Source: Azoarcus olearius (GTDB lineage Bacteria; Pseudomonadota; Gammaproteobacteria; Burkholderiales; Rhodocyclaceae). From it: a DNA stretch of 64,000 nt. The notes beneath the pieces are model-generated. The model was not told where the DNA came from. It saw nothing but the letters and a program-made list of their open reading frames with translations, and searched no databases. Location of the stretch: positions 248,001-312,000 of the forward strand of contig NZ_CP016210.1 in NCBI RefSeq assembly GCF_001682385.1. The letters run 5' to 3'. Position 1 is the stretch's first letter, and every line of letters begins with the position of its first letter. Both the position numbers and the translations under genes were made by a program. Of this stretch, positions 1-64,000 are shown piece by piece.

Positions 1-601
1 GCAGCGCGGGGCGCGCGAGCAGGCCGCAGATTGCGTTCAGCGCGGGCTGCGGCGAGGTATCGATCACCGCCTCGATGCGGGCACCGGCCTTGAGGTACTG
101 GCTGGCGACCAGGTAGAGCAGCGGGCCGGTGCCGCAGAACACGGTGCGGCTGCCGATGGCGCAGGCCTGCGCCTTCAGCGCGATCTGCGCCGCGCCCAGG
201 CTGTAGCAGCCGGCGCGGTTCCAGCCCGGCAGCGGCAGCAGGCGGTCGGTGGCGCCGCTGCAGACGATGAGCGCATCGAAGGGCAGCGCTTCGGCGCGCT
301 TGCCGCAGACCGTGTGGAGTTGGCCGTTGGCAATGTTCCAGGCGAGCGTCTCGGCGCGGTAGTCGATATGCGGGCGGAGCGCGTCGAAGGCGCGGTGCAG
401 GGCTTCGGCCTTGGCCGCCTCGCTGCCGTATAGCGTCGCGTAGGGTCGGCTGAAGTTGGGCGGCTGGCGGCGGTAGATCTGGCCGCCGTCGCGGCGGCCT
501 TCGTCGACGACCACCGGTCGCAGCCCGGCTTCCACCAGCGCTTCGGAGGCGCGCACCCCGGCGGGGCCGGCACCGACCACGATCACCCGCGGCGCGGCCA
601 T
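1..601 (-). CDS. FAD/NAD(P)-dependent oxidoreductase, HcnB/opine-oxidase-A-like (5' part)
   Basis: Partial gene: the start is inside the window, the 3' end lies beyond base 1. The roughly 200 visible residues begin with an FAD/NAD-binding Rossmann motif (VIVVGAGPAG, residues 6-15), followed by a DEGRRDGGQIYRR segment, and later a second nucleotide-binding region around VFCGTGPLLY. This arrangement is typical of the A/B flavoprotein subunits of hydrogen cyanide synthase, octopine/nopaline oxidase and related amino-acid or amine dehydrogenases. The ATG overlaps the end of the upstream 2Fe-2S gene by 19 bases, so the two are very likely one enzyme. I infer oxidation of an amine or imino acid, but the substrate is not readable from sequence, and the C-terminal half is missing. 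Confidence 0.8.
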   Translation of the reverse strand, partial: MAAPRVIVVGAGPAGVRASEALVEAGLRPVVVDEGRRDGGQIYRRQPPNFSRPYATLYGSEAAKAEALHRAFDALRPHIDYRAETLAWNIANGQLHTVCGKRAEALPFDALIVCSGATDRLLPLPGWNRAGCYSLGAAQIALKAQACAIGSRTVFCGTGPLLYLVASQYLKAGARIEAVIDTSPQPALNAICGLLARPAL

Positions 602-912
602 GTCGCCTCCTGCGGCTGGGTGAGGATGTCCATGCCGTCTTCCACCGGCGTCGAGCAGGCGCGCCAGCGTTCGCCCTGGGCGCCGCGCACCCAGCAGTCC
701 TGGCAGGCGCCCATCAGGCAGAAGCCGGCGCGCGCGCCGTCGCCGAATTCGGACTGGCGCAGGCGGCCGCCGTTGGCGAGCACCGCCACCAGCAGCGTGT
801 CGCCTTCAAGGGCTGTGGCGGGGCGGCCATCCACCCTCAGACCGACGGGGCGGCGGCCGGTTTCGGCGAGGCGGACGAAGCGCGGGGAACGCGGGGGCGT
901 GGAGGCGGGCAC
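583..912 (-). CDS. (2Fe-2S)-binding protein, HcnA/opine-oxidase-like small subunit
   Basis: A 109-residue protein if it starts at the GTG at 912, which sits 11 bases after the stop of the Lrp-type gene. No ATG is available in this frame between that stop and the domain. The sequence holds a ferredoxin-like Fer2_4 fold, with the cysteine cluster in GFCLMGACQDCWV and a later cysteine in WRACSTPV, matching the four cluster ligands. Proteins of this size are electron-transfer subunits of HcnABC-type cyanide synthases, opine oxidases and proline/amine dehydrogenases. It overlaps the downstream flavoprotein gene. The GTG start is my choice and has only moderate support; the domain assignment is firmer. 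Confidence 0.75.
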   Translation of the reverse strand: MPASTPPRSPRFVRLAETGRRPVGLRVDGRPATALEGDTLLVAVLANGGRLRQSEFGDGARAGFCLMGACQDCWVRGAQGERWRACSTPVEDGMDILTQPQEATWPRRG

Positions 913-923
913 GGCGGAAGGCG

Positions 924-1427
924 CTATTTGCTGGTGTCGACCACCCGTTCGATCGGGTAGTAGTTCTTGATGAAGGGCGACTTGATGACGATGTAGCTGA
1001 AGTACTTCTCGATGCCGATGCTGCGTTCGAGCAGGCCTTCGATGATGCTCTGGTAGTGGTTCACGCCCTGGGTCATGAACTTCAGCAGGTAGTCGTAGCC
1101 GCCGCTGACCAGATGGCATTCGAGGATCTCGTCGATGTTGCGGACGGCCGACTCGAAACGCATGAAGTCCTCGCGGCGGTGGTCGGCGAGCGTCACCTCG
1201 GTGAACACGGTCAGCATCTCGCCGAGCTTGTCGAGCTTCACCTGCGCGCCGTAGCCGGCGATGTAGCCGGCCTGCTCCAGGCGCTTGACCCGGATCAGGC
1301 AGGGGCTGGGCGACAGGCCGACGGCATCGGCCAGGTCCACGTTGGTGATGCGGCCGTTGCGCTGGAGCTGGCACAGGATGCGCAGGTCGAGCCGGTCGAG
1401 TTTGGGCATGGCGGTCGTGATGGTCAT
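924..1427 (-). CDS. Lrp/AsnC family transcriptional regulator
   Basis: A 167-residue protein of usual Lrp length. An N-terminal winged helix-turn-helix lies at about residues 9-60 (LDLRILCQLQRNGRITNVDL, then the recognition helix near SPSPCLIRVKRLE). It is followed by a RAM ligand-binding domain with the typical pattern HLVSGGYDYLLK. Proteins of this family bind an amino acid or related metabolite and usually control adjacent catabolic genes. Here it lies between an aminotransferase and the 2Fe-2S/flavoprotein pair, all in one direction, so local control of amine or amino-acid degradation is a reasonable inference. A second in-frame ATG at residue 7 is possible as start. Confidence 0.93.
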   Translation of the reverse strand: MTITTAMPKLDRLDLRILCQLQRNGRITNVDLADAVGLSPSPCLIRVKRLEQAGYIAGYGAQVKLDKLGEMLTVFTEVTLADHRREDFMRFESAVRNIDEILECHLVSGGYDYLLKFMTQGVNHYQSIIEGLLERSIGIEKYFSYIVIKSPFIKNYYPIERVVDTSK

Positions 1428-1501
1428 TGCGAACTACTTTCCGCACTGGAGCGGAGGTGATGGAGTCGGGCAGTGTCCAGCAAGATGCATGCCGCTGATC
1501 C

Positions 1502-2884
1502 TCAGGCCAGCGCGCGGCGCACGTCGGGGGCGTCCAGCACTTCGTCCAGGGTGCGCTTGAGGCGGGCGAAGAGCTGGGCGAAATTGTCCTCGGTGAAGCA
1601 CAGCGCTGGTGCGAAGCCGAGGATATGGTCGCCGAAGGAACGGAAGATCAGCCCGTTCTGGTAGCCGCTGCGGAACAGCCGGTCGGCCAAGCCCAGCGCC
1701 GGGTCGAAGGCGCGCTTGCTGGCCTTGTCGGCCACCAGCTCGACCGCGCCGAGCAGGCCGCGATGGCGGACGTCGCCGACCAGCGGGTGGTCGAGCATCT
1801 CGCCGAGGCCGGCGGCGAACACCGGTTCCATCGCTTGCGCATGGGCGAGGATGCCGCCTTCCTCGTACAGCCGGATCACCTCCAGCGCCACCGCGGCCGA
1901 GACCGGATGGCCGGAGTAGGTGGCGCCGTGGCCCACCAGCACGTTGGGGGCGGCGCCGTCGGCGATGCCGTTGTACACCTCGTCCGAGATCATCAGCGCA
2001 CCCATCGGCACATAGCCGGAGGTCAGGCCCTTGGCCATGGTCATCAGGTCGGGTTCGACGTCCTCGGCGAGGCAGGCGAACATCGGCCCGGTGCGGCCGA
2101 AACCGGTGATGACCTCGTCCACCACGAACAGGATACCCAGCTCGCGGCTGGCCTCGCGCATCGCTTTCAGCCAGCCCTTGGGCGGCACGATCACGCCGCC
2201 GGAGCCCTGCACCGGCTCGCAGAAGAAGGCGGCGACGTTGTCGGCGCCGAGTTCGGCCACCTTGGCGCGCAGCGCCGCCACCGAGGCCGCGATCACCGCC
2301 TGCGGGTCGTCGCCGACCGCGCTGCGGTAGGGGTAGGGCGAGGCGATGTAGTGCTGGTTGGGCAGCGGCACGTCGAAGCCGCGGTGGAAGGCCGGCAGCG
2401 CGGTCAGCCCCGAGCCGACCGAGGACGAGCCGTGGTAGCCGCGCTCGATGGCGATGAACTGCTTCTTCTGCGGCCGGCCGGTGGCGTTGTAGTAGTGGGT
2501 GATCAGGCGGATCGCCGCATCCACCGCTTCCGAGCCGCCCAGGGTCAGATAGGTGTGGCGCAGCGACTTCGGCGCGATCTCCGCGAGCTTGGCCGCCAGC
2601 CGGATCGCCGGTTCGCTGCCGAAGCCGAAGTAGCCGGTGGCGTAGGGCAGCTTGCGCATCTGCTTGGCCGCCGCCTGCACCACGCTCTCGTGGCCGTAGC
2701 CGATATTCACGCACCACAGCCCGGCGAAGGCGTCGAGCACCTCCTTGCCGTGGATGTCGCGCAGCCACACGCCGTCGTGGCCGCTGGCAAGCACGGTGGT
2801 GCCGCGCTGCTCGTGGCCGCGCCAGGCGGCGACAGGGTGGATGAGGTGTTTGCGGTCGAGGTCGAGCAGGGCGTCGGTGGTCAT
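1502..2884 (-). CDS. Class-III aminotransferase (omega-amino acid/putrescine:pyruvate type)
   Basis: A 460-residue PLP enzyme of fold type I, class III. Visible family marks are the cofactor segment LGGSEAVDAA (about residues 115-124), the aspartate in FVVDEVITGFGRTG, and the PLP lysine Lys285 in MTMAKGLTSGY. The N-terminal part (HPVAAWRGHEQRG, then DAFAGLWCVNIGYGH) resembles SpuC-like putrescine:pyruvate and beta-alanine/taurine:pyruvate aminotransferases. It would move the amino group of a terminal amine to pyruvate or a similar acceptor, giving an aldehyde. Neighbouring aldehyde dehydrogenases fit that role. The precise substrate is inferred only from family and context. Confidence 0.93.
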   Translation of the reverse strand: MTTDALLDLDRKHLIHPVAAWRGHEQRGTTVLASGHDGVWLRDIHGKEVLDAFAGLWCVNIGYGHESVVQAAAKQMRKLPYATGYFGFGSEPAIRLAAKLAEIAPKSLRHTYLTLGGSEAVDAAIRLITHYYNATGRPQKKQFIAIERGYHGSSSVGSGLTALPAFHRGFDVPLPNQHYIASPYPYRSAVGDDPQAVIAASVAALRAKVAELGADNVAAFFCEPVQGSGGVIVPPKGWLKAMREASRELGILFVVDEVITGFGRTGPMFACLAEDVEPDLMTMAKGLTSGYVPMGALMISDEVYNGIADGAAPNVLVGHGATYSGHPVSAAVALEVIRLYEEGGILAHAQAMEPVFAAGLGEMLDHPLVGDVRHRGLLGAVELVADKASKRAFDPALGLADRLFRSGYQNGLIFRSFGDHILGFAPALCFTEDNFAQLFARLKRTLDEVLDAPDVRRALA

Positions 2885-3060
2885 GATCGGGGCGGGGCGT
2901 TGTTCTGGATTCGATGGGTCCAGTTTAGGGTTGGCCCCGCAGCGGGTGCTGCGGCTTTGGCCCGGTGCGGCGAAGTGCTGTGCCGTTGTGCGGGGGCCGG
3001 CGGCATATCGTGCGGCGGTGGGGCTGGAGGGCTTGGCGGGCGCGGGGTTGGGGGTTTGTT

Positions 3061-3227
3061 CCCCTCCCCTTCAAGGGGGCGTAGGCGGGGTTTCGCAGAG
3101 CACCGCTCTGCGCCGCCGGAGCGGCGGAGCGAAGCGGAGACTCCCGGGCCAGGGTGGGGATGGGGTTAGACGTGGCGCGGAGCCCAGCCCCATCCCCCTC
3201 CTAGCCTCCCCCTTGAAGGGGGAGGAA
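3061..3227. repeat. Dispersed intergenic repeat, copy A (full form)
   Basis: Both ends carry a CCCCTTCAAGGGGG-type palindrome (3066-3080 and around 3207-3223), pointing inward as terminal inverted repeats. Inside are an 8+8 palindrome (GCAGAGCACCGCTCTGC, 3095-3111), a GGAGCGGCGGAGCGAAGCGGAG block and a GGGTGGGGATGGGGTT block. The same modules in the same order recur, reversed, at 13467-13648 and in shortened forms at 25713-25814 and 30079-30212. No coding capacity is visible. It could be a REP/MITE-like element; I know no family name for it. Confidence 0.75.
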
Positions 3228-3351
3228 CTAAAACCCTCCCCGGTCAGCTGCTTCCGGTGTCGTCACGGCAAGCGGTGAGTGTCGCCAAGTTCGATGGGGA
3301 TGTTTGGCGGGGAACAGGAAAGGAGTGGCGACCCGAGTCGGGGAAGAAGTG

Positions 3352-3385
3352 AAAAACCAGGAAACCGGACCGCTCTAACGGCCCG
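3352..3385 (-). terminator. Rho-independent terminator after the GNAT gene
   Basis: On the minus strand a 7-base stem (CGGGCCG paired with CGGTCCG, one G-U pair, loop TTAGAG) starts 6 bases after the GNAT stop codon. It is followed by GTTTCCTGG and a run of five T. Position and form fit an intrinsic terminator. Confidence 0.6.
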
Positions 3386-3390
3386 ATCAA

Positions 3391-4266
3391 TCACCCCAAT
3401 GCCTGGCTCAAGATCGCATACAGGCCCGTGTCCGTCCCGCGCCGGGGCATCTCGCCGCGGCTCATGATCGCCACCATCCCCACGCGGCGCAGGCCGATCT
3501 CTTCCAGCCATTCGACCAGCCCGCCGCCGGCTTCGACGTCGATGCGCAGGAATTTGCCCGCGCACAGGTTGGACCAGTGGGCGATCAGCGCCTTGGCGCT
3601 GGCGAGGCTGGGCGCCACCACCGGGCCGATGGCGTGGCCGCGGCCGAAGCGGCGCAGCACCGCGAAGCCCACCGCCTCGCCGTCGCGGTCCAGGACTACC
3701 GTTTCCGCGGTATCGAGCAGGGCGCGGATCGCTGCGCCGCGCGGCATGCCGCTGGCCTGGGCGTCGAGTTCGACCAGGCGGTCGCTGTCGCCGCGGCCGA
3801 GCGGGCGCAGGCGTTCGCCGGCGCCGGGCATCAGTAGCGGCGCCTGGCGCGCCTGGCCCTGGTGCTGGCGGATCTCGCCGTGGCGGACGAAGCCGAGGCG
3901 TTCATACAGGCCGCGGCCTTCGGCGGTGGCGTGCAGCATCACCGCGCGCTGGCCGGCGCTGTCGAGCAGGCCCTGCATCAGGCGCTGGCCGATGCGGCGG
4001 CCCTGCACCTGCGGCGCCACGATCACCATGCCGAATATCGCCTGGCTGTTGTCCCAGTGCCAGCCGAGCGCGGTGCCGACGACCTCGCCGTCGCGCGCCG
4101 CCACCAGACCCTGGCCGAGCGCGGCGACGAAGCGCCAGTCTTCCAGCCGGTGCGGCCAGCGCACCGCCACCGACAGCCCATGCGCGGCGTCGAGGTCGGC
4201 GGCTTCGAGGGGGCGCAGCGTTACGCCGTCCGCGCTGGTCTCGCGCAGCGCAATTTCTCCGATCAA
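3391..4266 (-). CDS. GNAT family N-acetyltransferase with two GNAT-like domains
   Basis: A 291-residue protein. Residues about 15-130 form a GNAT domain with the acetyl-CoA loop in VQGRRIGQRLMQGLL and the terminal YERLGF motif. Residues about 150-288 look like the Acetyltransf_18 domain often fused at the C terminus of such proteins. GNAT enzymes move an acetyl group from acetyl-CoA to an amine; the substrate here is unknown. Transcription converges on the aminotransferase operon in the same direction, but about 500 bases and a terminator separate them. Expression is probably independent. Confidence 0.88.
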   Translation of the reverse strand: MIGEIALRETSADGVTLRPLEAADLDAAHGLSVAVRWPHRLEDWRFVAALGQGLVAARDGEVVGTALGWHWDNSQAIFGMVIVAPQVQGRRIGQRLMQGLLDSAGQRAVMLHATAEGRGLYERLGFVRHGEIRQHQGQARQAPLLMPGAGERLRPLGRGDSDRLVELDAQASGMPRGAAIRALLDTAETVVLDRDGEAVGFAVLRRFGRGHAIGPVVAPSLASAKALIAHWSNLCAGKFLRIDVEAGGGLVEWLEEIGLRRVGMVAIMSRGEMPRRGTDTGLYAILSQALG

Positions 4267-4484
4267 GGTTCGTTCTCCAGCAGTGGGGCCGCCCCGATCA
4301 TCGTCAACCGCCGGGCGTGCGCGCTAGGACATTCTTGCCGTTGTGGCGCACTGAAGCACACAAAGCATCTTCGTTTGCCGGCGCCACCACAAGCGCAGCA
4401 AGCTGCCGCCGGCGGCGGGACTACCGCAGCATATGCGGCGGCCCCGCCACTAGCATCGTTGCATCAAGAAAGACGAGGTGTGCG

Positions 4485-5969
4485 ATGCCGATTTTTGATC
4501 CCGACCAGATCCAGGTGCCCGTCGGCCATTTCATAGGCGGGCGTCTGCAAACCCCTGCCGGCGCTGCGCTTGAAGTGCAGCGCCCGTCCGACGGCAAGGT
4601 GTATGCCGCATTGCCGGTGGCCGACGAGGCGTTGGTGGATATCGCCGCAGAAAATGCCTGGACGGCCTGGAAGGAGAGCGACTGGGCGCGCTGTGCGCCG
4701 CGCGACCGCGCCCGCGTGCTGCGGCGCTGGGCCGATCTGGTCGAAGCCGAGGCGCCGCGCCTGGGTGTGCTCGAAGCGCTCGGTTCCACCCGCCCGGTGC
4801 GCGACGCCATCGCCTGGGACGTGCCCTTCACCGCCGAGGGCCTGCGCTTCTTCGCCGAATACGCCGACAAGCTGGGCGGCGAGGTCGCCGCCACCCGCCA
4901 CGACCACCTCGGCATGGTGATCGCCGAACCCTACGGCCTGATCGGCGCGATCACGCCGTGGAATTTTCCGCTGGTGATGGTTTCGTGGAAGGTGGGCGCG
5001 GCGCTCGCCGCCGGCAACGCGGTGCTGCTGAAGCCTTCCGAGCTGACGCCTTTCAGCGCGCTGCGGCTGGCCGAGCTGGCCATCCAGGCCGGCGTGCCGG
5101 CCGGCATCTTCAATATCGTGCAGGGCGACGGGCGCACCACCGGCGAAGCCATCACCCGCCATCCGCGGGTGTCCAAGATGACCTTCACCGGCTCCACCCG
5201 CACCGGCGCCGCGATCATGTCGGCGTGTGCGCTGCACGGCCCCAAGCCGGTGACGCTGGAGCTGGGCGGCAAGAGCCCGCAGCTGGTGTTCGACGACGTG
5301 CGCGATCTCGACAAGCTCGCCGCCATCATCGCCGGCGCCATCACCGGCAACGCCGGCCAGGTCTGCGTCGCCGGCTCGCGGCTGATAGTGCAGCGCCGCG
5401 TCGCCGGCGCGCTGGTGGAACGCATCCGCGCGATCTTCGCCGCCCACCGGCCGGGCGCCACCTGGGACGAGGACGCCACCCTGCCGCCCATCATCTCGGC
5501 GCAGCAGGCGGCGCGCATAGCCGCCATCGTCGAGCGCGCGCAGGCCGCCGGCGGCCGGGTGCAGTGCGGCGGCCGCATCGTCGATGGCGGCTGCGGCGGC
5601 GCCTATTACCTGCCGACGCTGATCGATGGCGTCGATGCAGCCAACTCGGCGGTAAGCGAGGAAATCTTCGGTCCGGTACTCACCGTGCAGACCTTCGACG
5701 ACGAGGAAGAAGGCTTCGCGCTCGCCTCGCACGACAGCTACGGGCTGGCCGCCGGGGTGCACACCAGCGATGTCGGCCGCGCGATGCGAGCGGTGCGCCG
5801 CATCGAGGCCGGCACCGTGTGGGTGAACCGCTACGGCCGCTCCGCCGACTTCGTCATCCCCACCGGCGGCTACCACCAGTCGGGCATCGGCAAGGACCTC
5901 GGCCGCCAGGCGGTGGAGGCCAACCTGCGCTTCAAAAGCGTGCTGATGGACATCGGCTCGCCCCAATAA
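4485..5969 (+). CDS. NAD(P)-dependent aldehyde dehydrogenase
   Basis: I chose the ATG at 4485, preceded by a purine-rich AAGACGAGG, giving 494 residues, the normal length of the family; an upstream in-frame ATG would add a non-homologous tail. Family marks are ITPWNFPLVMV, the cofactor loop FTGSTRTG, the general base Glu259 in LELGGKSPQ and the nucleophile Cys294 in GQVCVAG, and the C-terminal EEIFGPVL. The enzyme oxidises an aldehyde to the carboxylic acid. Its location beside an aminotransferase, amine oxidase and amine-type importer suggests an aminoaldehyde or similar substrate, which is inference. Confidence 0.95.
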   Translation: MPIFDPDQIQVPVGHFIGGRLQTPAGAALEVQRPSDGKVYAALPVADEALVDIAAENAWTAWKESDWARCAPRDRARVLRRWADLVEAEAPRLGVLEALGSTRPVRDAIAWDVPFTAEGLRFFAEYADKLGGEVAATRHDHLGMVIAEPYGLIGAITPWNFPLVMVSWKVGAALAAGNAVLLKPSELTPFSALRLAELAIQAGVPAGIFNIVQGDGRTTGEAITRHPRVSKMTFTGSTRTGAAIMSACALHGPKPVTLELGGKSPQLVFDDVRDLDKLAAIIAGAITGNAGQVCVAGSRLIVQRRVAGALVERIRAIFAAHRPGATWDEDATLPPIISAQQAARIAAIVERAQAAGGRVQCGGRIVDGGCGGAYYLPTLIDGVDAANSAVSEEIFGPVLTVQTFDDEEEGFALASHDSYGLAAGVHTSDVGRAMRAVRRIEAGTVWVNRYGRSADFVIPTGGYHQSGIGKDLGRQAVEANLRFKSVLMDIGSPQ

Positions 5970-6084
5970 AGTGCCTCGCGCGAGGGCGTTCCGGCGCACC
6001 GCACAGCATTTCGTGCGGCGCCCGCAAAAGAACGGTTTTCACCTCGCGCACGGCCCCGAACGCCATATTTCATCCCGGACCCCA

Positions 6085-6093
6085 TGCTCTAAT
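6085..6093 (+). promoter_or_regulatory. Possible extended -10 promoter element before the HAD gene
   Basis: TGCTCTAAT has the TGN plus TCTAAT form of an extended -10 box and lies 74 bases before the HAD-gene start. No good -35 box sits at the right distance, so the call rests on this element alone. Confidence 0.3.
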
Positions 6094-6166
6094 CGATTCA
6101 CGCAACCCCTCCGCCAAAGGTCGCCACTCCCCCGGCCGGCGGCACGAACGACAGGAAATTTCGACC

Positions 6167-6832
6167 ATGACCTTCCGCCCCAAGTACATCACCTTCGACT
6201 GCTACGGCACCCTGATCCGCTTCCGCATGGGCGACACCGCGCGCGCCATGTACGCCGACCGCCTGCCGCCGGAACAGCTGGAACGCTTCGTGCACGACTT
6301 CAATGCCTACCGCCTCGATGAAGTGATGGGCGACTGGAAGCCCTACGTCGACATCCTCAAGAGCGCGCTGGAGCGCACCTGCAAGCGCCACGGCGTGAAG
6401 TACCTCGAGGAAGAAGGCCAGAAGTACTACGACCTGGTGCCGACCTGGGGCCCCAACCCGGACGTGCCGGAACCGCTCGCGGTGATCGCCAAGGAAATCC
6501 CGCTGGTGATCCTATCGAACGCCGCCAACGAACAGATCATGACCAACGTTGAAAAGCTCGGCGCGCCTTTCCACGCCGTCTATACCGCCGAACAGGCCCG
6601 CGCCTACAAGCCGCGCCTGCAAGCCTTCGAATACATGCTGGACCAGCTCGGCTGCGGCCCGGAAGACATCCTCCACGTGTCCTCCAGCCTGCGCTACGAC
6701 CTGATGTCGGCCGACGACCTCGGTATCAAGAACAAGGTCTTCGTGAACCGCGGCCACGATCCCGCCTGCGCCGCCTACAACTACACCGAGATCAAGGACA
6801 TCGGCGGCCTGCCCGCGCTGGTCGGCCTCTGA
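6167..6832 (+). CDS. HAD-superfamily hydrolase (haloacid dehalogenase type II-like)
   Basis: A 221-residue protein with the HAD motifs: nucleophile Asp11 in FDCYGTL, motif II Ser in VILSNAAN, motif III Lys in AYKPRL, and acidic residues in SADDLGI. Length and layout match type II 2-haloacid dehalogenases, but the conserved SSN segment near the active site reads SSSLRYD here, so the asparagine typical of true dehalogenases is absent. I therefore would not assign dehalogenation; a phosphatase-like or other hydrolytic role in the amine operon is equally possible. It starts a plus-strand run that continues into the amine oxidase and ABC importer genes. Confidence 0.85.
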   Translation: MTFRPKYITFDCYGTLIRFRMGDTARAMYADRLPPEQLERFVHDFNAYRLDEVMGDWKPYVDILKSALERTCKRHGVKYLEEEGQKYYDLVPTWGPNPDVPEPLAVIAKEIPLVILSNAANEQIMTNVEKLGAPFHAVYTAEQARAYKPRLQAFEYMLDQLGCGPEDILHVSSSLRYDLMSADDLGIKNKVFVNRGHDPACAAYNYTEIKDIGGLPALVGL

Positions 6833-6872
6833 TCCTGCTGTCTCCTTCCACCGCCACCCCGAACGAGCCGCG

Positions 6873-8165
6873 ATGAAACTCGAGTCCTACTGGACGGACA
6901 GCGCGCCGGCATTTGCCGGCGCCGATACCCCCCTGCCCAAGCGGGCCGACGTCGCCATCGTCGGCGGCGGCTTCACCGGCCTGTCGGCGGCGCTCGCGTT
7001 CGCCAAACGCGGCGCCTCGGTAGTGGTGCTGGAAGCGGGCGCGCTCGCCGGCGAAGCCTCGGGGCGCAACGGCGGCCATGTGAACAACGGCCTCGCGGTG
7101 GATTACGCCGCGCTCGCCGACAAGGTCGGCCGCGACCAGGCCCGCGCCTGGTATCACGCCTACGACGCCGCGGTGGACAGCGTGGCGCGGGTGGTGGAAG
7201 AAGAGGGCATCGCTTGCGATTTCGCCCGCAACGGCAAGCTCAAGCTGGCGGCGCGTCCCGCCCACTTCGAGGCGCTGGCGCGCGGCTTCGAGCAGCTGAA
7301 GAACGAGGTGGATCCCGATGTCGAACTGGTCGATGCCGCCGGGGTGCGCGACGAACTCGCCAGCGAACGCTATTGCGGCGGCATCCTGATCAAGAAGAGC
7401 GCGCAGATGCACATGGGGCGCTTCGCCGTCGGCCTGGCCGAAGCGGCGCAGCGCCACGGCGCGCGCATCCATACGAGCACCACGGTGACGCGGCTGGAGC
7501 GCCGCCGCAGCGAGGGCGTGCATGCCCACCGCGTGCACACCAGTGCCGGCAGTTTCGACGCCGCCCAGGTGCTGGTCGCCAGTGGTGCAACCCGCCACGG
7601 CGGCTTCGGCAGCTTCGGCTGGCTGCGGCGGCGCATCGTGCCGGTGGGCAGCTTCATCGTCGTCACCGCGCCGCTCGGCGCCGAACGGGCCGCCGCGCTG
7701 CTGCCGCGCCGGCGCACCTACACGACCACCGAGAACATCCACAACTACTTCCGCCTGACCCCGGACAACCGGCTGGTGTTCGGCGGCCGGGCGCGCTTCG
7801 CGATCTCCAGCCCGCAGTCCGACCTCAAGAGCGGCCACATCCTGCAGGCAGCGCTGGTGCGCACCTTCCCGCAGCTGGCCGATGTCGGCATCGACTACTG
7901 CTGGGGCGGGCTGGTGGACATGAGCCGCGACCGCCTGCCGCGCGCCGGCGAGCGCGACGGCCTGTTCTACTCGCTCGGCTACAGCGGCCACGGCACCCAG
8001 ATGTCGGTGCACATGGGCGGGATCATGGCCGAGGTGATGGCCGGCAACGCCGCCGCCAACCCCTGGCGCGATCTGCCCTGGCCGGCGATACCCGGCCACT
8101 TCGGCCCGCCCTGGTTCCTGCCGGCGGTCGGCCTGTACTACCGCCTCAAAGACACACTGGTCTGA
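6873..8165 (+). CDS. FAD-dependent amine/amino-acid oxidase (DAO family, PuuB-like)
   Basis: A 430-residue flavoprotein. The ADP-binding motif VAIVGGGFTGLSAA lies at about residues 26-39, followed by EASGRNGGHVNNG, a signature of the DAO group that includes gamma-glutamylputrescine oxidase and related enzymes. The C terminus contains GYSGHGTQMSVHMGG, which helps bind the flavin. Such enzymes oxidise secondary or primary amines with release of an aldehyde and hydrogen peroxide or reduced acceptor. It is 40 bases after the HAD gene and 16 bases before the binding-protein gene, so it is very likely co-transcribed with the importer. The exact substrate remains open. Confidence 0.9.
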   Translation: MKLESYWTDSAPAFAGADTPLPKRADVAIVGGGFTGLSAALAFAKRGASVVVLEAGALAGEASGRNGGHVNNGLAVDYAALADKVGRDQARAWYHAYDAAVDSVARVVEEEGIACDFARNGKLKLAARPAHFEALARGFEQLKNEVDPDVELVDAAGVRDELASERYCGGILIKKSAQMHMGRFAVGLAEAAQRHGARIHTSTTVTRLERRRSEGVHAHRVHTSAGSFDAAQVLVASGATRHGGFGSFGWLRRRIVPVGSFIVVTAPLGAERAAALLPRRRTYTTTENIHNYFRLTPDNRLVFGGRARFAISSPQSDLKSGHILQAALVRTFPQLADVGIDYCWGGLVDMSRDRLPRAGERDGLFYSLGYSGHGTQMSVHMGGIMAEVMAGNAAANPWRDLPWPAIPGHFGPPWFLPAVGLYYRLKDTLV

Positions 8166-8181
8166 CGTCGAGGCCGCTGCC

Positions 8182-9789
8182 ATGTCTTCTTCCACTCTTA
8201 CCTCGTCGCTCCCCGGCGTCGCCCCCGCCACGCCCGGCCTGAGCCGGCGCGCCGCGCTGGGCCGGCTGCTGGCCGGGGGCTGTGCGCTGCCCGGCCTCGG
8301 TCTTCCCGGCCCCGCCTTTGCCAGTCTCGCGGCCATGACGGCGCCGCCGCCGCGGCACGGTGGCTACCTGCGGGTGGCCGCCGCCGCCGCCGCGATCACC
8401 GACACGCTGGACCCGGCGAGGCAGTCGAACCAGACCGATTACATCCGCGGCAAGATGTTCTACAACGGGCTGACTGAGCTGGATGCCCACCTGAACCCGC
8501 TGCCGGCACTGGCCGAATCCTTCGCCAGCGAAGACGCGCAGGAATGGACCTTCCGCCTGCGCCGCGGCGTGGTCTTTCACGACGGCAAGCCGCTGACGCC
8601 GGCCGACGTGGTGTATTCGCTGATGCGCCACAAGGACCCGGCGGTCGGCTCCAAGGCCAACGCCATCGCCGCCCAGATCGACAGCGTCACCGCCGACGGT
8701 CCGCAGGCGGTGAAGGTCCGCCTGAAGGCGCCCAACGCCGACCTGCCGGTGCTGATGGGCACCTTCCACTTCCACATCGTCGCCGACGGCACCACCGACT
8801 TTCGCCTCGCCAACGGCACCGGCGCCTACCGCTGCCAGGAATTCCGCCCCGGCGTGCGCTCCATCGCGGTCCGCAATCCGAATTACTGGAAGCCCGGCCG
8901 GCCCTACGTGGACACCATCGAATGCGTCGGCATCGTCGATGAAGTGGCGCGGGTGAATGCGCTGCTGTCCGGCGATATCGACCTCGTCAGCGCGGTGAAT
9001 CCGCGCTCGGCGCTGCGCATCGCCGCGACACCGGGTTTCACGTTCATGACCACCCAGTCCGGCCAGTACAGCGACCTGGTGATGCGGCAGGACCGCGGCC
9101 CCGGCGCCAACGCGGATTTCGTGCTGGCGCTGAAGTACCTGATGGACCGCGAGCTGATGATGAAAGTCATCGCCCAAGGCCACGCCATGGTCGGCAACGA
9201 CCAGCCCATCGACCCGACCCACACCTTCTACGCCCCCGGCCTGCCGCAGCGCGCCTACGACCCGGAGCGCGCCCGCTTCCACCTGCGCAAGGCCGGCATG
9301 GAAGGCGCGCGGCTGCCCATCGTGGCTTCGCCCGCCGCCACCTATTCGGTGGAGATCGCGCTGGTGCTGCAGCACGCCGCCGCCCGCGCCGGCCTCAACC
9401 TGGAGGTGAAGCGCATGCCGGTGGACGGTTACTGGTCCAACCACTGGATGAAGCATCCGCTGTCCTTCGGCAACATCAACCCGCGCGCGAGCGCGGACGC
9501 GGTGTTCACCCAGTTCTACCAGTCCAGCTCGGCCTGGAACGCCACCGGCTGGAAGAACCCGCGCTTCGACCAATTGCTGGTGGCCGCCCGTTCCGAGCTG
9601 GACGAGCATCGCCGCCGCGCGCTCTACGCCGATATGCAGGCGCTGGTGCACGACGAATGCGGCAGCGGCATCCCCCTGTTCATCGCCTCCATCGACGGCC
9701 TCAGCAGCCGGGTGAAGGGCCTGTCGCAGATCCCGCTGGGCGGGCTGATGGGCTACTCCTTCGCCGAAAACGTGTGGCTGGAGGGCTGA
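8182..9789 (+). CDS. ABC transporter substrate-binding protein, peptide/SBP_bac_5 family
   Basis: A 535-residue extracytoplasmic binding protein of the DppA/OppA family. The N terminus carries a twin-arginine signal (SRRAALGRLL, Arg22-Arg23) followed by a hydrophobic stretch and AFA cleavage region, so it is probably exported folded by Tat. The body has the family features DTLDPARQSNQTDY and DGKPLTPADVVYS. It delivers the ligand to the two permeases encoded directly downstream (4-base gap). Position next to an amine oxidase suggests an amine, opine or small peptide ligand; this is inference. Confidence 0.94.
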   Translation: MSSSTLTSSLPGVAPATPGLSRRAALGRLLAGGCALPGLGLPGPAFASLAAMTAPPPRHGGYLRVAAAAAAITDTLDPARQSNQTDYIRGKMFYNGLTELDAHLNPLPALAESFASEDAQEWTFRLRRGVVFHDGKPLTPADVVYSLMRHKDPAVGSKANAIAAQIDSVTADGPQAVKVRLKAPNADLPVLMGTFHFHIVADGTTDFRLANGTGAYRCQEFRPGVRSIAVRNPNYWKPGRPYVDTIECVGIVDEVARVNALLSGDIDLVSAVNPRSALRIAATPGFTFMTTQSGQYSDLVMRQDRGPGANADFVLALKYLMDRELMMKVIAQGHAMVGNDQPIDPTHTFYAPGLPQRAYDPERARFHLRKAGMEGARLPIVASPAATYSVEIALVLQHAAARAGLNLEVKRMPVDGYWSNHWMKHPLSFGNINPRASADAVFTQFYQSSSAWNATGWKNPRFDQLLVAARSELDEHRRRALYADMQALVHDECGSGIPLFIASIDGLSSRVKGLSQIPLGGLMGYSFAENVWLEG

Positions 9790-9793
9790 GGCC

Positions 9794-10750
9794 ATGAATG
9801 CGCTCGTGCTCCGCCTGATCGCCGCCCGCATCGGCCTCGCGCTGGTGTCGCTGCTGCTGGTGTCAGCGGTTGTGTTCGCCATCACCGCGCTGCTGCCGGG
9901 CGACGCCGCCGAGGAAAAGCTGGGGCTGGAAGCCACCGCCGAAACCCTGGCGGCGCTGCGCCACGAGATGGGCCTGGATCGCCCGGCGCTGGTGCGCTAC
10001 GGCGACTGGCTGGCCGGCATGGCCGGCGGCGACCCCGGCCGCTCGGTGGTGAGCGGCGCGCCGGTCGGCCAGCTCATCGCCAGCCGCCTGCCCAACTCGC
10101 TGCTGCTCGCCGGCCTCACCGCCGCCATCTCGGTGCCGCTGGCACTGGCGCTGGGCATCGCCGCGGCGATGTGGCGCGGCTCCCGCTTCGACCGCGCCGT
10201 CAGCATGGGCGCGGTGGCGGTGGTGTCGGTGCCGGAATTCCTCATCGCCACGCTGGCGGTGCTGCTGTTCGCGGTGCAGCTGCGCTGGCTGCCGGCGCTG
10301 GCCTACACCGGGCCGGACGCCGACCTCGCCGAACTGGCGCGCGCCTACGCGCTGCCGGTGTTCAGCCTGTGCTGCGTGATCATCTCGCAGATGCTGCGCA
10401 TGACCCGCGCCGCGGTGGTGGACCAGTTGCGCGCGCCCTACATCGAGATGGTGCGGCTGAAGGGCGCCTCGCCGCTGCGCATGGTGCTGCGCCACGCGCT
10501 GCCGAACGCGCTCGGGCCCATCGCCAATGCGGTGGCGCTGTCGCTGTCCTACCTGCTGGGCGGCGTCATCATCGTCGAGACCATTTTCAACTACCCCGGC
10601 GTCGCCAAGCTGATGGTGGACGGCGTGACCCAGCGCGACATGCCCCTGGTGCAGACCTGCGCCATGCTGTTCTGTGCTGCCTACCTGCTGTTGGTCACCG
10701 TGGCCGACGTGCTCGGCATCGTCTCCAACCCCAAGCTGCGCCACCGATGA
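9794..10750 (+). CDS. ABC transporter permease, DppB/OppB-like
   Basis: A 318-residue inner-membrane permease with about six hydrophobic segments, an N-terminal TM1 region (ALVSLLLVSAVVFAITALLPG) followed by the conserved long periplasmic loop, and the cytoplasmic EAA loop near MVRLKGASPLRMVLRHALPN, which contacts the ATPase. Such proteins form the channel with a DppC-type partner. Its stop codon overlaps the start of the next permease gene in an ATGA, showing translational coupling. Confidence 0.95.
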   Translation: MNALVLRLIAARIGLALVSLLLVSAVVFAITALLPGDAAEEKLGLEATAETLAALRHEMGLDRPALVRYGDWLAGMAGGDPGRSVVSGAPVGQLIASRLPNSLLLAGLTAAISVPLALALGIAAAMWRGSRFDRAVSMGAVAVVSVPEFLIATLAVLLFAVQLRWLPALAYTGPDADLAELARAYALPVFSLCCVIISQMLRMTRAAVVDQLRAPYIEMVRLKGASPLRMVLRHALPNALGPIANAVALSLSYLLGGVIIVETIFNYPGVAKLMVDGVTQRDMPLVQTCAMLFCAAYLLLVTVADVLGIVSNPKLRHR

Positions 10751-11622
10751 GCGACCAGCCCATGCCCGCTTCCTCCGCCCCCGCGCCGGCGCTGCCGGCC
10801 GAGCCGCCCCGGCGCCGGCTGCCACGGCTGCCGCTGCCGGGCCTGCTCGGCCTGGCGGTGATCCTGTTCTGGCTGGCCACCGCCATCGCCGGCCCCTGGA
10901 TGCTGGCGCCCGAAGCCAATGAGCCCGGCGTCGACGTGGTATTCGGCCGCCTCAGCGCCGCCCATCCGCTAGGCACCGACTACCTCGGCCGCGACATGCT
11001 CGCCCGCCTGGTGCTGGGCGCCGGCTACACCGTTGGCGTGGCCATCGTCGCCACCCTGCTGGCCAGCGCCGGCGGCACTGCGCTGGCGCTGCTGGCGGCG
11101 GTGCGCGGCGGCTGGACGGACGGCGCCCTGAGCCGCCTGATGGACACGCTGATCTCCATTCCCAGCAAGCTCTTCGCGCTCATCATGGTGGCCGCCTTCG
11201 GCTCCTCGGTGACGCTGCTGGCGCTCACCGCGGCGCTGATCTACGTGCCCGGCGTGTTCCGTATCGCCCGCTCGCTGGCGGTGAACATCAACGCCATGGA
11301 CTACGTGGCGGTGGCGCGCAGCCGTGGTGAACGCGACCTCTACATCATGCGCCACGAGATCCTGCCCAACATGCTCGGCCCCATGCTGGCCGACCTCGGC
11401 CTGCGCTTCGTCTATGTGGTGCTGCTGCTCGCCGGCCTGTCCTTCCTCGGCCTCGGCGTGCAGCCGCCGGAGGCGGACTGGGGCTCGCTGGTGCGGGAGA
11501 ACCTGGGCGGCCTGCCGGAAGGCGCGCCGGCGGTGATCGTGCCGGCGCTCGCCATCGCCAGTCTCACCATAGCGGTCAACCTCTTCATCGACAACCTGCC
11601 GGGGCGCGCCCACCGTGAATGA
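10747..11622 (+). CDS. ABC transporter permease, DppC/OppC-like
   Basis: I chose the ATG at 10747, overlapping the previous stop; this gives 291 residues, normal for DppC. It begins with a proline/arginine-rich cytoplasmic tail, then TM1 (LLGLAVILFWLATAIAGPW), the HPLGTDYLGRDMLARL signature shared by all DppC proteins, and an EAA loop around DYVAVARSRGERDLYIMRHE. It pairs with the upstream DppB-like protein to make the membrane channel. Longer reading-frame extensions upstream are antisense-like and not supported. Confidence 0.95.
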   Translation: MSDQPMPASSAPAPALPAEPPRRRLPRLPLPGLLGLAVILFWLATAIAGPWMLAPEANEPGVDVVFGRLSAAHPLGTDYLGRDMLARLVLGAGYTVGVAIVATLLASAGGTALALLAAVRGGWTDGALSRLMDTLISIPSKLFALIMVAAFGSSVTLLALTAALIYVPGVFRIARSLAVNINAMDYVAVARSRGERDLYIMRHEILPNMLGPMLADLGLRFVYVVLLLAGLSFLGLGVQPPEADWGSLVRENLGGLPEGAPAVIVPALAIASLTIAVNLFIDNLPGRAHRE

Positions 11623-11644
11623 CCGCGCCGACAAGGAGATCGCC

Positions 11645-13438
11645 ATGCGCGCAGACAAGGCGGGCGCCGCGGTCGCGGTGCGCGGCCTGCGCATCGCCGC
11701 CGGCGGCAAGCCCATCGTGCACGGGCTGGATTTCGACATCGCGCCCGGCGAAGTGCTGGCGCTGATCGGCGAATCCGGCTCGGGCAAGACCACCACCGCG
11801 CTCGCGCTGATGGGCTATGCGCGCCAAGGCTGCGAGATCGTCGGTGGCAGCGTGCGCGTCGGCGACATCGAGGTGCTGGGGCTCGACGATGCCGGTCGCC
11901 GCAGACTCCGCGGGCGCAGCGTGGCCTACATCGCGCAGAGCGCCGCAGCCTCCTTCAACCCCTCGCGCACCATCATGGACCAAGTGGTGGAGCCGGCGCT
12001 GATCCACGGCCTGATGCCGCGCGCCGAGGCCGAGCGCAAGGCGGTGGCGTTGTTCCGCGAACTCGCCTTGCCCAAGCCCGACACCATCGGCGCGCGCTAC
12101 CCGCACCAGGTTTCCGGCGGCCAGCTGCAGCGGCTGATGGCGGCGATGGCGCTGATCACCGACCCGGCGCTGGTCATCCTCGACGAGCCCACCACCGCGC
12201 TCGACGTCACCACCCAGATCGAGGTGCTGCGCGCCTTCCGCCGCGTGGTGCGGGAGCGCGGCACCAGCGCGGTGTACGTCACCCACGACCTCGCCGTGGT
12301 GGCGCAGATGGCCGACCGCATCCTGGTGCTGCGCCACGGCGCCGCGCGCGAACTCGGCGACACCCGCCAGATCATCGAGGCGCCGCAGGACGACTACACC
12401 CGCAGCCTGCTCGCTGCCGCCCATCCGGCGGCGCGCGAGGGCGGCGCGGCGGCAGCGGCGGGTTCCACGCCGCTGCTCGAAGTGCGCGATCTCGCCGCCG
12501 GCTACGGCCCGCGCGGTGCCGACGGCATACCGGCGGTGCCCATCCTCGCCGACATCGATCTCGCGCTGCACCGTGGTCAGGCCATCGGCGTGATCGGCGA
12601 ATCCGGCTCCGGCAAGACCACGCTGGCCCGCGTCGTCGCCGGCCTGGTGGGGCCGGCGCGCGGCCAGGTGCTGCTGGACGGCGCGCCGCTGCCGGCGACG
12701 CTGGCGGAGCGCAGCCGCGAGCAATTGCGCCGCATCCAGATCGTGTTCCAGATCGCCGACACCGCGCTCAACCCGGCGCACACGGTGGAACGCATCCTCG
12801 CCCGCCCGCTGCAGCTCTACCACGGTCTCTCCGGCGCGGCACTGCAGGCGCGCATCGCCAAACTGCTCGACCTGGTGCAGCTGCCCGCCGCCGTCGCCGG
12901 TCGCCTGCCCGGCGGCTTGTCGGGCGGGCAGAAGCAGCGCATCAACCTCGCCCGTGCGCTCGCCGCCGAGCCGGACATCATCCTCGCCGACGAAGTGACC
13001 TCGGCGCTGGACACCGTGGTCGGCGCCGCGGTGCTCGACCTGATGGCCGAGCTGCGGCGCGAGCTGGGCCTGTCCTACCTGTTCATCAGCCACGACCTCA
13101 ACACCGTGCGCGCGGTGTGCGACGAGGTGGTGGTGCTCTACGCCGGCCGCAAGGTGGAAGCGGTGCCGCGCGAACGCTTCGGCAGCGCGGTGCGCCATCC
13201 CTATTTCGACCTGCTCGCGCGCTCGGTGCCGGAAATGCGCCTCGGCTGGCTGGACGACGTCGCCCGCAACGAAGTCCCGCCGGTGGCGCGCACGCCGGGC
13301 GGTTGCGTGTTCCTCGACCGTTGCCCGCTGCGGGTGGAGGGCTTGTGCGACAGCGCGCCGCCGCCGCGCCAGCGGCTGGCGGGCGGGAGCGAGATTCTGT
13401 GTCATCGCAGTGAGGCGGAGCTGGCTGCGGCGGTGTGA
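11645..13438 (+). CDS. ABC transporter ATP-binding protein, fused double ATPase (DppD-DppF type)
   Basis: A 597-residue protein holding two complete ATPase domains. The first has Walker A GESGSGKTTTA (near residue 45), signature VSGGQLQR and Walker B LVILDEPTT. The second has Walker A GESGSGKTTLA (near residue 320), signature LSGGQKQR and Walker B ILADEVTS. C-terminal GGCVFLDRCPLR is the oligopeptide-transporter tail. I prefer the ATG at 11645 over the GTG at 11615 because AAGGAGAT lies at good spacing before it. It powers the importer formed by the three preceding genes and completes the transport set without separate D and F genes. Confidence 0.95.
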   Translation: MRADKAGAAVAVRGLRIAAGGKPIVHGLDFDIAPGEVLALIGESGSGKTTTALALMGYARQGCEIVGGSVRVGDIEVLGLDDAGRRRLRGRSVAYIAQSAAASFNPSRTIMDQVVEPALIHGLMPRAEAERKAVALFRELALPKPDTIGARYPHQVSGGQLQRLMAAMALITDPALVILDEPTTALDVTTQIEVLRAFRRVVRERGTSAVYVTHDLAVVAQMADRILVLRHGAARELGDTRQIIEAPQDDYTRSLLAAAHPAAREGGAAAAAGSTPLLEVRDLAAGYGPRGADGIPAVPILADIDLALHRGQAIGVIGESGSGKTTLARVVAGLVGPARGQVLLDGAPLPATLAERSREQLRRIQIVFQIADTALNPAHTVERILARPLQLYHGLSGAALQARIAKLLDLVQLPAAVAGRLPGGLSGGQKQRINLARALAAEPDIILADEVTSALDTVVGAAVLDLMAELRRELGLSYLFISHDLNTVRAVCDEVVVLYAGRKVEAVPRERFGSAVRHPYFDLLARSVPEMRLGWLDDVARNEVPPVARTPGGCVFLDRCPLRVEGLCDSAPPPRQRLAGGSEILCHRSEAELAAAV

Positions 13439-13466
13439 TCAGAGCCGTCCAGCTGCCTGCTGACTG

Positions 13467-13648
13467 TTCCTCCCCCTTCAAGGGGGAGGTTAGGAGGGGG
13501 ATGGGGTTGGCCGGAGCCGGCGCCGCGCAAGGCTGCACCCCATCCCCACCCCAGCCCGGTAGCCGGTGCCAGGAGGCACCGTCGTTCGGCCGGCGGCGAG
13601 CAGTGCTCGCCGAAACCCCGTCCTCACCCCCTTGAAGGGGAGGGAGGA
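13467..13648. repeat. Dispersed intergenic repeat, copy B (full form, inverted)
   Basis: Reverse-complement version of copy A with the same module order: terminal TCCCCCTTCAAGGGGGA palindromes at both ends (about 13470-13487 and 13628-13642), the GGGGATGGGGTT block, and an internal palindrome GGCGAGCAGTGCTCGCC (13595-13611). It fills nearly the whole gap between the ATPase and semialdehyde dehydrogenase genes. The first palindrome begins about 30 bases after the ATPase stop and could act as a transcription-end hairpin. Confidence 0.75.
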
Positions 13649-13713
13649 TGTGCCCTGACGCCACTTCCTACATTGTTCGCAGCGCCAGTCAGCGCCGCCC
13701 CCCAGGAGCCCCC

Positions 13714-15186
13714 ATGCCTCTCACCCTCACCCACCCCGACCTCCAGCGCCAACAGAACTTCATCGCCAACGCCTGGCGCGATGGCACCGACGGCCGCTTG
13801 CTGCCGGTCAGCGATCCCGCCACCGACACCGTCTTCGCCCACGTCCCCGACAGCACCGCCGCCGACGCGCGTGCAGCGGTCGATGCCGCCCACGCCGCCT
13901 TTCCCGCGTGGCGCGCGCTCACCGGCCGCGAGCGCGCGCAGTACCTGAAACGCTGGCATGCGCTGATCCTTGCCCACCAGGACGACCTCGGCCGGCTGAT
14001 CTCGCGCGAGCAGGGCAAGCCGCTGGCCGAAGGCCGGGGCGAGGTGCTGTACGCGGCGAGCTATGTCGAATGGTTCGCCGAGGAGGCTGCGCGCAGCCAC
14101 GGCGAGGTCATCCCCGAGCCGGTGCGCGGGCGCAAGATGCTGATGGTGAAGGAGCCGGTGGGCGTGGTCGCGGCGATCACGCCGTGGAATTTCCCGGCGG
14201 CGATGATCGCGCGCAAGATCGCGCCGGCGCTGGCCGCCGGCTGCACCGTGGTTGCCAAGCCGGCCGAGGACACGCCGCTGACCTCGCTGGCGCTGGTACG
14301 GCTGGCGGAGGAGGCCGGGCTGCCGGCCGGCGTGCTCAACATGGTCACCGCCTCGCGCGAGCGCGCGGCCGAGGTGGTCGACGTGTGGCTGGCCGACAGC
14401 CGGGTGCGCAAGATCACCTTCACCGGCTCCACGCCGGTGGGCAAGCACCTGGTGCGCGAATCGGCGGCCACGCTGAAGCGGGTGTCGATGGAGCTGGGCG
14501 GCAACGCGCCCTTCATCGTGTTCGAGGATGCCGACCTCGACGCCGCGGTCGCCGGCCTGATGGCGGCCAAGTTCCGCAACGGCGGCCAGACCTGCGTCTG
14601 CCCCAACCGGGTGTTCGTGCACGACGCGGTGCATTACGACTTCGTCGCCCGCCTGTCGGCGCGGGTGGCCGCGCTCAAGGTCGGGCCGGCGAGCGCGCCG
14701 GACAGCCAGATCGGGCCGATGATCAACGCTCGCGCGGTGGACAAGATCGCCGCCCACGTCGCCGACGCGGTGGAGCGGGGCGCCTGCGTCGTGACCGGCG
14801 GCGAGCGGCTCGCCGCGCTTGGCGCCAACTACTTCGCGCCCACCATCCTGGTCGGGGTGGATGCCGGCATGCGTTGTACGCAGGAAGAAACCTTCGGTCC
14901 GGTGGTGCCCGTGACCCGCTTCGAGCATGAAGACGAGGTCGTCGCCGCCGCCAACGACACCCCGTTCGGGCTCGCCGCCTACTTCTACACCCGCGACATG
15001 GCGCGCGCCTGGCGTGTGGCCGACCGGCTGGAAAGCGGCATCGTCGGCATCAACGAAGGCGCGCTCGCCGCCGAGGTCGCGCCCTTCGGCGGCATCAAGG
15101 AGTCTGGCTACGGTCGAGAGGGCTCGCGCCATGGCCTGGACGACTACACGCAGATGAAGTACCTGTGCCAGGGCGGGCTGGGCTGA
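13714..15186 (+). CDS. gabD: NAD(P)-dependent succinate-semialdehyde dehydrogenase
   Basis: I chose the ATG at 13714, preceded by AGGAG; 490 residues, matching GabD enzymes. The sequence has ITPWNFPAAMIARKIAPAL, FTGSTPVGKHL, the general base Glu260 in MELGGNAPF and the nucleophile Cys294 in GGQTCVCPNR, where the second cysteine two residues later is typical of GabD. The C-terminal GGIKESGYGREGSRHG is also characteristic. It oxidises succinic or glutaric semialdehyde to the acid. It follows the amine-import operon and fits as its last step, feeding carbon to the TCA cycle, although a repeat element separates it from the ATPase gene. Confidence 0.93.
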   Translation: MPLTLTHPDLQRQQNFIANAWRDGTDGRLLPVSDPATDTVFAHVPDSTAADARAAVDAAHAAFPAWRALTGRERAQYLKRWHALILAHQDDLGRLISREQGKPLAEGRGEVLYAASYVEWFAEEAARSHGEVIPEPVRGRKMLMVKEPVGVVAAITPWNFPAAMIARKIAPALAAGCTVVAKPAEDTPLTSLALVRLAEEAGLPAGVLNMVTASRERAAEVVDVWLADSRVRKITFTGSTPVGKHLVRESAATLKRVSMELGGNAPFIVFEDADLDAAVAGLMAAKFRNGGQTCVCPNRVFVHDAVHYDFVARLSARVAALKVGPASAPDSQIGPMINARAVDKIAAHVADAVERGACVVTGGERLAALGANYFAPTILVGVDAGMRCTQEETFGPVVPVTRFEHEDEVVAAANDTPFGLAAYFYTRDMARAWRVADRLESGIVGINEGALAAEVAPFGGIKESGYGREGSRHGLDDYTQMKYLCQGGLG

Positions 15187-15212
15187 AGGGGGCACCTCGG
15201 CGCAGCGGGCCG

Positions 15213-15258
15213 CTCCGGGCCTGCTTCCCGCGCTCCGGCTGTCCGGCACGGCCCGGAG
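15213..15258 (+). terminator. Possible hairpin after gabD
   Basis: CTCCGGGCC (15213-15221) pairs with GGCCCGGAG (15250-15258), a 9-base stem with a 28-base GC-rich interior. There is no T run, so a role in transcription end is only a possibility. Confidence 0.3.
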
Positions 15259-15392
15259 CCGGGGCCTCAGGCGACGATCGAACGTCGACGCCGCCTGTGC
15301 AAATGATTGCCGCTCTCATCGCCGCAAACTTCGCTACGATATTGCGTCCGTGCCTTGCCGAACCGCACAGTGTTCGTGGCGCCGCTTTCATA

Positions 15393-15761
15393 ATGTTTCC
15401 CATGGTGCACCGCGTTATCCACTTCCTGCTGATGCTTGCCGTCCTGTTCCACGCCGTCGTGGCGCAGGGGGGCTGGGCTGCGGCGGGCTCCTCGCCCAAG
15501 GCCTCGCACGCGGCGCTGCACTGGCAGGGCGCGGCTCACCATCACCGCGGCGTGGACGGCACCCACATCCATCACGACACATCGCCGGAATCGCTCAAGC
15601 ACGTGAATTTCGACTGCGCGGTGCATGCCGTCGCGCTCCTTTCAGCCGGGCTTGCAGACCTGCCGCGCCTGCCCGACGCCACGCTGTTCGTCGCCACCGT
15701 GCTCGAACCGCCCGTTCCCTTCCTCGAACGCCTCAAGCGACCTCCCCGATCCGCCGCCTGA
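15393..15761 (+). CDS. CzcI-like small His-rich exported protein
   Basis: A 122-residue protein from the ATG at 15393 (a second ATG at 15402 is as likely). It begins with a hydrophobic signal segment (VIHFLLMLAVLFHAVVAQG), then a region rich in histidine (AAHHHRGVDGTHIHH) with a cysteine in NFDCAVH, and ends in a proline/arginine tail. Size, signal, His cluster and place directly before a CzcC-type gene resemble CzcI, a periplasmic metal-related regulator of czc operons. The match is by pattern, not by certain homology. A metal-binding role in the periplasm is inferred. Confidence 0.6.
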   Translation: MFPMVHRVIHFLLMLAVLFHAVVAQGGWAAAGSSPKASHAALHWQGAAHHHRGVDGTHIHHDTSPESLKHVNFDCAVHAVALLSAGLADLPRLPDATLFVATVLEPPVPFLERLKRPPRSAA

Positions 15762-15873
15762 TCTGAGCCCCTGCATTCCCGGCCGGCGCGTTGCGCTCCG
15801 GCGGGGCAGATCCACCGCGTGACCGCGTGGAACCCCGCGTTCCGGCGGCACACCGCTCGTTGGCGAGGACAAC

Positions 15874-17109
15874 TTGAGAACCCAACCCTGGATGGCTGCC
15901 TGCGCGATCGCCGGCAGCATGATCTGCTGCGCCGCACTGGCGCAGACCACAGCGCCGCGGGTCGGCCTGGCGCGCGCGCTCGACGCCGCCTGGCAACGCA
16001 CCCAGGCCGGCACCGAAGCGCAGGTGGCGCTGGCGCGCGCCGAGGCCGAGCAGGCCGCGGCCGACAGCCTGCTGGCCGAGCCGCCGGCGCTCGAACTGAG
16101 CCACCGCTCCGACCGCTGGCACGACAACAAGGGCGCGCGCGAAAACGAAGTCGGCCTCGCGCTGCCGCTGTGGCTGCCGGGCCAGCGCTCGGCACGCCAG
16201 GCCGCAGCCGAGGCCGGCCGGGCGCTGGCCCACGTCGGTGAAGACGCCGACCGCCTGCGCCTCGCGGGGGAAGTGCGCGAGGCCGCGTGGGCGCTGGCCG
16301 GGCTGGACGCCGAAGCGGCGGTGGCCGAGGCCCAGCTGCGCTACCTGCGCGCACTGGCCGCCGATGTCGAGCGCCGCGTCCAAGCGGGCGAATTGGCGCG
16401 GACCGATGCGATCGCGGCGCGTGCCGAGGCGCTCGCGGCGCAGGCCGCGTTCAGCGAAGCGCGCGAACGCCGCCACGCCGCGATGACGCGCTGGCAGACG
16501 CTGACCGGCCTGGATGCGCCGGCCGATCCGCGCGAGCCCGACACTGTCCCGGCCGCTGCCGGCGACGACGGCCTGCCCGCCACCCACCCCGGCCTGCGCC
16601 TGGCCGCGCAGGCAGTGGAGCATGCCCGTCGCGGCGTCGAGGTGGCGCGCACCGACCGTGCCGCGCCACCCGAGCTGACGCTGAGCTACCGCCGCGAAGT
16701 CGGCGAAAGTGGCGCCGCGGCCGAGCGCAGCATCACCGTCGGCCTGCGCGTACCCTTCGGCACTGACGCCCGCAACCGACCGCTGGCCGCCGCGGCACAG
16801 GGCGAGCTGGCGCAGGCCCAAGTCGCCGAGCTGCGCCTGCGCCAGCAACTCGCCGGCGACCTGCTGGTGGCGCGCGGCGCACTCCAAGCCGCGCAGGCCC
16901 AGGCCGAGGCCGCCCGCGAACGCGCCGGCCTGTTGCGCGAACGCGCCCAGCTCATCGACAAGGCCTTCCGTGCCGGCGAGGCCGCGCTGCCCGAGCTGCT
17001 GCTCGCCGCGTCCGCCGCCACCCAGGGCGAAGCCGGCCGCGCCCGCCAGGACGCCGCGCTCGGCCTAGCCCGCGCCCGTCTCCAACAAGTTTCCGGAATC
17101 CTGCCATGA
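15874..17109 (+). CDS. Outer-membrane efflux factor, CzcC/TolC family
   Basis: A 411-residue TolC-family protein. The preferred start is the TTG at 15874 with GGCGAGGA at good spacing; the ATG at 15892 has no evident ribosome site. A signal peptide ends near ALAQT. The mature part is rich in long alpha-helical, Ala/Glu/Arg repeats arranged as two OEP halves, as in CzcC, and shows no lipobox. It forms the outer-membrane duct for the adaptor and pump encoded downstream. Its stop overlaps the next start (ATGA at 17106). Confidence 0.88.
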   Translation: MRTQPWMAACAIAGSMICCAALAQTTAPRVGLARALDAAWQRTQAGTEAQVALARAEAEQAAADSLLAEPPALELSHRSDRWHDNKGARENEVGLALPLWLPGQRSARQAAAEAGRALAHVGEDADRLRLAGEVREAAWALAGLDAEAAVAEAQLRYLRALAADVERRVQAGELARTDAIAARAEALAAQAAFSEARERRHAAMTRWQTLTGLDAPADPREPDTVPAAAGDDGLPATHPGLRLAAQAVEHARRGVEVARTDRAAPPELTLSYRREVGESGAAAERSITVGLRVPFGTDARNRPLAAAAQGELAQAQVAELRLRQQLAGDLLVARGALQAAQAQAEAARERAGLLRERAQLIDKAFRAGEAALPELLLAASAATQGEAGRARQDAALGLARARLQQVSGILP

Positions 17110-17702
17110 CCCCGATTTCCTCCTTCCCGCTGCGGCGCGGCTTTGCCGTGCTCGCGCTGGCCGCCGCCGGCGCCGCCTTCGCTTCGCCCGGCGCGCACGG
17201 CCCTAACGGCGAGCATCTCGATACCCCGTCCGGCGCTGTCGCCGTGTCCGCGACGCCGCGCGTCGAGGCACACTCTGAAGCCTTCGAACTGGTCGGCAAG
17301 CTCGATCACGGGCAGTTCAGCTTCTTCATCGGCCGCTACGAGACCAACGAAGCGGTGCTCGGCGCCACGGTCGAACTCGAAGCCGACGGCCTCAAGTCCA
17401 TCGCCGCCTTCCGCGCGGAATCGGGCGACTACCTGGTGAGCGACGCCGCGGTGGTGGCCGCGCTCGCCAAGCCCGGCGCCCACGCCCTGCTGTTCACCGT
17501 GGAAACCGCCGACGACAGCGACCTGCTCGACGCCAGCCTGACGGTGGCCGACGACCACGCCGTCGCTCACGAAGGTGGCAAGCGCGGCCTGCCGCTGGCC
17601 TGGACCGCCGCCGGCGTGCTCGGCCTTGCCGCGGTCGGCACCGTCGCCCTGCGCCGGCGCAAGTCGGCCCCGAACCAATCCGCCCGCGGAGGCCGCGCAT
17701 GA
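17106..17702 (+). CDS. Unknown exported protein of the metal-efflux operon, C-terminal membrane anchor
   Basis: A 198-residue protein with no family I recognise. It has a signal peptide (to about residue 26), then [14 protein letters not shown] at residues 26-39, a central domain of about 100 residues, and a C-terminal hydrophobic segment (LAWTAAGVLGLAAVGTVAL) followed by RRRK, so it is probably anchored in the inner membrane with its body in the periplasm. The same 14-residue motif occurs at the same place in the adaptor protein encoded next. Overlaps of 4 bases with both neighbours make co-translation with CzcC- and CzcB-type genes nearly certain. A metal-handling or adaptor-assisting role is inference. 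Confidence 0.85.
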   Translation: MTPISSFPLRRGFAVLALAAAGAAFASPGAHGPNGEHLDTPSGAVAVSATPRVEAHSEAFELVGKLDHGQFSFFIGRYETNEAVLGATVELEADGLKSIAAFRAESGDYLVSDAAVVAALAKPGAHALLFTVETADDSDLLDASLTVADDHAVAHEGGKRGLPLAWTAAGVLGLAAVGTVALRRRKSAPNQSARGGRA

Positions 17703-18844
17703 ACCGCAAGTCATTCAGCCTGAGCGCGCTGGCGCTCGCCCTCGCCGTGCTCGGTAGCCCGCTCGCGTCCGCCTCGCCCGGCGCCCACGGCCCCAACGGT
17801 GAACACCTCGATGCGCCGGGCGCGGCGGTAATCGCCTCCGGCCTCGCCCGCCTGCCCGACGGCAGCGTCAACGTGCCGATGGCGGCGCAGCGCCGCATGG
17901 GCGTGCTCACCCGCTTCTCGGTGGAAAGCGAAGCTGCAGCCACGGTGGAACTCGCCGGCCGTGTCGTGATGGACCCCAACGCTGGCGGCCGCGTGCAGCC
18001 GATGTACGCCGGCCGCGTCGAAGCCGGCCCCAAGGGCCTGCCGGTAGCCGGCCAGGCGGTGAAGCGCGGCGAAGTGCTCGCTTACCTGCGCTACCAGGCC
18101 GAGCCTTACGCCCAGGCCGAGCAGCAGGCCCAGCTTGCCGAGGTGCGCAACAACCGCAAGCTCGCCGAACAGCGCGTCGAGCGCCTGCAGGGGCTGGAAG
18201 GCAGCATCCCGCGCAAGGAGATGGACGCCGCGCGCGCCGAACTCGACACCCTGAAGGCGCGCGAGCAGCGCATCGGCGCCGCGCTCGGTGCGCGCGAGGC
18301 ATTGCTGGCGCCGGTCGACGGCGTGATCGCCCGCGCCGACGCGGTCGCCGGTCAGGTCGTGGAAGCGCGCGACGTGCTCTACGAGATCATCGACCCGGCG
18401 CGGGTGCTGGTCGAGGCTACGGTGGCCGACCCGGCGCTGGCCACCGGCATCGCCGAAGCGCGCGTGGTGGAAGCGCCGCAGGTCGCCTTCAAGCTGGTCG
18501 GCGCGGCGCGCAGCCTGCGCGACGGCGTGCTGCCGCTGACCTTCCGCGCGGTGCCCGATCCCAAGGCCAAAGTGGCGGCGCTGCCGCTGGCGGTGGGCCA
18601 GCCGGTGACGGTGGTGGCGGCGCTTGCCGAGCGCGCCAGGGGCTTCGTGCTGCCGGCCGAGGCGGTGGTGCGCAACAGCGCCAACGAGCCCATCGTGTGG
18701 ATCAAGTCCGGCGCCGAGCGCTACATCCCGCAGCCGGTGCAGTACCGCGCGCTGGATGCCGCCCGGGTGGTGGTGACCCACGGCCTCGGCGCCGACAACC
18801 GCGTGGTGGTGCAGGGCGCACCGCTGATCGCGCAGATCCGCTGA
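17699..18844 (+). CDS. RND efflux periplasmic adaptor subunit, CzcB/CusB type
   Basis: A 381-residue membrane-fusion protein. It has a signal peptide, the His-containing motif [14 protein letters not shown] at residues 25-38, then lipoyl/barrel-sandwich segments ([20 protein letters not shown] and [18 protein letters not shown]), a helical hairpin of charged residues (about 135-200) and beta-barrel C-terminal domains. It links the pump in the inner membrane to the CzcC-type duct. The shared N-terminal motif with the preceding gene product suggests both bind the same ligand or partner; see findings. Confidence 0.92.
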
Positions 18845-18857
18845 GCGGAGAACGATC

Positions 18858-21800
18858 ATGTTCAACTGGATCGTTCGCTACAGCCTGGCCAACCGGCTAT
18901 TCGTGCTCGCGCTCGCGCTGCTGATGATGGCCTACGGCGCCTATACCGCGTGGAAGACGCCGGTGGACGTCTTCCCCGACCTCAACAAGCCGGTGGTCAC
19001 CGTGCTGACCGAGGCCGGCGGCATGGCGCCGGAGGAAGTCGAGCAGCTCGTCACCTTCCCGCTGGAAACCGCGCTCGGCGGCATGCCGGGCGTGACCCGG
19101 GTGCGCTCGGTGTCGGGCGTCGGCCTGTCCATCGTCTATGCCGAGTTCGACTGGGGCACCGACATCTACCGCAACCGTCAGCTGGTGTCCGAACGCCTGT
19201 CGCTGGTGCGCGAGCAATTGCCGACCGGCATCACGCCGATGATGGGGCCGGTGTCCTCGATCATGGGCGAGGTGATGCTGATCGGGCTGCCGCTGGCGGC
19301 CGATGGCAAGGTCAGTGCCATGCAGGCGCGCGAGTACGCGGACTTCGTGCTGCGGCCGCGGCTGCTGTCGATTGCCGGGGTGTCGCAGGTGATTCCGATC
19401 GGCGGCGAGGTGCGGCAGTTGCGCGTCGAGCCGGATACGGCGCGCATGGCCCAGGTCGGCGTCAGCCTGACCCAGGTGGAAGAGGCGCTGCGCGGTTTCG
19501 CCAGCAATGCCGGCGGCGGCTTCATCGACCTCAACCGGCGCGAATACCTGATCCGCCACCTCGGCCGCGGCAACAACGTCGAGGATCTGGCCGGTCTCGC
19601 GGTGGCGTGGAAGGACGGCCGCCCGGTGCTGCTGGAGCAGGTCGCCACGGTGCGCTTCGCGCCCAGCCTCAAGCGCGGCGACGCCGGCTACAACGGCGGG
19701 CCGGCGGTGATCGTCAGCGTGCAGAAGCAGCCCGATGCCGACACCGTGAAGCTCACCGGCCAGATCGAGGCCGCGCTCGCCGAGCTCGACCACGGCCGCC
19801 CGGCCGGGCTGGCGGCGCCCAAGGTGCTGTTCCGCCAGGCCAACTTCATCGAGGCCTCGATCGGCAACGTCAGCGAGGCGCTGCGTGACGGCGCCATCAT
19901 GGTGGCGATCGTGCTGTTCGCCTTCCTGATGTCGGCGCGCACCACGCTGATCTCGCTGGTGGCGATCCCGCTGTCGCTGGCGGTGACCGCGCTGGTGTTC
20001 CAGCTGCTCGGCCAGTCGATCAACGTGATGACGCTGGGCGGGCTGGCGATCGCGATCGGCGAACTGGTGGACGACGCGGTGGTGGACGTCGAGAACATCC
20101 TGCGCCGCCTCAAGCAGAACCGCGCGCTGCCGAACCCGGCGCCGGTGCTGGAGGTGGTGGCGGCGGCGAGCGTGGAGGTGCGCTCCGGCATCGTCTACGC
20201 CACCGTCATTGTCTGCCTGGTGTTCGTGCCGCTGTTCGCGCTGCCGGGCATCGAGGGCCGGCTGTTCTCGCCGCTGGGCATGGCCTACATCGTGTCGATT
20301 CTGGCTTCGATGCTGGTGTCGATGACGGTGACGCCGGCGCTGTCGAGCTTCCTGCTGCCGCGCATGAAACGGCTGGACCACGGCGACAGCCCGCTGGTGG
20401 CGAAGCTCAAGGTCTGGGACGCCAAGCTGCTGACCTGGTCCTTCCCGCGCGCCAAGCTGCTGATCGGCATCGCCGCGCTGGCGGTGGCGGCCGCGGCGGC
20501 GAGCGTGCCCTTCTTCCCGCGCGCCTTCCTGCCGGCCTTCAACGAGGGCTCGCTGGTGCTGGGCATGGTGCTCAACCCCGGCACCTCGCTGGAAGAGGCC
20601 AACCGCCTCGGCGCGCTTGCCGAAACGCTGATCCGCGAAGTGCCGGAAGTCACCCTGGTGGGTCGCCGCACCGGCCGCGCCGAGCTCGACGAGCACGCCG
20701 AAGGCGTGCATGCCGCCGAGATCGACGTCGATCTGCATCCTTCCGAGCGCGGCCGCGAGGCGGTGATGGCCGACATCCGCGACAAGCTGTCGGTGCTGCC
20801 GGCGCAGGTCGCCATCGGCCAGCCGATCTCGCACCGGCTGGATCACCTGCTGTCGGGCGTGCGCGCCCAGGTGGCGGTGAAGATCTTCGGTGACGACATC
20901 GACACCCTGCGCGGGCTGGCGGAGCAAATGCGCCAGGGCCTGGCCAGCGTGCCAGGTCTGGTCGACCTCACCGTCGAAAAGCAGGTGCTGATCCCGCAGA
21001 TCACGGTGCGGCTGGACCACCGCAAGGCGGCGCAGGCCGGCCTGACCCCGGGCGAGGCGGTGCGGTTGCTGCAGGCGCTGACCGACGGTGCCCACAGTGC
21101 CGAGATCGTCGACGGCCCGCGCCGCTACGACCTGGTGCTGCGGCTGGCCGATGCGCGCCGCAGTCCGCAGGACCTCGCGCGCACGCTGATCGACACGCCG
21201 GCCGGCCGCCTGCCGGTGTCGGCGATCGCCAGCGTGCAGGAGACCGACGGCCCCAACCAGGTCGGGCGCGAGAACGGCCGCCGCCGCATCGTGGTGTATG
21301 CCAACACCGACGGCTCCGACATGGGCCGGGTGATCGCGGACGTGCGCGCGGTGATCGCCCGCACGCCGATGCCGGCCGGAAACTTCGTCACCCTCGAAGG
21401 CCAGTTCCAGGCCCAGGAGCAGGCCACCCGCCTGATCGCCGGGCTGTCGCTGGTGTCGCTGGCAATGATCTTCCTGGTGCTGTATTCGCGCTACAAGTCG
21501 GCGGTGCTGGCCGGGGTCATCATGGCCAACATCCCGCTGGCGCTGATCGGCAGCGTGGTGGCGATGTGGCTGGCCGGCGTCACGCTGTCGGTGGCGTCGA
21601 TGGTGGGCTTCATCACGCTCGCCGGCATCGCCACCCGCAACGGCATCCTCAAGGTCAGCCACTACATCAACCTGTGCCGCTTCGAAGGCGAGAGCTTCGG
21701 CGACGCGATGATCGTGCGCGGCTCGCTGGAGCGGCTGACGCCGGTGCTGATGACCGCGCTGGTGGCGGCCTTCGCGCTGACCCCGCTGCTGCTGGCCGCC

Positions 21801-21989
21801 GATGCCCCGGGCAAGGAGATCCTGCATCCGGTGGCGGTGGTGATCTTCGGCGGGCTGGTCAGCTCCACGCTGCTCGACACCCTGCTGACCCCGGTGATCT
21901 TCCGCCTGGTCGGCGAGAAGCCCACCCGCCGCCTGCTCGAAGGCGGCGAGGAGGGCGCGGTGCAGGGCTTGCCGCAGGAGGCCTATTGA
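18858..21989 (+). CDS. Heavy-metal RND efflux pump, CzcA/CusA family
   Basis: A full-length 1043-residue HME-RND transporter. It starts with [17 protein letters not shown], has two large periplasmic loops and 12 transmembrane segments. The proton-relay part of TM4 reads [16 protein letters not shown] (about residues 398-414). This differs from the DFGxxVDGA form of zinc/cobalt CzcA and the AIGAMVDAA form of copper/silver CusA, so I do not assign the metal. It acts with the adaptor and duct encoded just upstream; a 13-base gap and an ACGATC leader precede the start. Confidence 0.94.
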
Positions 21990-22096
21990 CCGCCACCGCT
22001 ACCATTCCGCCCGTTCGCGCACCCGCGCGCAATGAAATCCGAGGCCCGCGCGGCGCCGCCTGCAAAGTGCGCCGCACCTTCGATGGAGATATTCCG

Positions 22097-22480
22097 ATGA
22101 CAGCCCTCAAGACCCTCCTCGTCGCCGTCGCCTTCGGCGCCGCCTCCCTTGCCGCCGCGCCGGTGCTCGCCCACGGCGACAGCGCCCCCAAGCACGGCGG
22201 CATCGTCAAGTCCGCCAACGACCTGTCCTTCGAGTTGGTGGCCGAAGGCGGCGACGCTGCGCTCTATATCGACGACCACGGTTCGGCCTTCGACACCGCC
22301 GGCGCCAGCGGCAAGCTCACCGTGCTCGCCGGCAGCGACAAGACCGCAGTGGAGTTGAAACCCGCTGGCGGCAACAAGCTGCTCGCCGCCGGTGCCAGGC
22401 TGCCGGCCGGCGCCAAGGTGGTTGCGGTGATCACGACTGCCCAGAACAAGACCGCCTCGGTACGCTTCAACCTGCCCTGA
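22097..22480 (+). CDS. Small exported protein at the end of the metal-efflux operon
   Basis: A 127-residue protein starting at the ATG at 22097, preceded by GGAGAT. The signal peptide probably ends at VLA, which would leave mature protein beginning with HGDSAPKHGG, an N-terminal histidine with a second one seven residues later. The rest is a small beta-rich domain without cysteines. I do not recognise the family. Position 107 bases after the pump gene suggests a periplasmic metal-binding accessory; an N-terminal histidine copper site as in CopC-like proteins is a speculation worth testing. Confidence 0.78.
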   Translation: MTALKTLLVAVAFGAASLAAAPVLAHGDSAPKHGGIVKSANDLSFELVAEGGDAALYIDDHGSAFDTAGASGKLTVLAGSDKTAVELKPAGGNKLLAAGARLPAGAKVVAVITTAQNKTASVRFNLP

Positions 22481-22550
22481 GCGGGTAGCGCCGAACCGGG
22501 CTCCGGGGCCGCGCCGCTGCCCCGCCCGGTCCCGGCAAAGCGGTTGTACG

Positions 22551-22593
22551 GCCCCCTTCGCGGGGGCGTTCGCGCTTATGCCGAAAGGCATAA
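22551..22593 (+). promoter_or_regulatory. Two consecutive hairpins in the leader of the TonB-receptor gene
   Basis: First hairpin: GCCCCC (22551-22556) with GGGGGC (22562-22567), loop TTCGC. Second hairpin: TTATGCC (22576-22582), GAAA tetraloop, GGCATAA (22587-22593), a perfect 7-base stem with a stable GNRA loop. They lie 145-187 bases before the receptor start, after the end of the efflux operon. They may be a terminator pair or a structured leader. I do not recognise a known riboswitch. Confidence 0.45.
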
Positions 22594-22737
22594 ATGCGGT
22601 GCTACGGAAATATCCGTGGCCCTTGTTGCGAATCACGTTTTTCGTACAAGACCGGACGCAGCGCATGGCCGATCCTTGATGCCGACACGATGTCTTGCCG
22701 CACCCCCATCCCCGTCTGCCATCAGGAGTAGATCGAC

Positions 22738-24909
22738 ATGACTACCAGGACCAAGCGTCGCCTCCGCCGCGTGCTCGTACCCGCGGCCGCCGCCCTCAGC
22801 TGTGCCTCGGTGTTTGCCGCCGAACCCGCCGACACCCAGGACGCCGCCGACACCACGCCCGCTGCCGCGACCGCCTCCGCCAGCACGCTCGACACCGTCA
22901 GCGTCACCGGCAAGAAGCAGCCCTACCGCAAGCTCACCGCCACCGGCGCCACCAAGACCGACACCCTGCTGAAGGATCTGCCGCAGAGCGTGCGCGTGCT
23001 GACCGAGGACCTGCTGGAAGACGCCGGCGTCACCAACCTCGCCGGCGCGCTGGACCTTTCCAGCGGCGTGTCGCGCCAGAGCAACCTCGGCGGCCTGTGG
23101 GACAGCTACGCGATGCGCGGCTTCACCGGCGACCCCAGCTTCGGCTCCGACTACCTGGTGAACGGCTTCAACTACAGCCGCGGCTACAACGGCGTGCGCG
23201 ACGCCGCCAACACCGGCTCGGTGGAAGTGCTGAAGGGGCCGTCGGCCGCGCTGTACGGCCGCGGTGAACCCGGCGGCACGGTGAACATCACCACCAAGAA
23301 GCCGTTGTTCCAGCGCGAAGGCCAGGTGGACATCTCCTACGGCAGCTTCGACGCCTTCCGCACCGCGATCGACCTCACCGGCCCGATCTCCGACCGCATG
23401 GCCTACCGCCTCAACGGCGCTTACGAGAAGGCCGGCAGCTATCGCGACCACGTCTCGTCGGAACGCTCGCTGATCTCGCCGTCCTTCCTGTGGATGCTGT
23501 CGTACGACACCACGCTGTCGTACGAGCTGGAAGTGTCGCGCCAGAAGGCCACCTTCGACCGCGGCGTGATGGCGATCAACGGCAAGCTCGGCGTGCTGTC
23601 GCGCAAGCGCTTCCTCGGCGAACCGGGCGATGGCGATCACGACACCGAGACCGTCGGCCACCAGGTCTTCCTGCAGCACTACCTCAACGACGACTGGCAG
23701 CTGCAGGGGGGCTTCAGCTTCCGCGAAAGCTCGATCAAGGGCACCTCGACCGAAGTGCGCTTCCTGCGCGCCGACGGCGAGAACGCGGCACGCCAGCGCC
23801 GCACCCGCGACAACGAGGCCTCCGATCTGTCCGCGCGCGCCGAGCTGCTCGGCAGCTTCAGGACCGGCCCGCTCAGGCACAACGTGCTGTTCGGCGTCGA
23901 TGCCTACAAGTTCGTCGACGAGCGCCTGCAGTACCGTATCGCCAACGCCGGCGACATCAACATCTTCGAGCCGGTGTACGGCAATGTGGTGTGGGGCTTC
24001 ACGCCCGCCAACCGCAACACCGACACCAAGGAAGAGCAGGATTCGCGCAGCCTCTATGCGCAGGACCAGATCGACCTGACCGAGCAGTGGAAGCTGCTGC
24101 TGGGCGTGCGCTTCGACGACTACGACCAGAAGCTGACCAACAACCGCAACGGCATCGTGGTGAAGAAGTCGCTCGCCGCCACCAGCCCGCGCGTCGGCCT
24201 GGTATATCAGCCGACCAAGCAGGTTTCGCTGTATGCCCAGGCGGGCAAGAGCTTCCGCCCCAACGGCGGGGTGAGCCGCGACTTCACCGCCTTCGATCCG
24301 GAAGAGGGCCGCTCGTATGAACTGGGCGCCAAGTGGGATTCCGCCGACCAGCGCATCACCAGCACTGTTGCGCTGTTCCACATCACCAAGGAAAACGTGC
24401 TGAGCCCGGACCCGGTCGATCCGAACAACTTCTACGTGACCGCCGGCGAAGTGGAAAGCAAGGGCCTGGAGTTCGACCTGTCCGGCGAGATCATGCCGAC
24501 CGTCCGCCTGTCCTTCGCCTACGCCTACACCAAGACCGAGGTCACCAAGGACAACAACAAGCTGCTGCAAGGCCGAGAGCTGGCCAACGTGCCGCTGCAC
24601 AGCGCCAACCTGATGCTGGTCAAGAGCCTGTCGCTGAACGACAAGCCGGCGACCGTCGGCGTCGGCCTGAACTATGTCGGCGAACGCGAAGGCGCGGTGG
24701 CACCGCTGGTTGCCGCCGACGACTTCAAGCTGCCCGGCTACACCACGGTCAAGCTCACCGGCTCGTACAACTTCGACAAGCAGACCAAGCTGATGCTGGA
24801 GGTCGATAACCTCTTCGACAAGGAGTACTACACCAGCTCCTACAGCCAGGCCTGGGTCTATCCGGGCAGCCCGCGCGCCTTCAAGGCCACGCTGCAGCAC
24901 CGCTTCTGA
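22738..24909 (+). CDS. TonB-dependent siderophore/metal receptor
   Basis: A 723-residue outer-membrane receptor. A signal peptide ends near VFAAE, followed by a threonine/alanine-rich linker and a TonB-box-like segment near DTVSVTG (residues about 52-58). Then comes the plug domain (LLKDLPQSVRVLTEDLLED, with VEVLKGPSAALYGRGEPGG) and the 22-strand barrel, ending in the terminal phenylalanine (LQHRF) needed for outer-membrane assembly. The layout matches the FhuA/FpvA-like siderophore group. The energising ExbB-ExbD-TonB proteins are encoded about 2.6 kb downstream. The ligand is not identified. Confidence 0.93.
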   Translation: MTTRTKRRLRRVLVPAAAALSCASVFAAEPADTQDAADTTPAAATASASTLDTVSVTGKKQPYRKLTATGATKTDTLLKDLPQSVRVLTEDLLEDAGVTNLAGALDLSSGVSRQSNLGGLWDSYAMRGFTGDPSFGSDYLVNGFNYSRGYNGVRDAANTGSVEVLKGPSAALYGRGEPGGTVNITTKKPLFQREGQVDISYGSFDAFRTAIDLTGPISDRMAYRLNGAYEKAGSYRDHVSSERSLISPSFLWMLSYDTTLSYELEVSRQKATFDRGVMAINGKLGVLSRKRFLGEPGDGDHDTETVGHQVFLQHYLNDDWQLQGGFSFRESSIKGTSTEVRFLRADGENAARQRRTRDNEASDLSARAELLGSFRTGPLRHNVLFGVDAYKFVDERLQYRIANAGDINIFEPVYGNVVWGFTPANRNTDTKEEQDSRSLYAQDQIDLTEQWKLLLGVRFDDYDQKLTNNRNGIVVKKSLAATSPRVGLVYQPTKQVSLYAQAGKSFRPNGGVSRDFTAFDPEEGRSYELGAKWDSADQRITSTVALFHITKENVLSPDPVDPNNFYVTAGEVESKGLEFDLSGEIMPTVRLSFAYAYTKTEVTKDNNKLLQGRELANVPLHSANLMLVKSLSLNDKPATVGVGLNYVGEREGAVAPLVAADDFKLPGYTTVKLTGSYNFDKQTKLMLEVDNLFDKEYYTSSYSQAWVYPGSPRAFKATLQHRF

Positions 24910-24929
24910 TTGCCTGCGAGAGCCGAACG

Positions 24930-25676
24930 ATGAACCTGAAACCGATGTTCCGCAGCATCGCCGCCGGCCTCGCGCTGGCGGCCGCGGCCAGCGCCGCTCA
25001 CGCCCACCAGATCTGGTTCGAGCAGGCCGGCAACAGCATCACCTTCCGCTACGGCGAACTCGACGAGAACCTGCACGAAGTCTCGCCCGGCGGCCTGGAT
25101 CGCTTTCGCGCGCTCGAAGCGCGCTGGGTCAAGGCCCAGGGCACCGCGCCGCTGGCGATGCAGAAACTGCAGGACGGCTACGCGGTGCCGGCGCGCACCG
25201 CCGCCGGTGAATCGCTGCTCGCCATCGACAACAACTACCCGATGTTCGACACCAGGCGCGACGGCAAGCTGTTGCGCACCTGGTGGGTGCCGGCGACGCG
25301 CTGGGTTGGCGACTTCTCGGCGCGCAAGGCCGAGCTGCCGCTGGATTTCGTGCCCACCGGCGTCAAGCGCGGCGACGCGGTGGAGTTCCAGCTGGTGTAC
25401 AAGGGCGAGCCGCTCGCCGGCGAAAAGGTGAAGCTGGCCACGCCTTCGGGCTGGGTCAAGTACGCCACTACCGACGCCGACGGCAAGGTCGCCTTCGCGC
25501 TGCCGTGGAAGGGCAACTACGTGCTCGGCGTGTATTACACCGACGAGATCGAAGGCGTGCGCGGCGACGAGAAGTACCAGCTGGAGGGCTACAACACCTC
25601 GGTGTCGTTCAACCTGGCAAAGGGGCTGGCGCCGCTGGCGACGGCAGCGCAGACGCTGCCGGGCGGGAAGCACTGA
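24930..25676 (+). CDS. DUF4198 periplasmic protein
   Basis: A 248-residue exported protein. The signal peptide ends at AHAHQ, and the mature part begins HQIWFEQAG, as in DUF4198 proteins, which often stand next to TonB receptors and nickel/cobalt or iron uptake genes. It has an internal carbohydrate/transthyretin-like beta region (GEPLAGEKVKLATPSGWVKYATTDADGKV). It starts 20 bases after the receptor stop and is almost surely co-transcribed. A periplasmic ligand-binding role for the same substrate is likely but not proven. Confidence 0.9.
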   Translation: MNLKPMFRSIAAGLALAAAASAAHAHQIWFEQAGNSITFRYGELDENLHEVSPGGLDRFRALEARWVKAQGTAPLAMQKLQDGYAVPARTAAGESLLAIDNNYPMFDTRRDGKLLRTWWVPATRWVGDFSARKAELPLDFVPTGVKRGDAVEFQLVYKGEPLAGEKVKLATPSGWVKYATTDADGKVAFALPWKGNYVLGVYYTDEIEGVRGDEKYQLEGYNTSVSFNLAKGLAPLATAAQTLPGGKH

Positions 25677-25712
25677 GCTTTAGGCGCTGAGTTGCGCCGG
25701 AAGCAGGCTCTG

Positions 25713-25814
25713 CTCCCTCCCCTTCAAGGGGAGGGCTGGGGTGGGGATGGGGTTATCGCAGCGCGGAGCCCAGCCCCCTCCCCCTCCCAGCCTCCCCCTT
25801 GAAGGGTGAGGAGC
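25713..25814. repeat. Dispersed intergenic repeat, copy C (short form)
   Basis: The two terminal palindromes (CTCCCCTTCAAGGGGAG at about 25717-25733 and the CCCCCTTGAAGGGTGAGG end near 25794-25811) and the GGGGTGGGGATGGGGTT block are kept. The internal palindrome and GGAGCG-type block present in copies A and B are missing. The copy lies 36 bases after the DUF4198 stop. Confidence 0.75.
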
Positions 25815-25860
25815 ACAACCGGCGACCATCACACTGCCTCGCCAGTTCGACTCCTCGTCA

Positions 25861-25897
25861 CAAAGCCCGCGACGGGCTCCCTCCGTCGCGGGCTTTG
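25861..25897. terminator. Perfect 15-base inverted repeat, terminator-like
   Basis: CAAAGCCCGCGACGG (25861-25875) and CCGTCGCGGGCTTTG (25883-25897) form a perfect 15-base stem with a 7-base loop. The A/T ends give a short T run on both strands, as in bidirectional intrinsic terminators. It lies 185 bases after the DUF4198 stop, beyond repeat copy C, and probably ends the receptor operon. Confidence 0.6.
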
Positions 25898-26237
25898 TGC
25901 GCTCTGAAGCGCGGTTTTCCGGGCGGTCGGGCGGCAGCTCCGGCTTCCGCCCCAACCCCATGCACCACCGTGTAGCACCCCGAACACTCTTGGTGCATCT
26001 CGCCCCGACAAAGCGCCTCTACGGGCTTGAACGGGGCGACTGCGGCGGCCGCCGCGACCGGCAAAGATTGCGGTGCGCGGGGAAGGACGGAATTTTGTGC
26101 TGCGCCTCCGTCGCCGCGGACGATATTCGCGCGAATTCGCCCCTGCTGCCCCGCAGGACCAGGACTTAGGCGCGATTACTGCAACACGGAAGTACAGGAA
26201 AGCGGCGCGTCCGCCCCGGTGCGGGGCGCGCCAGACA

Positions 26238-26261
26238 GCGGCGGGAGGGTGTTCCCGCCGC
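26238..26261 (+). promoter_or_regulatory. Hairpin in the leader of the DUF1624 gene
   Basis: GCGGCGGGA (26238-26246) pairs with TCCCGCCGC (26253-26261), a 9-base stem with a 6-base loop, ending 29 bases before the start codon. A second GC-rich hairpin lies just upstream. They may attenuate the message or cover the ribosome site; this is only a structural observation. Confidence 0.35.
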
Positions 26262-26290
26262 CTCCAACGAAACTTTATGCGGGTGACTTG

Positions 26291-27514
26291 ATGTCCTCTA
26301 CAGCAAGCCTTTCCTCCACCGTCGGCTTCGGTCCGGCCGCCGCCGCGGGCATCATGCCGCTGGCGGCGGTGCGCGCGCCGCGCATCGTCTCGATCGACAT
26401 CCTGCGTGGCCTCGTGATGCTGGTGATGCTGCTCGACCATGTGCGCGAGACGCTCTACCTGCATCTGCAGGTGACCGACCCGATGACCATCGCCACCACG
26501 CCGGCGGCGCTGTTCTTCTCGCGCTTCGCGGCGCACTTCTGCGCGCCGGCCTTCGTCTTCCTCACCGGGCTGTCGGCCTGGCTGTACGCCAACCCGCCAG
26601 CGGGTACGCCGCGGCCGGTGAAGAGCTTCCTGATGAAGCGCGGCTTCCTGCTGCTGTTCCTCGAAGCCACGGTGATCACCTTTGCCTGGAGCGGTGACCT
26701 GCCGCCCAGGGTGATCTACCTGCAGGTGATCTGGGCGATCGGTCTGGCGATGGTCGTGCTGGCGCTGATGTCCGGGCTGCCGCGCAAGCTGCTGGCCGCG
26801 ATCGGCTTCATCATCGTGTTCGGCCACAACGCGCTTGCCGGCCTCAGCTTTGCGCCGGACAGCCCGCTCTACCTGCCCTGGACGCTGCTGCTGCACCGCG
26901 GCCCGGTGATTGCCGAAGGCGCGTTGCAGATCAAGCTGACTTACCCGGTATTGCCGTGGATCGGCGTGATCCTGCTCGGCTGGGTGGCGGGGCCGCTGTA
27001 CGCCCACACGGTCGGTGCCGCGCGCCGCATCAAGCTGCTGCTGGCGCTCGGCCTCGCCTGCCTGGGGCTGCTGCTCGTGCTGCGCGGCTTCAACATCTAC
27101 GGCGAGAACGCGCCGTGGGAATACGGCGCCACCACGGTGCACACGGTGATGTCCTTCCTCAACTTCACCAAGTACCCGCCCTCGCTGGATTTCCTGCTGA
27201 CCACGCTGGGCACCGCCTTCCTGCTGCTGGCCGCCTTTGAGCGTGCCGACAACCGCGTCGGCCGCTTCCTCGCCACCTTCGGCGGCGCGCCGATGTTCTA
27301 TTACATCGGCCACCTGCTGTTGCTGCTCGTGCTCTACAAGATCCTGCTCGCGGTGTTCGGACCCAACCAGGGCACCCGTTTCGGCGTGAATCCCGACCAG
27401 TTCTGGGTGGTGTGGGTGTCCACCGTGGCGCTGATCCCGGTGCTGTATTTCCCCTGCCGCGCCTTCGCCCGCTACAAGCGCACCAGCAAGTGCACTTGGG
27501 TCCGCTACTTCTGA
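26291..27514 (+). CDS. DUF1624/heparan-alpha-glucosaminide N-acetyltransferase-like membrane protein
   Basis: A 407-residue integral membrane protein with about ten hydrophobic segments. I chose the ATG at 26291; upstream in-frame sequence is not conserved-looking. The N-terminal pattern RIVSIDILRGLVMLVMLLDHVRE is the typical start of DUF1624/acyltransferase-3-like proteins, containing the Asp/His site of transmembrane acyl transfer. The function in bacteria is largely unknown; transfer of acetyl groups across the membrane is inferred from the family. It lies between the receptor pair and ExbB, 56 bases before the latter. Confidence 0.85.
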   Translation: MSSTASLSSTVGFGPAAAAGIMPLAAVRAPRIVSIDILRGLVMLVMLLDHVRETLYLHLQVTDPMTIATTPAALFFSRFAAHFCAPAFVFLTGLSAWLYANPPAGTPRPVKSFLMKRGFLLLFLEATVITFAWSGDLPPRVIYLQVIWAIGLAMVVLALMSGLPRKLLAAIGFIIVFGHNALAGLSFAPDSPLYLPWTLLLHRGPVIAEGALQIKLTYPVLPWIGVILLGWVAGPLYAHTVGAARRIKLLLALGLACLGLLLVLRGFNIYGENAPWEYGATTVHTVMSFLNFTKYPPSLDFLLTTLGTAFLLLAAFERADNRVGRFLATFGGAPMFYYIGHLLLLLVLYKILLAVFGPNQGTRFGVNPDQFWVVWVSTVALIPVLYFPCRAFARYKRTSKCTWVRYF

Positions 27515-27570
27515 CTTTCCCTCTTCATCCGGTCTTCACCGCAATCCGTCCAGTACCACAGGAGTCGTAA

Positions 27571-28413
27571 ATGAAACTTCGGCGCTTCTTCTCGTCCCTT
27601 TCCCTGGCCTTCGCCATCGCCTGCGGCGCCGTCTCCGCCCCGGCCGTCGCGCAGTCCGCTCCCGCCACCACCGCCGGCGCCGACAGCGCGCCCGCCGTGA
27701 CCGGTACCATCGACGCTGCGCCGACGGCCAAGCCGGCCGCCGCGGCTGCAGCCAAGGTGGAGAACCCCTACGGCCTCGAAGCGCTGTGGGCCGGCAGCGA
27801 CGCGGTTGCCAAGGTGGTGCTGGTGCTGATGATCATCATGAGCGCGGGCAGCTGGTACATCATCATCGTCAAGCTGATCGAGCAGACCCGCATGTATCGC
27901 CAGGCCAAGGCGGTGGACGGCGTGTGGAAGTCGGCCACGATCAAGCACGGCGCCGAGAACCTGGAGAACGGCAGCCCGTTCCGCTTCATCGCCGAAGCCG
28001 GCCTGGAAGCCACCAACCGCCACGACAGCCTGCTCGAGCACGTCGACCTCAATGACTGGGTCACGCTCAGCATTCACCGCGCCATCGAGAAGGTGCAGAG
28101 CCGCATGCAGAACGGCCTGGCCTTCCTCGCCACGGTCGGTTCCACCGCGCCTTTCGTCGGCCTCTTCGGCACCGTGTGGGGCATCTATCACGCGCTGACC
28201 GCGATCGGCATCGCCGGCCAGGCCTCGATCGACAAGGTTGCCGGCCCGGTGGGCGAGGCGCTGATCATGACCGCCATCGGCCTCGCCGTCGCGGTGCCGG
28301 CGGTGCTCGGCTACAACTGGCTGGTCCGCCGCAACAAGGGCGTGATGGACCAGGTCCGCGGCTTCGGCAACGAACTGCACACCGTCATCCTGTCGTCGGC
28401 CAAGCGCGCCTGA
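27571..28413 (+). CDS. exbB: ExbB/TolQ/MotA proton-channel protein
   Basis: A 280-residue protein, longer than the shortest ExbB forms because of an N-terminal signal-like segment (LSLAFAIACGAVSAPAVAQ) and an Ala/Pro linker. Three transmembrane segments follow: about residues 85-108 (VLVLMIIMSAGSWYIIIVKL), 188-210 (FLATVGSTAPFVGLFGTVWG) and 230-255 (EALIMTAIGLAVAVPAVLGY). The last two carry the conserved Thr and Pro residues of the proton path. It forms the motor with the two ExbD proteins and drives TonB. Confidence 0.95.
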   Translation: MKLRRFFSSLSLAFAIACGAVSAPAVAQSAPATTAGADSAPAVTGTIDAAPTAKPAAAAAAKVENPYGLEALWAGSDAVAKVVLVLMIIMSAGSWYIIIVKLIEQTRMYRQAKAVDGVWKSATIKHGAENLENGSPFRFIAEAGLEATNRHDSLLEHVDLNDWVTLSIHRAIEKVQSRMQNGLAFLATVGSTAPFVGLFGTVWGIYHALTAIGIAGQASIDKVAGPVGEALIMTAIGLAVAVPAVLGYNWLVRRNKGVMDQVRGFGNELHTVILSSAKRA

Positions 28414-28438
28414 GCGCCGCGCCGGAAGGAGCGCCACC

Positions 28439-28867
28439 ATGGCCATGAACGTAGGCTCGGCGGACGAAGACGATGGCGTCATGTCGGCGATCAACACCAC
28501 GCCGCTGGTCGACGTGATGCTGGTGCTGCTGATCATCTTCCTGCTCACCATCCCGGTGGCCACCGTCTCGGTGCCGGTCGAGCTGCCCAAGGAAACCATC
28601 GAGGCGCGCGAGACCAAGCCCGAGAACGTGATCCTGTCGGTGGACAAGGGCGGCGCGCTGTTCTGGCACGACGTCCGCGTCGCCAACGTCGATGCGCTGG
28701 TCGAGCGGCTGAAGAAGGTGTCGGTGCAGCAGCCGCAGCCGGAAGTGCAGATCCGTGGCGACCTCGATGCCGCCTACGACGGCGTCGGCCGCATCCTCTA
28801 CGCCTGCCAGCGCGCAGGCATCACCAAGGTCGCCTTCATCACCGAGCCGCCGGCTCGCGGTGGCTGA
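28439..28867 (+). CDS. exbD: ExbD/TolR biopolymer-transport protein, first copy
   Basis: A 142-residue protein with one membrane segment near residues 24-44 that holds the proton-accepting Asp25 (TTPLVDVMLVLL), and a periplasmic C-terminal domain with the LPKE and DGV-type segments of ExbD. The short N terminus reads MAMNVGSADE. It is followed 15 bases later by a second ExbD gene with a nearly identical N terminus. The two may form mixed assemblies in the ExbB pentamer. Confidence 0.94.
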   Translation: MAMNVGSADEDDGVMSAINTTPLVDVMLVLLIIFLLTIPVATVSVPVELPKETIEARETKPENVILSVDKGGALFWHDVRVANVDALVERLKKVSVQQPQPEVQIRGDLDAAYDGVGRILYACQRAGITKVAFITEPPARGG

Positions 28868-28882
28868 GGGCGGGAGACGCGC

Positions 28883-29314
28883 ATGGGAATGAACGTAGGC
28901 AGTGCCGGCGCTTCGAGCGAGCCGGAAGTGATGGTCGACATCAACACCACGCCGCTGATCGACGTGATGCTGGTGTTGCTGATCATGCTGATCATCACCA
29001 TCCCGATCCAGCTGCATTCGGTGAATCTCGACCTGCCGGTGGGCACGCCGCCGGCGAGCGACATCAAGCCGGAGATCGTCAAGATCGACATCGACGACAA
29101 GAGCACGGTGTATTGGCAGGGCGTGGCGCTCGCCGACATGGGCGAGCTGGAGACCAGGCTGCGCGAGATCGCGGCGCGGCCGGTAGCGCCCGACCTCCAC
29201 CTGCGCCCCGACAAGGCGGCGCGCTATGCGGTGGTGGCGCGGGTGCTGGCCGACACCAAGCGCCTGGGGCTGACCAAGATCGGCGTCATCGGCAGCGAAC
29301 AGTTCGTGCAGTAG
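28883..29314 (+). CDS. exbD: ExbD/TolR biopolymer-transport protein, second copy
   Basis: A 143-residue protein, paralogous to the previous one: MGMNVGSAGA at the start, Asp27 in the membrane segment (TTPLIDVMLVLLIML), and a periplasmic domain that has diverged strongly (LDLPVGTPPASDIKPEIVKI). Tandem ExbD pairs after one ExbB are known from Xanthomonas and other proteobacteria, where the second copy is needed only for some substrates. The TonB gene starts 28 bases later. Confidence 0.94.
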   Translation: MGMNVGSAGASSEPEVMVDINTTPLIDVMLVLLIMLIITIPIQLHSVNLDLPVGTPPASDIKPEIVKIDIDDKSTVYWQGVALADMGELETRLREIAARPVAPDLHLRPDKAARYAVVARVLADTKRLGLTKIGVIGSEQFVQ

Positions 29315-29342
29315 CACGCACGACCAACAGCACGGGCAAGTC

Positions 29343-29990
29343 ATGGATTACAGCTTTCAACCCAAGAAAACGTCGGGGCGCTATGTCGGCATCGGCATCG
29401 TCGTCGGCCTGCACGTCGTGATCGGCTGGGCGCTGGCTTCGGGCATGGCGCGCAAGGCAGTCGAGGTGATCAAGAAGCCGCTCGAGGCGGTGGTCATTCA
29501 GGAGGTCACGCTGCCGCCGCCCCCGCCACCCCCGCCGCCGCCGAAAATCGTGCAGCCGCCCAAGCAAGTGGTGGCGCCCAAGGTGCAGGCGCCGCCGCCG
29601 CCACCCTTCGTGCCGCCGCCGGAAGTCGCGGTAGCGCCGAGTGCGGCCCCGGCGATCGAGGCGGTGCATACGCCGCCGCCGGCTCCGCCGGTGATCGCGC
29701 CGCCCGCTCCTCCGGCGCCACCCGCGCCGGTGGCCGCCAAGTCCGACATCGGCGTCGCCTGCCCGGTGCAGGCCAAGCCGGAAATGCCGGAAAAGGCGAT
29801 CAACAGCGGGATTGCGGGTGTGGTGCGCGCGGAGGCGGTGATCCGCGGCGGCGTGGTGCAGGAGGTACGCATCCTCTCCGGGCCGCGGGTGTTCCACGCA
29901 GCGGTGAAAACGGCGATGCAGCAGTACCGCTGCACTGCGCCCGACGGCACCGTGGCGAGCCAGGACTTCGACTTCAAGGTCGAGGGCTGA
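29343..29990 (+). CDS. tonB: TonB-family energy transducer
   Basis: A 215-residue protein with the TonB plan: short cytoplasmic start, one membrane segment (GIGIVVGLHVVIGWALASG, residues about 17-35), a long proline-rich periplasmic spacer (about residues 55-140, many PPPPP runs and PAPP repeats), and a C-terminal TonB domain from about 140 (GIAGVVRAEAVIRGGVVQEVRI). It couples the ExbB/ExbD motor to the outer-membrane receptor. Two cysteines flank the C-terminal domain (CPVQ and YRCTA) and could form a disulfide. Confidence 0.92.
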   Translation: MDYSFQPKKTSGRYVGIGIVVGLHVVIGWALASGMARKAVEVIKKPLEAVVIQEVTLPPPPPPPPPPKIVQPPKQVVAPKVQAPPPPPFVPPPEVAVAPSAAPAIEAVHTPPPAPPVIAPPAPPAPPAPVAAKSDIGVACPVQAKPEMPEKAINSGIAGVVRAEAVIRGGVVQEVRILSGPRVFHAAVKTAMQQYRCTAPDGTVASQDFDFKVEG

Positions 29991-30006
29991 GCTTCGCGGT
30001 AATGGG

Positions 30007-30036
30007 AAGGGCCGGCTGTTCAGCCGGCCCTTTTTG
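30007..30036 (+). terminator. Rho-independent terminator after tonB
   Basis: GGGCCGGCT (30009-30017) pairs with AGCCGGCCC (30022-30030) around a GTTC loop, followed by TTTTTGTTTTT. It begins 17 bases after the tonB stop and has the classic form. Confidence 0.85.
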
Positions 30037-30078
30037 TTTTTCAGCGACGAACACAGCGGAGCAGGCGGCTACGGGTGT

Positions 30079-30212
30079 TCCTTCTAGGGGGAGGGTGGGG
30101 TTTCGGCGAGCATCGCTCGCCCTGGGCCGAACGACGGAGCGTAGCGGAGGCTCCCGGGTTGGCCTGTTTACTCCCTCCCCTTCAAGGGGAGGGTTGGGGT
30201 GGGGATGGGGTT
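30079..30212. repeat. Dispersed intergenic repeat, copy D (rearranged form)
   Basis: The module with the internal palindrome (GGCGAGCATCGCTCGCC, 30105-30121) and the GGAGCGTAGCGGAGGCTCCCGG block comes first. It is followed by a CTCCCCTTCAAGGGGAG palindrome (about 30174-30190) and GGGGTGGGGATGGGGTT. The left end is degraded to TTCTAGGGGGAG. It sits between the tonB terminator and the convergent deaminase gene. Confidence 0.75.
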
Positions 30213-30233
30213 CACCCCGGTCCGGGGCGGCAC

Positions 30234-31256
30234 TCAGTCCGGCACCGCCGCCAGCCGCAGCAGCCACGGGTCCAGCACCGCCTGCGGCACGAAGCTCGCC
30301 TCCAGGCTGTTCTTCGCCAGCTGCTTCAGTTCGGCGCGGCTGAGACCCAGCGCCTCCGCGGTCTGCTGGTAGTTCTGCCCGACGTAGCCGCCGAAATACG
30401 CGGGATCGTCGGAATTGATCGTCACCTTCAGCCCCGCGTCCAGCAGCTGCTTGAGGTTGTGGTCCTGCAGGCGCTCGAACACGCACAGCTTGACGTTGGA
30501 CAGCGGGCACACCGTGAGCGGCACCTGCTCGCGCGCGAGGCGTTCCATCAGCGCGGGGCTTTCCGCGGCGCGCACGCCGTGGTCGATGCGCTCCACCTGC
30601 AGGATGTCGAGCGCCTCCTCGATGTAGGCCGGCGGCCCTTCCTCGCCGGCGTGGGCGACGATGTGCAGGCCGAGTTCGCGGCAGCGCGCGAACAGGCGCG
30701 CGAACTTGGCCGGCGGATGGCCCTTTTCCGACGAATCCAGGCCGACGCCGTGGATGCGGGCGAGGTGGGGCAGCGCCTGCTCCAGCGTCGCGAAGCCGTC
30801 CTCTTCCGACAGGTGGCGCAGGAAGCACAGGATCAGCCGCGAGCTGATGCCCCAGCGTTCCTGCGCCTCGATGCAGGCGCGTTCTAGGCCGTCGAGCACG
30901 GTGTCGAAGGCGATGCCGCGCGCGGTGTGGGTTTGCGGGTCGAAGAAGAGTTCGGCATGGACCACGCCATCCTCATGGGCGCGCTCGAAATAGGCGAGCG
31001 CGAGGTCGTGGAAATCCTGCTCGTGGATCAGCGCGGCGGCGCCTGCGTAGTAGAGATCGAGAAAACTCTGCAGGTCGCTGAAGGCATAGGCGGCGCGGGT
31101 GGCCTCGACGCTGTCCCAGGGCAGCGCCACGCCGTTACGCGCGGCGAGCGCGAACATCAGTTCGGGTTCCAGGGTGCCTTCGATGTGCAGGTGGAGTTCG
31201 GCCTTGGGCAAGGCGCGGATGTAGGCGTGCAGGTCGGTGAGACGGGAAGGATCCAT
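30234..31256 (-). CDS. Adenine deaminase of the adenosine-deaminase family
   Basis: A 340-residue metal-dependent hydrolase from the ATG at 31256, which has GGAGGT at good spacing; the GTG two codons earlier overlaps that site. Metal ligands are visible in AELHLHIEG (His22, His24), in HAGEEG and in NSDDPAYF. The length and the segments [10 protein letters not shown] and [11 protein letters not shown] closely resemble the Pseudomonas aeruginosa PA0148 group, characterised as adenine rather than adenosine deaminases. It would convert adenine to hypoxanthine for purine salvage. Adenosine as substrate cannot be excluded by sequence alone. Confidence 0.88.
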
Positions 31257-31327
31257 TGCCACCTCCGTGTCCGGTCAGGGGGAAGATCGTCTTGGCCGCG
31301 CGCTGGCGCCCCGCGCGCGGCCTGCCA

Positions 31328-32185
31328 TTATGCGCCGACGAGGCCGGCTGCCGCGGCCGCGGCGTGCAACGCGCGGATGCCGGCCAGGCCGCCGCAGTGC
31401 AGCGCGATGCTGCCCGGGGGCGGGTCGCGGTCCGCCTGCGGGTTGATCCGCACCAGCGTGGCGCCGGCGCGTTCGCCCACGCGGCGCACGGTGGGGATGG
31501 CGGTCCCGGCGCCGATCTCCACGACCAGCGACCGCTGCACGCGATCCAGCCAGTCCGCAAGGCGTGCCTGCTGCGCGGCGCTGCGCTCTTCCAGCCAGCC
31601 CCAGTCGCCGAACATCAGGATGTTGGGCCGTGCCACCGCGCCGCAATGCGGACAGCGCGGGGGCGGGTTGCGCAGCCGGCAGGTGGCTTCGTTCACGTCT
31701 GGCGCAAAGGCGTCGGCGGGCCAGATCGCGTCGCGGCAGCCGTGGATGCATTGCAGGTGGTGGATCGAGCCGTGCACCTCGACGATGCGGTCCGCGTCGA
31801 AGCCGGCGCGCTGGAACTGGCCATCGACATTGCTGGTGAATACGAAGACGCCCTGCGTCAGCCCCCGGCCGAGTTCGCGCAGCAGGCCGAAGCCGGCATG
31901 CGGCACGGTGCGGCGGTAGAGCGCCAGGCGGTGGCCGTAGAAGCCCCAGGCCAGCGCGGGATCGCGCTCGAAATGGACCGGATCGGCGATTTCCTCGAAG
32001 CGCAGGCCGGTCTGGCGCAGCGCCGGGTAGGCGCGCCAGAAGCCTTCCGCGCCGCGAAAGTCGGGCAGGCCGGAATCCACGCCCATGCCGGCGCCCGCAG
32101 TCACGAGCAGCGCATCGGCGCCCGCCAGCGCCGCGGCGGCGTCCTGCGCGGCGGCGTGCAACGTGGAGGGCGGCGGGGCGGTCAC
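31328..32185 (-). CDS. Sir2-family NAD-dependent protein deacylase
   Basis: A 285-residue sirtuin. The NAD-binding site reads GAGMGVDSGLPDFRG (residues 31-45), the conserved NVDG segment lies at 119-122 (in TSNVDGQF rather than the common TQNVDGL), and the catalytic His is His138 in VEVHGSIHHL. Zinc ligands are Cys146, Cys150, Cys178 and Cys181. The motif differences place it outside the best-known CobB type. It starts inside the stop of the upstream zinc-ribbon gene (ATGA at 32182) and precedes the deaminase gene by 71 bases, so the four genes 34601-30234 may be one operon. Confidence 0.9.
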   Translation of the reverse strand: MTAPPPSTLHAAAQDAAAALAGADALLVTAGAGMGVDSGLPDFRGAEGFWRAYPALRQTGLRFEEIADPVHFERDPALAWGFYGHRLALYRRTVPHAGFGLLRELGRGLTQGVFVFTSNVDGQFQRAGFDADRIVEVHGSIHHLQCIHGCRDAIWPADAFAPDVNEATCRLRNPPPRCPHCGAVARPNILMFGDWGWLEERSAAQQARLADWLDRVQRSLVVEIGAGTAIPTVRRVGERAGATLVRINPQADRDPPPGSIALHCGGLAGIRALHAAAAAAGLVGA

Positions 32186-33312
32186 GGGCGGGTCAGCAGG
32201 CAGCCGCAGGCGGTGCAGAAGCGATCGCCCGGCTCAGGTCCGGCGCCACAGCGGTGGCAGCTGCCTTCGGCCGGCGGGGGCAGGCCGGCGGCGGTGTGTG
32301 CGGCGTGCGCAAGAATGCTGCCGGCGGCGACCAGCGCGTGCGCCGCCGAGGGCGCGGCAAGCAGGCTGCCGCGTTCCTCGCCCGCGTCGTCGAAGGCGGG
32401 ATCGTCGAACGCGCGGCCGGCCTGTTCCAGATCGAGGTCGCGGGTCAGATGCAGCCACGCGTGACTGGTGCCGAGGATCATCACCGCGGCGACGAAGGCG
32501 CCGATCGCGGCGTACACCAGGCCCGCGCCCACCACGCCTGCCCAGCTGAGCGCGGTGACGCCGCTCGCCAGGTGCTGCGCAGGGGTGGCGAACAGCCCGG
32601 AAAAGTCGTCCACCTCGCCCAGCATCGGCACGCTCAGCCCGCCGACGAATACGGTGCCGGCGGCCGCCACAGCCCCGCCCGCCAGCACCAGCACCGCGGT
32701 CAGCACGGTGAGCAGCGTGCACGCAATCAGCACCTGCTTGGGTTTGTGCTGGAACACCGCCCAGACATGCAGCGCGGCCTGCCGCACGCCGGCGCCGCAC
32801 CATAGCGCCGGGCCGAGCAGCAGGAAGGCGTAGCCGCCGAGCCCGAACAGTGCAGCCGAGCCGAGCGAGGCGAGCGGAAACAGCAGCAGGTAGAACAGCA
32901 CCCCCAGCCCGGGGATGCGCGCCAGCAGCAGCGCCATCGCCACGCACAGCGCGAACAGCGCCAGCCCCACCGCGGCGAAGAACGCGAGCACCGCGTGACG
33001 CAGCGCGCACACCGCGCCGGCGCGCAGGGTGTCGCCGACGCTGCGCGGCGGGCGGCCGCGTGCCTGGTCCATCAGCATCACGCCGGCGGCGGAATAGCCG
33101 GTGAGCAGCAGCGCCAGCCCGATCAGATTGCCGATCAGGAACAGCGGGAACTGGTCGCCGCTGCCGACCGATGCGGCCGCCCAGCTGAGCACGAACAGGC
33201 CACCGGCAGCCGCGAGCATGATCACCGCCGGCATGTTGTGGCGCGCATCCACGCCGCGCAGCACGAGCTGCGGCAGGGTGGGCAAGAGGGCGGGGCGAAG
33301 GGCATGTTCCAT
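32182..33312 (-). CDS. Multi-pass membrane protein with C-terminal zinc ribbon
   Basis: A 376-residue protein starting at MEHALRPALL (GAGGAC upstream); the longer frame lacks a ribosome site. It has about seven hydrophobic segments (e.g. MPAVIMLAAAGGLFVLSWAA and FLIGNLIGLALLLTGYSAAG) and ends in a zinc ribbon of two CxxC pairs (CHRCGAG and CTACGCLL). I do not recognise a characterised family. It is encoded 11 bases after another zinc-ribbon protein and overlaps the Sir2 gene, so the three products probably work together; their role is unknown. Confidence 0.82.
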   Translation of the reverse strand: MEHALRPALLPTLPQLVLRGVDARHNMPAVIMLAAAGGLFVLSWAAASVGSGDQFPLFLIGNLIGLALLLTGYSAAGVMLMDQARGRPPRSVGDTLRAGAVCALRHAVLAFFAAVGLALFALCVAMALLLARIPGLGVLFYLLLFPLASLGSAALFGLGGYAFLLLGPALWCGAGVRQAALHVWAVFQHKPKQVLIACTLLTVLTAVLVLAGGAVAAAGTVFVGGLSVPMLGEVDDFSGLFATPAQHLASGVTALSWAGVVGAGLVYAAIGAFVAAVMILGTSHAWLHLTRDLDLEQAGRAFDDPAFDDAGEERGSLLAAPSAAHALVAAGSILAHAAHTAAGLPPPAEGSCHRCGAGPEPGDRFCTACGCLLTRP

Positions 33313-33323
33313 GGCGGACGTCC

Positions 33324-34601
33324 TCAGGGGGCGGACTGGTGGTTGCGGACCGCGCATTCCGGCACGCTGTTCCAGCGGTTGTTGCAGTAGGTCCAGCGGG
33401 CTTTCTCGGTGCAGGCCACGCGCTCGAAGAAGCCGAGTTGCCCACAGCGCGCGAGTTCGCTCTTCAGGCTGCGTTGCCAGTCGTCCTGCCGCGGCGCGGC
33501 TGGAGCCGCGGGGCGTTCGGCCGATGCCGTGGTGGCGCGCGCACTGCGTTCGGCGGCGCGGCTGCGCTCGGCGGCGGCTTCGCGGGTGCGGGCCTGCCCG
33601 ACTAGCTCGCCCACATGGGCGACGAGGCGCTCGGATTCAACCGGCGTCAGCCCCAGGCCGGCGCCGGCCGGCGCGCCGCCGTGGCCGGCGAGCACGCGCT
33701 GGCTCTGATCGTGCGGGCTTCCCTGCAGCAGGTCCTGCCACTGCTCGGGGTCGGCCGTGCGGGGGGCGCCGTTGGCGCCGCGTTCGTGGCAGGCAGCACA
33801 GCCGCGCGCATACAGGGTGCGGACCGGCCGCGGCGCGGCGGCAGGGGCCACGGCGGCGACCGGCTGCGTGCTGGCGTTCGCCGCGGCCGTGTCCACCTCC
33901 GCGACGGGGGTTGGCGCGGCGGTGTCAGGCGTCGCGGCGCTGCCCGCAGCGGGCGCGGTATCGAGCTGGGCGCGTTCGGCCAGTGCGCGTTCGGCCAGCG
34001 CAAGGGCGCGTTCGGCACGTGCCGCGGCGTCGTCTACGGCGACGGGGGGCGGCGGAGGCGGTTCGTCGTGCGGGGCCGTGGTGGTCCACCATGCCGCCAG
34101 CCCGGCGACCACGACCAGCACGAACCCGAGCGCCAGCGCGAGCGGGCGCCGGCCGGCGCTGTCCGCCGGCGGCGGTGGTGCGGCGGTGGGACCGGCGGCG
34201 GGTTCATCGCCACCGGCGGCCGCCTGGGCATCCGCGCCGGGGCGCGCTTCCGACGCGGGCGCCGGCGCGGGGTCTGGCGCAGGTGGGCGGGTGGCGGTCC
34301 AGCCGGGCGGCAGGATCACCGTGGCATCGGGCTCGCCCATTGGCGGGAAGGGCTGGGCGGCAGGGCCGGGCTCCGGGCGCGCCGGGTCGAGCTGGCTGAA
34401 GTCGATGTCCGACATGTCGGGCAGCGGGCCGGCCAGATGGAAACCGCAGGCCGGGCAGAAGTGCGCGTCGCCACGGCAGCTGCGGCCGCAGGACGGGCAC
34501 ACCTGCAGCGCAGGCGGCACCGGGCCGTCCAGGTGCTGGCCGCAGGCGGAACAGAAGTGGGCGGACGTGCGATTGGGGTGTCCGCAGGCGGGGCAATCCA
34601 T
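33324..34601 (-). CDS. Zinc-ribbon membrane protein with a CxxCH cytochrome-like site
   Basis: A 425-residue protein from the ATG at 34601 (GGAGAG upstream). Domain order: two zinc ribbons at the N terminus (MDCPACGHPNR, CSACGQH, then CPSCGRSC and CPACGFH), a Pro/Ala-rich linker, one membrane segment (LALALGFVLVVVAGLAAWW, about residues 155-175), an Ala-rich stalk, a CAACH heme-binding-type site near residue 268 (RGCAACHERG), and a cysteine-rich C terminus (LARCGQLGFF, VACTEKARWTYCNNRW, VPEC). This would put zinc ribbons in the cytoplasm and a c-type cytochrome domain outside. The combination is unusual; function unknown. Confidence 0.82.
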   Translation of the reverse strand: MDCPACGHPNRTSAHFCSACGQHLDGPVPPALQVCPSCGRSCRGDAHFCPACGFHLAGPLPDMSDIDFSQLDPARPEPGPAAQPFPPMGEPDATVILPPGWTATRPPAPDPAPAPASEARPGADAQAAAGGDEPAAGPTAAPPPPADSAGRRPLALALGFVLVVVAGLAAWWTTTAPHDEPPPPPPVAVDDAAARAERALALAERALAERAQLDTAPAAGSAATPDTAAPTPVAEVDTAAANASTQPVAAVAPAAAPRPVRTLYARGCAACHERGANGAPRTADPEQWQDLLQGSPHDQSQRVLAGHGGAPAGAGLGLTPVESERLVAHVGELVGQARTREAAAERSRAAERSARATTASAERPAAPAAPRQDDWQRSLKSELARCGQLGFFERVACTEKARWTYCNNRWNSVPECAVRNHQSAP

Positions 34602-34709
34602 CCGGACTCTCCATGGCTGACTGTCGACAACGGTGCCGTGCGGCACAGCGCAATGTCATGACATTGTGCCGGACCCGGCGGACGCTCGCCACCTTGCGCT
34701 TGGGATGCC

Positions 34710-34738
34710 GGCGGCGTGTTTGTAGAATCGTGGGCTTT
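34710..34738 (+). promoter_or_regulatory. Sigma-70-type promoter for the TRAP transporter operon
   Basis: TTGGGA (34710-34715), exactly 17 bases, then TAGAAT (34733-34738) preceded by TG. It lies 55 bases before the start of the binding-protein gene. The -10 is close to consensus, the -35 moderate. Confidence 0.6.
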
Positions 34739-34792
34739 TCGCGCCGCATCCCGCGGTTTCGGCCCGTGCTGGACCCTTCTACGGAGACTCCC

Positions 34793-35824
34793 ATGAAAAA
34801 ACGCCAATTCAGCGCCTTGCTCGCCGGTCTTTGCGCCAGCGTCGCCCTCGGCCTGCCGCTGCCCGCCGCGGCCGCGCCGTACAAGGACGAGTACAAGCTG
34901 TCGACGGTGCTGGGCGAAGCCTTCCCGTGGGGCTGGGGCGCCAAGCGCTGGGCCGACCTCGTGGCCGAGAAGACCCAGGGCCGGATCAAGATCAAGGTCT
35001 ATCCGGGCACCTCGCTGGTGTCGGGCGACCAGACCAAGGAGTTCACGGCGCTGCGCCAGGGCATCATCGACATCGCGGTCGGCTCCACGATCAACTGGTC
35101 GCCGCAGGTGAAGGAACTCAACCTGTTCGCGCTGCCCTTCCTGATGCCCGACCACAAGGCGATCGACGCGCTGACCCACGGCCGCGTCGGCAAGAAGATG
35201 TTCGAACTGCTGGCCGAGCGCGACGTGGTGCCGCTGGCCTGGGGCGAGAACGGCTTCCGCGAGGTTTCCAACTCGAAGAAGCCGATCCGCACCCCGGACG
35301 ACCTGAAGGGCCTGAAGATGCGCGTGGTCGGTTCGCCGCTGTTCCTCGCCACCTTCAGCGCGCTCGGCGCCAATCCCACCCAGATGAGCTGGGCCGACGC
35401 CCAGCCCGCGATGGCGACCGGCGCGGTCGATGGCCAGGAGAACCCGCTCGGCGTGTTCAGCGCCGCCAAGCTGCATACCGTCGGCCAGAAGCACCTGACG
35501 CTGTGGGGCTACGTCGCCGATCCGCTGATCTTCGTGGTGAACAAGAACGTCTGGAACAGCTGGACGCCCGAAGACCAGAAGGCCGTGGCCGAAGCGGCCC
35601 AGCAGGCCGCCCGGGAAGAAATCGCCCGCGCCCGCGCCGGCATTTCGGCCGGCGACGATGCGCTGCTGAAGGAGATCGCGGCCAACGGCGTGACGGTGAC
35701 GACGCTGACCGAGGCCGAACGCGAGGGCTTCCGCAAGGCCACTGCCGGGGTCTACAAGGAATGGGCGGGCAAGGTCGGTGCCGAGCTGGTCAGGCAGGCC
35801 GAGGAAGACATCGCCAAGCGCTGA
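34793..35824 (+). CDS. TRAP transporter substrate-binding protein (DctP family)
   Basis: A 343-residue exported protein from the ATG at 34793 with GGAGA before it. The signal peptide ends near AAAAP. The mature protein shows the DctP pattern: YKLSTVLGEAFPWGWGAKRW, the RTPDDLKGLKMRV segment (its arginine normally binds the ligand carboxylate) and QENPLGVF. It captures an organic acid for the permease encoded next. The substrate cannot be told. A hairpin after its stop may keep its expression above that of the permeases. Confidence 0.94.
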   Translation: MKKRQFSALLAGLCASVALGLPLPAAAAPYKDEYKLSTVLGEAFPWGWGAKRWADLVAEKTQGRIKIKVYPGTSLVSGDQTKEFTALRQGIIDIAVGSTINWSPQVKELNLFALPFLMPDHKAIDALTHGRVGKKMFELLAERDVVPLAWGENGFREVSNSKKPIRTPDDLKGLKMRVVGSPLFLATFSALGANPTQMSWADAQPAMATGAVDGQENPLGVFSAAKLHTVGQKHLTLWGYVADPLIFVVNKNVWNSWTPEDQKAVAEAAQQAAREEIARARAGISAGDDALLKEIAANGVTVTTLTEAEREGFRKATAGVYKEWAGKVGAELVRQAEEDIAKR

Positions 35825-35866
35825 GCGGTCTCGGGCCGGCCCCCGCGCCGGCGCCGCCGTCCCCAT

Positions 35867-35905
35867 GCCGGGCAGTGCCGTGAGCGGTCTGCCCGGCTTC
35901 GTTTT
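35867..35905 (+). terminator. Intra-operon hairpin between TRAP binding protein and permease genes
   Basis: GCCGGGCAG (35867-35875) pairs perfectly with CTGCCCGGC (35889-35897), loop 13 bases, followed by TTCGTTTTGG. It looks like a partial terminator that would lower transcription into the membrane genes, a common arrangement for binding-protein operons. Confidence 0.6.
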
Positions 35906-35920
35906 GGAACACCCCTGACC

Positions 35921-36409
35921 ATGAATCCCGATCCTTCCGCCGACACGGCGGCCGAGGCGCCCGCGCCGCTGTCGCCCGAACAAATCCTGTGCGGCATCGC
36001 GATGGCGCTGATCGTGCTGATTTCGCTCGGCAACGTCGTCGCGCGCTATCTCACCTCGCAGTCCTTCGCGGCGACGGAGGAATTCTCGATCGCGCTGCTG
36101 CTGATCCTGTCCTTCCTCGGCTCCTCCACCGCGTTCGCGTTCGACCGCCATATCCGCGTGACCTTCTTCATCGAACGCCTGCCGCCGCGCTGGCGCCAGG
36201 GCGCGGAATGGCTCAGCTTCGTCGTCACCGCGGCGCTGTTCGGCTTCATCGCCTTCTACGCCGGGCGGCTGACCTGGGACCAGTACCGCTTCGAGGAGAC
36301 CTCGCCGGCGCTCGGGCTGCCGCAGTGGTGGTACACCGTGTGGATGCCGGCGCTGGCGGTGGTGATCGTGCTGCGCCTCGTGGTCACCCGGCTGGGAGCG
36401 CGCTCATGA
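35921..36409 (+). CDS. TRAP transporter small permease (DctQ family)
   Basis: A 162-residue protein with four membrane segments, e.g. ILCGIAMALIVLISLGNVVA and WLSFVVTAALFGFIAFYAGR. The segment AATEEFSIALLLILSFLGSS includes the conserved WxE/xEE-like charged pair of DctQ proteins. It forms the small membrane subunit. Its stop overlaps the start of the large permease (ATGA at 36406). Confidence 0.92.
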   Translation: MNPDPSADTAAEAPAPLSPEQILCGIAMALIVLISLGNVVARYLTSQSFAATEEFSIALLLILSFLGSSTAFAFDRHIRVTFFIERLPPRWRQGAEWLSFVVTAALFGFIAFYAGRLTWDQYRFEETSPALGLPQWWYTVWMPALAVVIVLRLVVTRLGARS

Positions 36410-37689
36410 CCGGCGTCGTACTGATCGGCCTGTTCCTGCTTGCGCTGGTGGCCGGGCTGCCGCTCGCCGTGGGCCTCGGGGTCGCCAGCATCGCGGTGCT
36501 CGCGCTGGCCGGCTTCGACCAGCTCGCGGTGCCCACCAACATCTACGCCGGCATCGCCAAGTACCCCTTGCTCGCGATCCCGATGTTCATCCTCGCCGGC
36601 ATGATTTTCGAGCGGTCCGGCGTCGCGTTGCGACTGGTGCGCTTCGTCACTGCGATGGTGGGCGAATGGACCGGCTCGCTGGCGGTGGTGGCGGTGCTGG
36701 TGTCGATGCTGCTGGGCGGCATCTCCGGCTCCGGCCCCGCCGATGCGGCGGCGGTGGCGGCGGTGATGCTGCCGTCGATGGTGGCGCGCGGCTATCCCAA
36801 GGGCTTCTCGGCGGGGTTGATCGCCGCCGCCGGTTCGACCGCGATCGTGATCCCGCCTTCGGTCGCCTTCATCGTCTATAGCGTGATGGTGCCGGCGGCG
36901 ACGGTGCCGGCGCTGTTCGCCGCGGGGCTCTTCCCGGGCATGATCGCCGCGCTGTGCCTGCTGATTCCGGCGGTGCTCATCAGCCGCAAGTACGGTTTCG
37001 GGCGCGATTACCGCGCCGAGCGGCCGCCGCTGGGCAAGAGCTTCGTCGATGCAATCTGGGGCCTGCTGGCGCCGGTCATCATCCTCGGCGGCCTGCGCGC
37101 CGGCATCTTCACCCCCACCGAGGCCGCGGTGGTGGCGGTGGCCTACGGCATCTTCGTCGGCATGGTGGTGTACCGCACGATCACGCCGAAAACGCTGTTC
37201 CGCCTGCTGGTGGATGCCGGCGAGCTGTCGGCGGTGGTGATGATGATCATCGGCGTGGCGTCGGTGTTCGCGTGGGCGGGCAACACGCTCGGCATCTTCG
37301 ATGCGGCGGCCAAGGCGCTGGTGGAGATGCACCCGGGACACTGGGGGATGCTGCTGTCGGTCAACCTGCTGCTGCTGGTGGCGGGGATGTTCCTCGACGC
37401 GGTGTCGATCTTCCTGATCCTGCTGCCGCTGCTGGTGCCGATTGCGCTCGCGATGGGCTGGGACCTGGTGTGGTTCGGCGTGATGATGACGATCAACCTC
37501 GCCATCGGCCAGTTCACGCCGCCGATGGCGCTGTCGCTGATGATCACCTCGCGCATCGCCGGCATCGGCATCGAGCAGACCTTCCGCTGGGTGATCTGGT
37601 TCGTGCTGGCGATGGGCGCCGGGCTGGCGGCGATGGTGGTGTTTCCGGAACTGGCGCTGTGGTTGCCGCGCCGGCTGGGCTACGTGTAG
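36406..37689 (+). CDS. TRAP transporter large permease (DctM family)
   Basis: A 427-residue protein of normal DctM length with about 12 hydrophobic segments. Family patterns seen are KYPLLAIPMFILAGMIFERSG, SGSGPADAAAVAAVMLPSM and the FTPTEAAVVAVAYG segment near the middle. It carries the substrate with sodium or proton coupling, as known for TRAP systems. It is translationally coupled to the DctQ gene and ends 29 bases before the convergent TetR gene. Confidence 0.95.
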   Translation: MTGVVLIGLFLLALVAGLPLAVGLGVASIAVLALAGFDQLAVPTNIYAGIAKYPLLAIPMFILAGMIFERSGVALRLVRFVTAMVGEWTGSLAVVAVLVSMLLGGISGSGPADAAAVAAVMLPSMVARGYPKGFSAGLIAAAGSTAIVIPPSVAFIVYSVMVPAATVPALFAAGLFPGMIAALCLLIPAVLISRKYGFGRDYRAERPPLGKSFVDAIWGLLAPVIILGGLRAGIFTPTEAAVVAVAYGIFVGMVVYRTITPKTLFRLLVDAGELSAVVMMIIGVASVFAWAGNTLGIFDAAAKALVEMHPGHWGMLLSVNLLLLVAGMFLDAVSIFLILLPLLVPIALAMGWDLVWFGVMMTINLAIGQFTPPMALSLMITSRIAGIGIEQTFRWVIWFVLAMGAGLAAMVVFPELALWLPRRLGYV

Positions 37690-37717
37690 GCGCGGCGGAT
37701 CGAAGCGGACGGGGCGC

Positions 37718-38362
37718 TCAGTGCGGCGCCTCGCCCGGTGCAGGTGCAACCAGCGCGTCGGTGATGATGAAGCGGATCACGCGCTGGAACATGCGGATCA
37801 CCGTGTCCTGCTCGAGCTCGGGGTTGCGCACGCTGCGGATCATCAGCCCGCCGAACATCGCGGCGAGGACTTCGGTGAGCCCGGCGATGGCCGCCTCGTC
37901 GTCGCGGTGGCCGCAGTTGGCGCGCATCGCACGCAGGGTTTCGGCCAGGCTGTCGCGGCACGTCGCGTCGGCCTGACGCACGATCTCGGCCACGCGCGGA
38001 TTGCGCGAGGCTTCGGCCACGATTTCCAGCTTCAGGCCCACGCTGGCGGGGTCGAGGTTGTCGCGCACGCCTTCGGCCGCGCGCTCGATCATCGCTTCCA
38101 GCACGTCGCGCGCGGAACGCATTTCGGCGGTCAGGGTCAGCAGACGTTCGAGATCCTGCTCGACGATCGCCGCGATGATCGCTTCCTTGTTATCAAAGTA
38201 GTGATAAATGTGCCCGGCGCTCATGCCGGCCGCCTTGGAAATCTGCGCGATGCTGGCGCCGTGAAAGCCATGGGCGCGGAAACAGGCCACGGCGGCGTCC
38301 AGGATCTGGGCGCGGCGCGCCTCGGCGCGCGGTGCGTCAACAGGGCTGCGGTCGGCGGTCAT
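37718..38362 (-). CDS. TetR/AcrR family repressor of the adjacent RND pump
   Basis: A 214-residue protein from the ATG at 38362. The N-terminal TetR domain holds the helix-turn-helix at about residues 37-56 (SIAQISKAAGMSAGHIYHYF), followed by the usual NKEAIIAAI. The C-terminal ligand-binding domain is typical of AcrR-like regulators. It is divergent from the adaptor gene of a drug-efflux pump, and two copies of a TAGAA-type palindrome lie over the pump promoter, so repression of that operon is very likely. The ligand is unknown. Confidence 0.92.
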   Translation of the reverse strand: MTADRSPVDAPRAEARRAQILDAAVACFRAHGFHGASIAQISKAAGMSAGHIYHYFDNKEAIIAAIVEQDLERLLTLTAEMRSARDVLEAMIERAAEGVRDNLDPASVGLKLEIVAEASRNPRVAEIVRQADATCRDSLAETLRAMRANCGHRDDEAAIAGLTEVLAAMFGGLMIRSVRNPELEQDTVIRMFQRVIRFIITDALVAPAPGEAPH

Positions 38363-38395
38363 GAGGGTCTCCGTAATGCGGGTGCGATGACGATC

Positions 38396-38424
38396 TTGCA
38401 CTGCAATAGAGCCTAACATAGAAT
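38396..38424 (+). promoter_or_regulatory. Sigma-70-type promoter of the RND drug-efflux operon
   Basis: TTGCAC (38396-38401), 17 bases, TAGAAT (38419-38424). The -10 box overlaps the first operator copy, which explains how the TetR protein could block transcription. Confidence 0.65.
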
Positions 38425-38452
38425 GAGCGTTCAATCTAGAACGAACGTTCTA
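38419..38452. promoter_or_regulatory. Tandem TetR-type operator
   Basis: TAGAATGAGCGTTCAA (38419-38434) and TAGAACGAACGTTCTA (38437-38452) are imperfect copies with an 18-base centre spacing. The second is a palindrome with arms TAGAAC/GTTCTA. They lie between the repressor gene and the pump genes and overlap the pump promoter. Confidence 0.7.
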
Positions 38453-38575
38453 TTTCAAAAGTAAATAGTCCGGTGAGCTTCGCGGCGCGCCGGACGCAGA
38501 ACAACCCGTCGTGTGCGGGTGTTTCCGTTGCCGCGGAAGCGCCTGCCCCGGCCATCCAACCGACAGAGGCTATCG

Positions 38576-39778
38576 ATGCAGACCCCTCCCTCCCTGCTGT
38601 TAAAGCCACTCGCCGTCCTCGTCGCCGCCGCGCTGCTGCTCACCGCCTGCGGCGGTCAGCAGGCACCGGCCGGTGCCCCGCCGGGCGGCGGCGCGCCCAC
38701 CGTGGGCGTGGTGAAGGTGCAATCCGAGGCGGTGGCGCTGACCACCGAGTTGCCGGGCCGCACCGCGCCTTACCAGATCGCCGAAGTGCGCCCGCAGGTC
38801 ACCGGCATCGTCAAGAAGCGCGCTTTCCGTGAAGGCAGCGAGGTCAAGGGCGGCGAGCTGCTGTACCAGATCGACCCCGCCACCTATCAGGCTGCTTACG
38901 ACAGCGCCAAGGCCAGCCTGGCGCGTGCCGAAGCCAATCTGTACACCGCCAAGCTGAAGGGCGAGCGCTATGCCGACCTGAGCCAGATCAACGCGATCAG
39001 CAAGCAGGCCAACGACGACGCGGTGGCCGCGCTGAAGCAGGCCGAGGCCGACGTGGCGGCGGCGCGCGCGGCGGTGGACAAGGCCCGTATCGACCTCGAG
39101 TTCACGCGCGTCAGCGCCCCCATCCCGGGCCGCATCGGGCGTTCGTCGGTGACCGCCGGCGCCCTCGTCACCGCCAATCAGGCCGATCCGCTCGCCACCG
39201 TGCAGCAGCTCGATCCGATCTATGTGGACGTCACCCAGTCCAGCGCCGAACTGCTCGCGCTGCGCCGCAGCCTGGCCGAAGGCAAGCTGCAGCGCGCCGG
39301 CGACAACGCCGCCCGCGTGCAGCTGGTGATGGAAGACGGCAGCCTCTATCCGGCCGAAGGCAAGCTCGAGTTCTCCGAAGTCTCGGTCGATACCGGCACC
39401 GGCAGCGTGGTCCTGCGCGCGGTGTTCCCCAACCCCAAGAACGACCTGCTGCCCGGCATGTACGTGCGCGCCCGCTTCGCCCAGGGCGTGCGCCAGGACG
39501 CGGTGCTGGTGCCGCACGCTGGTGTGACCCGCGACGCGCGCGGCAACGCGGTGGTGATGGTGGTCAACGGCGACAACAAGGTCGAGGCCCGCCAGGTGCG
39601 CGCCGAGCAGGCGCTGGCCGACAAGTGGGTGGTGAGCGAAGGCCTCGCCGCCGGCGACCGCGTGATCGTCGAAGGGCTGCAGAAGGTGCGGCCGGGGGCG
39701 GACGTGCAGGTTCAGGAGGTCGGTGCCGCCGCGCCGCAAGCCGCTGCGGCCGCGCCGACCGCCGCGGCCGCCAAGTGA
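38576..39778 (+). CDS. RND efflux periplasmic adaptor, AcrA/MexA type lipoprotein
   Basis: A 400-residue adaptor from the ATG at 38576 (AGAGG upstream). A lipobox LLTAC gives lipid-modified Cys25. Then follow beta-barrel and lipoyl parts (GRTAPYQIAEVRPQVTGIVK and FTRVSAPIPGRIGRSSVTAG), a coiled hairpin (about 105-175) and an Ala-rich tail. It bridges the AcrB-type pump and the OprM-type channel encoded next. Control is by the divergent TetR gene. Confidence 0.95.
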   Translation: MQTPPSLLLKPLAVLVAAALLLTACGGQQAPAGAPPGGGAPTVGVVKVQSEAVALTTELPGRTAPYQIAEVRPQVTGIVKKRAFREGSEVKGGELLYQIDPATYQAAYDSAKASLARAEANLYTAKLKGERYADLSQINAISKQANDDAVAALKQAEADVAAARAAVDKARIDLEFTRVSAPIPGRIGRSSVTAGALVTANQADPLATVQQLDPIYVDVTQSSAELLALRRSLAEGKLQRAGDNAARVQLVMEDGSLYPAEGKLEFSEVSVDTGTGSVVLRAVFPNPKNDLLPGMYVRARFAQGVRQDAVLVPHAGVTRDARGNAVVMVVNGDNKVEARQVRAEQALADKWVVSEGLAAGDRVIVEGLQKVRPGADVQVQEVGAAAPQAAAAAPTAAAAK

Positions 39779-39789
39779 GGAGCTGAGCC

Positions 39790-42700
39790 ATGGCCCGTTT
39801 CTTCATCGACCGCCCCATCTTCGCGTGGGTGGTCGCGATCGTCATCATGCTCGCCGGCGCGCTCTCCATCCTGAGCCTGCCGGTGTCGCAGTACCCCGCG
39901 ATCGCGCCGCCACAGATCGCGATCAACGCCACCTATCCGGGTGCCACCGCGAAGGCGGTGGAGGACTCCGTGACCCAGGTCATCGAACAGAAGATGACCG
40001 GGCTGGACAACCTGCTGTACATGAACTCGACCTCCGACTCCTACGGTCGCGTCACCGTCACGCTCACGTTCAACGCCGGCACCAACCCCGACATCGCCCA
40101 GGTGCAGGTTCAGAACAAGCTGCAGACGGCGCTGCCGCTGCTGCCGCAGGCGGTGCAGCAGCAGGGCGTGCAGGTGGCGAAATCCACCCGCAACTTCCTG
40201 ATGGTGCTCGGCTTCGTCTCCAGGGACGGCAGCCAGAGCGCGAACGACCTGTCGGACTTCCTTGCCTCCACCGTGCAGGACCCGCTGTCGCGCGTCACCG
40301 GCGTGGGCGAGGTGCAGGTGTTCGGCTCGCAGTACGCGATGCGGGTGTGGCTCGACCCGGCCAAGCTCAACAACTACAAGTTGATGCCCTCGGACGTGCG
40401 CAGCGCGCTCGAAGCGCAGAACACCCAGGTGTCGGCCGGCCAGCTGGGCGGCACGCCGGCGCTGCCGGGGCAGGGCTTCACCGCCTCGATCACCGCGCAG
40501 AGCCGCCTGCAGACCGCCGAACAGTTCGAGAACATCCTGCTGAAGTCGTCCGCGCAGGGCGGCGAGGTGCGGCTGCGCGACGTCGCGCGGGTCGAGGTCG
40601 GCGCGCAGGACTACGGCTTCACCGCGCGCTACAACGGCAAGCCGGCCGCCGGCATCGGCATCAAGCTGGCCGCCGGTTCCAACGCGCTCGACACCGCGAA
40701 GGCGGTGCGCAAGGCGATCGACGGCATGTCGCGCTACTTCCCCGCCGGGGTCGAGGTGGTCACGCCGTACGACACCACGCCCTTTGTCCGCCTCTCGATC
40801 GAGGAAGTGGTGAAGACGCTGGTGGAAGCCATCGTGCTGGTCTTCCTGGTGATGTTCCTGTTCCTGCAGAACCTGCGTGCGACGCTGATCCCGACGATCG
40901 CGGTGCCGGTGGTGCTGCTCGGCACCTTCGGCCTGATGGCGGCGTTCGGCTTCTCGATCAACACGCTGACGATGTTCGGCGTGGTGCTCGCGATCGGCCT
41001 GCTGGTGGATGACGCCATCGTCGTGGTCGAGAACGTCGAGCGCATCATGACCGAGGAAGGCCTGTCGCCGCGCGAGGCGACGCGCAAGTCGATGGGCCAG
41101 ATCACCGGCGCGCTGATCGGCATCGGTCTGGTGCTGTCGGCGGTGTTCGTGCCGATGGCCTTCTTCGGCGGCTCCACCGGGGTCATCTACCGCCAGTTCT
41201 CGATCACCATCGTCTCGGCGATGGCGCTGTCGGTGCTGGTGGCGATCGTATTCACCCCGGCGCTGTGCGCCACCATGCTGAAGCCGGTCGAAAAGGGCCA
41301 CGACCACTCCGAAGGGGGCTGGTTCTCCGGCTTCTTCCGCTGGTTCAACCGCATGTTCGCGCGCAACACCACGCGCTACGAATCGGCGGTGGGCGGCATC
41401 CTGCGCCGCAGCGGCCGCTTCCTGCTGATCTACGCGCTCATCGTGGGCGTGCTCGCCTTCCTGTTCCTGCGCATGCCCACCTCCTTCCTGCCGGAAGAAG
41501 ACCAGGGGGTGATGTTCACCCAGGTCATGCTGCCGGCCGGCGCCACGCAGGAGCGCACGATCGAGGTGCTGAAGAAGGTCGAGAACCACTTCCTGGAAGG
41601 CGAGAAGGACTACGCCAAGTCCATCTTCACCGTGGCCGGCTTCAGCTTTGCCGGTAGCGGCCAGAACATGGCGATCGGCTTCGTCCATCTGCGCGACTGG
41701 GACGAGCGCAAGGGCCCGGCCGGCAACGTCAAGGCGGTGGCAGGGCGGGCGATGGCCGCGTTCTCGCAGATCCGCGAAGCGATGGTGTTCGCCTTCGTGC
41801 CGCCGGCGGTGCTGGAACTGGGCACCTCGAACGGTTTCGACGTGCAGCTGCAGGATCGCTCCGGCCTCGGCCACGACGCGCTGATCGCGGCCCGCAACCA
41901 GTTCCTCGGCATGGCCGCGCAGGACAAGCGCCTGGTGGCGGTACGTCCCAACGGCCAGGAAGACATGCAGGAGTACGTGCTCGACATCGACCATGCCAAG
42001 GCCGGCGCGCTCGGGGTGTCGGTCAGCGACATCAACGCGACGCTGTCCACCGCGTGGGGCGGCGTGTACGTCAATGACTTCCTCGACCGCGGCCGGATCA
42101 AGAAGGTCTATCTGCAGTCGCAGGCCGAGGGCCGCATGCGGCCGGAAGACCTGACCAAGTGGTACGTGCGCAACAAGGCCGGCGAGATGGTGCCGCTGTC
42201 CGCGTTCGCGTCCGGCCACTGGGCCTTCGGCTCGCCGCGGCTGGAGCGCTACAACGGCCAGTCCTCGGTGGAAGTCCTCGGCCAGGGCGCGCCGGGGGTG
42301 TCGTCAGGCGACGCGATGGCCGCGGTGGAGGAGATCATCGCCAAGCTGCCGCCGGGGATCGGCTACGAATGGACCGGCACCTCTTACGAGGAACGCCGTT
42401 CCGGCTCGCAGGCACCGGCGCTGTACGCGTTGTCGCTGATCGTGGTCTTCCTGTGTCTCGCCGCGCTGTACGAGAGCTGGTCGGTGCCGTTCGCGGTGAT
42501 GCTGGTGGTACCGCTCGGCGTGCTCGGCGCCATCGTGGCCGCCACCGGACGCGGACTGTCGAACGACGTCTACTTCCAGGTCGGCCTGCTCGCCACCATC
42601 GGCCTGTCGGCCAAGAACGCGATCCTGATCGTGGAGTTCGCCAAGGAGCAGATGGAGAAGGAAGGCAAGGCGCTGATCGACGCCACGCTGGAGGCGGTGC

Positions 42701-42948
42701 GGATGCGTCTGCGCCCGATCCTGATGACCTCGCTCGCGTTCGGCCTCGGCGTGCTGCCGCTGGCGGTGGCCACCGGCGCGGGCTCGGGCAGCCAGAACGC
42801 GATCGGCACCGGCGTGCTCGGCGGTACCATCTTCGCCACCGTGCTCGGCATCTTCTTCATCCCGTTGTTCTACGTCGCGATCAAGCGCATCTTCAAGGAC
42901 AAGCCGGCCGCCGATGCGGCGCCGCTCGCCGTCCAGGAGGCACGATGA
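39790..42948 (+). CDS. RND multidrug efflux pump, AcrB/MexB (HAE1) type
   Basis: A full-length 1052-residue HAE1 transporter: start [17 protein letters not shown], porter and docking domains, 12 membrane segments, and the proton-relay segment [17 protein letters not shown] (about residues 403-419) with the two aspartates. The C-terminal half has [18 protein letters not shown] and [13 protein letters not shown]. It expels hydrophobic drugs, dyes or solvents using proton influx; the natural substrate is unknown. Confidence 0.97.
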
Positions 42949-44366
42949 CCATGTCTTACCCCATGCCGCTCAAGACCCTCGCGGTCGCGCTCGCCGCGGC
43001 GTCCCTCGGTGCCTGCTCCACGCTGGCGCCGGATTACGAACGCCCGGCGGCGCCGGTGGCCGCCGCGTGGCCGGCCGAGCCGGCGCAACCCGCGGCCGGC
43101 ACGCCCTCGGCCGACGCGGTGGCGTGGCGCAGCTTCTTCGCCGACGAGCGCCTGCGCCAGGTGGTGGATCTGGCGCTGGCCAACAACCGCGACCTGCGCG
43201 TGTCCGCCCTCAACATCGAGCGCGCCCGCGCGCTGTACCAGATCCAGCGCGCCGAGCTGGTGCCGTGGATCGGCGTTGGCGGCGGCCAGAGCGCGCAGCG
43301 CCTGCCCGCCGACCTGACCCAGCGTGGCGAGCCCACGATCAGCCGCCAGTACAGCGCCACCGTCGGCTTCTCCTCCTACGAGCTGGACTTCTTCGGTCGC
43401 ATCCGCAGCCTGCGTGACGCGGCGCTGGAGCAATACCTCGCCACCGAGGACGCCCGCCGCAGCGCCCAGATCAGCCTGGTGGCGGAGGCCGCCAACGCGT
43501 GGCTGACGCTGGCCGCCGACCGCGAGCGGCTGGATCTTGCCCGCCGTACCTACGAAACCCAGCAGCAGTCCTACGAGCTGACCAAGAAGAGCTTCGACTT
43601 CGGCGCGGTATCGGCGATCGACCTGCGTCAGGCGCAGACCGCGCGCGAGAGCGCCCGGGCGGACCTCGCCGCCTACACCACCCAGGTCGCACGCGACATC
43701 AACGCGCTCAACCTGGTGGCGGGCGCCGCCGTGCCCGACGAACTGCTGCCCACCGCGCTGACGGACAAGGTCAGCGCGGTCGGCGACCTGCCCGCCGGGC
43801 TGCCGTCCGAGGTGCTGGTCAGCCGGCCGGACATCCTCGCCGCCGAACGCCAGCTGCGCGCGGCCTACGCCAACATCGGCGCCGCGCGCGCCGCCTTCTT
43901 CCCCAGCATCACGCTGACTGCCGCCGCCGGCACCGCGAGCGCGTCGCTCGAAGGCTTGTTCAAGGCCGGCTCCGGCACCTGGAGTTTCGCGCCGCAGATC
44001 AACCTGCCGATCTTCCAGGGCGGGCGCCTGCTCGCCAGCCTGCAGGTGGCCAAGGTGGACCGCGAGATCGCGGTGGCGGACTACGAGAAGGCGATCCAGA
44101 GCGCCTTCCGCGAGGTTGCCGATGCGCTGGCCGAACGCGCCAATGTGGGCGAGGAACTCGACGCGCGGCGGGCGCTGGTGGAGGCCACCGCCGAAACCTA
44201 CCGCCTGTCCGAGGCGCGCTACCGCAGCGGGGTCGACAGCTACCTCGGCCTGCTCGACGCGCAGCGCACGCTGTACAGCGCGGAGCAGGGCCTGATCTCG
44301 GTGCGGCTGGCGGACGCCGCCAACCGCGTCGCGCTCTACCGCGTGCTGGGCGGCGGCGCGCAGTAA
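42945..44366 (+). CDS. Outer-membrane efflux lipoprotein, OprM/NodT type
   Basis: A 473-residue protein from the ATG at 42945, overlapping the pump stop and preceded by CAGGAGG. The signal peptide has a lipobox SLGAC (Cys24). Two OEP repeats follow, with the family marks [20 protein letters not shown] and [21 protein letters not shown]. It forms the outer-membrane channel of the tripartite pump. A terminator follows 15 bases after the stop. Confidence 0.96.
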
Positions 44367-44381
44367 GGCCGCCGGCCCAGG

Positions 44382-44424
44382 AACAGGGGCGTCGCGCGCA
44401 AGCCGGCGCCCCTGTTTGTTTTGG
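44382..44424 (+). terminator. Rho-independent terminator after the drug-efflux operon
   Basis: AACAGGGGCG (44382-44391) pairs with CGCCCCTGTT (44407-44416), loop 15 bases, followed by TGTTTTGG. It ends the adaptor-pump-channel operon. Confidence 0.75.
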
Positions 44425-44443
44425 GCGGCGCCGTTCGCGCCGC

Positions 44444-44452
44444 TGCTAGAAT
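44444..44452 (+). promoter_or_regulatory. Extended -10 element before bacterioferritin gene
   Basis: TGCTAGAAT contains TG, one base, then TAGAAT, an extended -10 form, 72 bases before the bfr start. The -35 region is weak (TTGGGC with 20-base spacing). No Fur-type box is evident. Confidence 0.4.
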
Positions 44453-44523
44453 GCCGCGCATGCCGGCCCCGCCTGGAGGCGCCGGCTACCCTCCACATCC
44501 TGAATAGCCATCGGAGCCTCGCC

Positions 44524-45009
44524 ATGAAGGGAAAAACCCCGGTCATCTCCGCACTCAACGCCCTGCTGGTCGATGAACTCGCCGCGCGCGACCAGTACTT
44601 CATCCACAGCCGCATGCTCGCCGAATGGGGCCTGCACCACGCCGCCGAGCGCATTGCGCACGAGATGGAGGACGAGACCCAGCACGCCTCCGACCTCATC
44701 TGCCGCATCCTCTTCCTCGAAGGCATCCCGGCGATGACGCCGGCCGCGATCACGGTCGGCGCCGACCTGCCCGACATCTTCGCGAAGGACCTCGCGGTCG
44801 AATACAAGGTGGTCGACAACCTGCGTGCCGCCATGGCGCTGTGCGAGGCCGAGCAGGACTACGTCACCCGCGACATCCTGCTGAAGATGCTGGCCGATAC
44901 CGAGGAAGACCATGCCCACTGGCTCGAACAGCAGCTGCGCCTGATCAGCCTCGTCGGCCTGCAGAACTACCTGCAGTCGCAGATGAAGACCGGCACCCCG
45001 GGCAGCTGA
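44524..45009 (+). CDS. bfr: Bacterioferritin (lacking the heme-ligand methionine)
   Basis: A 161-residue ferritin-like protein of bacterioferritin length. The diiron ferroxidase ligands are all present: Glu18, Glu51, His54, Glu93, Glu126 and His129 (numbering by this sequence). The residue that in heme-binding bacterioferritins is Met52 is threonine (EDETQHAS), so each subunit pair may not bind heme in the usual way. It stores iron as ferric mineral in the cytosol. Some organisms have two subunit types, one without Met52; whether another bfr exists is outside this window. Confidence 0.93.
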   Translation: MKGKTPVISALNALLVDELAARDQYFIHSRMLAEWGLHHAAERIAHEMEDETQHASDLICRILFLEGIPAMTPAAITVGADLPDIFAKDLAVEYKVVDNLRAAMALCEAEQDYVTRDILLKMLADTEEDHAHWLEQQLRLISLVGLQNYLQSQMKTGTPGS

Positions 45010-45291
45010 TGCCCGGCGCGGCGGCGGCCCGCGGGCTGTCGTCGCATTCCCCGGCGGGGGCGCTCAGCACGTATGACTTGCTATAAAGCGCCATCACTGG
45101 GAGTATCCCGCTGGTGGACGCCCATCGCCCTGCCCCCGGCAGGAGCAGCGGCGTCCCGCCAGCCCAGCACCGGCCATCGTGCCGGATCGCTCAACGACGT
45201 GAACGCCAGGGCCGCATTGCCGGCGGTGTTCGGGAATTTCATTCCGGCGTGGTTTCATCAGCCCGCCGGAAGCAAGCGTGAGGACTTCTCC

Positions 45292-45717
45292 ATGAACGAC
45301 GTGCTGACCCCCCTGATGACGGAAGCCGAACTGCGGGCGGCTCCGGAAGACGACTACATGTCGCCGCGCCAGCTCGCCTTCTTCCGTGCCCTGCTGGAAA
45401 AGGAAATGAAGACCCTGCTCGAGGCGGCGCACGAGACGACCACCCACCTGCAGGAAAACGCGGCAACGCCCGATCCGGCCGACCGCGCCAGCGTGGAAGA
45501 AGAGCACACCCTCGAACTGCGGGTGCGCGACCGCGAGCGCAAGCTGCTGAAGAAGATCGAAGAAGCGATCGCCCGCATCGACGACGGTAGCTATGGCTGG
45601 TGCGAAGAAACCGGCGAACCGATCGGCATCGGCCGCCTGCTCGCCCGCCCGACCGCGACGCTGAGCCTGGAAGCCCAGGAGCGCCGCGAAAAGCTCAAGA
45701 AGATGCACGGCGGCTGA
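45292..45717 (+). CDS. dksA: DksA-family RNA-polymerase-binding regulator, zinc-ligand-poor form
   Basis: A 141-residue protein from the ATG at 45292, where homology begins; an upstream ATG at 45073 would add a doubtful 73-residue tail. A coiled coil (about residues 25-105, LAFFRALLEKEMKTLLEAAHE and onwards) is followed by the zinc-finger-like domain. Of the four cysteine positions only the first is cysteine: CEET...SLEA, giving a Cys-Thr-Ser-Ala pattern. Zinc-independent DksA forms of this kind are known. It binds the secondary channel of RNA polymerase and, with ppGpp, adjusts rRNA and amino-acid gene transcription. Confidence 0.92.
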   Translation: MNDVLTPLMTEAELRAAPEDDYMSPRQLAFFRALLEKEMKTLLEAAHETTTHLQENAATPDPADRASVEEEHTLELRVRDRERKLLKKIEEAIARIDDGSYGWCEETGEPIGIGRLLARPTATLSLEAQERREKLKKMHGG

Positions 45718-45737
45718 ACGCCGCCCTCCGCGTCCGC

Positions 45738-45755
45738 GCCGCCCCCACGGGCGGC
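45738..45755. terminator. Possible hairpin after dksA
   Basis: GCCGCCC (45738-45744) and GGGCGGC (45749-45755) with loop CCAC, 20 bases after the dksA stop. There is no T run; it lies between convergent genes. Confidence 0.3.
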
Positions 45756-45912
45756 CGGGCGTGCGATGCGCGCCGGCGCGTCTGCTCCCGCAGCGCCTTC
45801 TGCCTGGCCGTCGCATCGTGTTGAACATCCCGGCCCGTGATCGCGGCGCCCTGTCCCTGCTCCCGTCTTTCGCCCTGAATCGCGCTGTTCCGCGCGAGCC
45901 CGTCCGGCGTCC

Positions 45913-46641
45913 CTACTGATCCAGCGTGGGTCCGAAATGCTGCTGGCGCAACTGCGCCGCATGCAGGTTGGCCGCCGCGGCCACATCCACCGCCCGCATG
46001 AGCCCGGCGGGGCCGCAGGTGTAGATCGCCAGTCCGGCGCCCGCGCCCGGCCGCTGCGCCGCGGTGGCGAACAGATCCTGCAGCCGCGCCGCCGTTGCCC
46101 CGCCGCTGAGGCCGAAGTGACAGTGCAGCGTACCGCGCGCGCGGGCGCCTTCGAGTTCGGCGAGAAAGGCCGCGTCGTCCTCGCTGCGCGCAAAATAGTG
46201 CAGTTCCGCTTCGGCGCCGCCCCGTTCGAGTGCGCGGAACATCGACAGCAGCGGCGCGATGCCGATGCCGCCGGCGACGAGCAGGTGACGCTCCGCCCCC
46301 TCATCCAGCGCAAAGCTGCTGTGCGGCGCCGATACCGCCAGCTGGTCGCCCGGGTGCAGCGCATGTAGCTGGGCCGGCGTGTTACCCGTGCCGGCGTCGC
46401 GCCGCACCGCGATGCGGTAGGTGGCAGCTTCGCCCGGCAGGCTGCACAAGGCATAGGCGCGCGGCGGGCACGCGGGTGGATAGACGAGAACATGCGCACC
46501 CGGCGGCCACGGCGGCAGATCGCCGCCGCGCACGGCTTCGAACTCCAGGCTGCGGATGTCGCGGGCCTCGTCCCGCACGCTGCGCACCCGTACCGGAATG
46601 CGGTCGGACGGCGGCGGTCGGCTGGGCATGGAGGCGGACAT
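45913..46641 (-). CDS. FAD/NAD(P)H ferredoxin-reductase-like oxidoreductase without 2Fe-2S domain
   Basis: A 242-residue protein with GAGGAG before the ATG at 46641. The first half is an FNR-type flavin domain (RAYALCSLPGE for the isoalloxazine site) and the second an NAD-binding domain (GGIGIAPLLSMFRAL, then YTCGPAGLMRAV). The layout is that of phthalate-dioxygenase-reductase proteins of about 320 residues, but the C-terminal ferredoxin domain is absent and the protein ends soon after the CGPAG motif. It may use a separate ferredoxin or another acceptor. No oxygenase gene is near. Confidence 0.82.
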   Translation of the reverse strand: MSASMPSRPPPSDRIPVRVRSVRDEARDIRSLEFEAVRGGDLPPWPPGAHVLVYPPACPPRAYALCSLPGEAATYRIAVRRDAGTGNTPAQLHALHPGDQLAVSAPHSSFALDEGAERHLLVAGGIGIAPLLSMFRALERGGAEAELHYFARSEDDAAFLAELEGARARGTLHCHFGLSGGATAARLQDLFATAAQRPGAGAGLAIYTCGPAGLMRAVDVAAAANLHAAQLRQQHFGPTLDQ

Positions 46642-46767
46642 GGGGAGTCTCCTCGGTGTTCTTGTTGGTGGTGTGACGATGCGGCTGGGCCAATGCCAAG
46701 CAAATCGCGGACCCATCCACGAAGGGGCGGCGATGCGTTCTGCTCCGGGCGAGGCTATGCTGCGGCG

Positions 46768-48246
46768 ATGAGCGTCCGACCACCCTCCCTGTCCCAATCC
46801 CCGGCCGCCCCCGACGCGGTCGACGCCGCCGCGCGCGCGTCCTTTCATGCGCGCTGGCTTGCCGAGGTGGTGCGGCGCCACGAGGAAGCTCACGGCGCAC
46901 TGCCGGACGAGGCGGAGCTGACGGCGGCGCGGCGCGCCCCGCCGCGCTTCGAGGACCGGCTGCTGGCGCGGGCCCGGCTGCTCGCGGCACGCGAGGGGTG
47001 GGACGCCGACCTCGCCCGGCTGGCGCAGCGGCTGCGCGTCGGCGCGGCGGCGGCGCTTGTCGCCGCTTTCGTCGTCGGCTGGGCCGCGGGAGCCGCTGTG
47101 TTGGGCGACGGCGGCCGGGCGGTGAATGTCGTCTGGGCGCTGGGGGGCGTGCTCGGCGCCCATCTGGTCGGGCTGCTGGTGTGGCTGGGCGCGGTCGCTT
47201 TCGGCTTGCGGCGGGGCCAGGGCGGCGGCGCCTGGCTGGCGCGCGCCGGGCGTGCGGCGGCGAACCTGCTCGACCACGGCGCTCGCGCGGGGCCGGCGGC
47301 GGCCGCATTGTTCGGGCTGCTGGGGCGGGGGGGCGGCCTGCCGTGGGCCGCCGGGCTGCTCAATCACCTGCTGTGGGCGGCCGCGCTGGGCGGGGCGGCG
47401 GGCAGCATGCTGTTGCTGTTCGCCACCCGCCGCTACGGCTTCGTGTGGGAGACCACGATCCTGCCGGTCGGCCTCTTCGTCGAACTCGGTTCCGCACTCG
47501 GCCGCCTGCCGGCGGCGCTGGGTTTTCCGGTGCCGGATTCCACCGCGCTCGCGGCCGCCGGCGTGCCCGCGTCCGCAGTGGGCGACGGTGCGGCCGGACG
47601 CGGTTGGGCCGGCTGGCTGATCGGCTGCGTGCTGCTCTACGGGGTGCTGCCGCGGCTGTTGCTGGCGGGGCTGTGCGCAGCGCTGCTGCGGCGCGCCGCC
47701 GCGGCCGTGCGCCTCGACGAGGACCAACCCGGCCATGCGGCGCTGCGGGCCCGCCTGCTGCCCGACAGCGAACGGCTCGGCATCCATGACGCCGATCACA
47801 GTGGCGCACCGCCGCGCGCGCCGGCCGCGCCGGCCGGTGGCGAGGGTACGCTTGCCCTGGCGCTGGAGCTGGGCGACGACCTCGACTGGCCGCCGCCGTT
47901 TGGCGCCGGCGACATCGCCAGCGCGGCGGACCCGCGCTGCGCGCCGCGCCGGCTCGACAGCCGCGAACAACGCCAGGCCTGGCTGGCGGCAGTGCGTGCG
48001 CGGCCGCCGCAGCGTTTGCTGGTCGCGGTGGACGCGCGCCAGACGCCGGATCGCGGCAGCCTCGGCACGCTGGTGGAGCTGGCGGCCTGTGCCGGCTGCC
48101 TGCGGGTGTGGACGCTGCCGAGGAGCGCGGCCGGGCGGCTCGCGCAGTGGCGGACGGCGCTCGCGGAGCGTGACCTCGCCACCGCGGATCGCGCCGTGCT
48201 GACCGATGCCGATGCCGCGCGGCGCTGGCTGGAGACGGGCGCATGA
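46768..48246 (+). CDS. DUF2868 membrane protein
   Basis: A 492-residue protein from the ATG at 46768. It has an N-terminal soluble helical part, four or so hydrophobic segments between about residues 90 and 320 (e.g. AAALVAAFVVGWAAGAAVLG, GLLVWLGAVAFGL), with RRYGFVWETTILP in the loop, a pattern I associate with DUF2868, and a C-terminal soluble domain. DUF2868 genes regularly stand next to a DUF3482 GTPase gene, as here. The biological role is unknown. Confidence 0.85.
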   Translation: MSVRPPSLSQSPAAPDAVDAAARASFHARWLAEVVRRHEEAHGALPDEAELTAARRAPPRFEDRLLARARLLAAREGWDADLARLAQRLRVGAAAALVAAFVVGWAAGAAVLGDGGRAVNVVWALGGVLGAHLVGLLVWLGAVAFGLRRGQGGGAWLARAGRAAANLLDHGARAGPAAAALFGLLGRGGGLPWAAGLLNHLLWAAALGGAAGSMLLLFATRRYGFVWETTILPVGLFVELGSALGRLPAALGFPVPDSTALAAAGVPASAVGDGAAGRGWAGWLIGCVLLYGVLPRLLLAGLCAALLRRAAAAVRLDEDQPGHAALRARLLPDSERLGIHDADHSGAPPRAPAAPAGGEGTLALALELGDDLDWPPPFGAGDIASAADPRCAPRRLDSREQRQAWLAAVRARPPQRLLVAVDARQTPDRGSLGTLVELAACAGCLRVWTLPRSAAGRLAQWRTALAERDLATADRAVLTDADAARRWLETGA

Positions 48247-48313
48247 GCGGCGGTCTGCGCCTGAGCCCGCGCGGCGGCGCGCCCGCCTCGCCGTGCGCGA
48301 CGAGGACCAGGGC

Positions 48314-49669
48314 ATGAGCCTGCTGCGTATCGCCGTGGTCGGCCACACCAACACCGGCAAGACCTCGCTGCTGCGCACCCTGGCGCGGGACGCCGGGTTC
48401 GGCGAGGTGTCGGATCGGGCTGGTAGCACGCGCCATGTCGAGGGCCTGCGCCTGTTCGCCGACGGCGAAGCGGTGATCGAACTGTTCGACACCCCCGGCA
48501 TGGAGGACGCGATTGCGCTGCTGGAGCACCTGGAAGGCCTGGCTGGGCCGGGCGAGCGCATCGACGGCCCCGAGCGGGTGGCGCGCTTCCTGGCCGGCGC
48601 CGAAGCGGCCGGCCGTTACGAGCAGGAGGCCAAGGTGTTGCGCCAGCTGCTCGCGAGCGATGCCGGCCTCTACGTGGTGGACGCGCGCGACCCGGTGCTG
48701 CCCAAGCACCGCGACGAACTCGCCATCCTGGCCGGCTGCGCCCGCCCGCTGCTGCCGGTGCTCAACTTCGTGCGCGCGGCGGACGCCCGTCCGCAAGCCT
48801 GGCGCGAGGCGCTGGCGCGGCTGGGGCTGCACGCGGTGGTGAGCTTCGACACCGTGGCGCCCGCGCGCGACGGCGAGCGCCTGTTGTTCGAGGCGCTGGC
48901 GACGCTGCTGCACGGTGGGCGCGCTCCGCTCGCGCGCCTGCTCGCCGCGCGCGCTCGCGAAGCGCTGGCGCGGCAGCACGCGGCGCGGCGGCTGGGGGCG
49001 GCCCTGCTGGTGCAGCTCGCGGCGCTGCGCGTCACCGTGGCGGCGGACCCGACCGCCATCGCCGCCGCGACGGAGACGCTGCAAGCCGCGGTGCGGGCGC
49101 GCGAGCAGGCCTGCGTGGAGGCACTGCTCGCGCTCTACCGCTTCCGCTCGGACGACCTCAGCGCCCCTGCGCTGCCCTTGGTGGCGGGGCGCTGGGCAAG
49201 CGATCTGTTCAATCCGGAGTCGCTGCGTCAGTTCGGCGTCCGCGTGGGCGGCGGCGCGGCGGCGGGGGCCGCGGCGGGTGTGGGCGTCGATCTGCTGGCC
49301 GGCGGCCTCACGCTCGGCGCCGCGGCGGCGCTGGGCGCGCTTGCGGGCAGCGTGCTGCAGGTGGCGGGGGGATATCGCGAACGTCTGCTCGCCCGCGTGC
49401 GCGGTCAGCGTGAGCTGACGGTGGACGACGCCGTTCTGCGCCTGCTCGCGTTGCGCCTGCATGCGCTGGTCGAGGCGCTGGAAGGGCGCGGCCATGCCGC
49501 GCTCGATCCGATCCGTCTCGCCGATCCGGGCGCCCGGCGCTGGCGCGAGGCGGCCTTGCCGGCCGAGCTGCGGCGGGCCCGTTCGCACCCGGAATGGGCG
49601 CGCGGCGAAGGGCCGGGTTACGAGGCTGCGGTGCAGGCCCTGGCGGACGCGGAGGCCGCGCCCGGCTGA
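48314..49669 (+). CDS. GTPase with DUF3482 domain
   Basis: A 451-residue protein from the ATG at 48314. The N-terminal G domain has the P-loop GHTNTGKTS (residues 10-18), a G3 motif in FDTPGME, and an LNFVRAAD-type segment at the place of the G4 motif. The rest is the long DUF3482 helical part with a Gly/Ala-rich hydrophobic stretch (GGGAAAGAAAGVGVDLLAGG), which may contact membrane. It is paired with the DUF2868 gene, as in many proteobacteria, suggesting a membrane-associated GTPase pair of unknown purpose. Confidence 0.88.
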   Translation: MSLLRIAVVGHTNTGKTSLLRTLARDAGFGEVSDRAGSTRHVEGLRLFADGEAVIELFDTPGMEDAIALLEHLEGLAGPGERIDGPERVARFLAGAEAAGRYEQEAKVLRQLLASDAGLYVVDARDPVLPKHRDELAILAGCARPLLPVLNFVRAADARPQAWREALARLGLHAVVSFDTVAPARDGERLLFEALATLLHGGRAPLARLLAARAREALARQHAARRLGAALLVQLAALRVTVAADPTAIAAATETLQAAVRAREQACVEALLALYRFRSDDLSAPALPLVAGRWASDLFNPESLRQFGVRVGGGAAAGAAAGVGVDLLAGGLTLGAAAALGALAGSVLQVAGGYRERLLARVRGQRELTVDDAVLRLLALRLHALVEALEGRGHAALDPIRLADPGARRWREAALPAELRRARSHPEWARGEGPGYEAAVQALADAEAAPG

Positions 49670-49691
49670 AGGTGCGACGCGCCGGCGGCGC

Positions 49692-50402
49692 TCAGTCGAG
49701 CGAGCCCACCAGCATGGTGTTGGCGAAGGGCGTGCCGGCATCCATCGGCATCGTCTGGACGCGGAAGCCCAGCCCTTCCAGCGTCGCCTGCCACGCGGTC
49801 ACCGGGCGGCAGTGCAGCGTGCCCAGGCGATGGCCGCGCACGAAGGTGACGACGCGGTCCACCCAGCTGCACAGATGGAAGGGCAGGCCGGCGCCGGCGT
49901 CGCCGACGCGCATGATCAGGCGGCCGCGCGGGGCCAGGGTGTCACGCACGCGCGCCAGCACCGCGTCCTGCGCCGCGATATCCACGTAGTGCAGGCAGTC
50001 GAGGATGAACACCACGTTGGCTTCGCCATAGTCGGCGTGGCGCATGTCGCCCTGCTCCACGACCGCACCCGGCGGCAGCGCCGGCAGTGCGCGGTCGACG
50101 TCGTTCTGCATCAGCTCGATGCCGCGGTAGCCCTGCAGCCGCGGCGGCGGCGGCCAGTCCGCCGGCCAGCGGCCTTCGTCGTGCAGGCGCGCGGCGGCGG
50201 TGATCCAGTTCGACAACAGGCCCTGCCCGCAGCCGAGGTCGAGCACCGTGGCCGGGTCGGGAATCAGGCCGTGGCGCAGCAGGCTGAAGAAGATCGGGTC
50301 GCGACCGAGCTTGCCGCGGGCGAAATGCCAGGCGAAATGCCCGGCGGGGCGATAGGGGGCGGTGGCGGCGTCGAGCAGCCGTTTGCGGAAGGCGGAACTC
50401 AT
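49692..50402 (-). CDS. Class I SAM-dependent methyltransferase
   Basis: A 236-residue protein with motif I VLDLGCGQGLLSNW (about residues 53-66), a motif II-like GYRGIELMQNDV and a motif IV-like NVVFILDCLHYVD. It would methylate an unidentified acceptor. The start overlaps the stop of the polysaccharide-deacetylase gene (50399-50402), and it is the last gene of the minus-strand cluster that begins with an acyl carrier protein. A link to that product is inference. Confidence 0.88.
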   Translation of the reverse strand: MSSAFRKRLLDAATAPYRPAGHFAWHFARGKLGRDPIFFSLLRHGLIPDPATVLDLGCGQGLLSNWITAAARLHDEGRWPADWPPPPRLQGYRGIELMQNDVDRALPALPPGAVVEQGDMRHADYGEANVVFILDCLHYVDIAAQDAVLARVRDTLAPRGRLIMRVGDAGAGLPFHLCSWVDRVVTFVRGHRLGTLHCRPVTAWQATLEGLGFRVQTMPMDAGTPFANTMLVGSLD

Positions 50403-51214
50403 CGAAGGGCAGCAGTCAGGGTCACGGGGTGCAGGCCGGCGGTGCGGACGGCATCGAGCAGGCGTGGCAGTACCTCCAGGATCACCGCGCGCCCGCCGGG
50501 GCTGCGCGCGGCATGGCCGTCGTGCAGCAGCAGGATGTCGCCGGGGCCGAGCTCGCGCGTAAGGCGCGCGAGCACCGCCGCCGGCTCGCCCTCGCGGGTG
50601 TCGAAGGCGCGGCGCGTCCAGCTCGCCAGCGTCAGGCCGTGGCGCGCGAGCACCGGCTCCAGGAACGGGTTGCGCAGTCCGGCGGGGGCGCGGAAGAAGC
50701 GCGGCAGCGGTGCGCCCAGACCGGCGAGTGTGTGCTGCGCCGCGGCCACGTCGCGTTCCATGCGGCGCGGGCCGAACAGCGAGAAGGTCTTGCGGTGCCA
50801 TTGCGAGTGGTTCTGCACCTCGTGGCCGGCGCGCAGGATGTCGGCCACCAGCTGGGGGTGGCGGGCGGCGTTCTCGCCGATCAGGAAGAAGGTGGCACGG
50901 GCGCCGGAGGCCGCAAGCTGGGCGAGCACCTGCGGCGTCACCTCGGGGTCGGGGCCGTCGTCGATGGTCAGTGCGATTTCGCCGCGTGCAGCCGCCGCGG
51001 CGGGCAGCCGCGTCCAGTTGGGGCCGAGCAGGCGGCTGCGCGGCCACAGCCCGGCCGCGGTCAGCGCGGCGTGGTTCAGCGCCAGCGCGGCGAGCACCCA
51101 TCCCCACCACGCCGGCGCGGCCGCCAGCCCGCCGAGCGCGCCAAGGTGGAGCGCCAGCGTGGCGGTGATCAGCGGGGTGGGGCGCCAGCGGCGGACGGCG
51201 GGAAGGGCGTGCAT
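50399..51214 (-). CDS. Polysaccharide deacetylase (NodB-type) with N-terminal membrane segments
   Basis: A 271-residue protein. Two hydrophobic segments at the N terminus (LITATLALHLGALGG and WWGWVLAALALNHAALTAAG) are followed by the NodB domain: TIDDGPDPEVTP (catalytic and metal aspartates), the metal histidines in NHSQWH, RFFRAPAG and LLHDGH. All family motifs are intact. It probably removes N-acetyl groups from a sugar or a lipid-linked sugar at the membrane. It is 84 bases after the hydrolase gene and overlaps the methyltransferase gene. Confidence 0.9.
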   Translation of the reverse strand: MHALPAVRRWRPTPLITATLALHLGALGGLAAAPAWWGWVLAALALNHAALTAAGLWPRSRLLGPNWTRLPAAAAARGEIALTIDDGPDPEVTPQVLAQLAASGARATFFLIGENAARHPQLVADILRAGHEVQNHSQWHRKTFSLFGPRRMERDVAAAQHTLAGLGAPLPRFFRAPAGLRNPFLEPVLARHGLTLASWTRRAFDTREGEPAAVLARLTRELGPGDILLLHDGHAARSPGGRAVILEVLPRLLDAVRTAGLHPVTLTAALR

Positions 51215-51298
51215 AACGGCGGGATTGTAACTTTGCTGGGCGACGGCGCGATGACCGGCGGCGTCTTCAAGTGCTTGATCGACGGCGCTTCGCGCGCC

Positions 51299-52000
51299 TC
51301 AGCGGTGCAGGCGCGGCGCCAGCCACGTCAGGGCGTGGTCCCACAGTGCGGTCCAGGTCGGCCAGTCGTGCCCGCCGGGGTGCCGGCAGTGCGCGCCCGC
51401 CGGCAGCATCGCGCCCATCAGCGCGTGGCCGCGCGCAAAGCGGTCTTCGCTGCCGTACCCCAGCCATACCGGCGGCGCACCGGCGGCGGCGATGCGCTGC
51501 AGCGCGCGCCAGCCGCGGCGCTCGTCGTTGGGCGGGTAGTCGGCGGCCGGTGTCCACTGCGCGAGTCCGCCGGCGCCGGCGATCTCGCCGCTGATCGCGC
51601 GGTTGCCGGGGTAGGGCGCCAGCAGCACCAGGCTGGCCGCCTCGTCCGGGCAGGCGTCGGCGTGCATCAGCGCCGTCAGCGCGCCGATCGAGATGCCGCC
51701 GGTGTGGACGCGGGTGGCGCCGGCGGCGCGCGCGGGCGCGATCACCTCGTGCTGCAGGCGGTGCGCCAGGCTGCCGTCGCACACCGCGGCGAGATCGCTC
51801 TCGACCAGGACCAGATCGAGCGCAAGGCCGCGCGCGGCGCGCGCATCGGCAAAGCCGGCGGCGATGAAGTCGGCCGGGCCGTCGTAGGCGCCGGCCAGCA
51901 GCACCAAGACGTCCGCCGCAGGGTCGGCCCCGGCGCGCACGATGTGCTGGTCGAGGCGGGCGCGCGGTGGCGGCGGAGCAGGCGGCCGCGGCGTGCTCAT
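51299..52000 (-). CDS. Alpha/beta-hydrolase-like protein of the ACP cluster
   Basis: A 233-residue protein from the ATG at 52000, overlapping the exporter stop. The segment GGISIGALTAL has the GxSxG nucleophile-elbow form, an HADACPDEAASLVLLAPY strand follows, and the C-terminal GGHDWPTW supplies a histidine, so an alpha/beta-hydrolase fold is likely. I do not recognise a specific family. In this cluster it might act as a thioesterase or esterase on the exported product; this is inference from location. Confidence 0.7.
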   Translation of the reverse strand: MSTPRPPAPPPPRARLDQHIVRAGADPAADVLVLLAGAYDGPADFIAAGFADARAARGLALDLVLVESDLAAVCDGSLAHRLQHEVIAPARAAGATRVHTGGISIGALTALMHADACPDEAASLVLLAPYPGNRAISGEIAGAGGLAQWTPAADYPPNDERRGWRALQRIAAAGAPPVWLGYGSEDRFARGHALMGAMLPAGAHCRHPGGHDWPTWTALWDHALTWLAPRLHR

Positions 52001-54408
52001 CGTCCGCAGGCGGGTGCCGGCAGCACGGCGCGGGCGTCGCCCCGGCTGCCGAGCATGGCGGAGAACACCAGCGCGAGCACGGCGCCCGGCCCCACGGTGA
52101 TGCCGATCGCCTGCAGCACCGGCACCTCGGAGAAGGCCAGCAGGCCGAATGCGCATACCGTGGTGCAGTTGGCGAAGAACAGCGAGGCCAGCGTGCGCGG
52201 CGCGGCCATGCGGCCGTCGGCGCGGTTGAAGAACAAGGTGTAGTTGGAGCCGACCGCAACGATCAGCAGCATGCCGACCAGGTGCAGCAGGATGAGCTGC
52301 TTGCCGGCCAGCGCCAGCCCGGCGGTGACCACCAGCACCGCGGCGGCGAGCGGGGTGACCACGCGCAGCACCTGTCGCGGGCTGCGCAGGAACACCAGCA
52401 GCAGCACGACGACGGCGGCGACGCCGCCGAGCGCGAGGCGGATCGCCTCGCGCAGGTAGTTGGCGTACAGCGCGTCGGACTCCTGCTTGAGGTCGAGGAA
52501 CAGCGGCGCGCTGCCGTCGCCGGCACCGGCGAGCGCGGCGCGCACGCGGCCGGCGTCGATCAGGTCGGTGCCGTCTTCCGGCGCGCGCAGCGGCAGCAGC
52601 GCGCGCACGCCGCCTTCGGTGTGGATCAGCATCGCCTGCACCGGCAGCCCGAGCGAGCTGCCGGCCATGCTCTCCGGCGTCAGCGGCGGGCGCTGGCGGG
52701 CGGCGTCGATCTCGTCGAGGAAGGGCGTCAGGCGTTCGGCTCGCAGCGGCAGCTCGGCGGTGGCGGCGTGGAGCCGCGCGGCGAGCTCCTCACGCGCCGG
52801 CAGCGCGGCGCGGCGCGCCGCCTGGGTGGCGAGGCTGGGCAGGTAGCGCGTGGGCGCGTCCCAGCCGGCGATGACGCCGTCGGCCTGCAGCGCGTCCAGC
52901 CGCGGCGCGAGCGCCTCGACCGCACGCAGCGTGGTTTCGGTATCGGCCCCATCGACCACCACCAGATAGCGCACGTCGGGCGCGCCCATCTCGGTGCGCA
53001 GCCGCATGTCCAGTTCCTGCTGGCGCATCGGCACCGGGCTCAGCGCCAGCAGCTCGCTGTTCCACAGACCGTCGTGGCGCAGCGCGAGCACGGCCGCGGC
53101 ACCGGCCGCGAGCGCCACCACCAGCCAGGGCAGACGGCCAGCGGCGTTGGCGAGCGCGGCCAGGCGCAGGCCGAGGGGGCGGACGTCGCGCAGGCGGAAG
53201 TCCGCCGGCAGCAGCGTGGGCAGCAGATAGCGGGTGACCAGCACCGCGGCGATCAGGCCGGCGATGGAATACAGCCCGAGCTGCGCAAGGCCGGGAAAGC
53301 CGGACGCGAACAGCGCGGCGAAGCCCGCGACCGAGGTCAGCAGGCCGAGCCGTATCGTCGCCCAGAAGCCGTCGCGGCCCTCATCCGGGTCGTCGTCCTC
53401 CGCGGCGGTGCCGGGTCCGCGCCCGGCGCGCACGAAGAGATAGATCGCGTAGTCCACCGCTTCGCCGATCAGCGTGGTGCCGAAGCCGAGCGTGAGCCCG
53501 TGCACCACGCCGAAGCCGAGGCTGACCGCGGCGACGCCGGCGAGCGTGCCGGTGACGACCGGCAGCATGCCGAGCAGCAGCACCGTCAGCGAGCGATACA
53601 CCGCGAGCAGGAAGCCGACCGTCAGCACCGCGCCGAGCACGGCGATGCGCTCGACCTCGCGCTTGATGGTGGCGCGCGACTCGACCGCGAACACGCCGGG
53701 GCCGGTCATCTCCAGCCGCAGCGGCGTCGCCGCGGCGGCGCTGCCGCGCGCGGTCTCGAACTCGCGCTGCAGCGCGCCCATCGCCGCTTCCTGGGCGTCG
53801 ATGTCGGAGCCGGCGGCGCGCGTCAGCGCCAGCATCAGCGCGGTCTCGCCGTCGCGGGTGATCCACACCCCGTGGGCGGGGTCGCGCGCCGGCTGGGTGC
53901 CGGGGTCGAGTCGTTGCAGCAGCTGCATCAGTTCGCCGGTGGGGTCGCGGGTGACCAAGGGCTTGACCAGCATGCCGGCCGGCGAGGCGAGCAGGTTGAG
54001 GGTGTCGGTGAGCGCGGCGCGCAGGCCGTCGGTGCTGAAGCGGGCGGGCGTCACCGCCGGGCTGAGCAGGTAGCGGTTGTCGAACAGCCAGCGCTGTTCT
54101 TCCTGCAGCGCGCCGCTTTCGCCGTTGTTGACCGAGACGAAGCGGGCGTCGCCGTGCAGCGCCGCGGCCATCGCCTGCGACACCCGCCCGCGGGTCTCGG
54201 CGTCGCCGCCGGAAATGCCGACCAGGATCAGCCGCGACACCATGCCGTCGCGCAGCTGGTCCACCAGCAGGCGCTGCTCCGGCGTGGGGTTGCGCGGCAG
54301 GAACACCGACATGTCGGCGGTGAACTGGCTGCGCGCGATGATCAGCGCAAGCACCGCCATCACCGCCAGCCAGATCGTCAGTGCCGCGAGGCGCGGGCGC
54401 CGGCTCAT
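51997..54408 (-). CDS. MMPL/RND-superfamily exporter of the ACP cluster
   Basis: An 803-residue membrane protein from the ATG at 54408. It starts MSRRPRLAALTIWLAV, has a first periplasmic loop, a central membrane domain (about 240-420) and a second membrane domain near the C terminus, in all about 12 segments. The pattern GFGTTLIGEAVDYAIYLFVRAGRG is typical of MMPL family proteins found in aryl-polyene and related loci. It should move a lipid-like product across the inner membrane. ATGA overlaps join it to the LolA-like gene upstream and to the hydrolase gene downstream. Confidence 0.93.
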   Translation of the reverse strand: MSRRPRLAALTIWLAVMAVLALIIARSQFTADMSVFLPRNPTPEQRLLVDQLRDGMVSRLILVGISGGDAETRGRVSQAMAAALHGDARFVSVNNGESGALQEEQRWLFDNRYLLSPAVTPARFSTDGLRAALTDTLNLLASPAGMLVKPLVTRDPTGELMQLLQRLDPGTQPARDPAHGVWITRDGETALMLALTRAAGSDIDAQEAAMGALQREFETARGSAAAATPLRLEMTGPGVFAVESRATIKREVERIAVLGAVLTVGFLLAVYRSLTVLLLGMLPVVTGTLAGVAAVSLGFGVVHGLTLGFGTTLIGEAVDYAIYLFVRAGRGPGTAAEDDDPDEGRDGFWATIRLGLLTSVAGFAALFASGFPGLAQLGLYSIAGLIAAVLVTRYLLPTLLPADFRLRDVRPLGLRLAALANAAGRLPWLVVALAAGAAAVLALRHDGLWNSELLALSPVPMRQQELDMRLRTEMGAPDVRYLVVVDGADTETTLRAVEALAPRLDALQADGVIAGWDAPTRYLPSLATQAARRAALPAREELAARLHAATAELPLRAERLTPFLDEIDAARQRPPLTPESMAGSSLGLPVQAMLIHTEGGVRALLPLRAPEDGTDLIDAGRVRAALAGAGDGSAPLFLDLKQESDALYANYLREAIRLALGGVAAVVVLLLVFLRSPRQVLRVVTPLAAAVLVVTAGLALAGKQLILLHLVGMLLIVAVGSNYTLFFNRADGRMAAPRTLASLFFANCTTVCAFGLLAFSEVPVLQAIGITVGPGAVLALVFSAMLGSRGDARAVLPAPACGR

Positions 54409-54983
54409 CGCGCGGGCGGCTCGATGCGCATCACCGAACGGTCGCCGTCGGCCTGCTGGATCTCCACGCCGCGTACCTCGCCGCGGCTGCCGCTGACGCG
54501 GATGCGCAGCACCACCTTGGTCACCGCCGGATCGGACGGCAGCAGGTCGAGCGCCCACTGCGCCGCGCTGCCCGACAGGCTGAGCGCGTAGGTGCGTTCC
54601 AGCGCCTTGCGGTCGCCGGCGAGGGTGGCACGGATGCTCTCGATCAGCGCCGCGGCTTCGGGGTAGTCGCGCAGCTTGAGGCTGTGGTTGCGGCCCTCGC
54701 GGGTGAGGCTGAGGGTGTCGCCGTCGAGCACCATGGTCTCGCGCACCGGGGTCTCGGTGTGGCGCTCCAGCCGCGCCGGCGGCACATAGACCAGCTCGCC
54801 GGTGGCCACCAGCGGCGCGTCCAGCATCGCCAGGTGGCGGGTTTCGGTGAAGCGCACGCGGCCGCCGCCATTGGCGGCGAGCAGCGTCATCAGCTGCGGC
54901 ACGTCCCACGCCGCCGCGGCCACGGGCGGCGGGGTGAACGCGAAGGCGAGCGCCAGCAGCGCGGCGGACAGGAAGCGGCTCAT
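54405..54983 (-). CDS. LolA-like outer-membrane lipoprotein carrier-related protein
   Basis: A 192-residue exported protein. The signal peptide (FLSAALLALAFAFTPPPVAAA) leads into a LolA/LolB-type fold: VRFTETRHLAMLDAPLVATGELVY and later beta strands (LERHTETPVRETMVLDGDTL). Proteins of this type stand in aryl-polyene-like clusters directly before the MMPL exporter gene and probably carry the lipid product across the periplasm. Overlaps of 4 bases with both neighbours show tight coupling. Confidence 0.87.
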   Translation of the reverse strand: MSRFLSAALLALAFAFTPPPVAAAAWDVPQLMTLLAANGGGRVRFTETRHLAMLDAPLVATGELVYVPPARLERHTETPVRETMVLDGDTLSLTREGRNHSLKLRDYPEAAALIESIRATLAGDRKALERTYALSLSGSAAQWALDLLPSDPAVTKVVLRIRVSGSRGEVRGVEIQQADGDRSVMRIEPPAR

Positions 54984-55912
54984 CGGTCGGCGTCGCCCCA
55001 GAAGTCGAAGAAATTGAACCAGTTCGACGGCGCTTCGCGGCAACAGGTTTCGAGCGCGTCGGCGTAGCGCCGCATCGCGGCGGCGATCGCGGCCTCGCGC
55101 CCGTCGCGCGCCACCCCGGCAAAGTCGGCGATCGGCAGGAAGCGGATCGTGTAGCGGTTGCCGCCGTGGTAGAGCCCGGCCATGAACACCACCCGCGCTT
55201 CCAGCATCGCCGCCATGCGGAACGGCCCGGCCGGCAGCGCGGCGGGGCTGCCGAGCAGCGGCAGGCTGACGCGGTCCTCGCTTTCGAGGCTGCGGTCGGC
55301 GAGCACGCCGACCAGCGCGCCCTGGGCGAGCCGCGCGCGCACCTTGAGCATCGCGTCCAGCCGGCCGAGCGCGATCACCTCGGGGCGCGCCGCCGGATTG
55401 ATCGCCGCCAGCAGGGTGTTGATGCGGCGCGCGTTGTCCTCGTACATCGCCAGCGCGATGCGCAGGTCGGGCTGGTGGCGGCCGACCGCGCGGATGACCT
55501 CGAAGCTGCCGAGGTGGGCGCCGAACAGCAGCGCGCCGCGGCCGGAGGCGACCACCTCCTCGATCAGCGCCTCGCCCTCGATGCGGATGTCGAACAGGTC
55601 GAAGCGGTCTTTCAGCAGATAGAGGCGGTCGTGGATGGTGGAGGCGAAGCAGTGCACATGGCGGTAGCCATCGGCGAGCCGCGCCGGGCGGCCGAGCGCG
55701 CGCCCGAGATAGGCGCGCGAGGCGCGCCGCGCGCTGGGCGTGAACAGCACGAAGTAGGTGGTGATGAGGTGCAGCACGAGGCGTCCGGCCGGGCGCCCGA
55801 GACGCAGCGAGATCCACGCCATCAAGCGCAGCAGCAGCATGTTGCTGCGCTCCGGCCGCTGCGCCCATTCGGTGCCGGTGCTGCCCTGCCCGGGGGTGGA
55901 ATGGACGCTCAT
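54980..55912 (-). CDS. LpxL/HtrB-family acyltransferase
   Basis: A 310-residue membrane-bound acyltransferase. The HX4E catalytic motif is visible as His133-Glu138 (GAHLGSFEV), with a single N-terminal membrane-associated part near LVLHLITTYFVLF. The family transfers fatty acyl groups, in lipid A synthesis from ACP; in aryl-polyene clusters a homologue attaches the polyene to a lipid. Here it would use the cluster's own ACP. It lies between the dehydratase and LolA-like genes with 4-base overlaps on both sides. Confidence 0.9.
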   Translation of the reverse strand: MSVHSTPGQGSTGTEWAQRPERSNMLLLRLMAWISLRLGRPAGRLVLHLITTYFVLFTPSARRASRAYLGRALGRPARLADGYRHVHCFASTIHDRLYLLKDRFDLFDIRIEGEALIEEVVASGRGALLFGAHLGSFEVIRAVGRHQPDLRIALAMYEDNARRINTLLAAINPAARPEVIALGRLDAMLKVRARLAQGALVGVLADRSLESEDRVSLPLLGSPAALPAGPFRMAAMLEARVVFMAGLYHGGNRYTIRFLPIADFAGVARDGREAAIAAAMRRYADALETCCREAPSNWFNFFDFWGDADR

Positions 55913-56220
55913 CGCGCGGCGTCCGGCGGCGCCAGCGTGCCGCTGGCCACGGCGCGCTCGCCGCAGGCGAGGCGGAAGGCGATCGCGCCGCTGGCGGCAG
56001 GGGCCTGCCAGCTCAGCGTCACCACGTCGCCGGGGCCGACCGGGCTGAGGAACTTGGCGCTGGCGAGCTTCCAGCAGGTGGGCGGCAGCGCGAATTCCGC
56101 TTCCAGCGCCTGCACCGCCTCGTCGAGCAGCACGACCCCGGGCACGATCGGACGCCCCGGGAAATGGCCGGCGAACGCGGGATGGTCGGCGGCGATCGCC
56201 AGGGTGCGGCTGCCGCTCAT
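55909..56220 (-). CDS. FabZ-like 3-hydroxyacyl-ACP dehydratase, short form
   Basis: A 103-residue hotdog-fold protein. The catalytic segment is HPAFAGHFPGRPIVPGVVLLDEA with His19 in the position of the FabZ active-site histidine. It is shorter than the 150-residue FabZ, as are the dehydratases of aryl-polyene loci. It would remove water from a 3-hydroxyacyl chain held on ACP. The cluster lacks a ketosynthase and ketoreductase, so its supply of substrate is unclear. Confidence 0.85.
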   Translation of the reverse strand: MSGSRTLAIAADHPAFAGHFPGRPIVPGVVLLDEAVQALEAEFALPPTCWKLASAKFLSPVGPGDVVTLSWQAPAASGAIAFRLACGERAVASGTLAPPDAAR

Positions 56221-57566
56221 CGCGCGCGCCGCTCCGCGTGGGCGGCGAGCAGCGCGGCGCAGGTTTCGCGCGGCAGCTTGCCGGTGGCGTTGCGCGGCAG
56301 CGCATCCAGCCACACCACCGGGCGCGGCAGGAAGACCGCGTCGATGCGCTCGCGCAGTGCGGCCTGCAGGGTGGCGGCGTCGAGCGTGGGTGCCACCACG
56401 AACGCGGCCAGGCGCACGATGTGGGCGCCGCCGCTGTCGTCCGGCAGGTAGAAGGCGCCGTCGCGCACGCCCGGAATCGACAGCAGCTGCTGGTTGAGAT
56501 AGCCGAGCGAGGTGCGCTTGCCGGCGATGTTCACCAGGTCGGCATTGCGGCCGCGGAGCAGGAAACGACGCGCGTCCACCTGTTCGATGACGTCGGACAT
56601 CGGCACCGCGCGCTCGATGTGGCCGCCGCTGGCCCAGGTGTGGCCGTCGTCGCGCGGCGCGAGTTCGATGCCGGGGAACAGCGTCCACGCTTCGCCCTGC
56701 GCCGAGCGCCGGGTGGCGATCTGGCCGGTTTCGGTGCTGCCGTAGATTTCCAGCAGCGGCGCGCCGAACGCGGCTTCGGCCGCCACCGCCAGCTCGACCG
56801 GCAGCGGCGCGGTGGCCGAGACCACCAGCGCGGCGGGCGGCACGGGGATGCCTTCGTCGAGCAGCGTGCGCAGGTGGAACGGGGTCGTCACCAGCGCTGC
56901 GGGGGCCGGGGCGCGTTGCAGCGCGGCGACGATGTCCGCCGGATAGAACGGGCGCCCGGCGTCGAACGCCGCGCCGCTCTGCAGCGCGACCAGCACGGTC
57001 GATTCGAAACCGTACATGTGCTGCGGCGGCACCGTGCCGACCAGCGTCGCCGGGTGCGCGGGGTCGAGCCCGAGCGCGATGCCTTCGGCCTGCACGTTCA
57101 CCACCAGCCGGCCCCAGGTCTTGGGATGCGGCACCGGGCTGCCGGTGGAGCCGGAGGTGAACACCCAGGCCACCAGCTGTTCGCTGGCGATGCAGGGGAT
57201 GTCGCACGCACCGGCCGGCACCGCGGCGGCGTCGAGCAGGGCCGGGAAGGGCATCGCCGGCAGCGGCAGGTCGGCCACGTCTCCGTCGGTCAGCACCGTG
57301 GTGTCGGGCGCGAACGCGGCGAGGTGGCGCAGCGTGTCGGGCGTGTAGGTGGAGGGCAGCAGGCTGATCTTGCCCGCCACCATGCCCGCGGCGAAGCCCA
57401 CCGCGAAGCGGTAGCGGTCGGTGCAGGCATTGAGCACGTGGCGGCCTGCCGGCAGCGCCGCGGCGACCTTGCGCACGTCGGCGAGAAAGTGGCGGACGGT
57501 GATCGCCTCGCCGTGGCGGCGCGCGACGACCGCGTCCGGGGAGGTATGCGTGACGAGGGGCAGCAC
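56217..57566 (-). CDS. AMP-binding acyl/aryl ligase (aryl-polyene-type)
   Basis: A 449-residue adenylate-forming enzyme. The P-loop reads VFTSGSTGSPVPHPKTW, the A5-type motif EIYGSTETGQIA, the hinge region RGRNADLVNIAGKR, and the C-terminal catalytic lysine lies in RNATGKLPR. Such ligases in aryl-polyene-like clusters load a starter acid onto the acyl carrier protein. It starts 16 bases after the small membrane protein and overlaps the dehydratase gene. Confidence 0.9.
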   Translation of the reverse strand: MLPLVTHTSPDAVVARRHGEAITVRHFLADVRKVAAALPAGRHVLNACTDRYRFAVGFAAGMVAGKISLLPSTYTPDTLRHLAAFAPDTTVLTDGDVADLPLPAMPFPALLDAAAVPAGACDIPCIASEQLVAWVFTSGSTGSPVPHPKTWGRLVVNVQAEGIALGLDPAHPATLVGTVPPQHMYGFESTVLVALQSGAAFDAGRPFYPADIVAALQRAPAPAALVTTPFHLRTLLDEGIPVPPAALVVSATAPLPVELAVAAEAAFGAPLLEIYGSTETGQIATRRSAQGEAWTLFPGIELAPRDDGHTWASGGHIERAVPMSDVIEQVDARRFLLRGRNADLVNIAGKRTSLGYLNQQLLSIPGVRDGAFYLPDDSGGAHIVRLAAFVVAPTLDAATLQAALRERIDAVFLPRPVVWLDALPRNATGKLPRETCAALLAAHAERRAR

Positions 57567-57582
57567 GATGGGCAGTGGGTGT

Positions 57583-58236
57583 TCAGGCCGCGGGCGGGCT
57601 GGCGCGGCGGCCGGCGTGCATGCAGGCGCGCACGGACTCCACCAGGCCGGTGCGCAGGCCCGGCGGCAGCAGCAGGCGGCGCACCAGGAACTCGGCGGCG
57701 AACATCAGCGCCACCAGCAGCGGGGTGAGGATGTTGACCAGCAGCGACCACAGCGGCAGCGGGCCGCCGAAGAACAGCAGCAGCGAGGCGGTGGTCATCG
57801 CGGTGAAGAACAGCGCCCAGGCGGCGGTGGCGCCGCGGGTATAACGCACCAGCGGCGGTGCCAGTTCGGCGCCGTGCACCAGGCGGGCGAAGCGGGTGAT
57901 CATCGGCTCGCCGCCGAGGCTGCGGCCGAAGCCGATCGCGAGCAGGCCGAAGGTGCCGACGTGCTGGATCAAATACACCCACTCGAAGCGGGCCTCGACC
58001 ACCGGCCACTGGCGCCACAGCAGCGCGGCGCCCAGTGCCCACAGCGCGAGCGCGAAGCCGCGGTGGCGGGCGCGCGCCGCCATCGCCAGCGCGGCCGCCA
58101 TGTAAGGCACGACCGCAAGCAGCGCGCCCAGCGTGGGGTGCTGGCCGGACGCGGTGGTGTGATGCGCGAGCAGCAGGTAGGCAGCGAACGCGACGGCGGC
58201 CAGGGCGGCGCGGCCGAAGCGCAGCGGCGTGGTCAT
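57583..58236 (-). CDS. Membrane protein of aryl-polyene-type clusters (COG4648-like)
   Basis: A 217-residue integral membrane protein from the ATG at 58236, which overlaps the ACP stop by one base (TGATG). It has five or six hydrophobic segments, e.g. AALAAVAFAAYLLLAHHTTA and WALFFTAMTTASLLLFFGG, and the GRSLGGEPMITRFARLVHG segment I associate with COG4648. It is found between the ACP and ligase genes in aryl-polyene loci; its function is not known. Confidence 0.85.
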   Translation of the reverse strand: MTTPLRFGRAALAAVAFAAYLLLAHHTTASGQHPTLGALLAVVPYMAAALAMAARARHRGFALALWALGAALLWRQWPVVEARFEWVYLIQHVGTFGLLAIGFGRSLGGEPMITRFARLVHGAELAPPLVRYTRGATAAWALFFTAMTTASLLLFFGGPLPLWSLLVNILTPLLVALMFAAEFLVRRLLLPPGLRTGLVESVRACMHAGRRASPPAA

Positions 58237-58520
58237 CACTGCACCCGGTGGGTGGCGATGTAGTCGCCCAGGCTGCGCAGCGAGGCGAAGATCTTCAGGT
58301 TGTCCTCGTTGTCGGCGCGCAGCGAGAAGCCGTAGCGCTTGGACACCACCAGCGCCACCTCGAGGATGTCGATGGAGTCCAGTCCCAGGCCTTCGCCGTA
58401 GAGCGGCGCATCCGGTTCGATGTCCTCCGCGCGGACTTCGAGATTGAGCGCGGTGACGATCAGCGCGGCGACTTCGGCGAGCAGGGCGGCATCGGCGGAT
58501 GCGGGGGCGGTGTGGGTCAT
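58236..58520 (-). CDS. Acyl carrier protein of the lipid/polyene-like cluster
   Basis: A 94-residue protein with the 4'-phosphopantetheine site Ser49 in LGLDSIDILEVAL (DSI instead of the common DSL). The acidic helices of an ACP are complete. It heads the coupled series of genes ending near 51299 and probably holds the acyl chain for the ligase, dehydratase and acyltransferase encoded downstream. Related loci usually have two ACP genes; only this one is present here. Confidence 0.93.
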   Translation of the reverse strand: MTHTAPASADAALLAEVAALIVTALNLEVRAEDIEPDAPLYGEGLGLDSIDILEVALVVSKRYGFSLRADNEDNLKIFASLRSLGDYIATHRVQ

Positions 58521-58642
58521 GATCGGGGTGAAGCGCGGTACGTAGGCCGGAAACGTCCGTCCATGCTAACGCGGACCGACGACTGGAACCCGCAATGTTA
58601 ACCGGGCGGGCGGCATTTTTGAACGCCTGCGGCAAAGTTTCC

Positions 58643-60034
58643 CTAGCGTGGGGAGGGACTTGCCGCGGCCAGCACCACCGTGGCGGCCAGTCCCACCCCG
58701 GCCGGCGCGCTGCGCGGCAGGCCGTCGCCGAGGCGGAATTCGCCGCCGTGCAGCTCGACGATGCGGCCGACGATGGACAGCCCGAGGCCGCAGCCTTCGC
58801 CGTCCGCCGCCACCCCGCGCGCAAAGCGCGCACGCAGGCTGTCGCGCGCACCGGGCTCCAGGCCGGGGCCGTCGTCGCTCACTTCCAGCACGCAGCGCAT
58901 GCCTTCGCGCGCGGTGCGCACGCGGATGTGGCTGCCCGGCGGCGCGTAGCGCAGCGCGTTGTCGATGAGGTTGCGGGCGAGGATGTCGAGCCACACGGCG
59001 TTGCCGCTGACGGTGGCGGGGGCCAGCGCGCACTCCACCTGTTGCTTGCGCGCGGCGCTGCGCGGGGCGAGCGCTGCAACCGCGGCCTCCGCCACCGCCG
59101 CGAGGTCGACCGGGGCGAAGGCGGGCTGCGCGGCTGCGGGTTCGAGCCGGGCCAGCGTCAGCAGCTGGTCGACCAGATGGGTCATGCGGTCCACGCCGGC
59201 AATGACCTGGTCGAGCGCGCGCTCGCGCGCCGCACTGTCCTCGCCGGCACGGGCGGCCACCTGGGCCTGGATGCGCAGCGCGGCAAGCGGGGTGCGCAGC
59301 TCGTGGGCGGCGTCGGCGGTGAAGCGCTGCTCGCCGGCGAGCGCGGCCGCCATTCGCCCGATTAGCCGGTTGAGCGCCTGCAGCAGCGGGGCGATCTCCT
59401 GCGGCGGCGGATCGGCGAGGCCCACCGGGTTCAGCCCGTCGGGCTTCATCGCTTCCACTTCCGCCGCGAGCGCGGCGACCGGCTGCAGCGCGCGGCCCAC
59501 GGTCAGCCAGATCGCCGCGGCGAGCAGCGGCAGCGCAAGGAGGAAGGGCAGCAGGATGCGCAGCGTGAGTTCGCGCGCGAGCGCATCGCGCCCGGCATGG
59601 TCCTGACCCGCGATGACCGCGAAGTCGCCGCGCCGCAGCAGGTAATGGCGCCAACGGCGGCCATCGCGCTCGCCGTCGCTGAGGCCTTCGTGCACCGTCA
59701 TCGCCGTGGCGGGCGCGCTGGCGGAACGTAGCAGCAGGCTGACGCGGCCATCCTGGCGGCCCCAGACCTGGTAGGCCACCGGCAGGGTGTCGGGGTAGGC
59801 GTGCTCCGAGAGTTCGTGTTCGGCGTAATCCACCCCGGCGTCGGCGGCGATCGCCATGAGGGTTTCGGCCACGACCACCAGCTGCGCATCGAAGGCGTGC
59901 TCGGCCTCGGTGTGGGCCGCGCGGTAGGCGAGCACGATGGTCAGCGCCGACACGCCGCCGGCCACTAGCAGCAGCAGGCCGAGCAGCCGCCGCTTCAGCG
60001 ACCAGCCGGGCAGCGGCAGCGCGTCCGCGCTCAT
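58643..60034 (-). CDS. Sensor histidine kinase, QseC/PmrB-like
   Basis: A 463-residue membrane kinase. It has two membrane segments (about residues 18-38 and 160-180) around a periplasmic sensor of about 120 residues, a HAMP-like linker, the phosphorylated His244 in DAAHELRTPLAAL, the N box (LARNLIDNALRYAP) and G boxes (SDDGPGL, GCGLGLSIV). It is translationally coupled to the response-regulator gene (ATGA at 60031). The signal is unknown; metals or oxidative stress would fit the neighbouring efflux and PepSY genes. Confidence 0.94.
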   Translation of the reverse strand: MSADALPLPGWSLKRRLLGLLLLVAGGVSALTIVLAYRAAHTEAEHAFDAQLVVVAETLMAIAADAGVDYAEHELSEHAYPDTLPVAYQVWGRQDGRVSLLLRSASAPATAMTVHEGLSDGERDGRRWRHYLLRRGDFAVIAGQDHAGRDALARELTLRILLPFLLALPLLAAAIWLTVGRALQPVAALAAEVEAMKPDGLNPVGLADPPPQEIAPLLQALNRLIGRMAAALAGEQRFTADAAHELRTPLAALRIQAQVAARAGEDSAARERALDQVIAGVDRMTHLVDQLLTLARLEPAAAQPAFAPVDLAAVAEAAVAALAPRSAARKQQVECALAPATVSGNAVWLDILARNLIDNALRYAPPGSHIRVRTAREGMRCVLEVSDDGPGLEPGARDSLRARFARGVAADGEGCGLGLSIVGRIVELHGGEFRLGDGLPRSAPAGVGLAATVVLAAASPSPR

Positions 60035-60687
60035 GCCGGCACCGTGTAGCCCACGCCGCGCACGGTGTGGATGAGGTCGGCGCCGAGCTTGCGCCGCAGG
60101 TGGTGGATGTGGACCTCCAGGGTGTTGCTCTCGGCGCCTTCATCCCAGGCATACAGCTGCTCGTCCAGCATGCGCCGCGTCAGCACGGTGCCGGCGCGCG
60201 ACAGCAGCACGTAGAGCAGGTCGAATTCGCGGCTGGTCAGCGCCACCTCCGCGCCCGCGCGGCGGACCCGGCGCGCCGCGGGGTCGAGTTCGACCTCGCC
60301 GTGGCGGATGACTCCGCTGGCGCGGCCTCCGGCGCGCCGCAGCGCCGCGCGCAGGCGGGCCGCGAGTTCGTCGAGATCGACCGGCTTCACCATGTAGTCG
60401 TCGGCGCCGAGGTCCAGCCCGCGCACCTTGTCGGCGACGGCGTCGCGCGCGGTCAGGATCAGCACCGGGATGTCGTCATGGCGCTGGCGCAGCGCCGCGA
60501 GCAGGCTGTTGCCGTCGCGCCCCGGCAGGCCGAGGTCGAGCACCACTGCCGAGAAATGCTCCAGCGCCAGCGCCGTCTCCGCGGCCTCCGCGCTGCGTAC
60601 CCAGTCCGCATTGAAGCCGGCCAGCCGCAGGCCCGCCTGCAGGCCGTCGCCCAGCAGGGCATCGTCTTCCACCAGCAGTATCCGCAT
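60031..60687 (-). CDS. OmpR-family response regulator, QseB/PmrA-like
   Basis: A 218-residue regulator. I chose the ATG at 60687, which has AGGA at suitable spacing; an ATG four codons upstream is possible. The receiver domain has the acidic pair Glu7-Asp8-Asp9 and phosphorylation site Asp51 (VVLDLGLPG), with Lys in DYMVKPVDL. The C-terminal winged helix ends in TLEVHIHHLRRKLGADLIHTV. Sites of the form TTAA-N7-TTAA, as bound by PmrA/QseB-type proteins, lie at 60767-60783 and 61659-61675. Confidence 0.95.
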   Translation of the reverse strand: MRILLVEDDALLGDGLQAGLRLAGFNADWVRSAEAAETALALEHFSAVVLDLGLPGRDGNSLLAALRQRHDDIPVLILTARDAVADKVRGLDLGADDYMVKPVDLDELAARLRAALRRAGGRASGVIRHGEVELDPAARRVRRAGAEVALTSREFDLLYVLLSRAGTVLTRRMLDEQLYAWDEGAESNTLEVHIHHLRRKLGADLIHTVRGVGYTVPA

Positions 60688-60766
60688 CTCCGTCCTCATG
60701 CCGCCCGCTTCAAGCGCCCGGCGGTCCGCGCCGGCGCTTACACATCGACACTTTGCCCCGCGCCGG

Positions 60767-60783
60767 CTTAAGCGGCCATTAAT
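60767..60783. promoter_or_regulatory. PmrA/QseB-type binding site between regulator and PepSY genes
   Basis: CTTAAG, five bases, ATTAAT: a direct repeat with TTAA half-sites 11 bases apart, close to the consensus YTTAAK-N5-YTTAAK. It lies in the divergent region between the response-regulator and PepSY genes and may serve both. Confidence 0.6.
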
Positions 60784-60841
60784 CAAGCGCTGCCGAGAAT
60801 GGCCGCGCAACCGGCACATCGCCGCTTACGAGGAGATCATC

Positions 60842-61114
60842 ATGAAGACCCGTTCCGCATTCGTCGTGCTCGCCGCCTGCACGCTGTCCACCGTGGCGCT
60901 CGCCGGGCCGCAGTGTACCGAGGCGCCGAAGAGCCAGTGGCTGCCCGAGGAGGCGATGAAGCAGAAGATCAGTGCCGCCGGCTACACGGTCGACAAGTTC
61001 AAGGTCACCAGCGGCAACTGCTACGAGATCTACGGCAAGGACAAGGACGGCAAGAAGGTCGAGATCTACTACAACCCGGTGGACGGCAGCGTCGCGCGCG
61101 AAAAGCGCGGCTGA
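60842..61114 (+). CDS. Small exported PepSY-domain protein
   Basis: A 90-residue protein with a signal peptide ending at ALAGP. The mature part fits a PepSY_2 domain (MKQKISAAGYTVDKFKVTSGNCYEIYGKDKDG) and contains two cysteines that could bond. Such proteins are frequent next to QseBC-like two-component systems and cytochrome b561 genes. It sits behind a likely response-regulator site, so it is probably a member of that regulon. The role is not established. Confidence 0.88.
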   Translation: MKTRSAFVVLAACTLSTVALAGPQCTEAPKSQWLPEEAMKQKISAAGYTVDKFKVTSGNCYEIYGKDKDGKKVEIYYNPVDGSVAREKRG

Positions 61115-61127
61115 GCGGGAGCGCGCC

Positions 61128-61649
61128 ATGGGCATCGAGCGCGTGAAGGTGTGGGACCTGCCGGTGCGGCTGTTCCACTGGAGTCTGGTGGCGGCCTTCC
61201 TGACCGCGTGGCTCAGCGCCGACGACGCGGAAACGCTGCATCAGGGCGCCGGCTATTGCGCCCTCGGCCTGGTGGCTTTTCGCGTGCTGTGGGGCTTCGT
61301 CGGCTGCCGCCATGCGCGCTTCGTCGACTTCGTTCCCAGCCCGCAGGGTCTGTTCGGCTACCTGCGCGCGGCGCTGCGGGGGCAGGAGCCGCGCTACCGC
61401 GGCCACAATCCGGCCGCGGCGGTGATGATCCTGTTCCTGCTGGCGATGGTCGGGGTGATCGGCGCCACCGGCTGGGCGATGACGACCGACTGGGGATGGG
61501 GCGCGGACTGGCTGGAGGAGATTCATGAAGCCGCCGCCCACCTCACCCTTGCCGCGGTGGCGGTGCATGTGGCCGCGGCGATCTACGAGAGCTGGCGTCA
61601 CCGCGAGAACCTGGTGCGCGCGATGGTGGATGGCTACAAGCGCTTGTAG
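61128..61649 (+). CDS. Cytochrome b561-type membrane protein
   Basis: A 173-residue protein with four membrane segments and the histidines expected for two b hemes: His17 in RLFHWSL, His39 in ETLHQGAG, and those in EEIHEAAAHLTLAAVAVHVAA. It opens with VWDLPVRLFHW, the usual start of the Ni/Fe-hydrogenase-cytochrome-b-like group. It would pass electrons at the inner membrane. It follows the PepSY gene by 13 bases and is probably in one operon with it. Confidence 0.9.
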   Translation: MGIERVKVWDLPVRLFHWSLVAAFLTAWLSADDAETLHQGAGYCALGLVAFRVLWGFVGCRHARFVDFVPSPQGLFGYLRAALRGQEPRYRGHNPAAAVMILFLLAMVGVIGATGWAMTTDWGWGADWLEEIHEAAAHLTLAAVAVHVAAAIYESWRHRENLVRAMVDGYKRL

Positions 61650-61658
61650 GCCGCGCCG

Positions 61659-61675
61659 GTTAAGCGACGCTTAAG
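61659..61675. promoter_or_regulatory. PmrA/QseB-type binding site before the second metal-efflux adaptor gene
   Basis: GTTAAG, five bases, CTTAAG: same spacing and form as the site at 60767-60783. It starts 46 bases ahead of the adaptor gene's ATG (61721), a good place for an activator site. Confidence 0.6.
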
Positions 61676-61720
61676 GATGGGCCGCCAGCATGGCGGCTTC
61701 ATCGTTTACGCCCTCCAATC

Positions 61721-62824
61721 ATGCCGATCCAACTGCCGTGGCGCCGGCTGGTCCCCGCGCTGCTGATGTCCTTCTCCGTTGCGGCGCCCGCCGCGGCCGC
61801 CGAGGCGGTGGTGCTGGATGCCGCGCGCCTGACCGCCGCCGGCATCGAACTGGCGCCGGTGCAGGCGGCCGGCGCCGCCAGCCTGGCGCACCTGCCGGCG
61901 CGCGTGGTCGTGCCCAGCGCACAGCAACGCTTCGTTGCCGCGCCGGTCGCCGGACTGGTGGCGGCGGTGCTGGTGGGCAGCGGCGAGACGGTCCGTGCCG
62001 GCCAGCCGCTGGCGCGCATCGCCAGCCCCGAGCTGCTCGCGCTGCGCCGCGACCTGACCCAGGCCGGCGCCGAACAGGAACGCGCCCGCCTTGCCTTGCA
62101 GCGCGACCAGCAACTCCACGCCGAAGGCCTGATTCCTGCCGCGCGCCTGGAGGCCACGCGCGCGGCGGCGGCCCAGGCAGGCGCCGCACTGGCCGAGCGC
62201 CGCGCGCTGCTCGGGTTGAGCGGTGGCGCCAGCGAGGGCGGCGGCCAACTCACGATCGTGGCGCCGATCGCCGGCGTGGTGCTGGCGCAGCCGGCCCAGC
62301 CGGGGATGCGGGTGGAGGCTGCGGCGCCGCTGTTCCATATCGCCCGCCTCGATCCGCTCGCGCTCGAGGTCGATCTGCCGCCGGCGCTGGCCGCGCAACT
62401 GAAACCCGGGCTGCGGGTGCGGGTGCCGGCGGGCGGCGCCGAGGGCCGGGTGGTGGCGGTGGGCCGCGCGGTGAGTGGCGCCCAGACCGTGACCGTGCGC
62501 GCGCTGCTCGATCGCGGCCTGGGCGCGCTCGGCCCGGGGCAGAACGTGGAGGTGGAGATCGAGCGCGGCGGCGACGCGGCGGCCGGCGCGGCGCCGGTGT
62601 GGGCGGTGCCCGCCAGCGCGCTGGTGCCGCTGGGCGAGGACGGCGGCGGCAGCGCGGTGTTCGTGCGTCGGGGCGACGCCTTCGTGCCGGTGCCGGTGAG
62701 CGTGCTCGGCGAGCAGGGCGGCAACGCGGTGCTGCGCGGCGAGCTGCACGCCGACGAGCGGGTCGCGGTGCGCGGCGCCAGCCTGCTGAAGGCGGCGGCG
62801 ATGGGCATCGGCAAGGGGGAATGA
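61721..62824 (+). CDS. RND efflux periplasmic adaptor subunit, CzcB-like (second locus)
   Basis: A 367-residue membrane-fusion protein. A signal peptide (LVPALLMSFSVAAPAAAA) precedes the lipoyl/barrel-sandwich part (RFVAAPVAGLVAAVLVGSGE and VAPIAGVVLAQPAQPGMR), a helical hairpin (about 115-165) and barrel domains. It lacks the His-rich N terminus seen in the first locus. It is coupled to the pump gene by ATGA (62821). No outer-membrane factor gene lies upstream, so the duct may be encoded elsewhere or shared. Confidence 0.9.
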   Translation: MPIQLPWRRLVPALLMSFSVAAPAAAAEAVVLDAARLTAAGIELAPVQAAGAASLAHLPARVVVPSAQQRFVAAPVAGLVAAVLVGSGETVRAGQPLARIASPELLALRRDLTQAGAEQERARLALQRDQQLHAEGLIPAARLEATRAAAAQAGAALAERRALLGLSGGASEGGGQLTIVAPIAGVVLAQPAQPGMRVEAAAPLFHIARLDPLALEVDLPPALAAQLKPGLRVRVPAGGAEGRVVAVGRAVSGAQTVTVRALLDRGLGALGPGQNVEVEIERGGDAAAGAAPVWAVPASALVPLGEDGGGSAVFVRRGDAFVPVPVSVLGEQGGNAVLRGELHADERVAVRGASLLKAAAMGIGKGE

Positions 62825-64000
62825 GCGTGCTCGCCCGACTGGTCGAATTCTCGCTGACCCAGCGCCTGCTGGTGCTGGTGCTGACCGCGCTGCTGGTGGG
62901 CGCCGGCGCGATGGCGTTGCGCAGCCTGCCGATCGACGCCTTTCCCGACGTGTCCACCACCCAGGTCAAGATCATCGTGAAGGCGCCCGGCATGACGCCG
63001 GAAGAGGTGGAGGCGCGCATCACGGTGCCGATCGAGCAGGAACTGCTTGGCATTCCCGCCCAGCGCATGCTGCGCGCGGTGTCCAAGTACGGCATCACCG
63101 ACATCACGGTGGATTTCGACGACGGCACCGACATCTACTGGGCGCGCCAGCAGGTGAGCGAACGCCTGGACGCGGCGATGAGCGGGCTGCCGGCGCAGGC
63201 CAGCGGCGGACTCGCGCCGATCACCACGCCGCTGGGCGAGATGTTCATGTTCACGATCGAGGGGCCGCTGTCGCTGGAGGAAAAGCGCACGCTGCTCGAC
63301 CGCGTGATCCGCCCGCAGCTGCGCACCATCCGCGGCGTGGCCGATGTGAACAGCCTGGGCGGGCATGTGCGCAGCTACGAGGTGGTGCCCAACCCGCAAC
63401 TGCTGGCGGCGCGCGGCCTCGGCCTCAACCTGCTGCGCGAGGCGATCGAGCGCAACAACCGCAACGACGGCGCCGGCCGCCTCGGCGACGGCGAGGAAAC
63501 GCTGATCGTGCGCGCCGAGGGCGCGGTGAACGAGCCTGCCGATCTCGCCGCGGTGGTGGTGGCCACCCGCGACGGCGTGCCAGTACGGCTGGGCGACGTC
63601 GCCGAGGTGCGCATCGGGAGCCTCACCCGCTACGGCGCGGTAACGCGCGACGGTGCCGGCGAAACCGTGCAGGGTCTGGTGCTCGGCCTGCGCGGCGCCA
63701 ACGCGCAGGCGGTGATCGCCGGGGTGAAGGCGCGGCTGGCGGAACTCGCCCCCTCGCTGCCGCCCGGCGTCAGCATCGTGCCTTTCTACGACCGCTCGGC
63801 GCTGGTCGATCGCGCGGTCGGCACGGTGTCGAAAGCCCTGTTCGAGGCGATCGCGCTGGTCGTCGTGCTGCTGCTCGCCTTCCTCGGCAACCTGCGCGCG
63901 GCGCTGGTGGTGGCGCTGACGCTGCCGCTGGCTGCGCTCGGCACCTTCATCCTGATGCGTTACACCGGCGTGTCCGCCAACCTGATGAGCCTGGGCGGGC
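62821..64000 (+). CDS. Heavy-metal RND efflux pump, CzcA/CusA family (5' part)
   Basis: Partial gene: about 393 of an expected 1030-1050 residues before the window ends. The start MSVLARLVEFSLTQRLLVL, the segment AFPDVSTTQVKIIVKAPGMTP and the periplasmic loop with VNSLGGHVRSYEVVPNPQ are typical of HME-RND pumps. The window stops just before the TM4 residues that separate metal classes, so the metal cannot be told. It starts in the stop codon of the adaptor gene. Confidence 0.92.
   Translation, partial: MSVLARLVEFSLTQRLLVLVLTALLVGAGAMALRSLPIDAFPDVSTTQVKIIVKAPGMTPEEVEARITVPIEQELLGIPAQRMLRAVSKYGITDITVDFDDGTDIYWARQQVSERLDAAMSGLPAQASGGLAPITTPLGEMFMFTIEGPLSLEEKRTLLDRVIRPQLRTIRGVADVNSLGGHVRSYEVVPNPQLLAARGLGLNLLREAIERNNRNDGAGRLGDGEETLIVRAEGAVNEPADLAAVVVATRDGVPVRLGDVAEVRIGSLTRYGAVTRDGAGETVQGLVLGLRGANAQAVIAGVKARLAELAPSLPPGVSIVPFYDRSALVDRAVGTVSKALFEAIALVVVLLLAFLGNLRAALVVALTLPLAALGTFILMRYTGVSANLMSLGG

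Follow-up and report, generated by a model that had tools for sequence, protein, structure and literature searches.

Ten genes of aryl-polyene type fill positions 49692-58520 of the window (the whole 64,000-nucleotide stretch of the Azoarcus olearius chromosome that was analysed), all on the minus strand, and with no ketosynthase among them they raise the question of where the polyene chain would be built. The block is bounded by a DUF3482 GTPase gene and a histidine kinase gene (Table 1). A preliminary description had reported a minus-strand series of accessory aryl-polyene genes joined mostly by 1-4 base overlaps, and both its coordinates and its order hold: with the starts of several genes chosen inside longer mechanically called reading frames to fit the preceding gene, 7 of the 9 junctions overlap by 1-4 bases and the remaining two are gaps of 84 and 16 bases. 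It was also right that ketosynthase (KS), chain-length factor (CLF), ketoreductase (KR), glycosyltransferase and second acyl carrier protein (ACP) genes are absent between the kinase and GTPase genes, none being found among the ten. Its wording omitted the methyltransferase and the deacetylase, both of which lie inside its interval.

Pfam matches were obtained for 8 of the 10 proteins, and neither the hydrolase-like protein (arcO) nor the membrane protein (arcU) matched Pfam or NCBIfam; the hydrolase label of arcO comes from the preliminary description and is putative. Homologues of arcO occupy the same place in G023, G061, G096 and L016, and none was detected there in G078 and G102. A DSI phosphopantetheine motif can be seen in the ArcV sequence. 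ArcS scores under the cut-offs of the NCBIfam FabZ models, and ArcQ under that of the flexirubin LolA2 model (42.5 bits, cut-off 125).

Table 1 Features of the arcM-arcV block and its flanks (window coordinates)
Feature	Length	Position	Strand	Basis or linkage
arcM-type methyltransferase	236 aa	49692..50402	-	Pfam Methyltransf_23; same place in Table 1 for BH72 (PMC3949708)
arcN-type polysaccharide deacetylase family protein	271 aa	50399..51214	-	PF01522 E=1.1e-25
arcO-type hydrolase-like protein	233 aa	51299..52000	-	Position; no Pfam/NCBIfam match
arcP-type MMPL/RND exporter	803 aa	51997..54408	-	PF03176 E=1.6e-8
arcQ-type LolA-like periplasmic carrier	192 aa	54405..54983	-	LolA_3 E=1.6e-26
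arcR-type LpxL-family acyltransferase	310 aa	54980..55912	-	PF03279 E=1e-15
arcS-type FabZ-like dehydratase	103 aa	55909..56220	-	PF07977
arcT-type AMP-ligase	449 aa, 47.19 kDa	56217..57566	-	PF00501, PF13193
arcU-type membrane protein	217 aa	57583..58236	-	Position; no family match; pathway marker in genome counts
arcV-type acyl carrier protein	94 aa	58236..58520	-	NF006617 137 bits (cut-off 70); PF00550
arcW sensor histidine kinase		58643..60034	-	Adjoins arcV end of block
arcX OmpR-type response regulator		60031..60819	-	Linkage same as arcW
DUF3482 GTPase gene at breakpoint, outside pathway		48311..49669	+	PF11981, PF01926

The genome is a single contig of 4,451,751 bp (99.99% complete), which means that the lack of chain-building genes here is not due to a contig break. 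One of two options in the preliminary description, that these genes lie elsewhere in the genome, proved correct: a whole-genome search for KS, CLF and KR genes found all three kinds on the same chromosome, outside the window. KS, CLF, dehydratase (DH)-like and KR genes occupy 4,366,929-4,370,208, and arcK-J-I-H, a chorismatase, a glycosyltransferase and an acyltransferase together span 4.367-4.377 Mb, at a locus that also holds an antiporter, an ArgC-like protein, MipA and a halogenase, matching the arc locus of Azoarcus sp. BH72. A KS-CLF pair is present, as in aryl-polyene clusters generally; the usual single contiguous cluster is not, as CLF and ArcU lie ~388 kb apart around the origin. The KS is of PRK09185 type, the CLF of PF13723 type and the ACP of PRK09184 type, and at E 0.001 or better the CLF has two solved relatives, 6qsp_B and 7f28_A, which we take to be Ape proteins. 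The chorismatase matches the FkbO/Hyg5 N-terminal domain (113 bits, cut-off 27) and stays below the cut-offs of TIGR04444 (221 bits against 325) and Ribonuc_L-PSP (21.5 against 27.3). The ArcI-like dehydratase has no family match and is named by position.

A second ACP and another KS lie at 326,484-327,820, and DarA/DarB-type genes at 326-334 kb; this dar locus contains darA, darB, ACP, KS, BtrH-like protein and ABC transporter genes. DarB exceeds the cut-off of its subfamily model (618 bits, cut-off 450) and falls below that of the exact DarB model (493 against 550), against NF006617 the second ACP (DarC) reaches 51.7 bits, under the cut-off of 70, and DarA, with no family match, is named by position and by reading of its sequence. 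Three ketosynthases in the genome match both Pfam domains, one of them at 1.872 Mb.

The other option was a reduced, ketosynthase-free system of ligase, ACP and acyltransferase in which a ready-made acid is activated, joined to a lipid and then exported. This would fit the lack of KS, CLF and KR inside 49692-58520, as well as a survey of the named loci, the best 80 of 333 relatives, extending no more than 10 kb either way: an ArcK-like KS of at least 50% identity occurs in 50 of the 80, including 38 of the 48 loci that are at least 21,000 bases long, and is missing from 30, of which 20 are shorter than 21,000 bases, leaving 10 long loci without such a KS within 10 kb of arcT. However, two of these 10 fit G078 and G096, where the CLF shares the contig at a distance of 17 kb, and one fits G116, with CLF on another contig. 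Because the named loci reach so short a distance, whole genomes were used for the main counts, and here CLF was found in all 30 ArcU-bearing genomes of a family sample (n=121) and in all 64 genomes with an ACP above the cut-off in a class sample (n=281). With these co-occurrence counts, and with KS, CLF and KR on the same chromosome, we rejected the reduced system as highly improbable; loss of pigment in BH72 arcK mutants likewise speaks against it (PMC3949708).

ArcU and CLF lie 8.7-17.1 kb apart in 24 of the 30 family genomes with both markers; contiguity cannot be judged in 4 of the 30 family genomes and 11 of the 64 class genomes, where the markers are on different contigs. For G060, which has two ArcU matches, the one on the CLF-bearing contig was used. 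Separately, five family genomes (G028, G038, G072, G103 and G119) have a CLF match and no ArcU match, and one class genome (G358) has CLF and no ACP above the cut-off.

By gene order and annotation, the ten genes are arcM-arcV, one part of the published pathway for arcuflavin, a yellow aryl-polyene pigment of Azoarcus. As described in PMC3949708, the pathway genes of BH72 are arcA-X and darA-K, there is no linkage between its two arc loci, and cells with an insertion in either arcT or arcK are colourless; BH72 ArcT activates 3-hydroxybenzoate, an ArcB activity is also published, and arcuflavin (m/z 608.386) has a structure proposed from mass spectra. Matched by gene order and annotation in that paper's Table 1, BH72 and the present genome agree in the kinds of genes and in their order at three separate loci, arcM-arcX, arcL-arcA and darA-darJ, share a Phd/PIN pair inside the dar genes and, over these genes and at the level of Table 1, do not differ. 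The loci also lie at similar distances from the chromosome start, judged from BH72 locus numbers only, and arcO and arcU, unnamed proteins in both, were paired by position. The preliminary description had allowed that the ligase and ACP might belong to another known pathway, which does not agree with a gene order equal to arcM-arcV and an ACP above the NF006617 cut-off. The split of the arc genes is likewise not new, having been known from BH72 since 2014 (PMC3949708). This strain presumably makes arcuflavin.

What separated the two halves? Comparison of gene order across relatives found arcM directly before arcK in six of them (G061, G078, G096, G102, G116 and L016). In this genome and in the congener G023 that junction is broken, with the same flanks; here arcM is the final gene of its half, and the cut falls directly after its stop codon. 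In the unsplit congeners G116 and G078 the block DksA-DUF2868-GTPase-FecR-Tll0287-like-kinase is intact, the DUF3482 GTPase gene adjoining the FecR gene (arcL) in both; G078 and G116 are drafts, with the two ancestral junctions on separate contigs in each. The strand orientations at the two junctions are consistent with an inversion, and dnaA lies at base 433.

We infer that the arc genes originally stood in one continuous run and were separated by an inversion. The ten genes would then lie apart from the KS genes because a single inversion of ~382 kb, spanning the replication origin, broke that run precisely at the arcM/arcK boundary. That the block is the half of the arcuflavin (aryl-polyene/dialkylresorcinol) pathway for starter loading, dehydration, transfer and export, cut from its KS genes by one origin-spanning inversion, is highly probable; that a single event of ~382 kb took place before this species and one congener diverged, cutting arcM/arcK with both halves staying in use, is probable.

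Misassembly, with the KS genes in reality adjacent, would restore the arrangement usual in relatives (the 24 of 30 family genomes above), but the genome is a single contig, the split and its flanks recur in G023, and the loci of BH72 are reported as unlinked (PMC3949708); we give this explanation next to no credence. Separation by transposition, or by horizontal gain of one half, would be compatible with halves ~388 kb apart around the origin and with the breakpoints themselves, where no clear mediating repeat was found between the two 2-kb regions: the best matches are short (E 0.003), one being a 21-base inverted match of 90% in a GC-rich background, and repeats inside each breakpoint are short two-copy families only. 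However, the break lies at a single intergenic site, and two unsplit congeners have the flanks of the halves side by side, with gene order and strands as expected from a two-break inversion, whereas a moved block would not bring these flanks back together. Transposition or horizontal gain is accordingly unlikely, and an inversion remains our preferred reading. The available text of PMC3949708 gives no origin for the split, and a search of the open-access literature on Azoarcus aryl polyenes and inversion found no paper, although its origin may still be in print.

The inferred inversion casts doubt on the membership of arcL in the pathway: if a single inversion is correct, the labels of arcL (a FecR protein), and perhaps of arcW and arcX, are accidents of neighbourhood. 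Close homologues of arcW and arcX adjoin arcV in G023, and none was detected at E 1e-6 around arcV in G061, G078, G096, G102, G116 and L016. Weak ArcW/ArcX-like matches (25-41% identity, ~3 kb or more from arcV) in several of the best 80 of 333 loci were read as unrelated two-component genes.

In the proposed pathway, ArcB, encoded elsewhere, would by homology make 3-hydroxybenzoate, which ArcT would activate and presumably load onto ArcV. The polyene would be built by ArcK/ArcJ (extension), ArcH (reduction) and ArcS/ArcI (dehydration), with O-methylation probably by ArcM, and would be esterified to a resorcinol from DarA/DarB; transfer to the outer membrane, or export into it, is probably the task of ArcQ/ArcP and the acyltransferases. 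The ArcB and ArcT activities and the necessity of both arc loci are published for BH72 (PMC3949708); the roles of the other genes are putative.

Although the cluster looks incomplete in the window, the genome holds the complete set, and BH72, which makes its pigment from unlinked loci, is a published and working example of this arrangement (PMC3949708). This suggests that searches of a single neighbourhood can misjudge split pathways as incomplete. Our analysis adds the six relatives with arcM-arcK, the cut in G023 and here, and the reciprocal junction in two unsplit congeners; the inversion would be a naturally occurring example of a clean cut between two genes of a run.

Among known systems, the Ape clusters of E. 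coli, Xenorhabdus and Acinetobacter have the KS, CLF and ACP types found here. They are contiguous, and are not known to carry a XanB2/FkbO-Hyg5-type chorismatase or dar genes. Flexirubin of Bacteroidota, another phylum, is likewise a polyene ester of a dialkylresorcinol, and the NCBIfam models for flexirubin LolA2, FlxB reductase, DarB and DarH were matched here, only DarH above its cut-off (462 bits against 300). The xanthomonadin pig cluster of Xanthomonas and Lysobacter, compared by description (PMC3949708), shares the logic of chorismatase, KS/CLF, KR, DH, acyltransferase and AMP-ligase; unlike arc, it is a single cluster whose product has no dialkylresorcinol part.

The ten minus-strand genes arcV to arcM, whose coordinates and families we checked as open reading frames and with Pfam and NCBIfam profiles, include no ketosynthase (KS), chain-length factor (CLF), ketoreductase (KR), glycosyltransferase or second acyl carrier protein (ACP), as the preliminary description had it; it was also right that most neighbors overlap by 1-4 bases (seven of nine junctions). 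Two explanations had been offered for the missing enzymes: that they lie elsewhere in the genome, or that the genes form a reduced ligase-ACP-acyltransferase system. The source chromosome is a single contig of 4,451,751 bases (99.99% complete), with the window at 248,001-312,000, and searching it with two ketosynthase Pfam domains gave matches to both at three sites: 1.872 Mb (216 bits with PF00109), 4.367 Mb and 326.6-327.3 kb. Four more sites matched the N-terminal domain alone, at 25-30 bits (cut-off 20.8) over 34-39 positions. Near 4.367 Mb, a KS (arcK; NF006618, 535 bits, cut-off 407) is followed by a CLF (arcJ; PF13723), a protein in the dehydratase position (arcI) without a family match, a KR (arcH; NF004200, 372 bits, cut-off 273) and the further genes tabulated below. 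The chain-building enzymes are thus encoded elsewhere on the chromosome, and the cluster is split.

Features of the arc genes in the window, the 4.367-Mb arc locus (L013) and the dar locus (L012)
Feature	Location	Position or context
Ten genes, arcV to arcM	window 49692-58520 (-)	
arcW/arcX, sensor histidine kinase and response regulator	window 58643-60819 (-)	beside arcV
FecR-domain gene in the BH72 arcL position	L013:7879-8871	beside arcK
Na+/H+ exchanger	4.367-Mb arc locus	after KR
ArgC-like semialdehyde dehydrogenase-family protein (arcF)	L013:13574-14551	after Na+/H+ exchanger
Family-2 glycosyltransferase	4.367-Mb arc locus	after ArgC-like protein
PlsC-type acyltransferase	4.367-Mb arc locus	after glycosyltransferase
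MipA	4.367-Mb arc locus	after PlsC-type acyltransferase
FkbO/Hyg5-type chorismatase	4.367-Mb arc locus	after MipA
Halogenase-like flavoprotein	4.367-Mb arc locus	after chorismatase
Phd/YefM antitoxin and PIN-domain toxin pair	L012:3092-3741 (genome 329,091-329,740)	between the dar ABC transporter genes for ATPase and permease

The dar locus (326.5-334.3 kb) holds another KS, ABC transporter genes, the Phd/PIN pair, a BtrH-type protein scoring 462 bits with NCBIfam DarH (cut-off 300), a DarB-type ketosynthase scoring 618 bits with NF005293 (cut-off 450) but 493 with the exact DarB model, under its 550, and a DarA-position protein without a family match. Its ACP, the second of the genome, is a weak family member (NF006617, 51.7 bits, below the cut-off of 70; PF00550, 21.8 bits, just above 20.8).

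The reduced-system alternative was not borne out by relatives. Among 121 family genomes, ArcU occurs in 30 and CLF in 35, and all 30 ArcU-bearing genomes carry CLF, at 8.7-17.1 kb in 24, on different contigs in four, and far apart on one contig in two, the source genome and its congener G023. Among 281 class genomes, the ACP model exceeded its cut-off in 64 and CLF was found in 65; all 64 ACP-bearing genomes carry CLF, within 33.1 kb in 52, on different contigs in 11, and far apart only in the source genome. No KS-free form was seen in either set, both being samples of larger groups surveyed with markers blind to forms lacking such an ACP or ArcU. Two genomes (G072, G103) have a CLF homologue without an ArcU match at E 1e-10; their clusters are possibly divergent or decayed.

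Gene order was compared in relatives, as the preliminary description had proposed. In five genomes (G061, G078, G096, G102, G116) and an Azoarcus MAG locus (L016), arcK directly follows arcM in the order arcV-U-T-S-R-Q-P-(O)-N-M-K-J-I-H, with the G116 junction contig beginning at arcN (arcV is on another contig), the G096 contig ending after arcG and L016 ending at arcH. G078 and G102 showed no arcO in this comparison. Extra DNA of ~7-8 kb separates arcN from arcP/arcO in G078 (L099-L100) and G096 (L101-L102), placing KS outside a 10-kb flank search. The arcF gene lies among the arc genes of the source genome, G023, G078 and G116; neither G061 nor G102 showed one.

The breakpoints point to an inversion. 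In the source genome and G023, arcM has a DUF3482 GTPase gene on its far side and arcK has the FecR gene beside it. G116 and G078, congeners without the split, have DksA-DUF2868-GTPase-FecR-Tll0287-like-kinase as one uninterrupted block on a single strand, in which FecR is not next to arc genes. If the stretch running from arcK across the origin to the GTPase gene (84.8 kb plus 297.7 kb) is turned around, both junctions reappear and their strands agree. Since dnaA is at base 433 (439 in G023), the reversed stretch spans the origin; on a circular chromosome, inverting the remainder is equivalent. The GTPase gene was found in seven of nine genomes searched and the Tll0287-like gene in four. Of those outside the genus, G102 alone has the two, widely separated and with a weaker match (40% identity); evidence for the reciprocal junction therefore comes from the two draft congeners. 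No clear repeat mediating the rearrangement was found when the breakpoint regions were compared. arcL probably belongs to the GTPase-FecR-kinase neighborhood and was brought to arcK by the break. Close arcW/arcX homologues adjoin arcV in G023, but the arcV flanks of the six other relatives compared showed none, so regulation of the pathway by this pair is putative.

These genes correspond to the arcuflavin system described in Azoarcus sp. BH72 (PMC3949708), whose Table 1 lists arcM to arcX as azo0253-0264, arcL to arcA as azo3910-3921 and darK to darA as azo0283-0293. Across all Table 1 genes but darK, the kinds and order are the same here, including 'prevent host death' and PilT genes within dar (darG, darH). 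That report describes two arc loci without physical linkage, colorless cells after insertion in arcK and likewise in arcT, 3-hydroxybenzoate production by ArcB and its activation by ArcT (PMC3949708). Computed masses of ArcT (47.19 kDa vs. 47.1 expected in that report) and ArcB (35.46 vs. 35.24 kDa there) fit a close relative without identifying it (PMC3949708). Given the shared gene kinds and order, the window represents a further occurrence of an already published system, to which inversion as the likely evolutionary cause of the split is a small addition.
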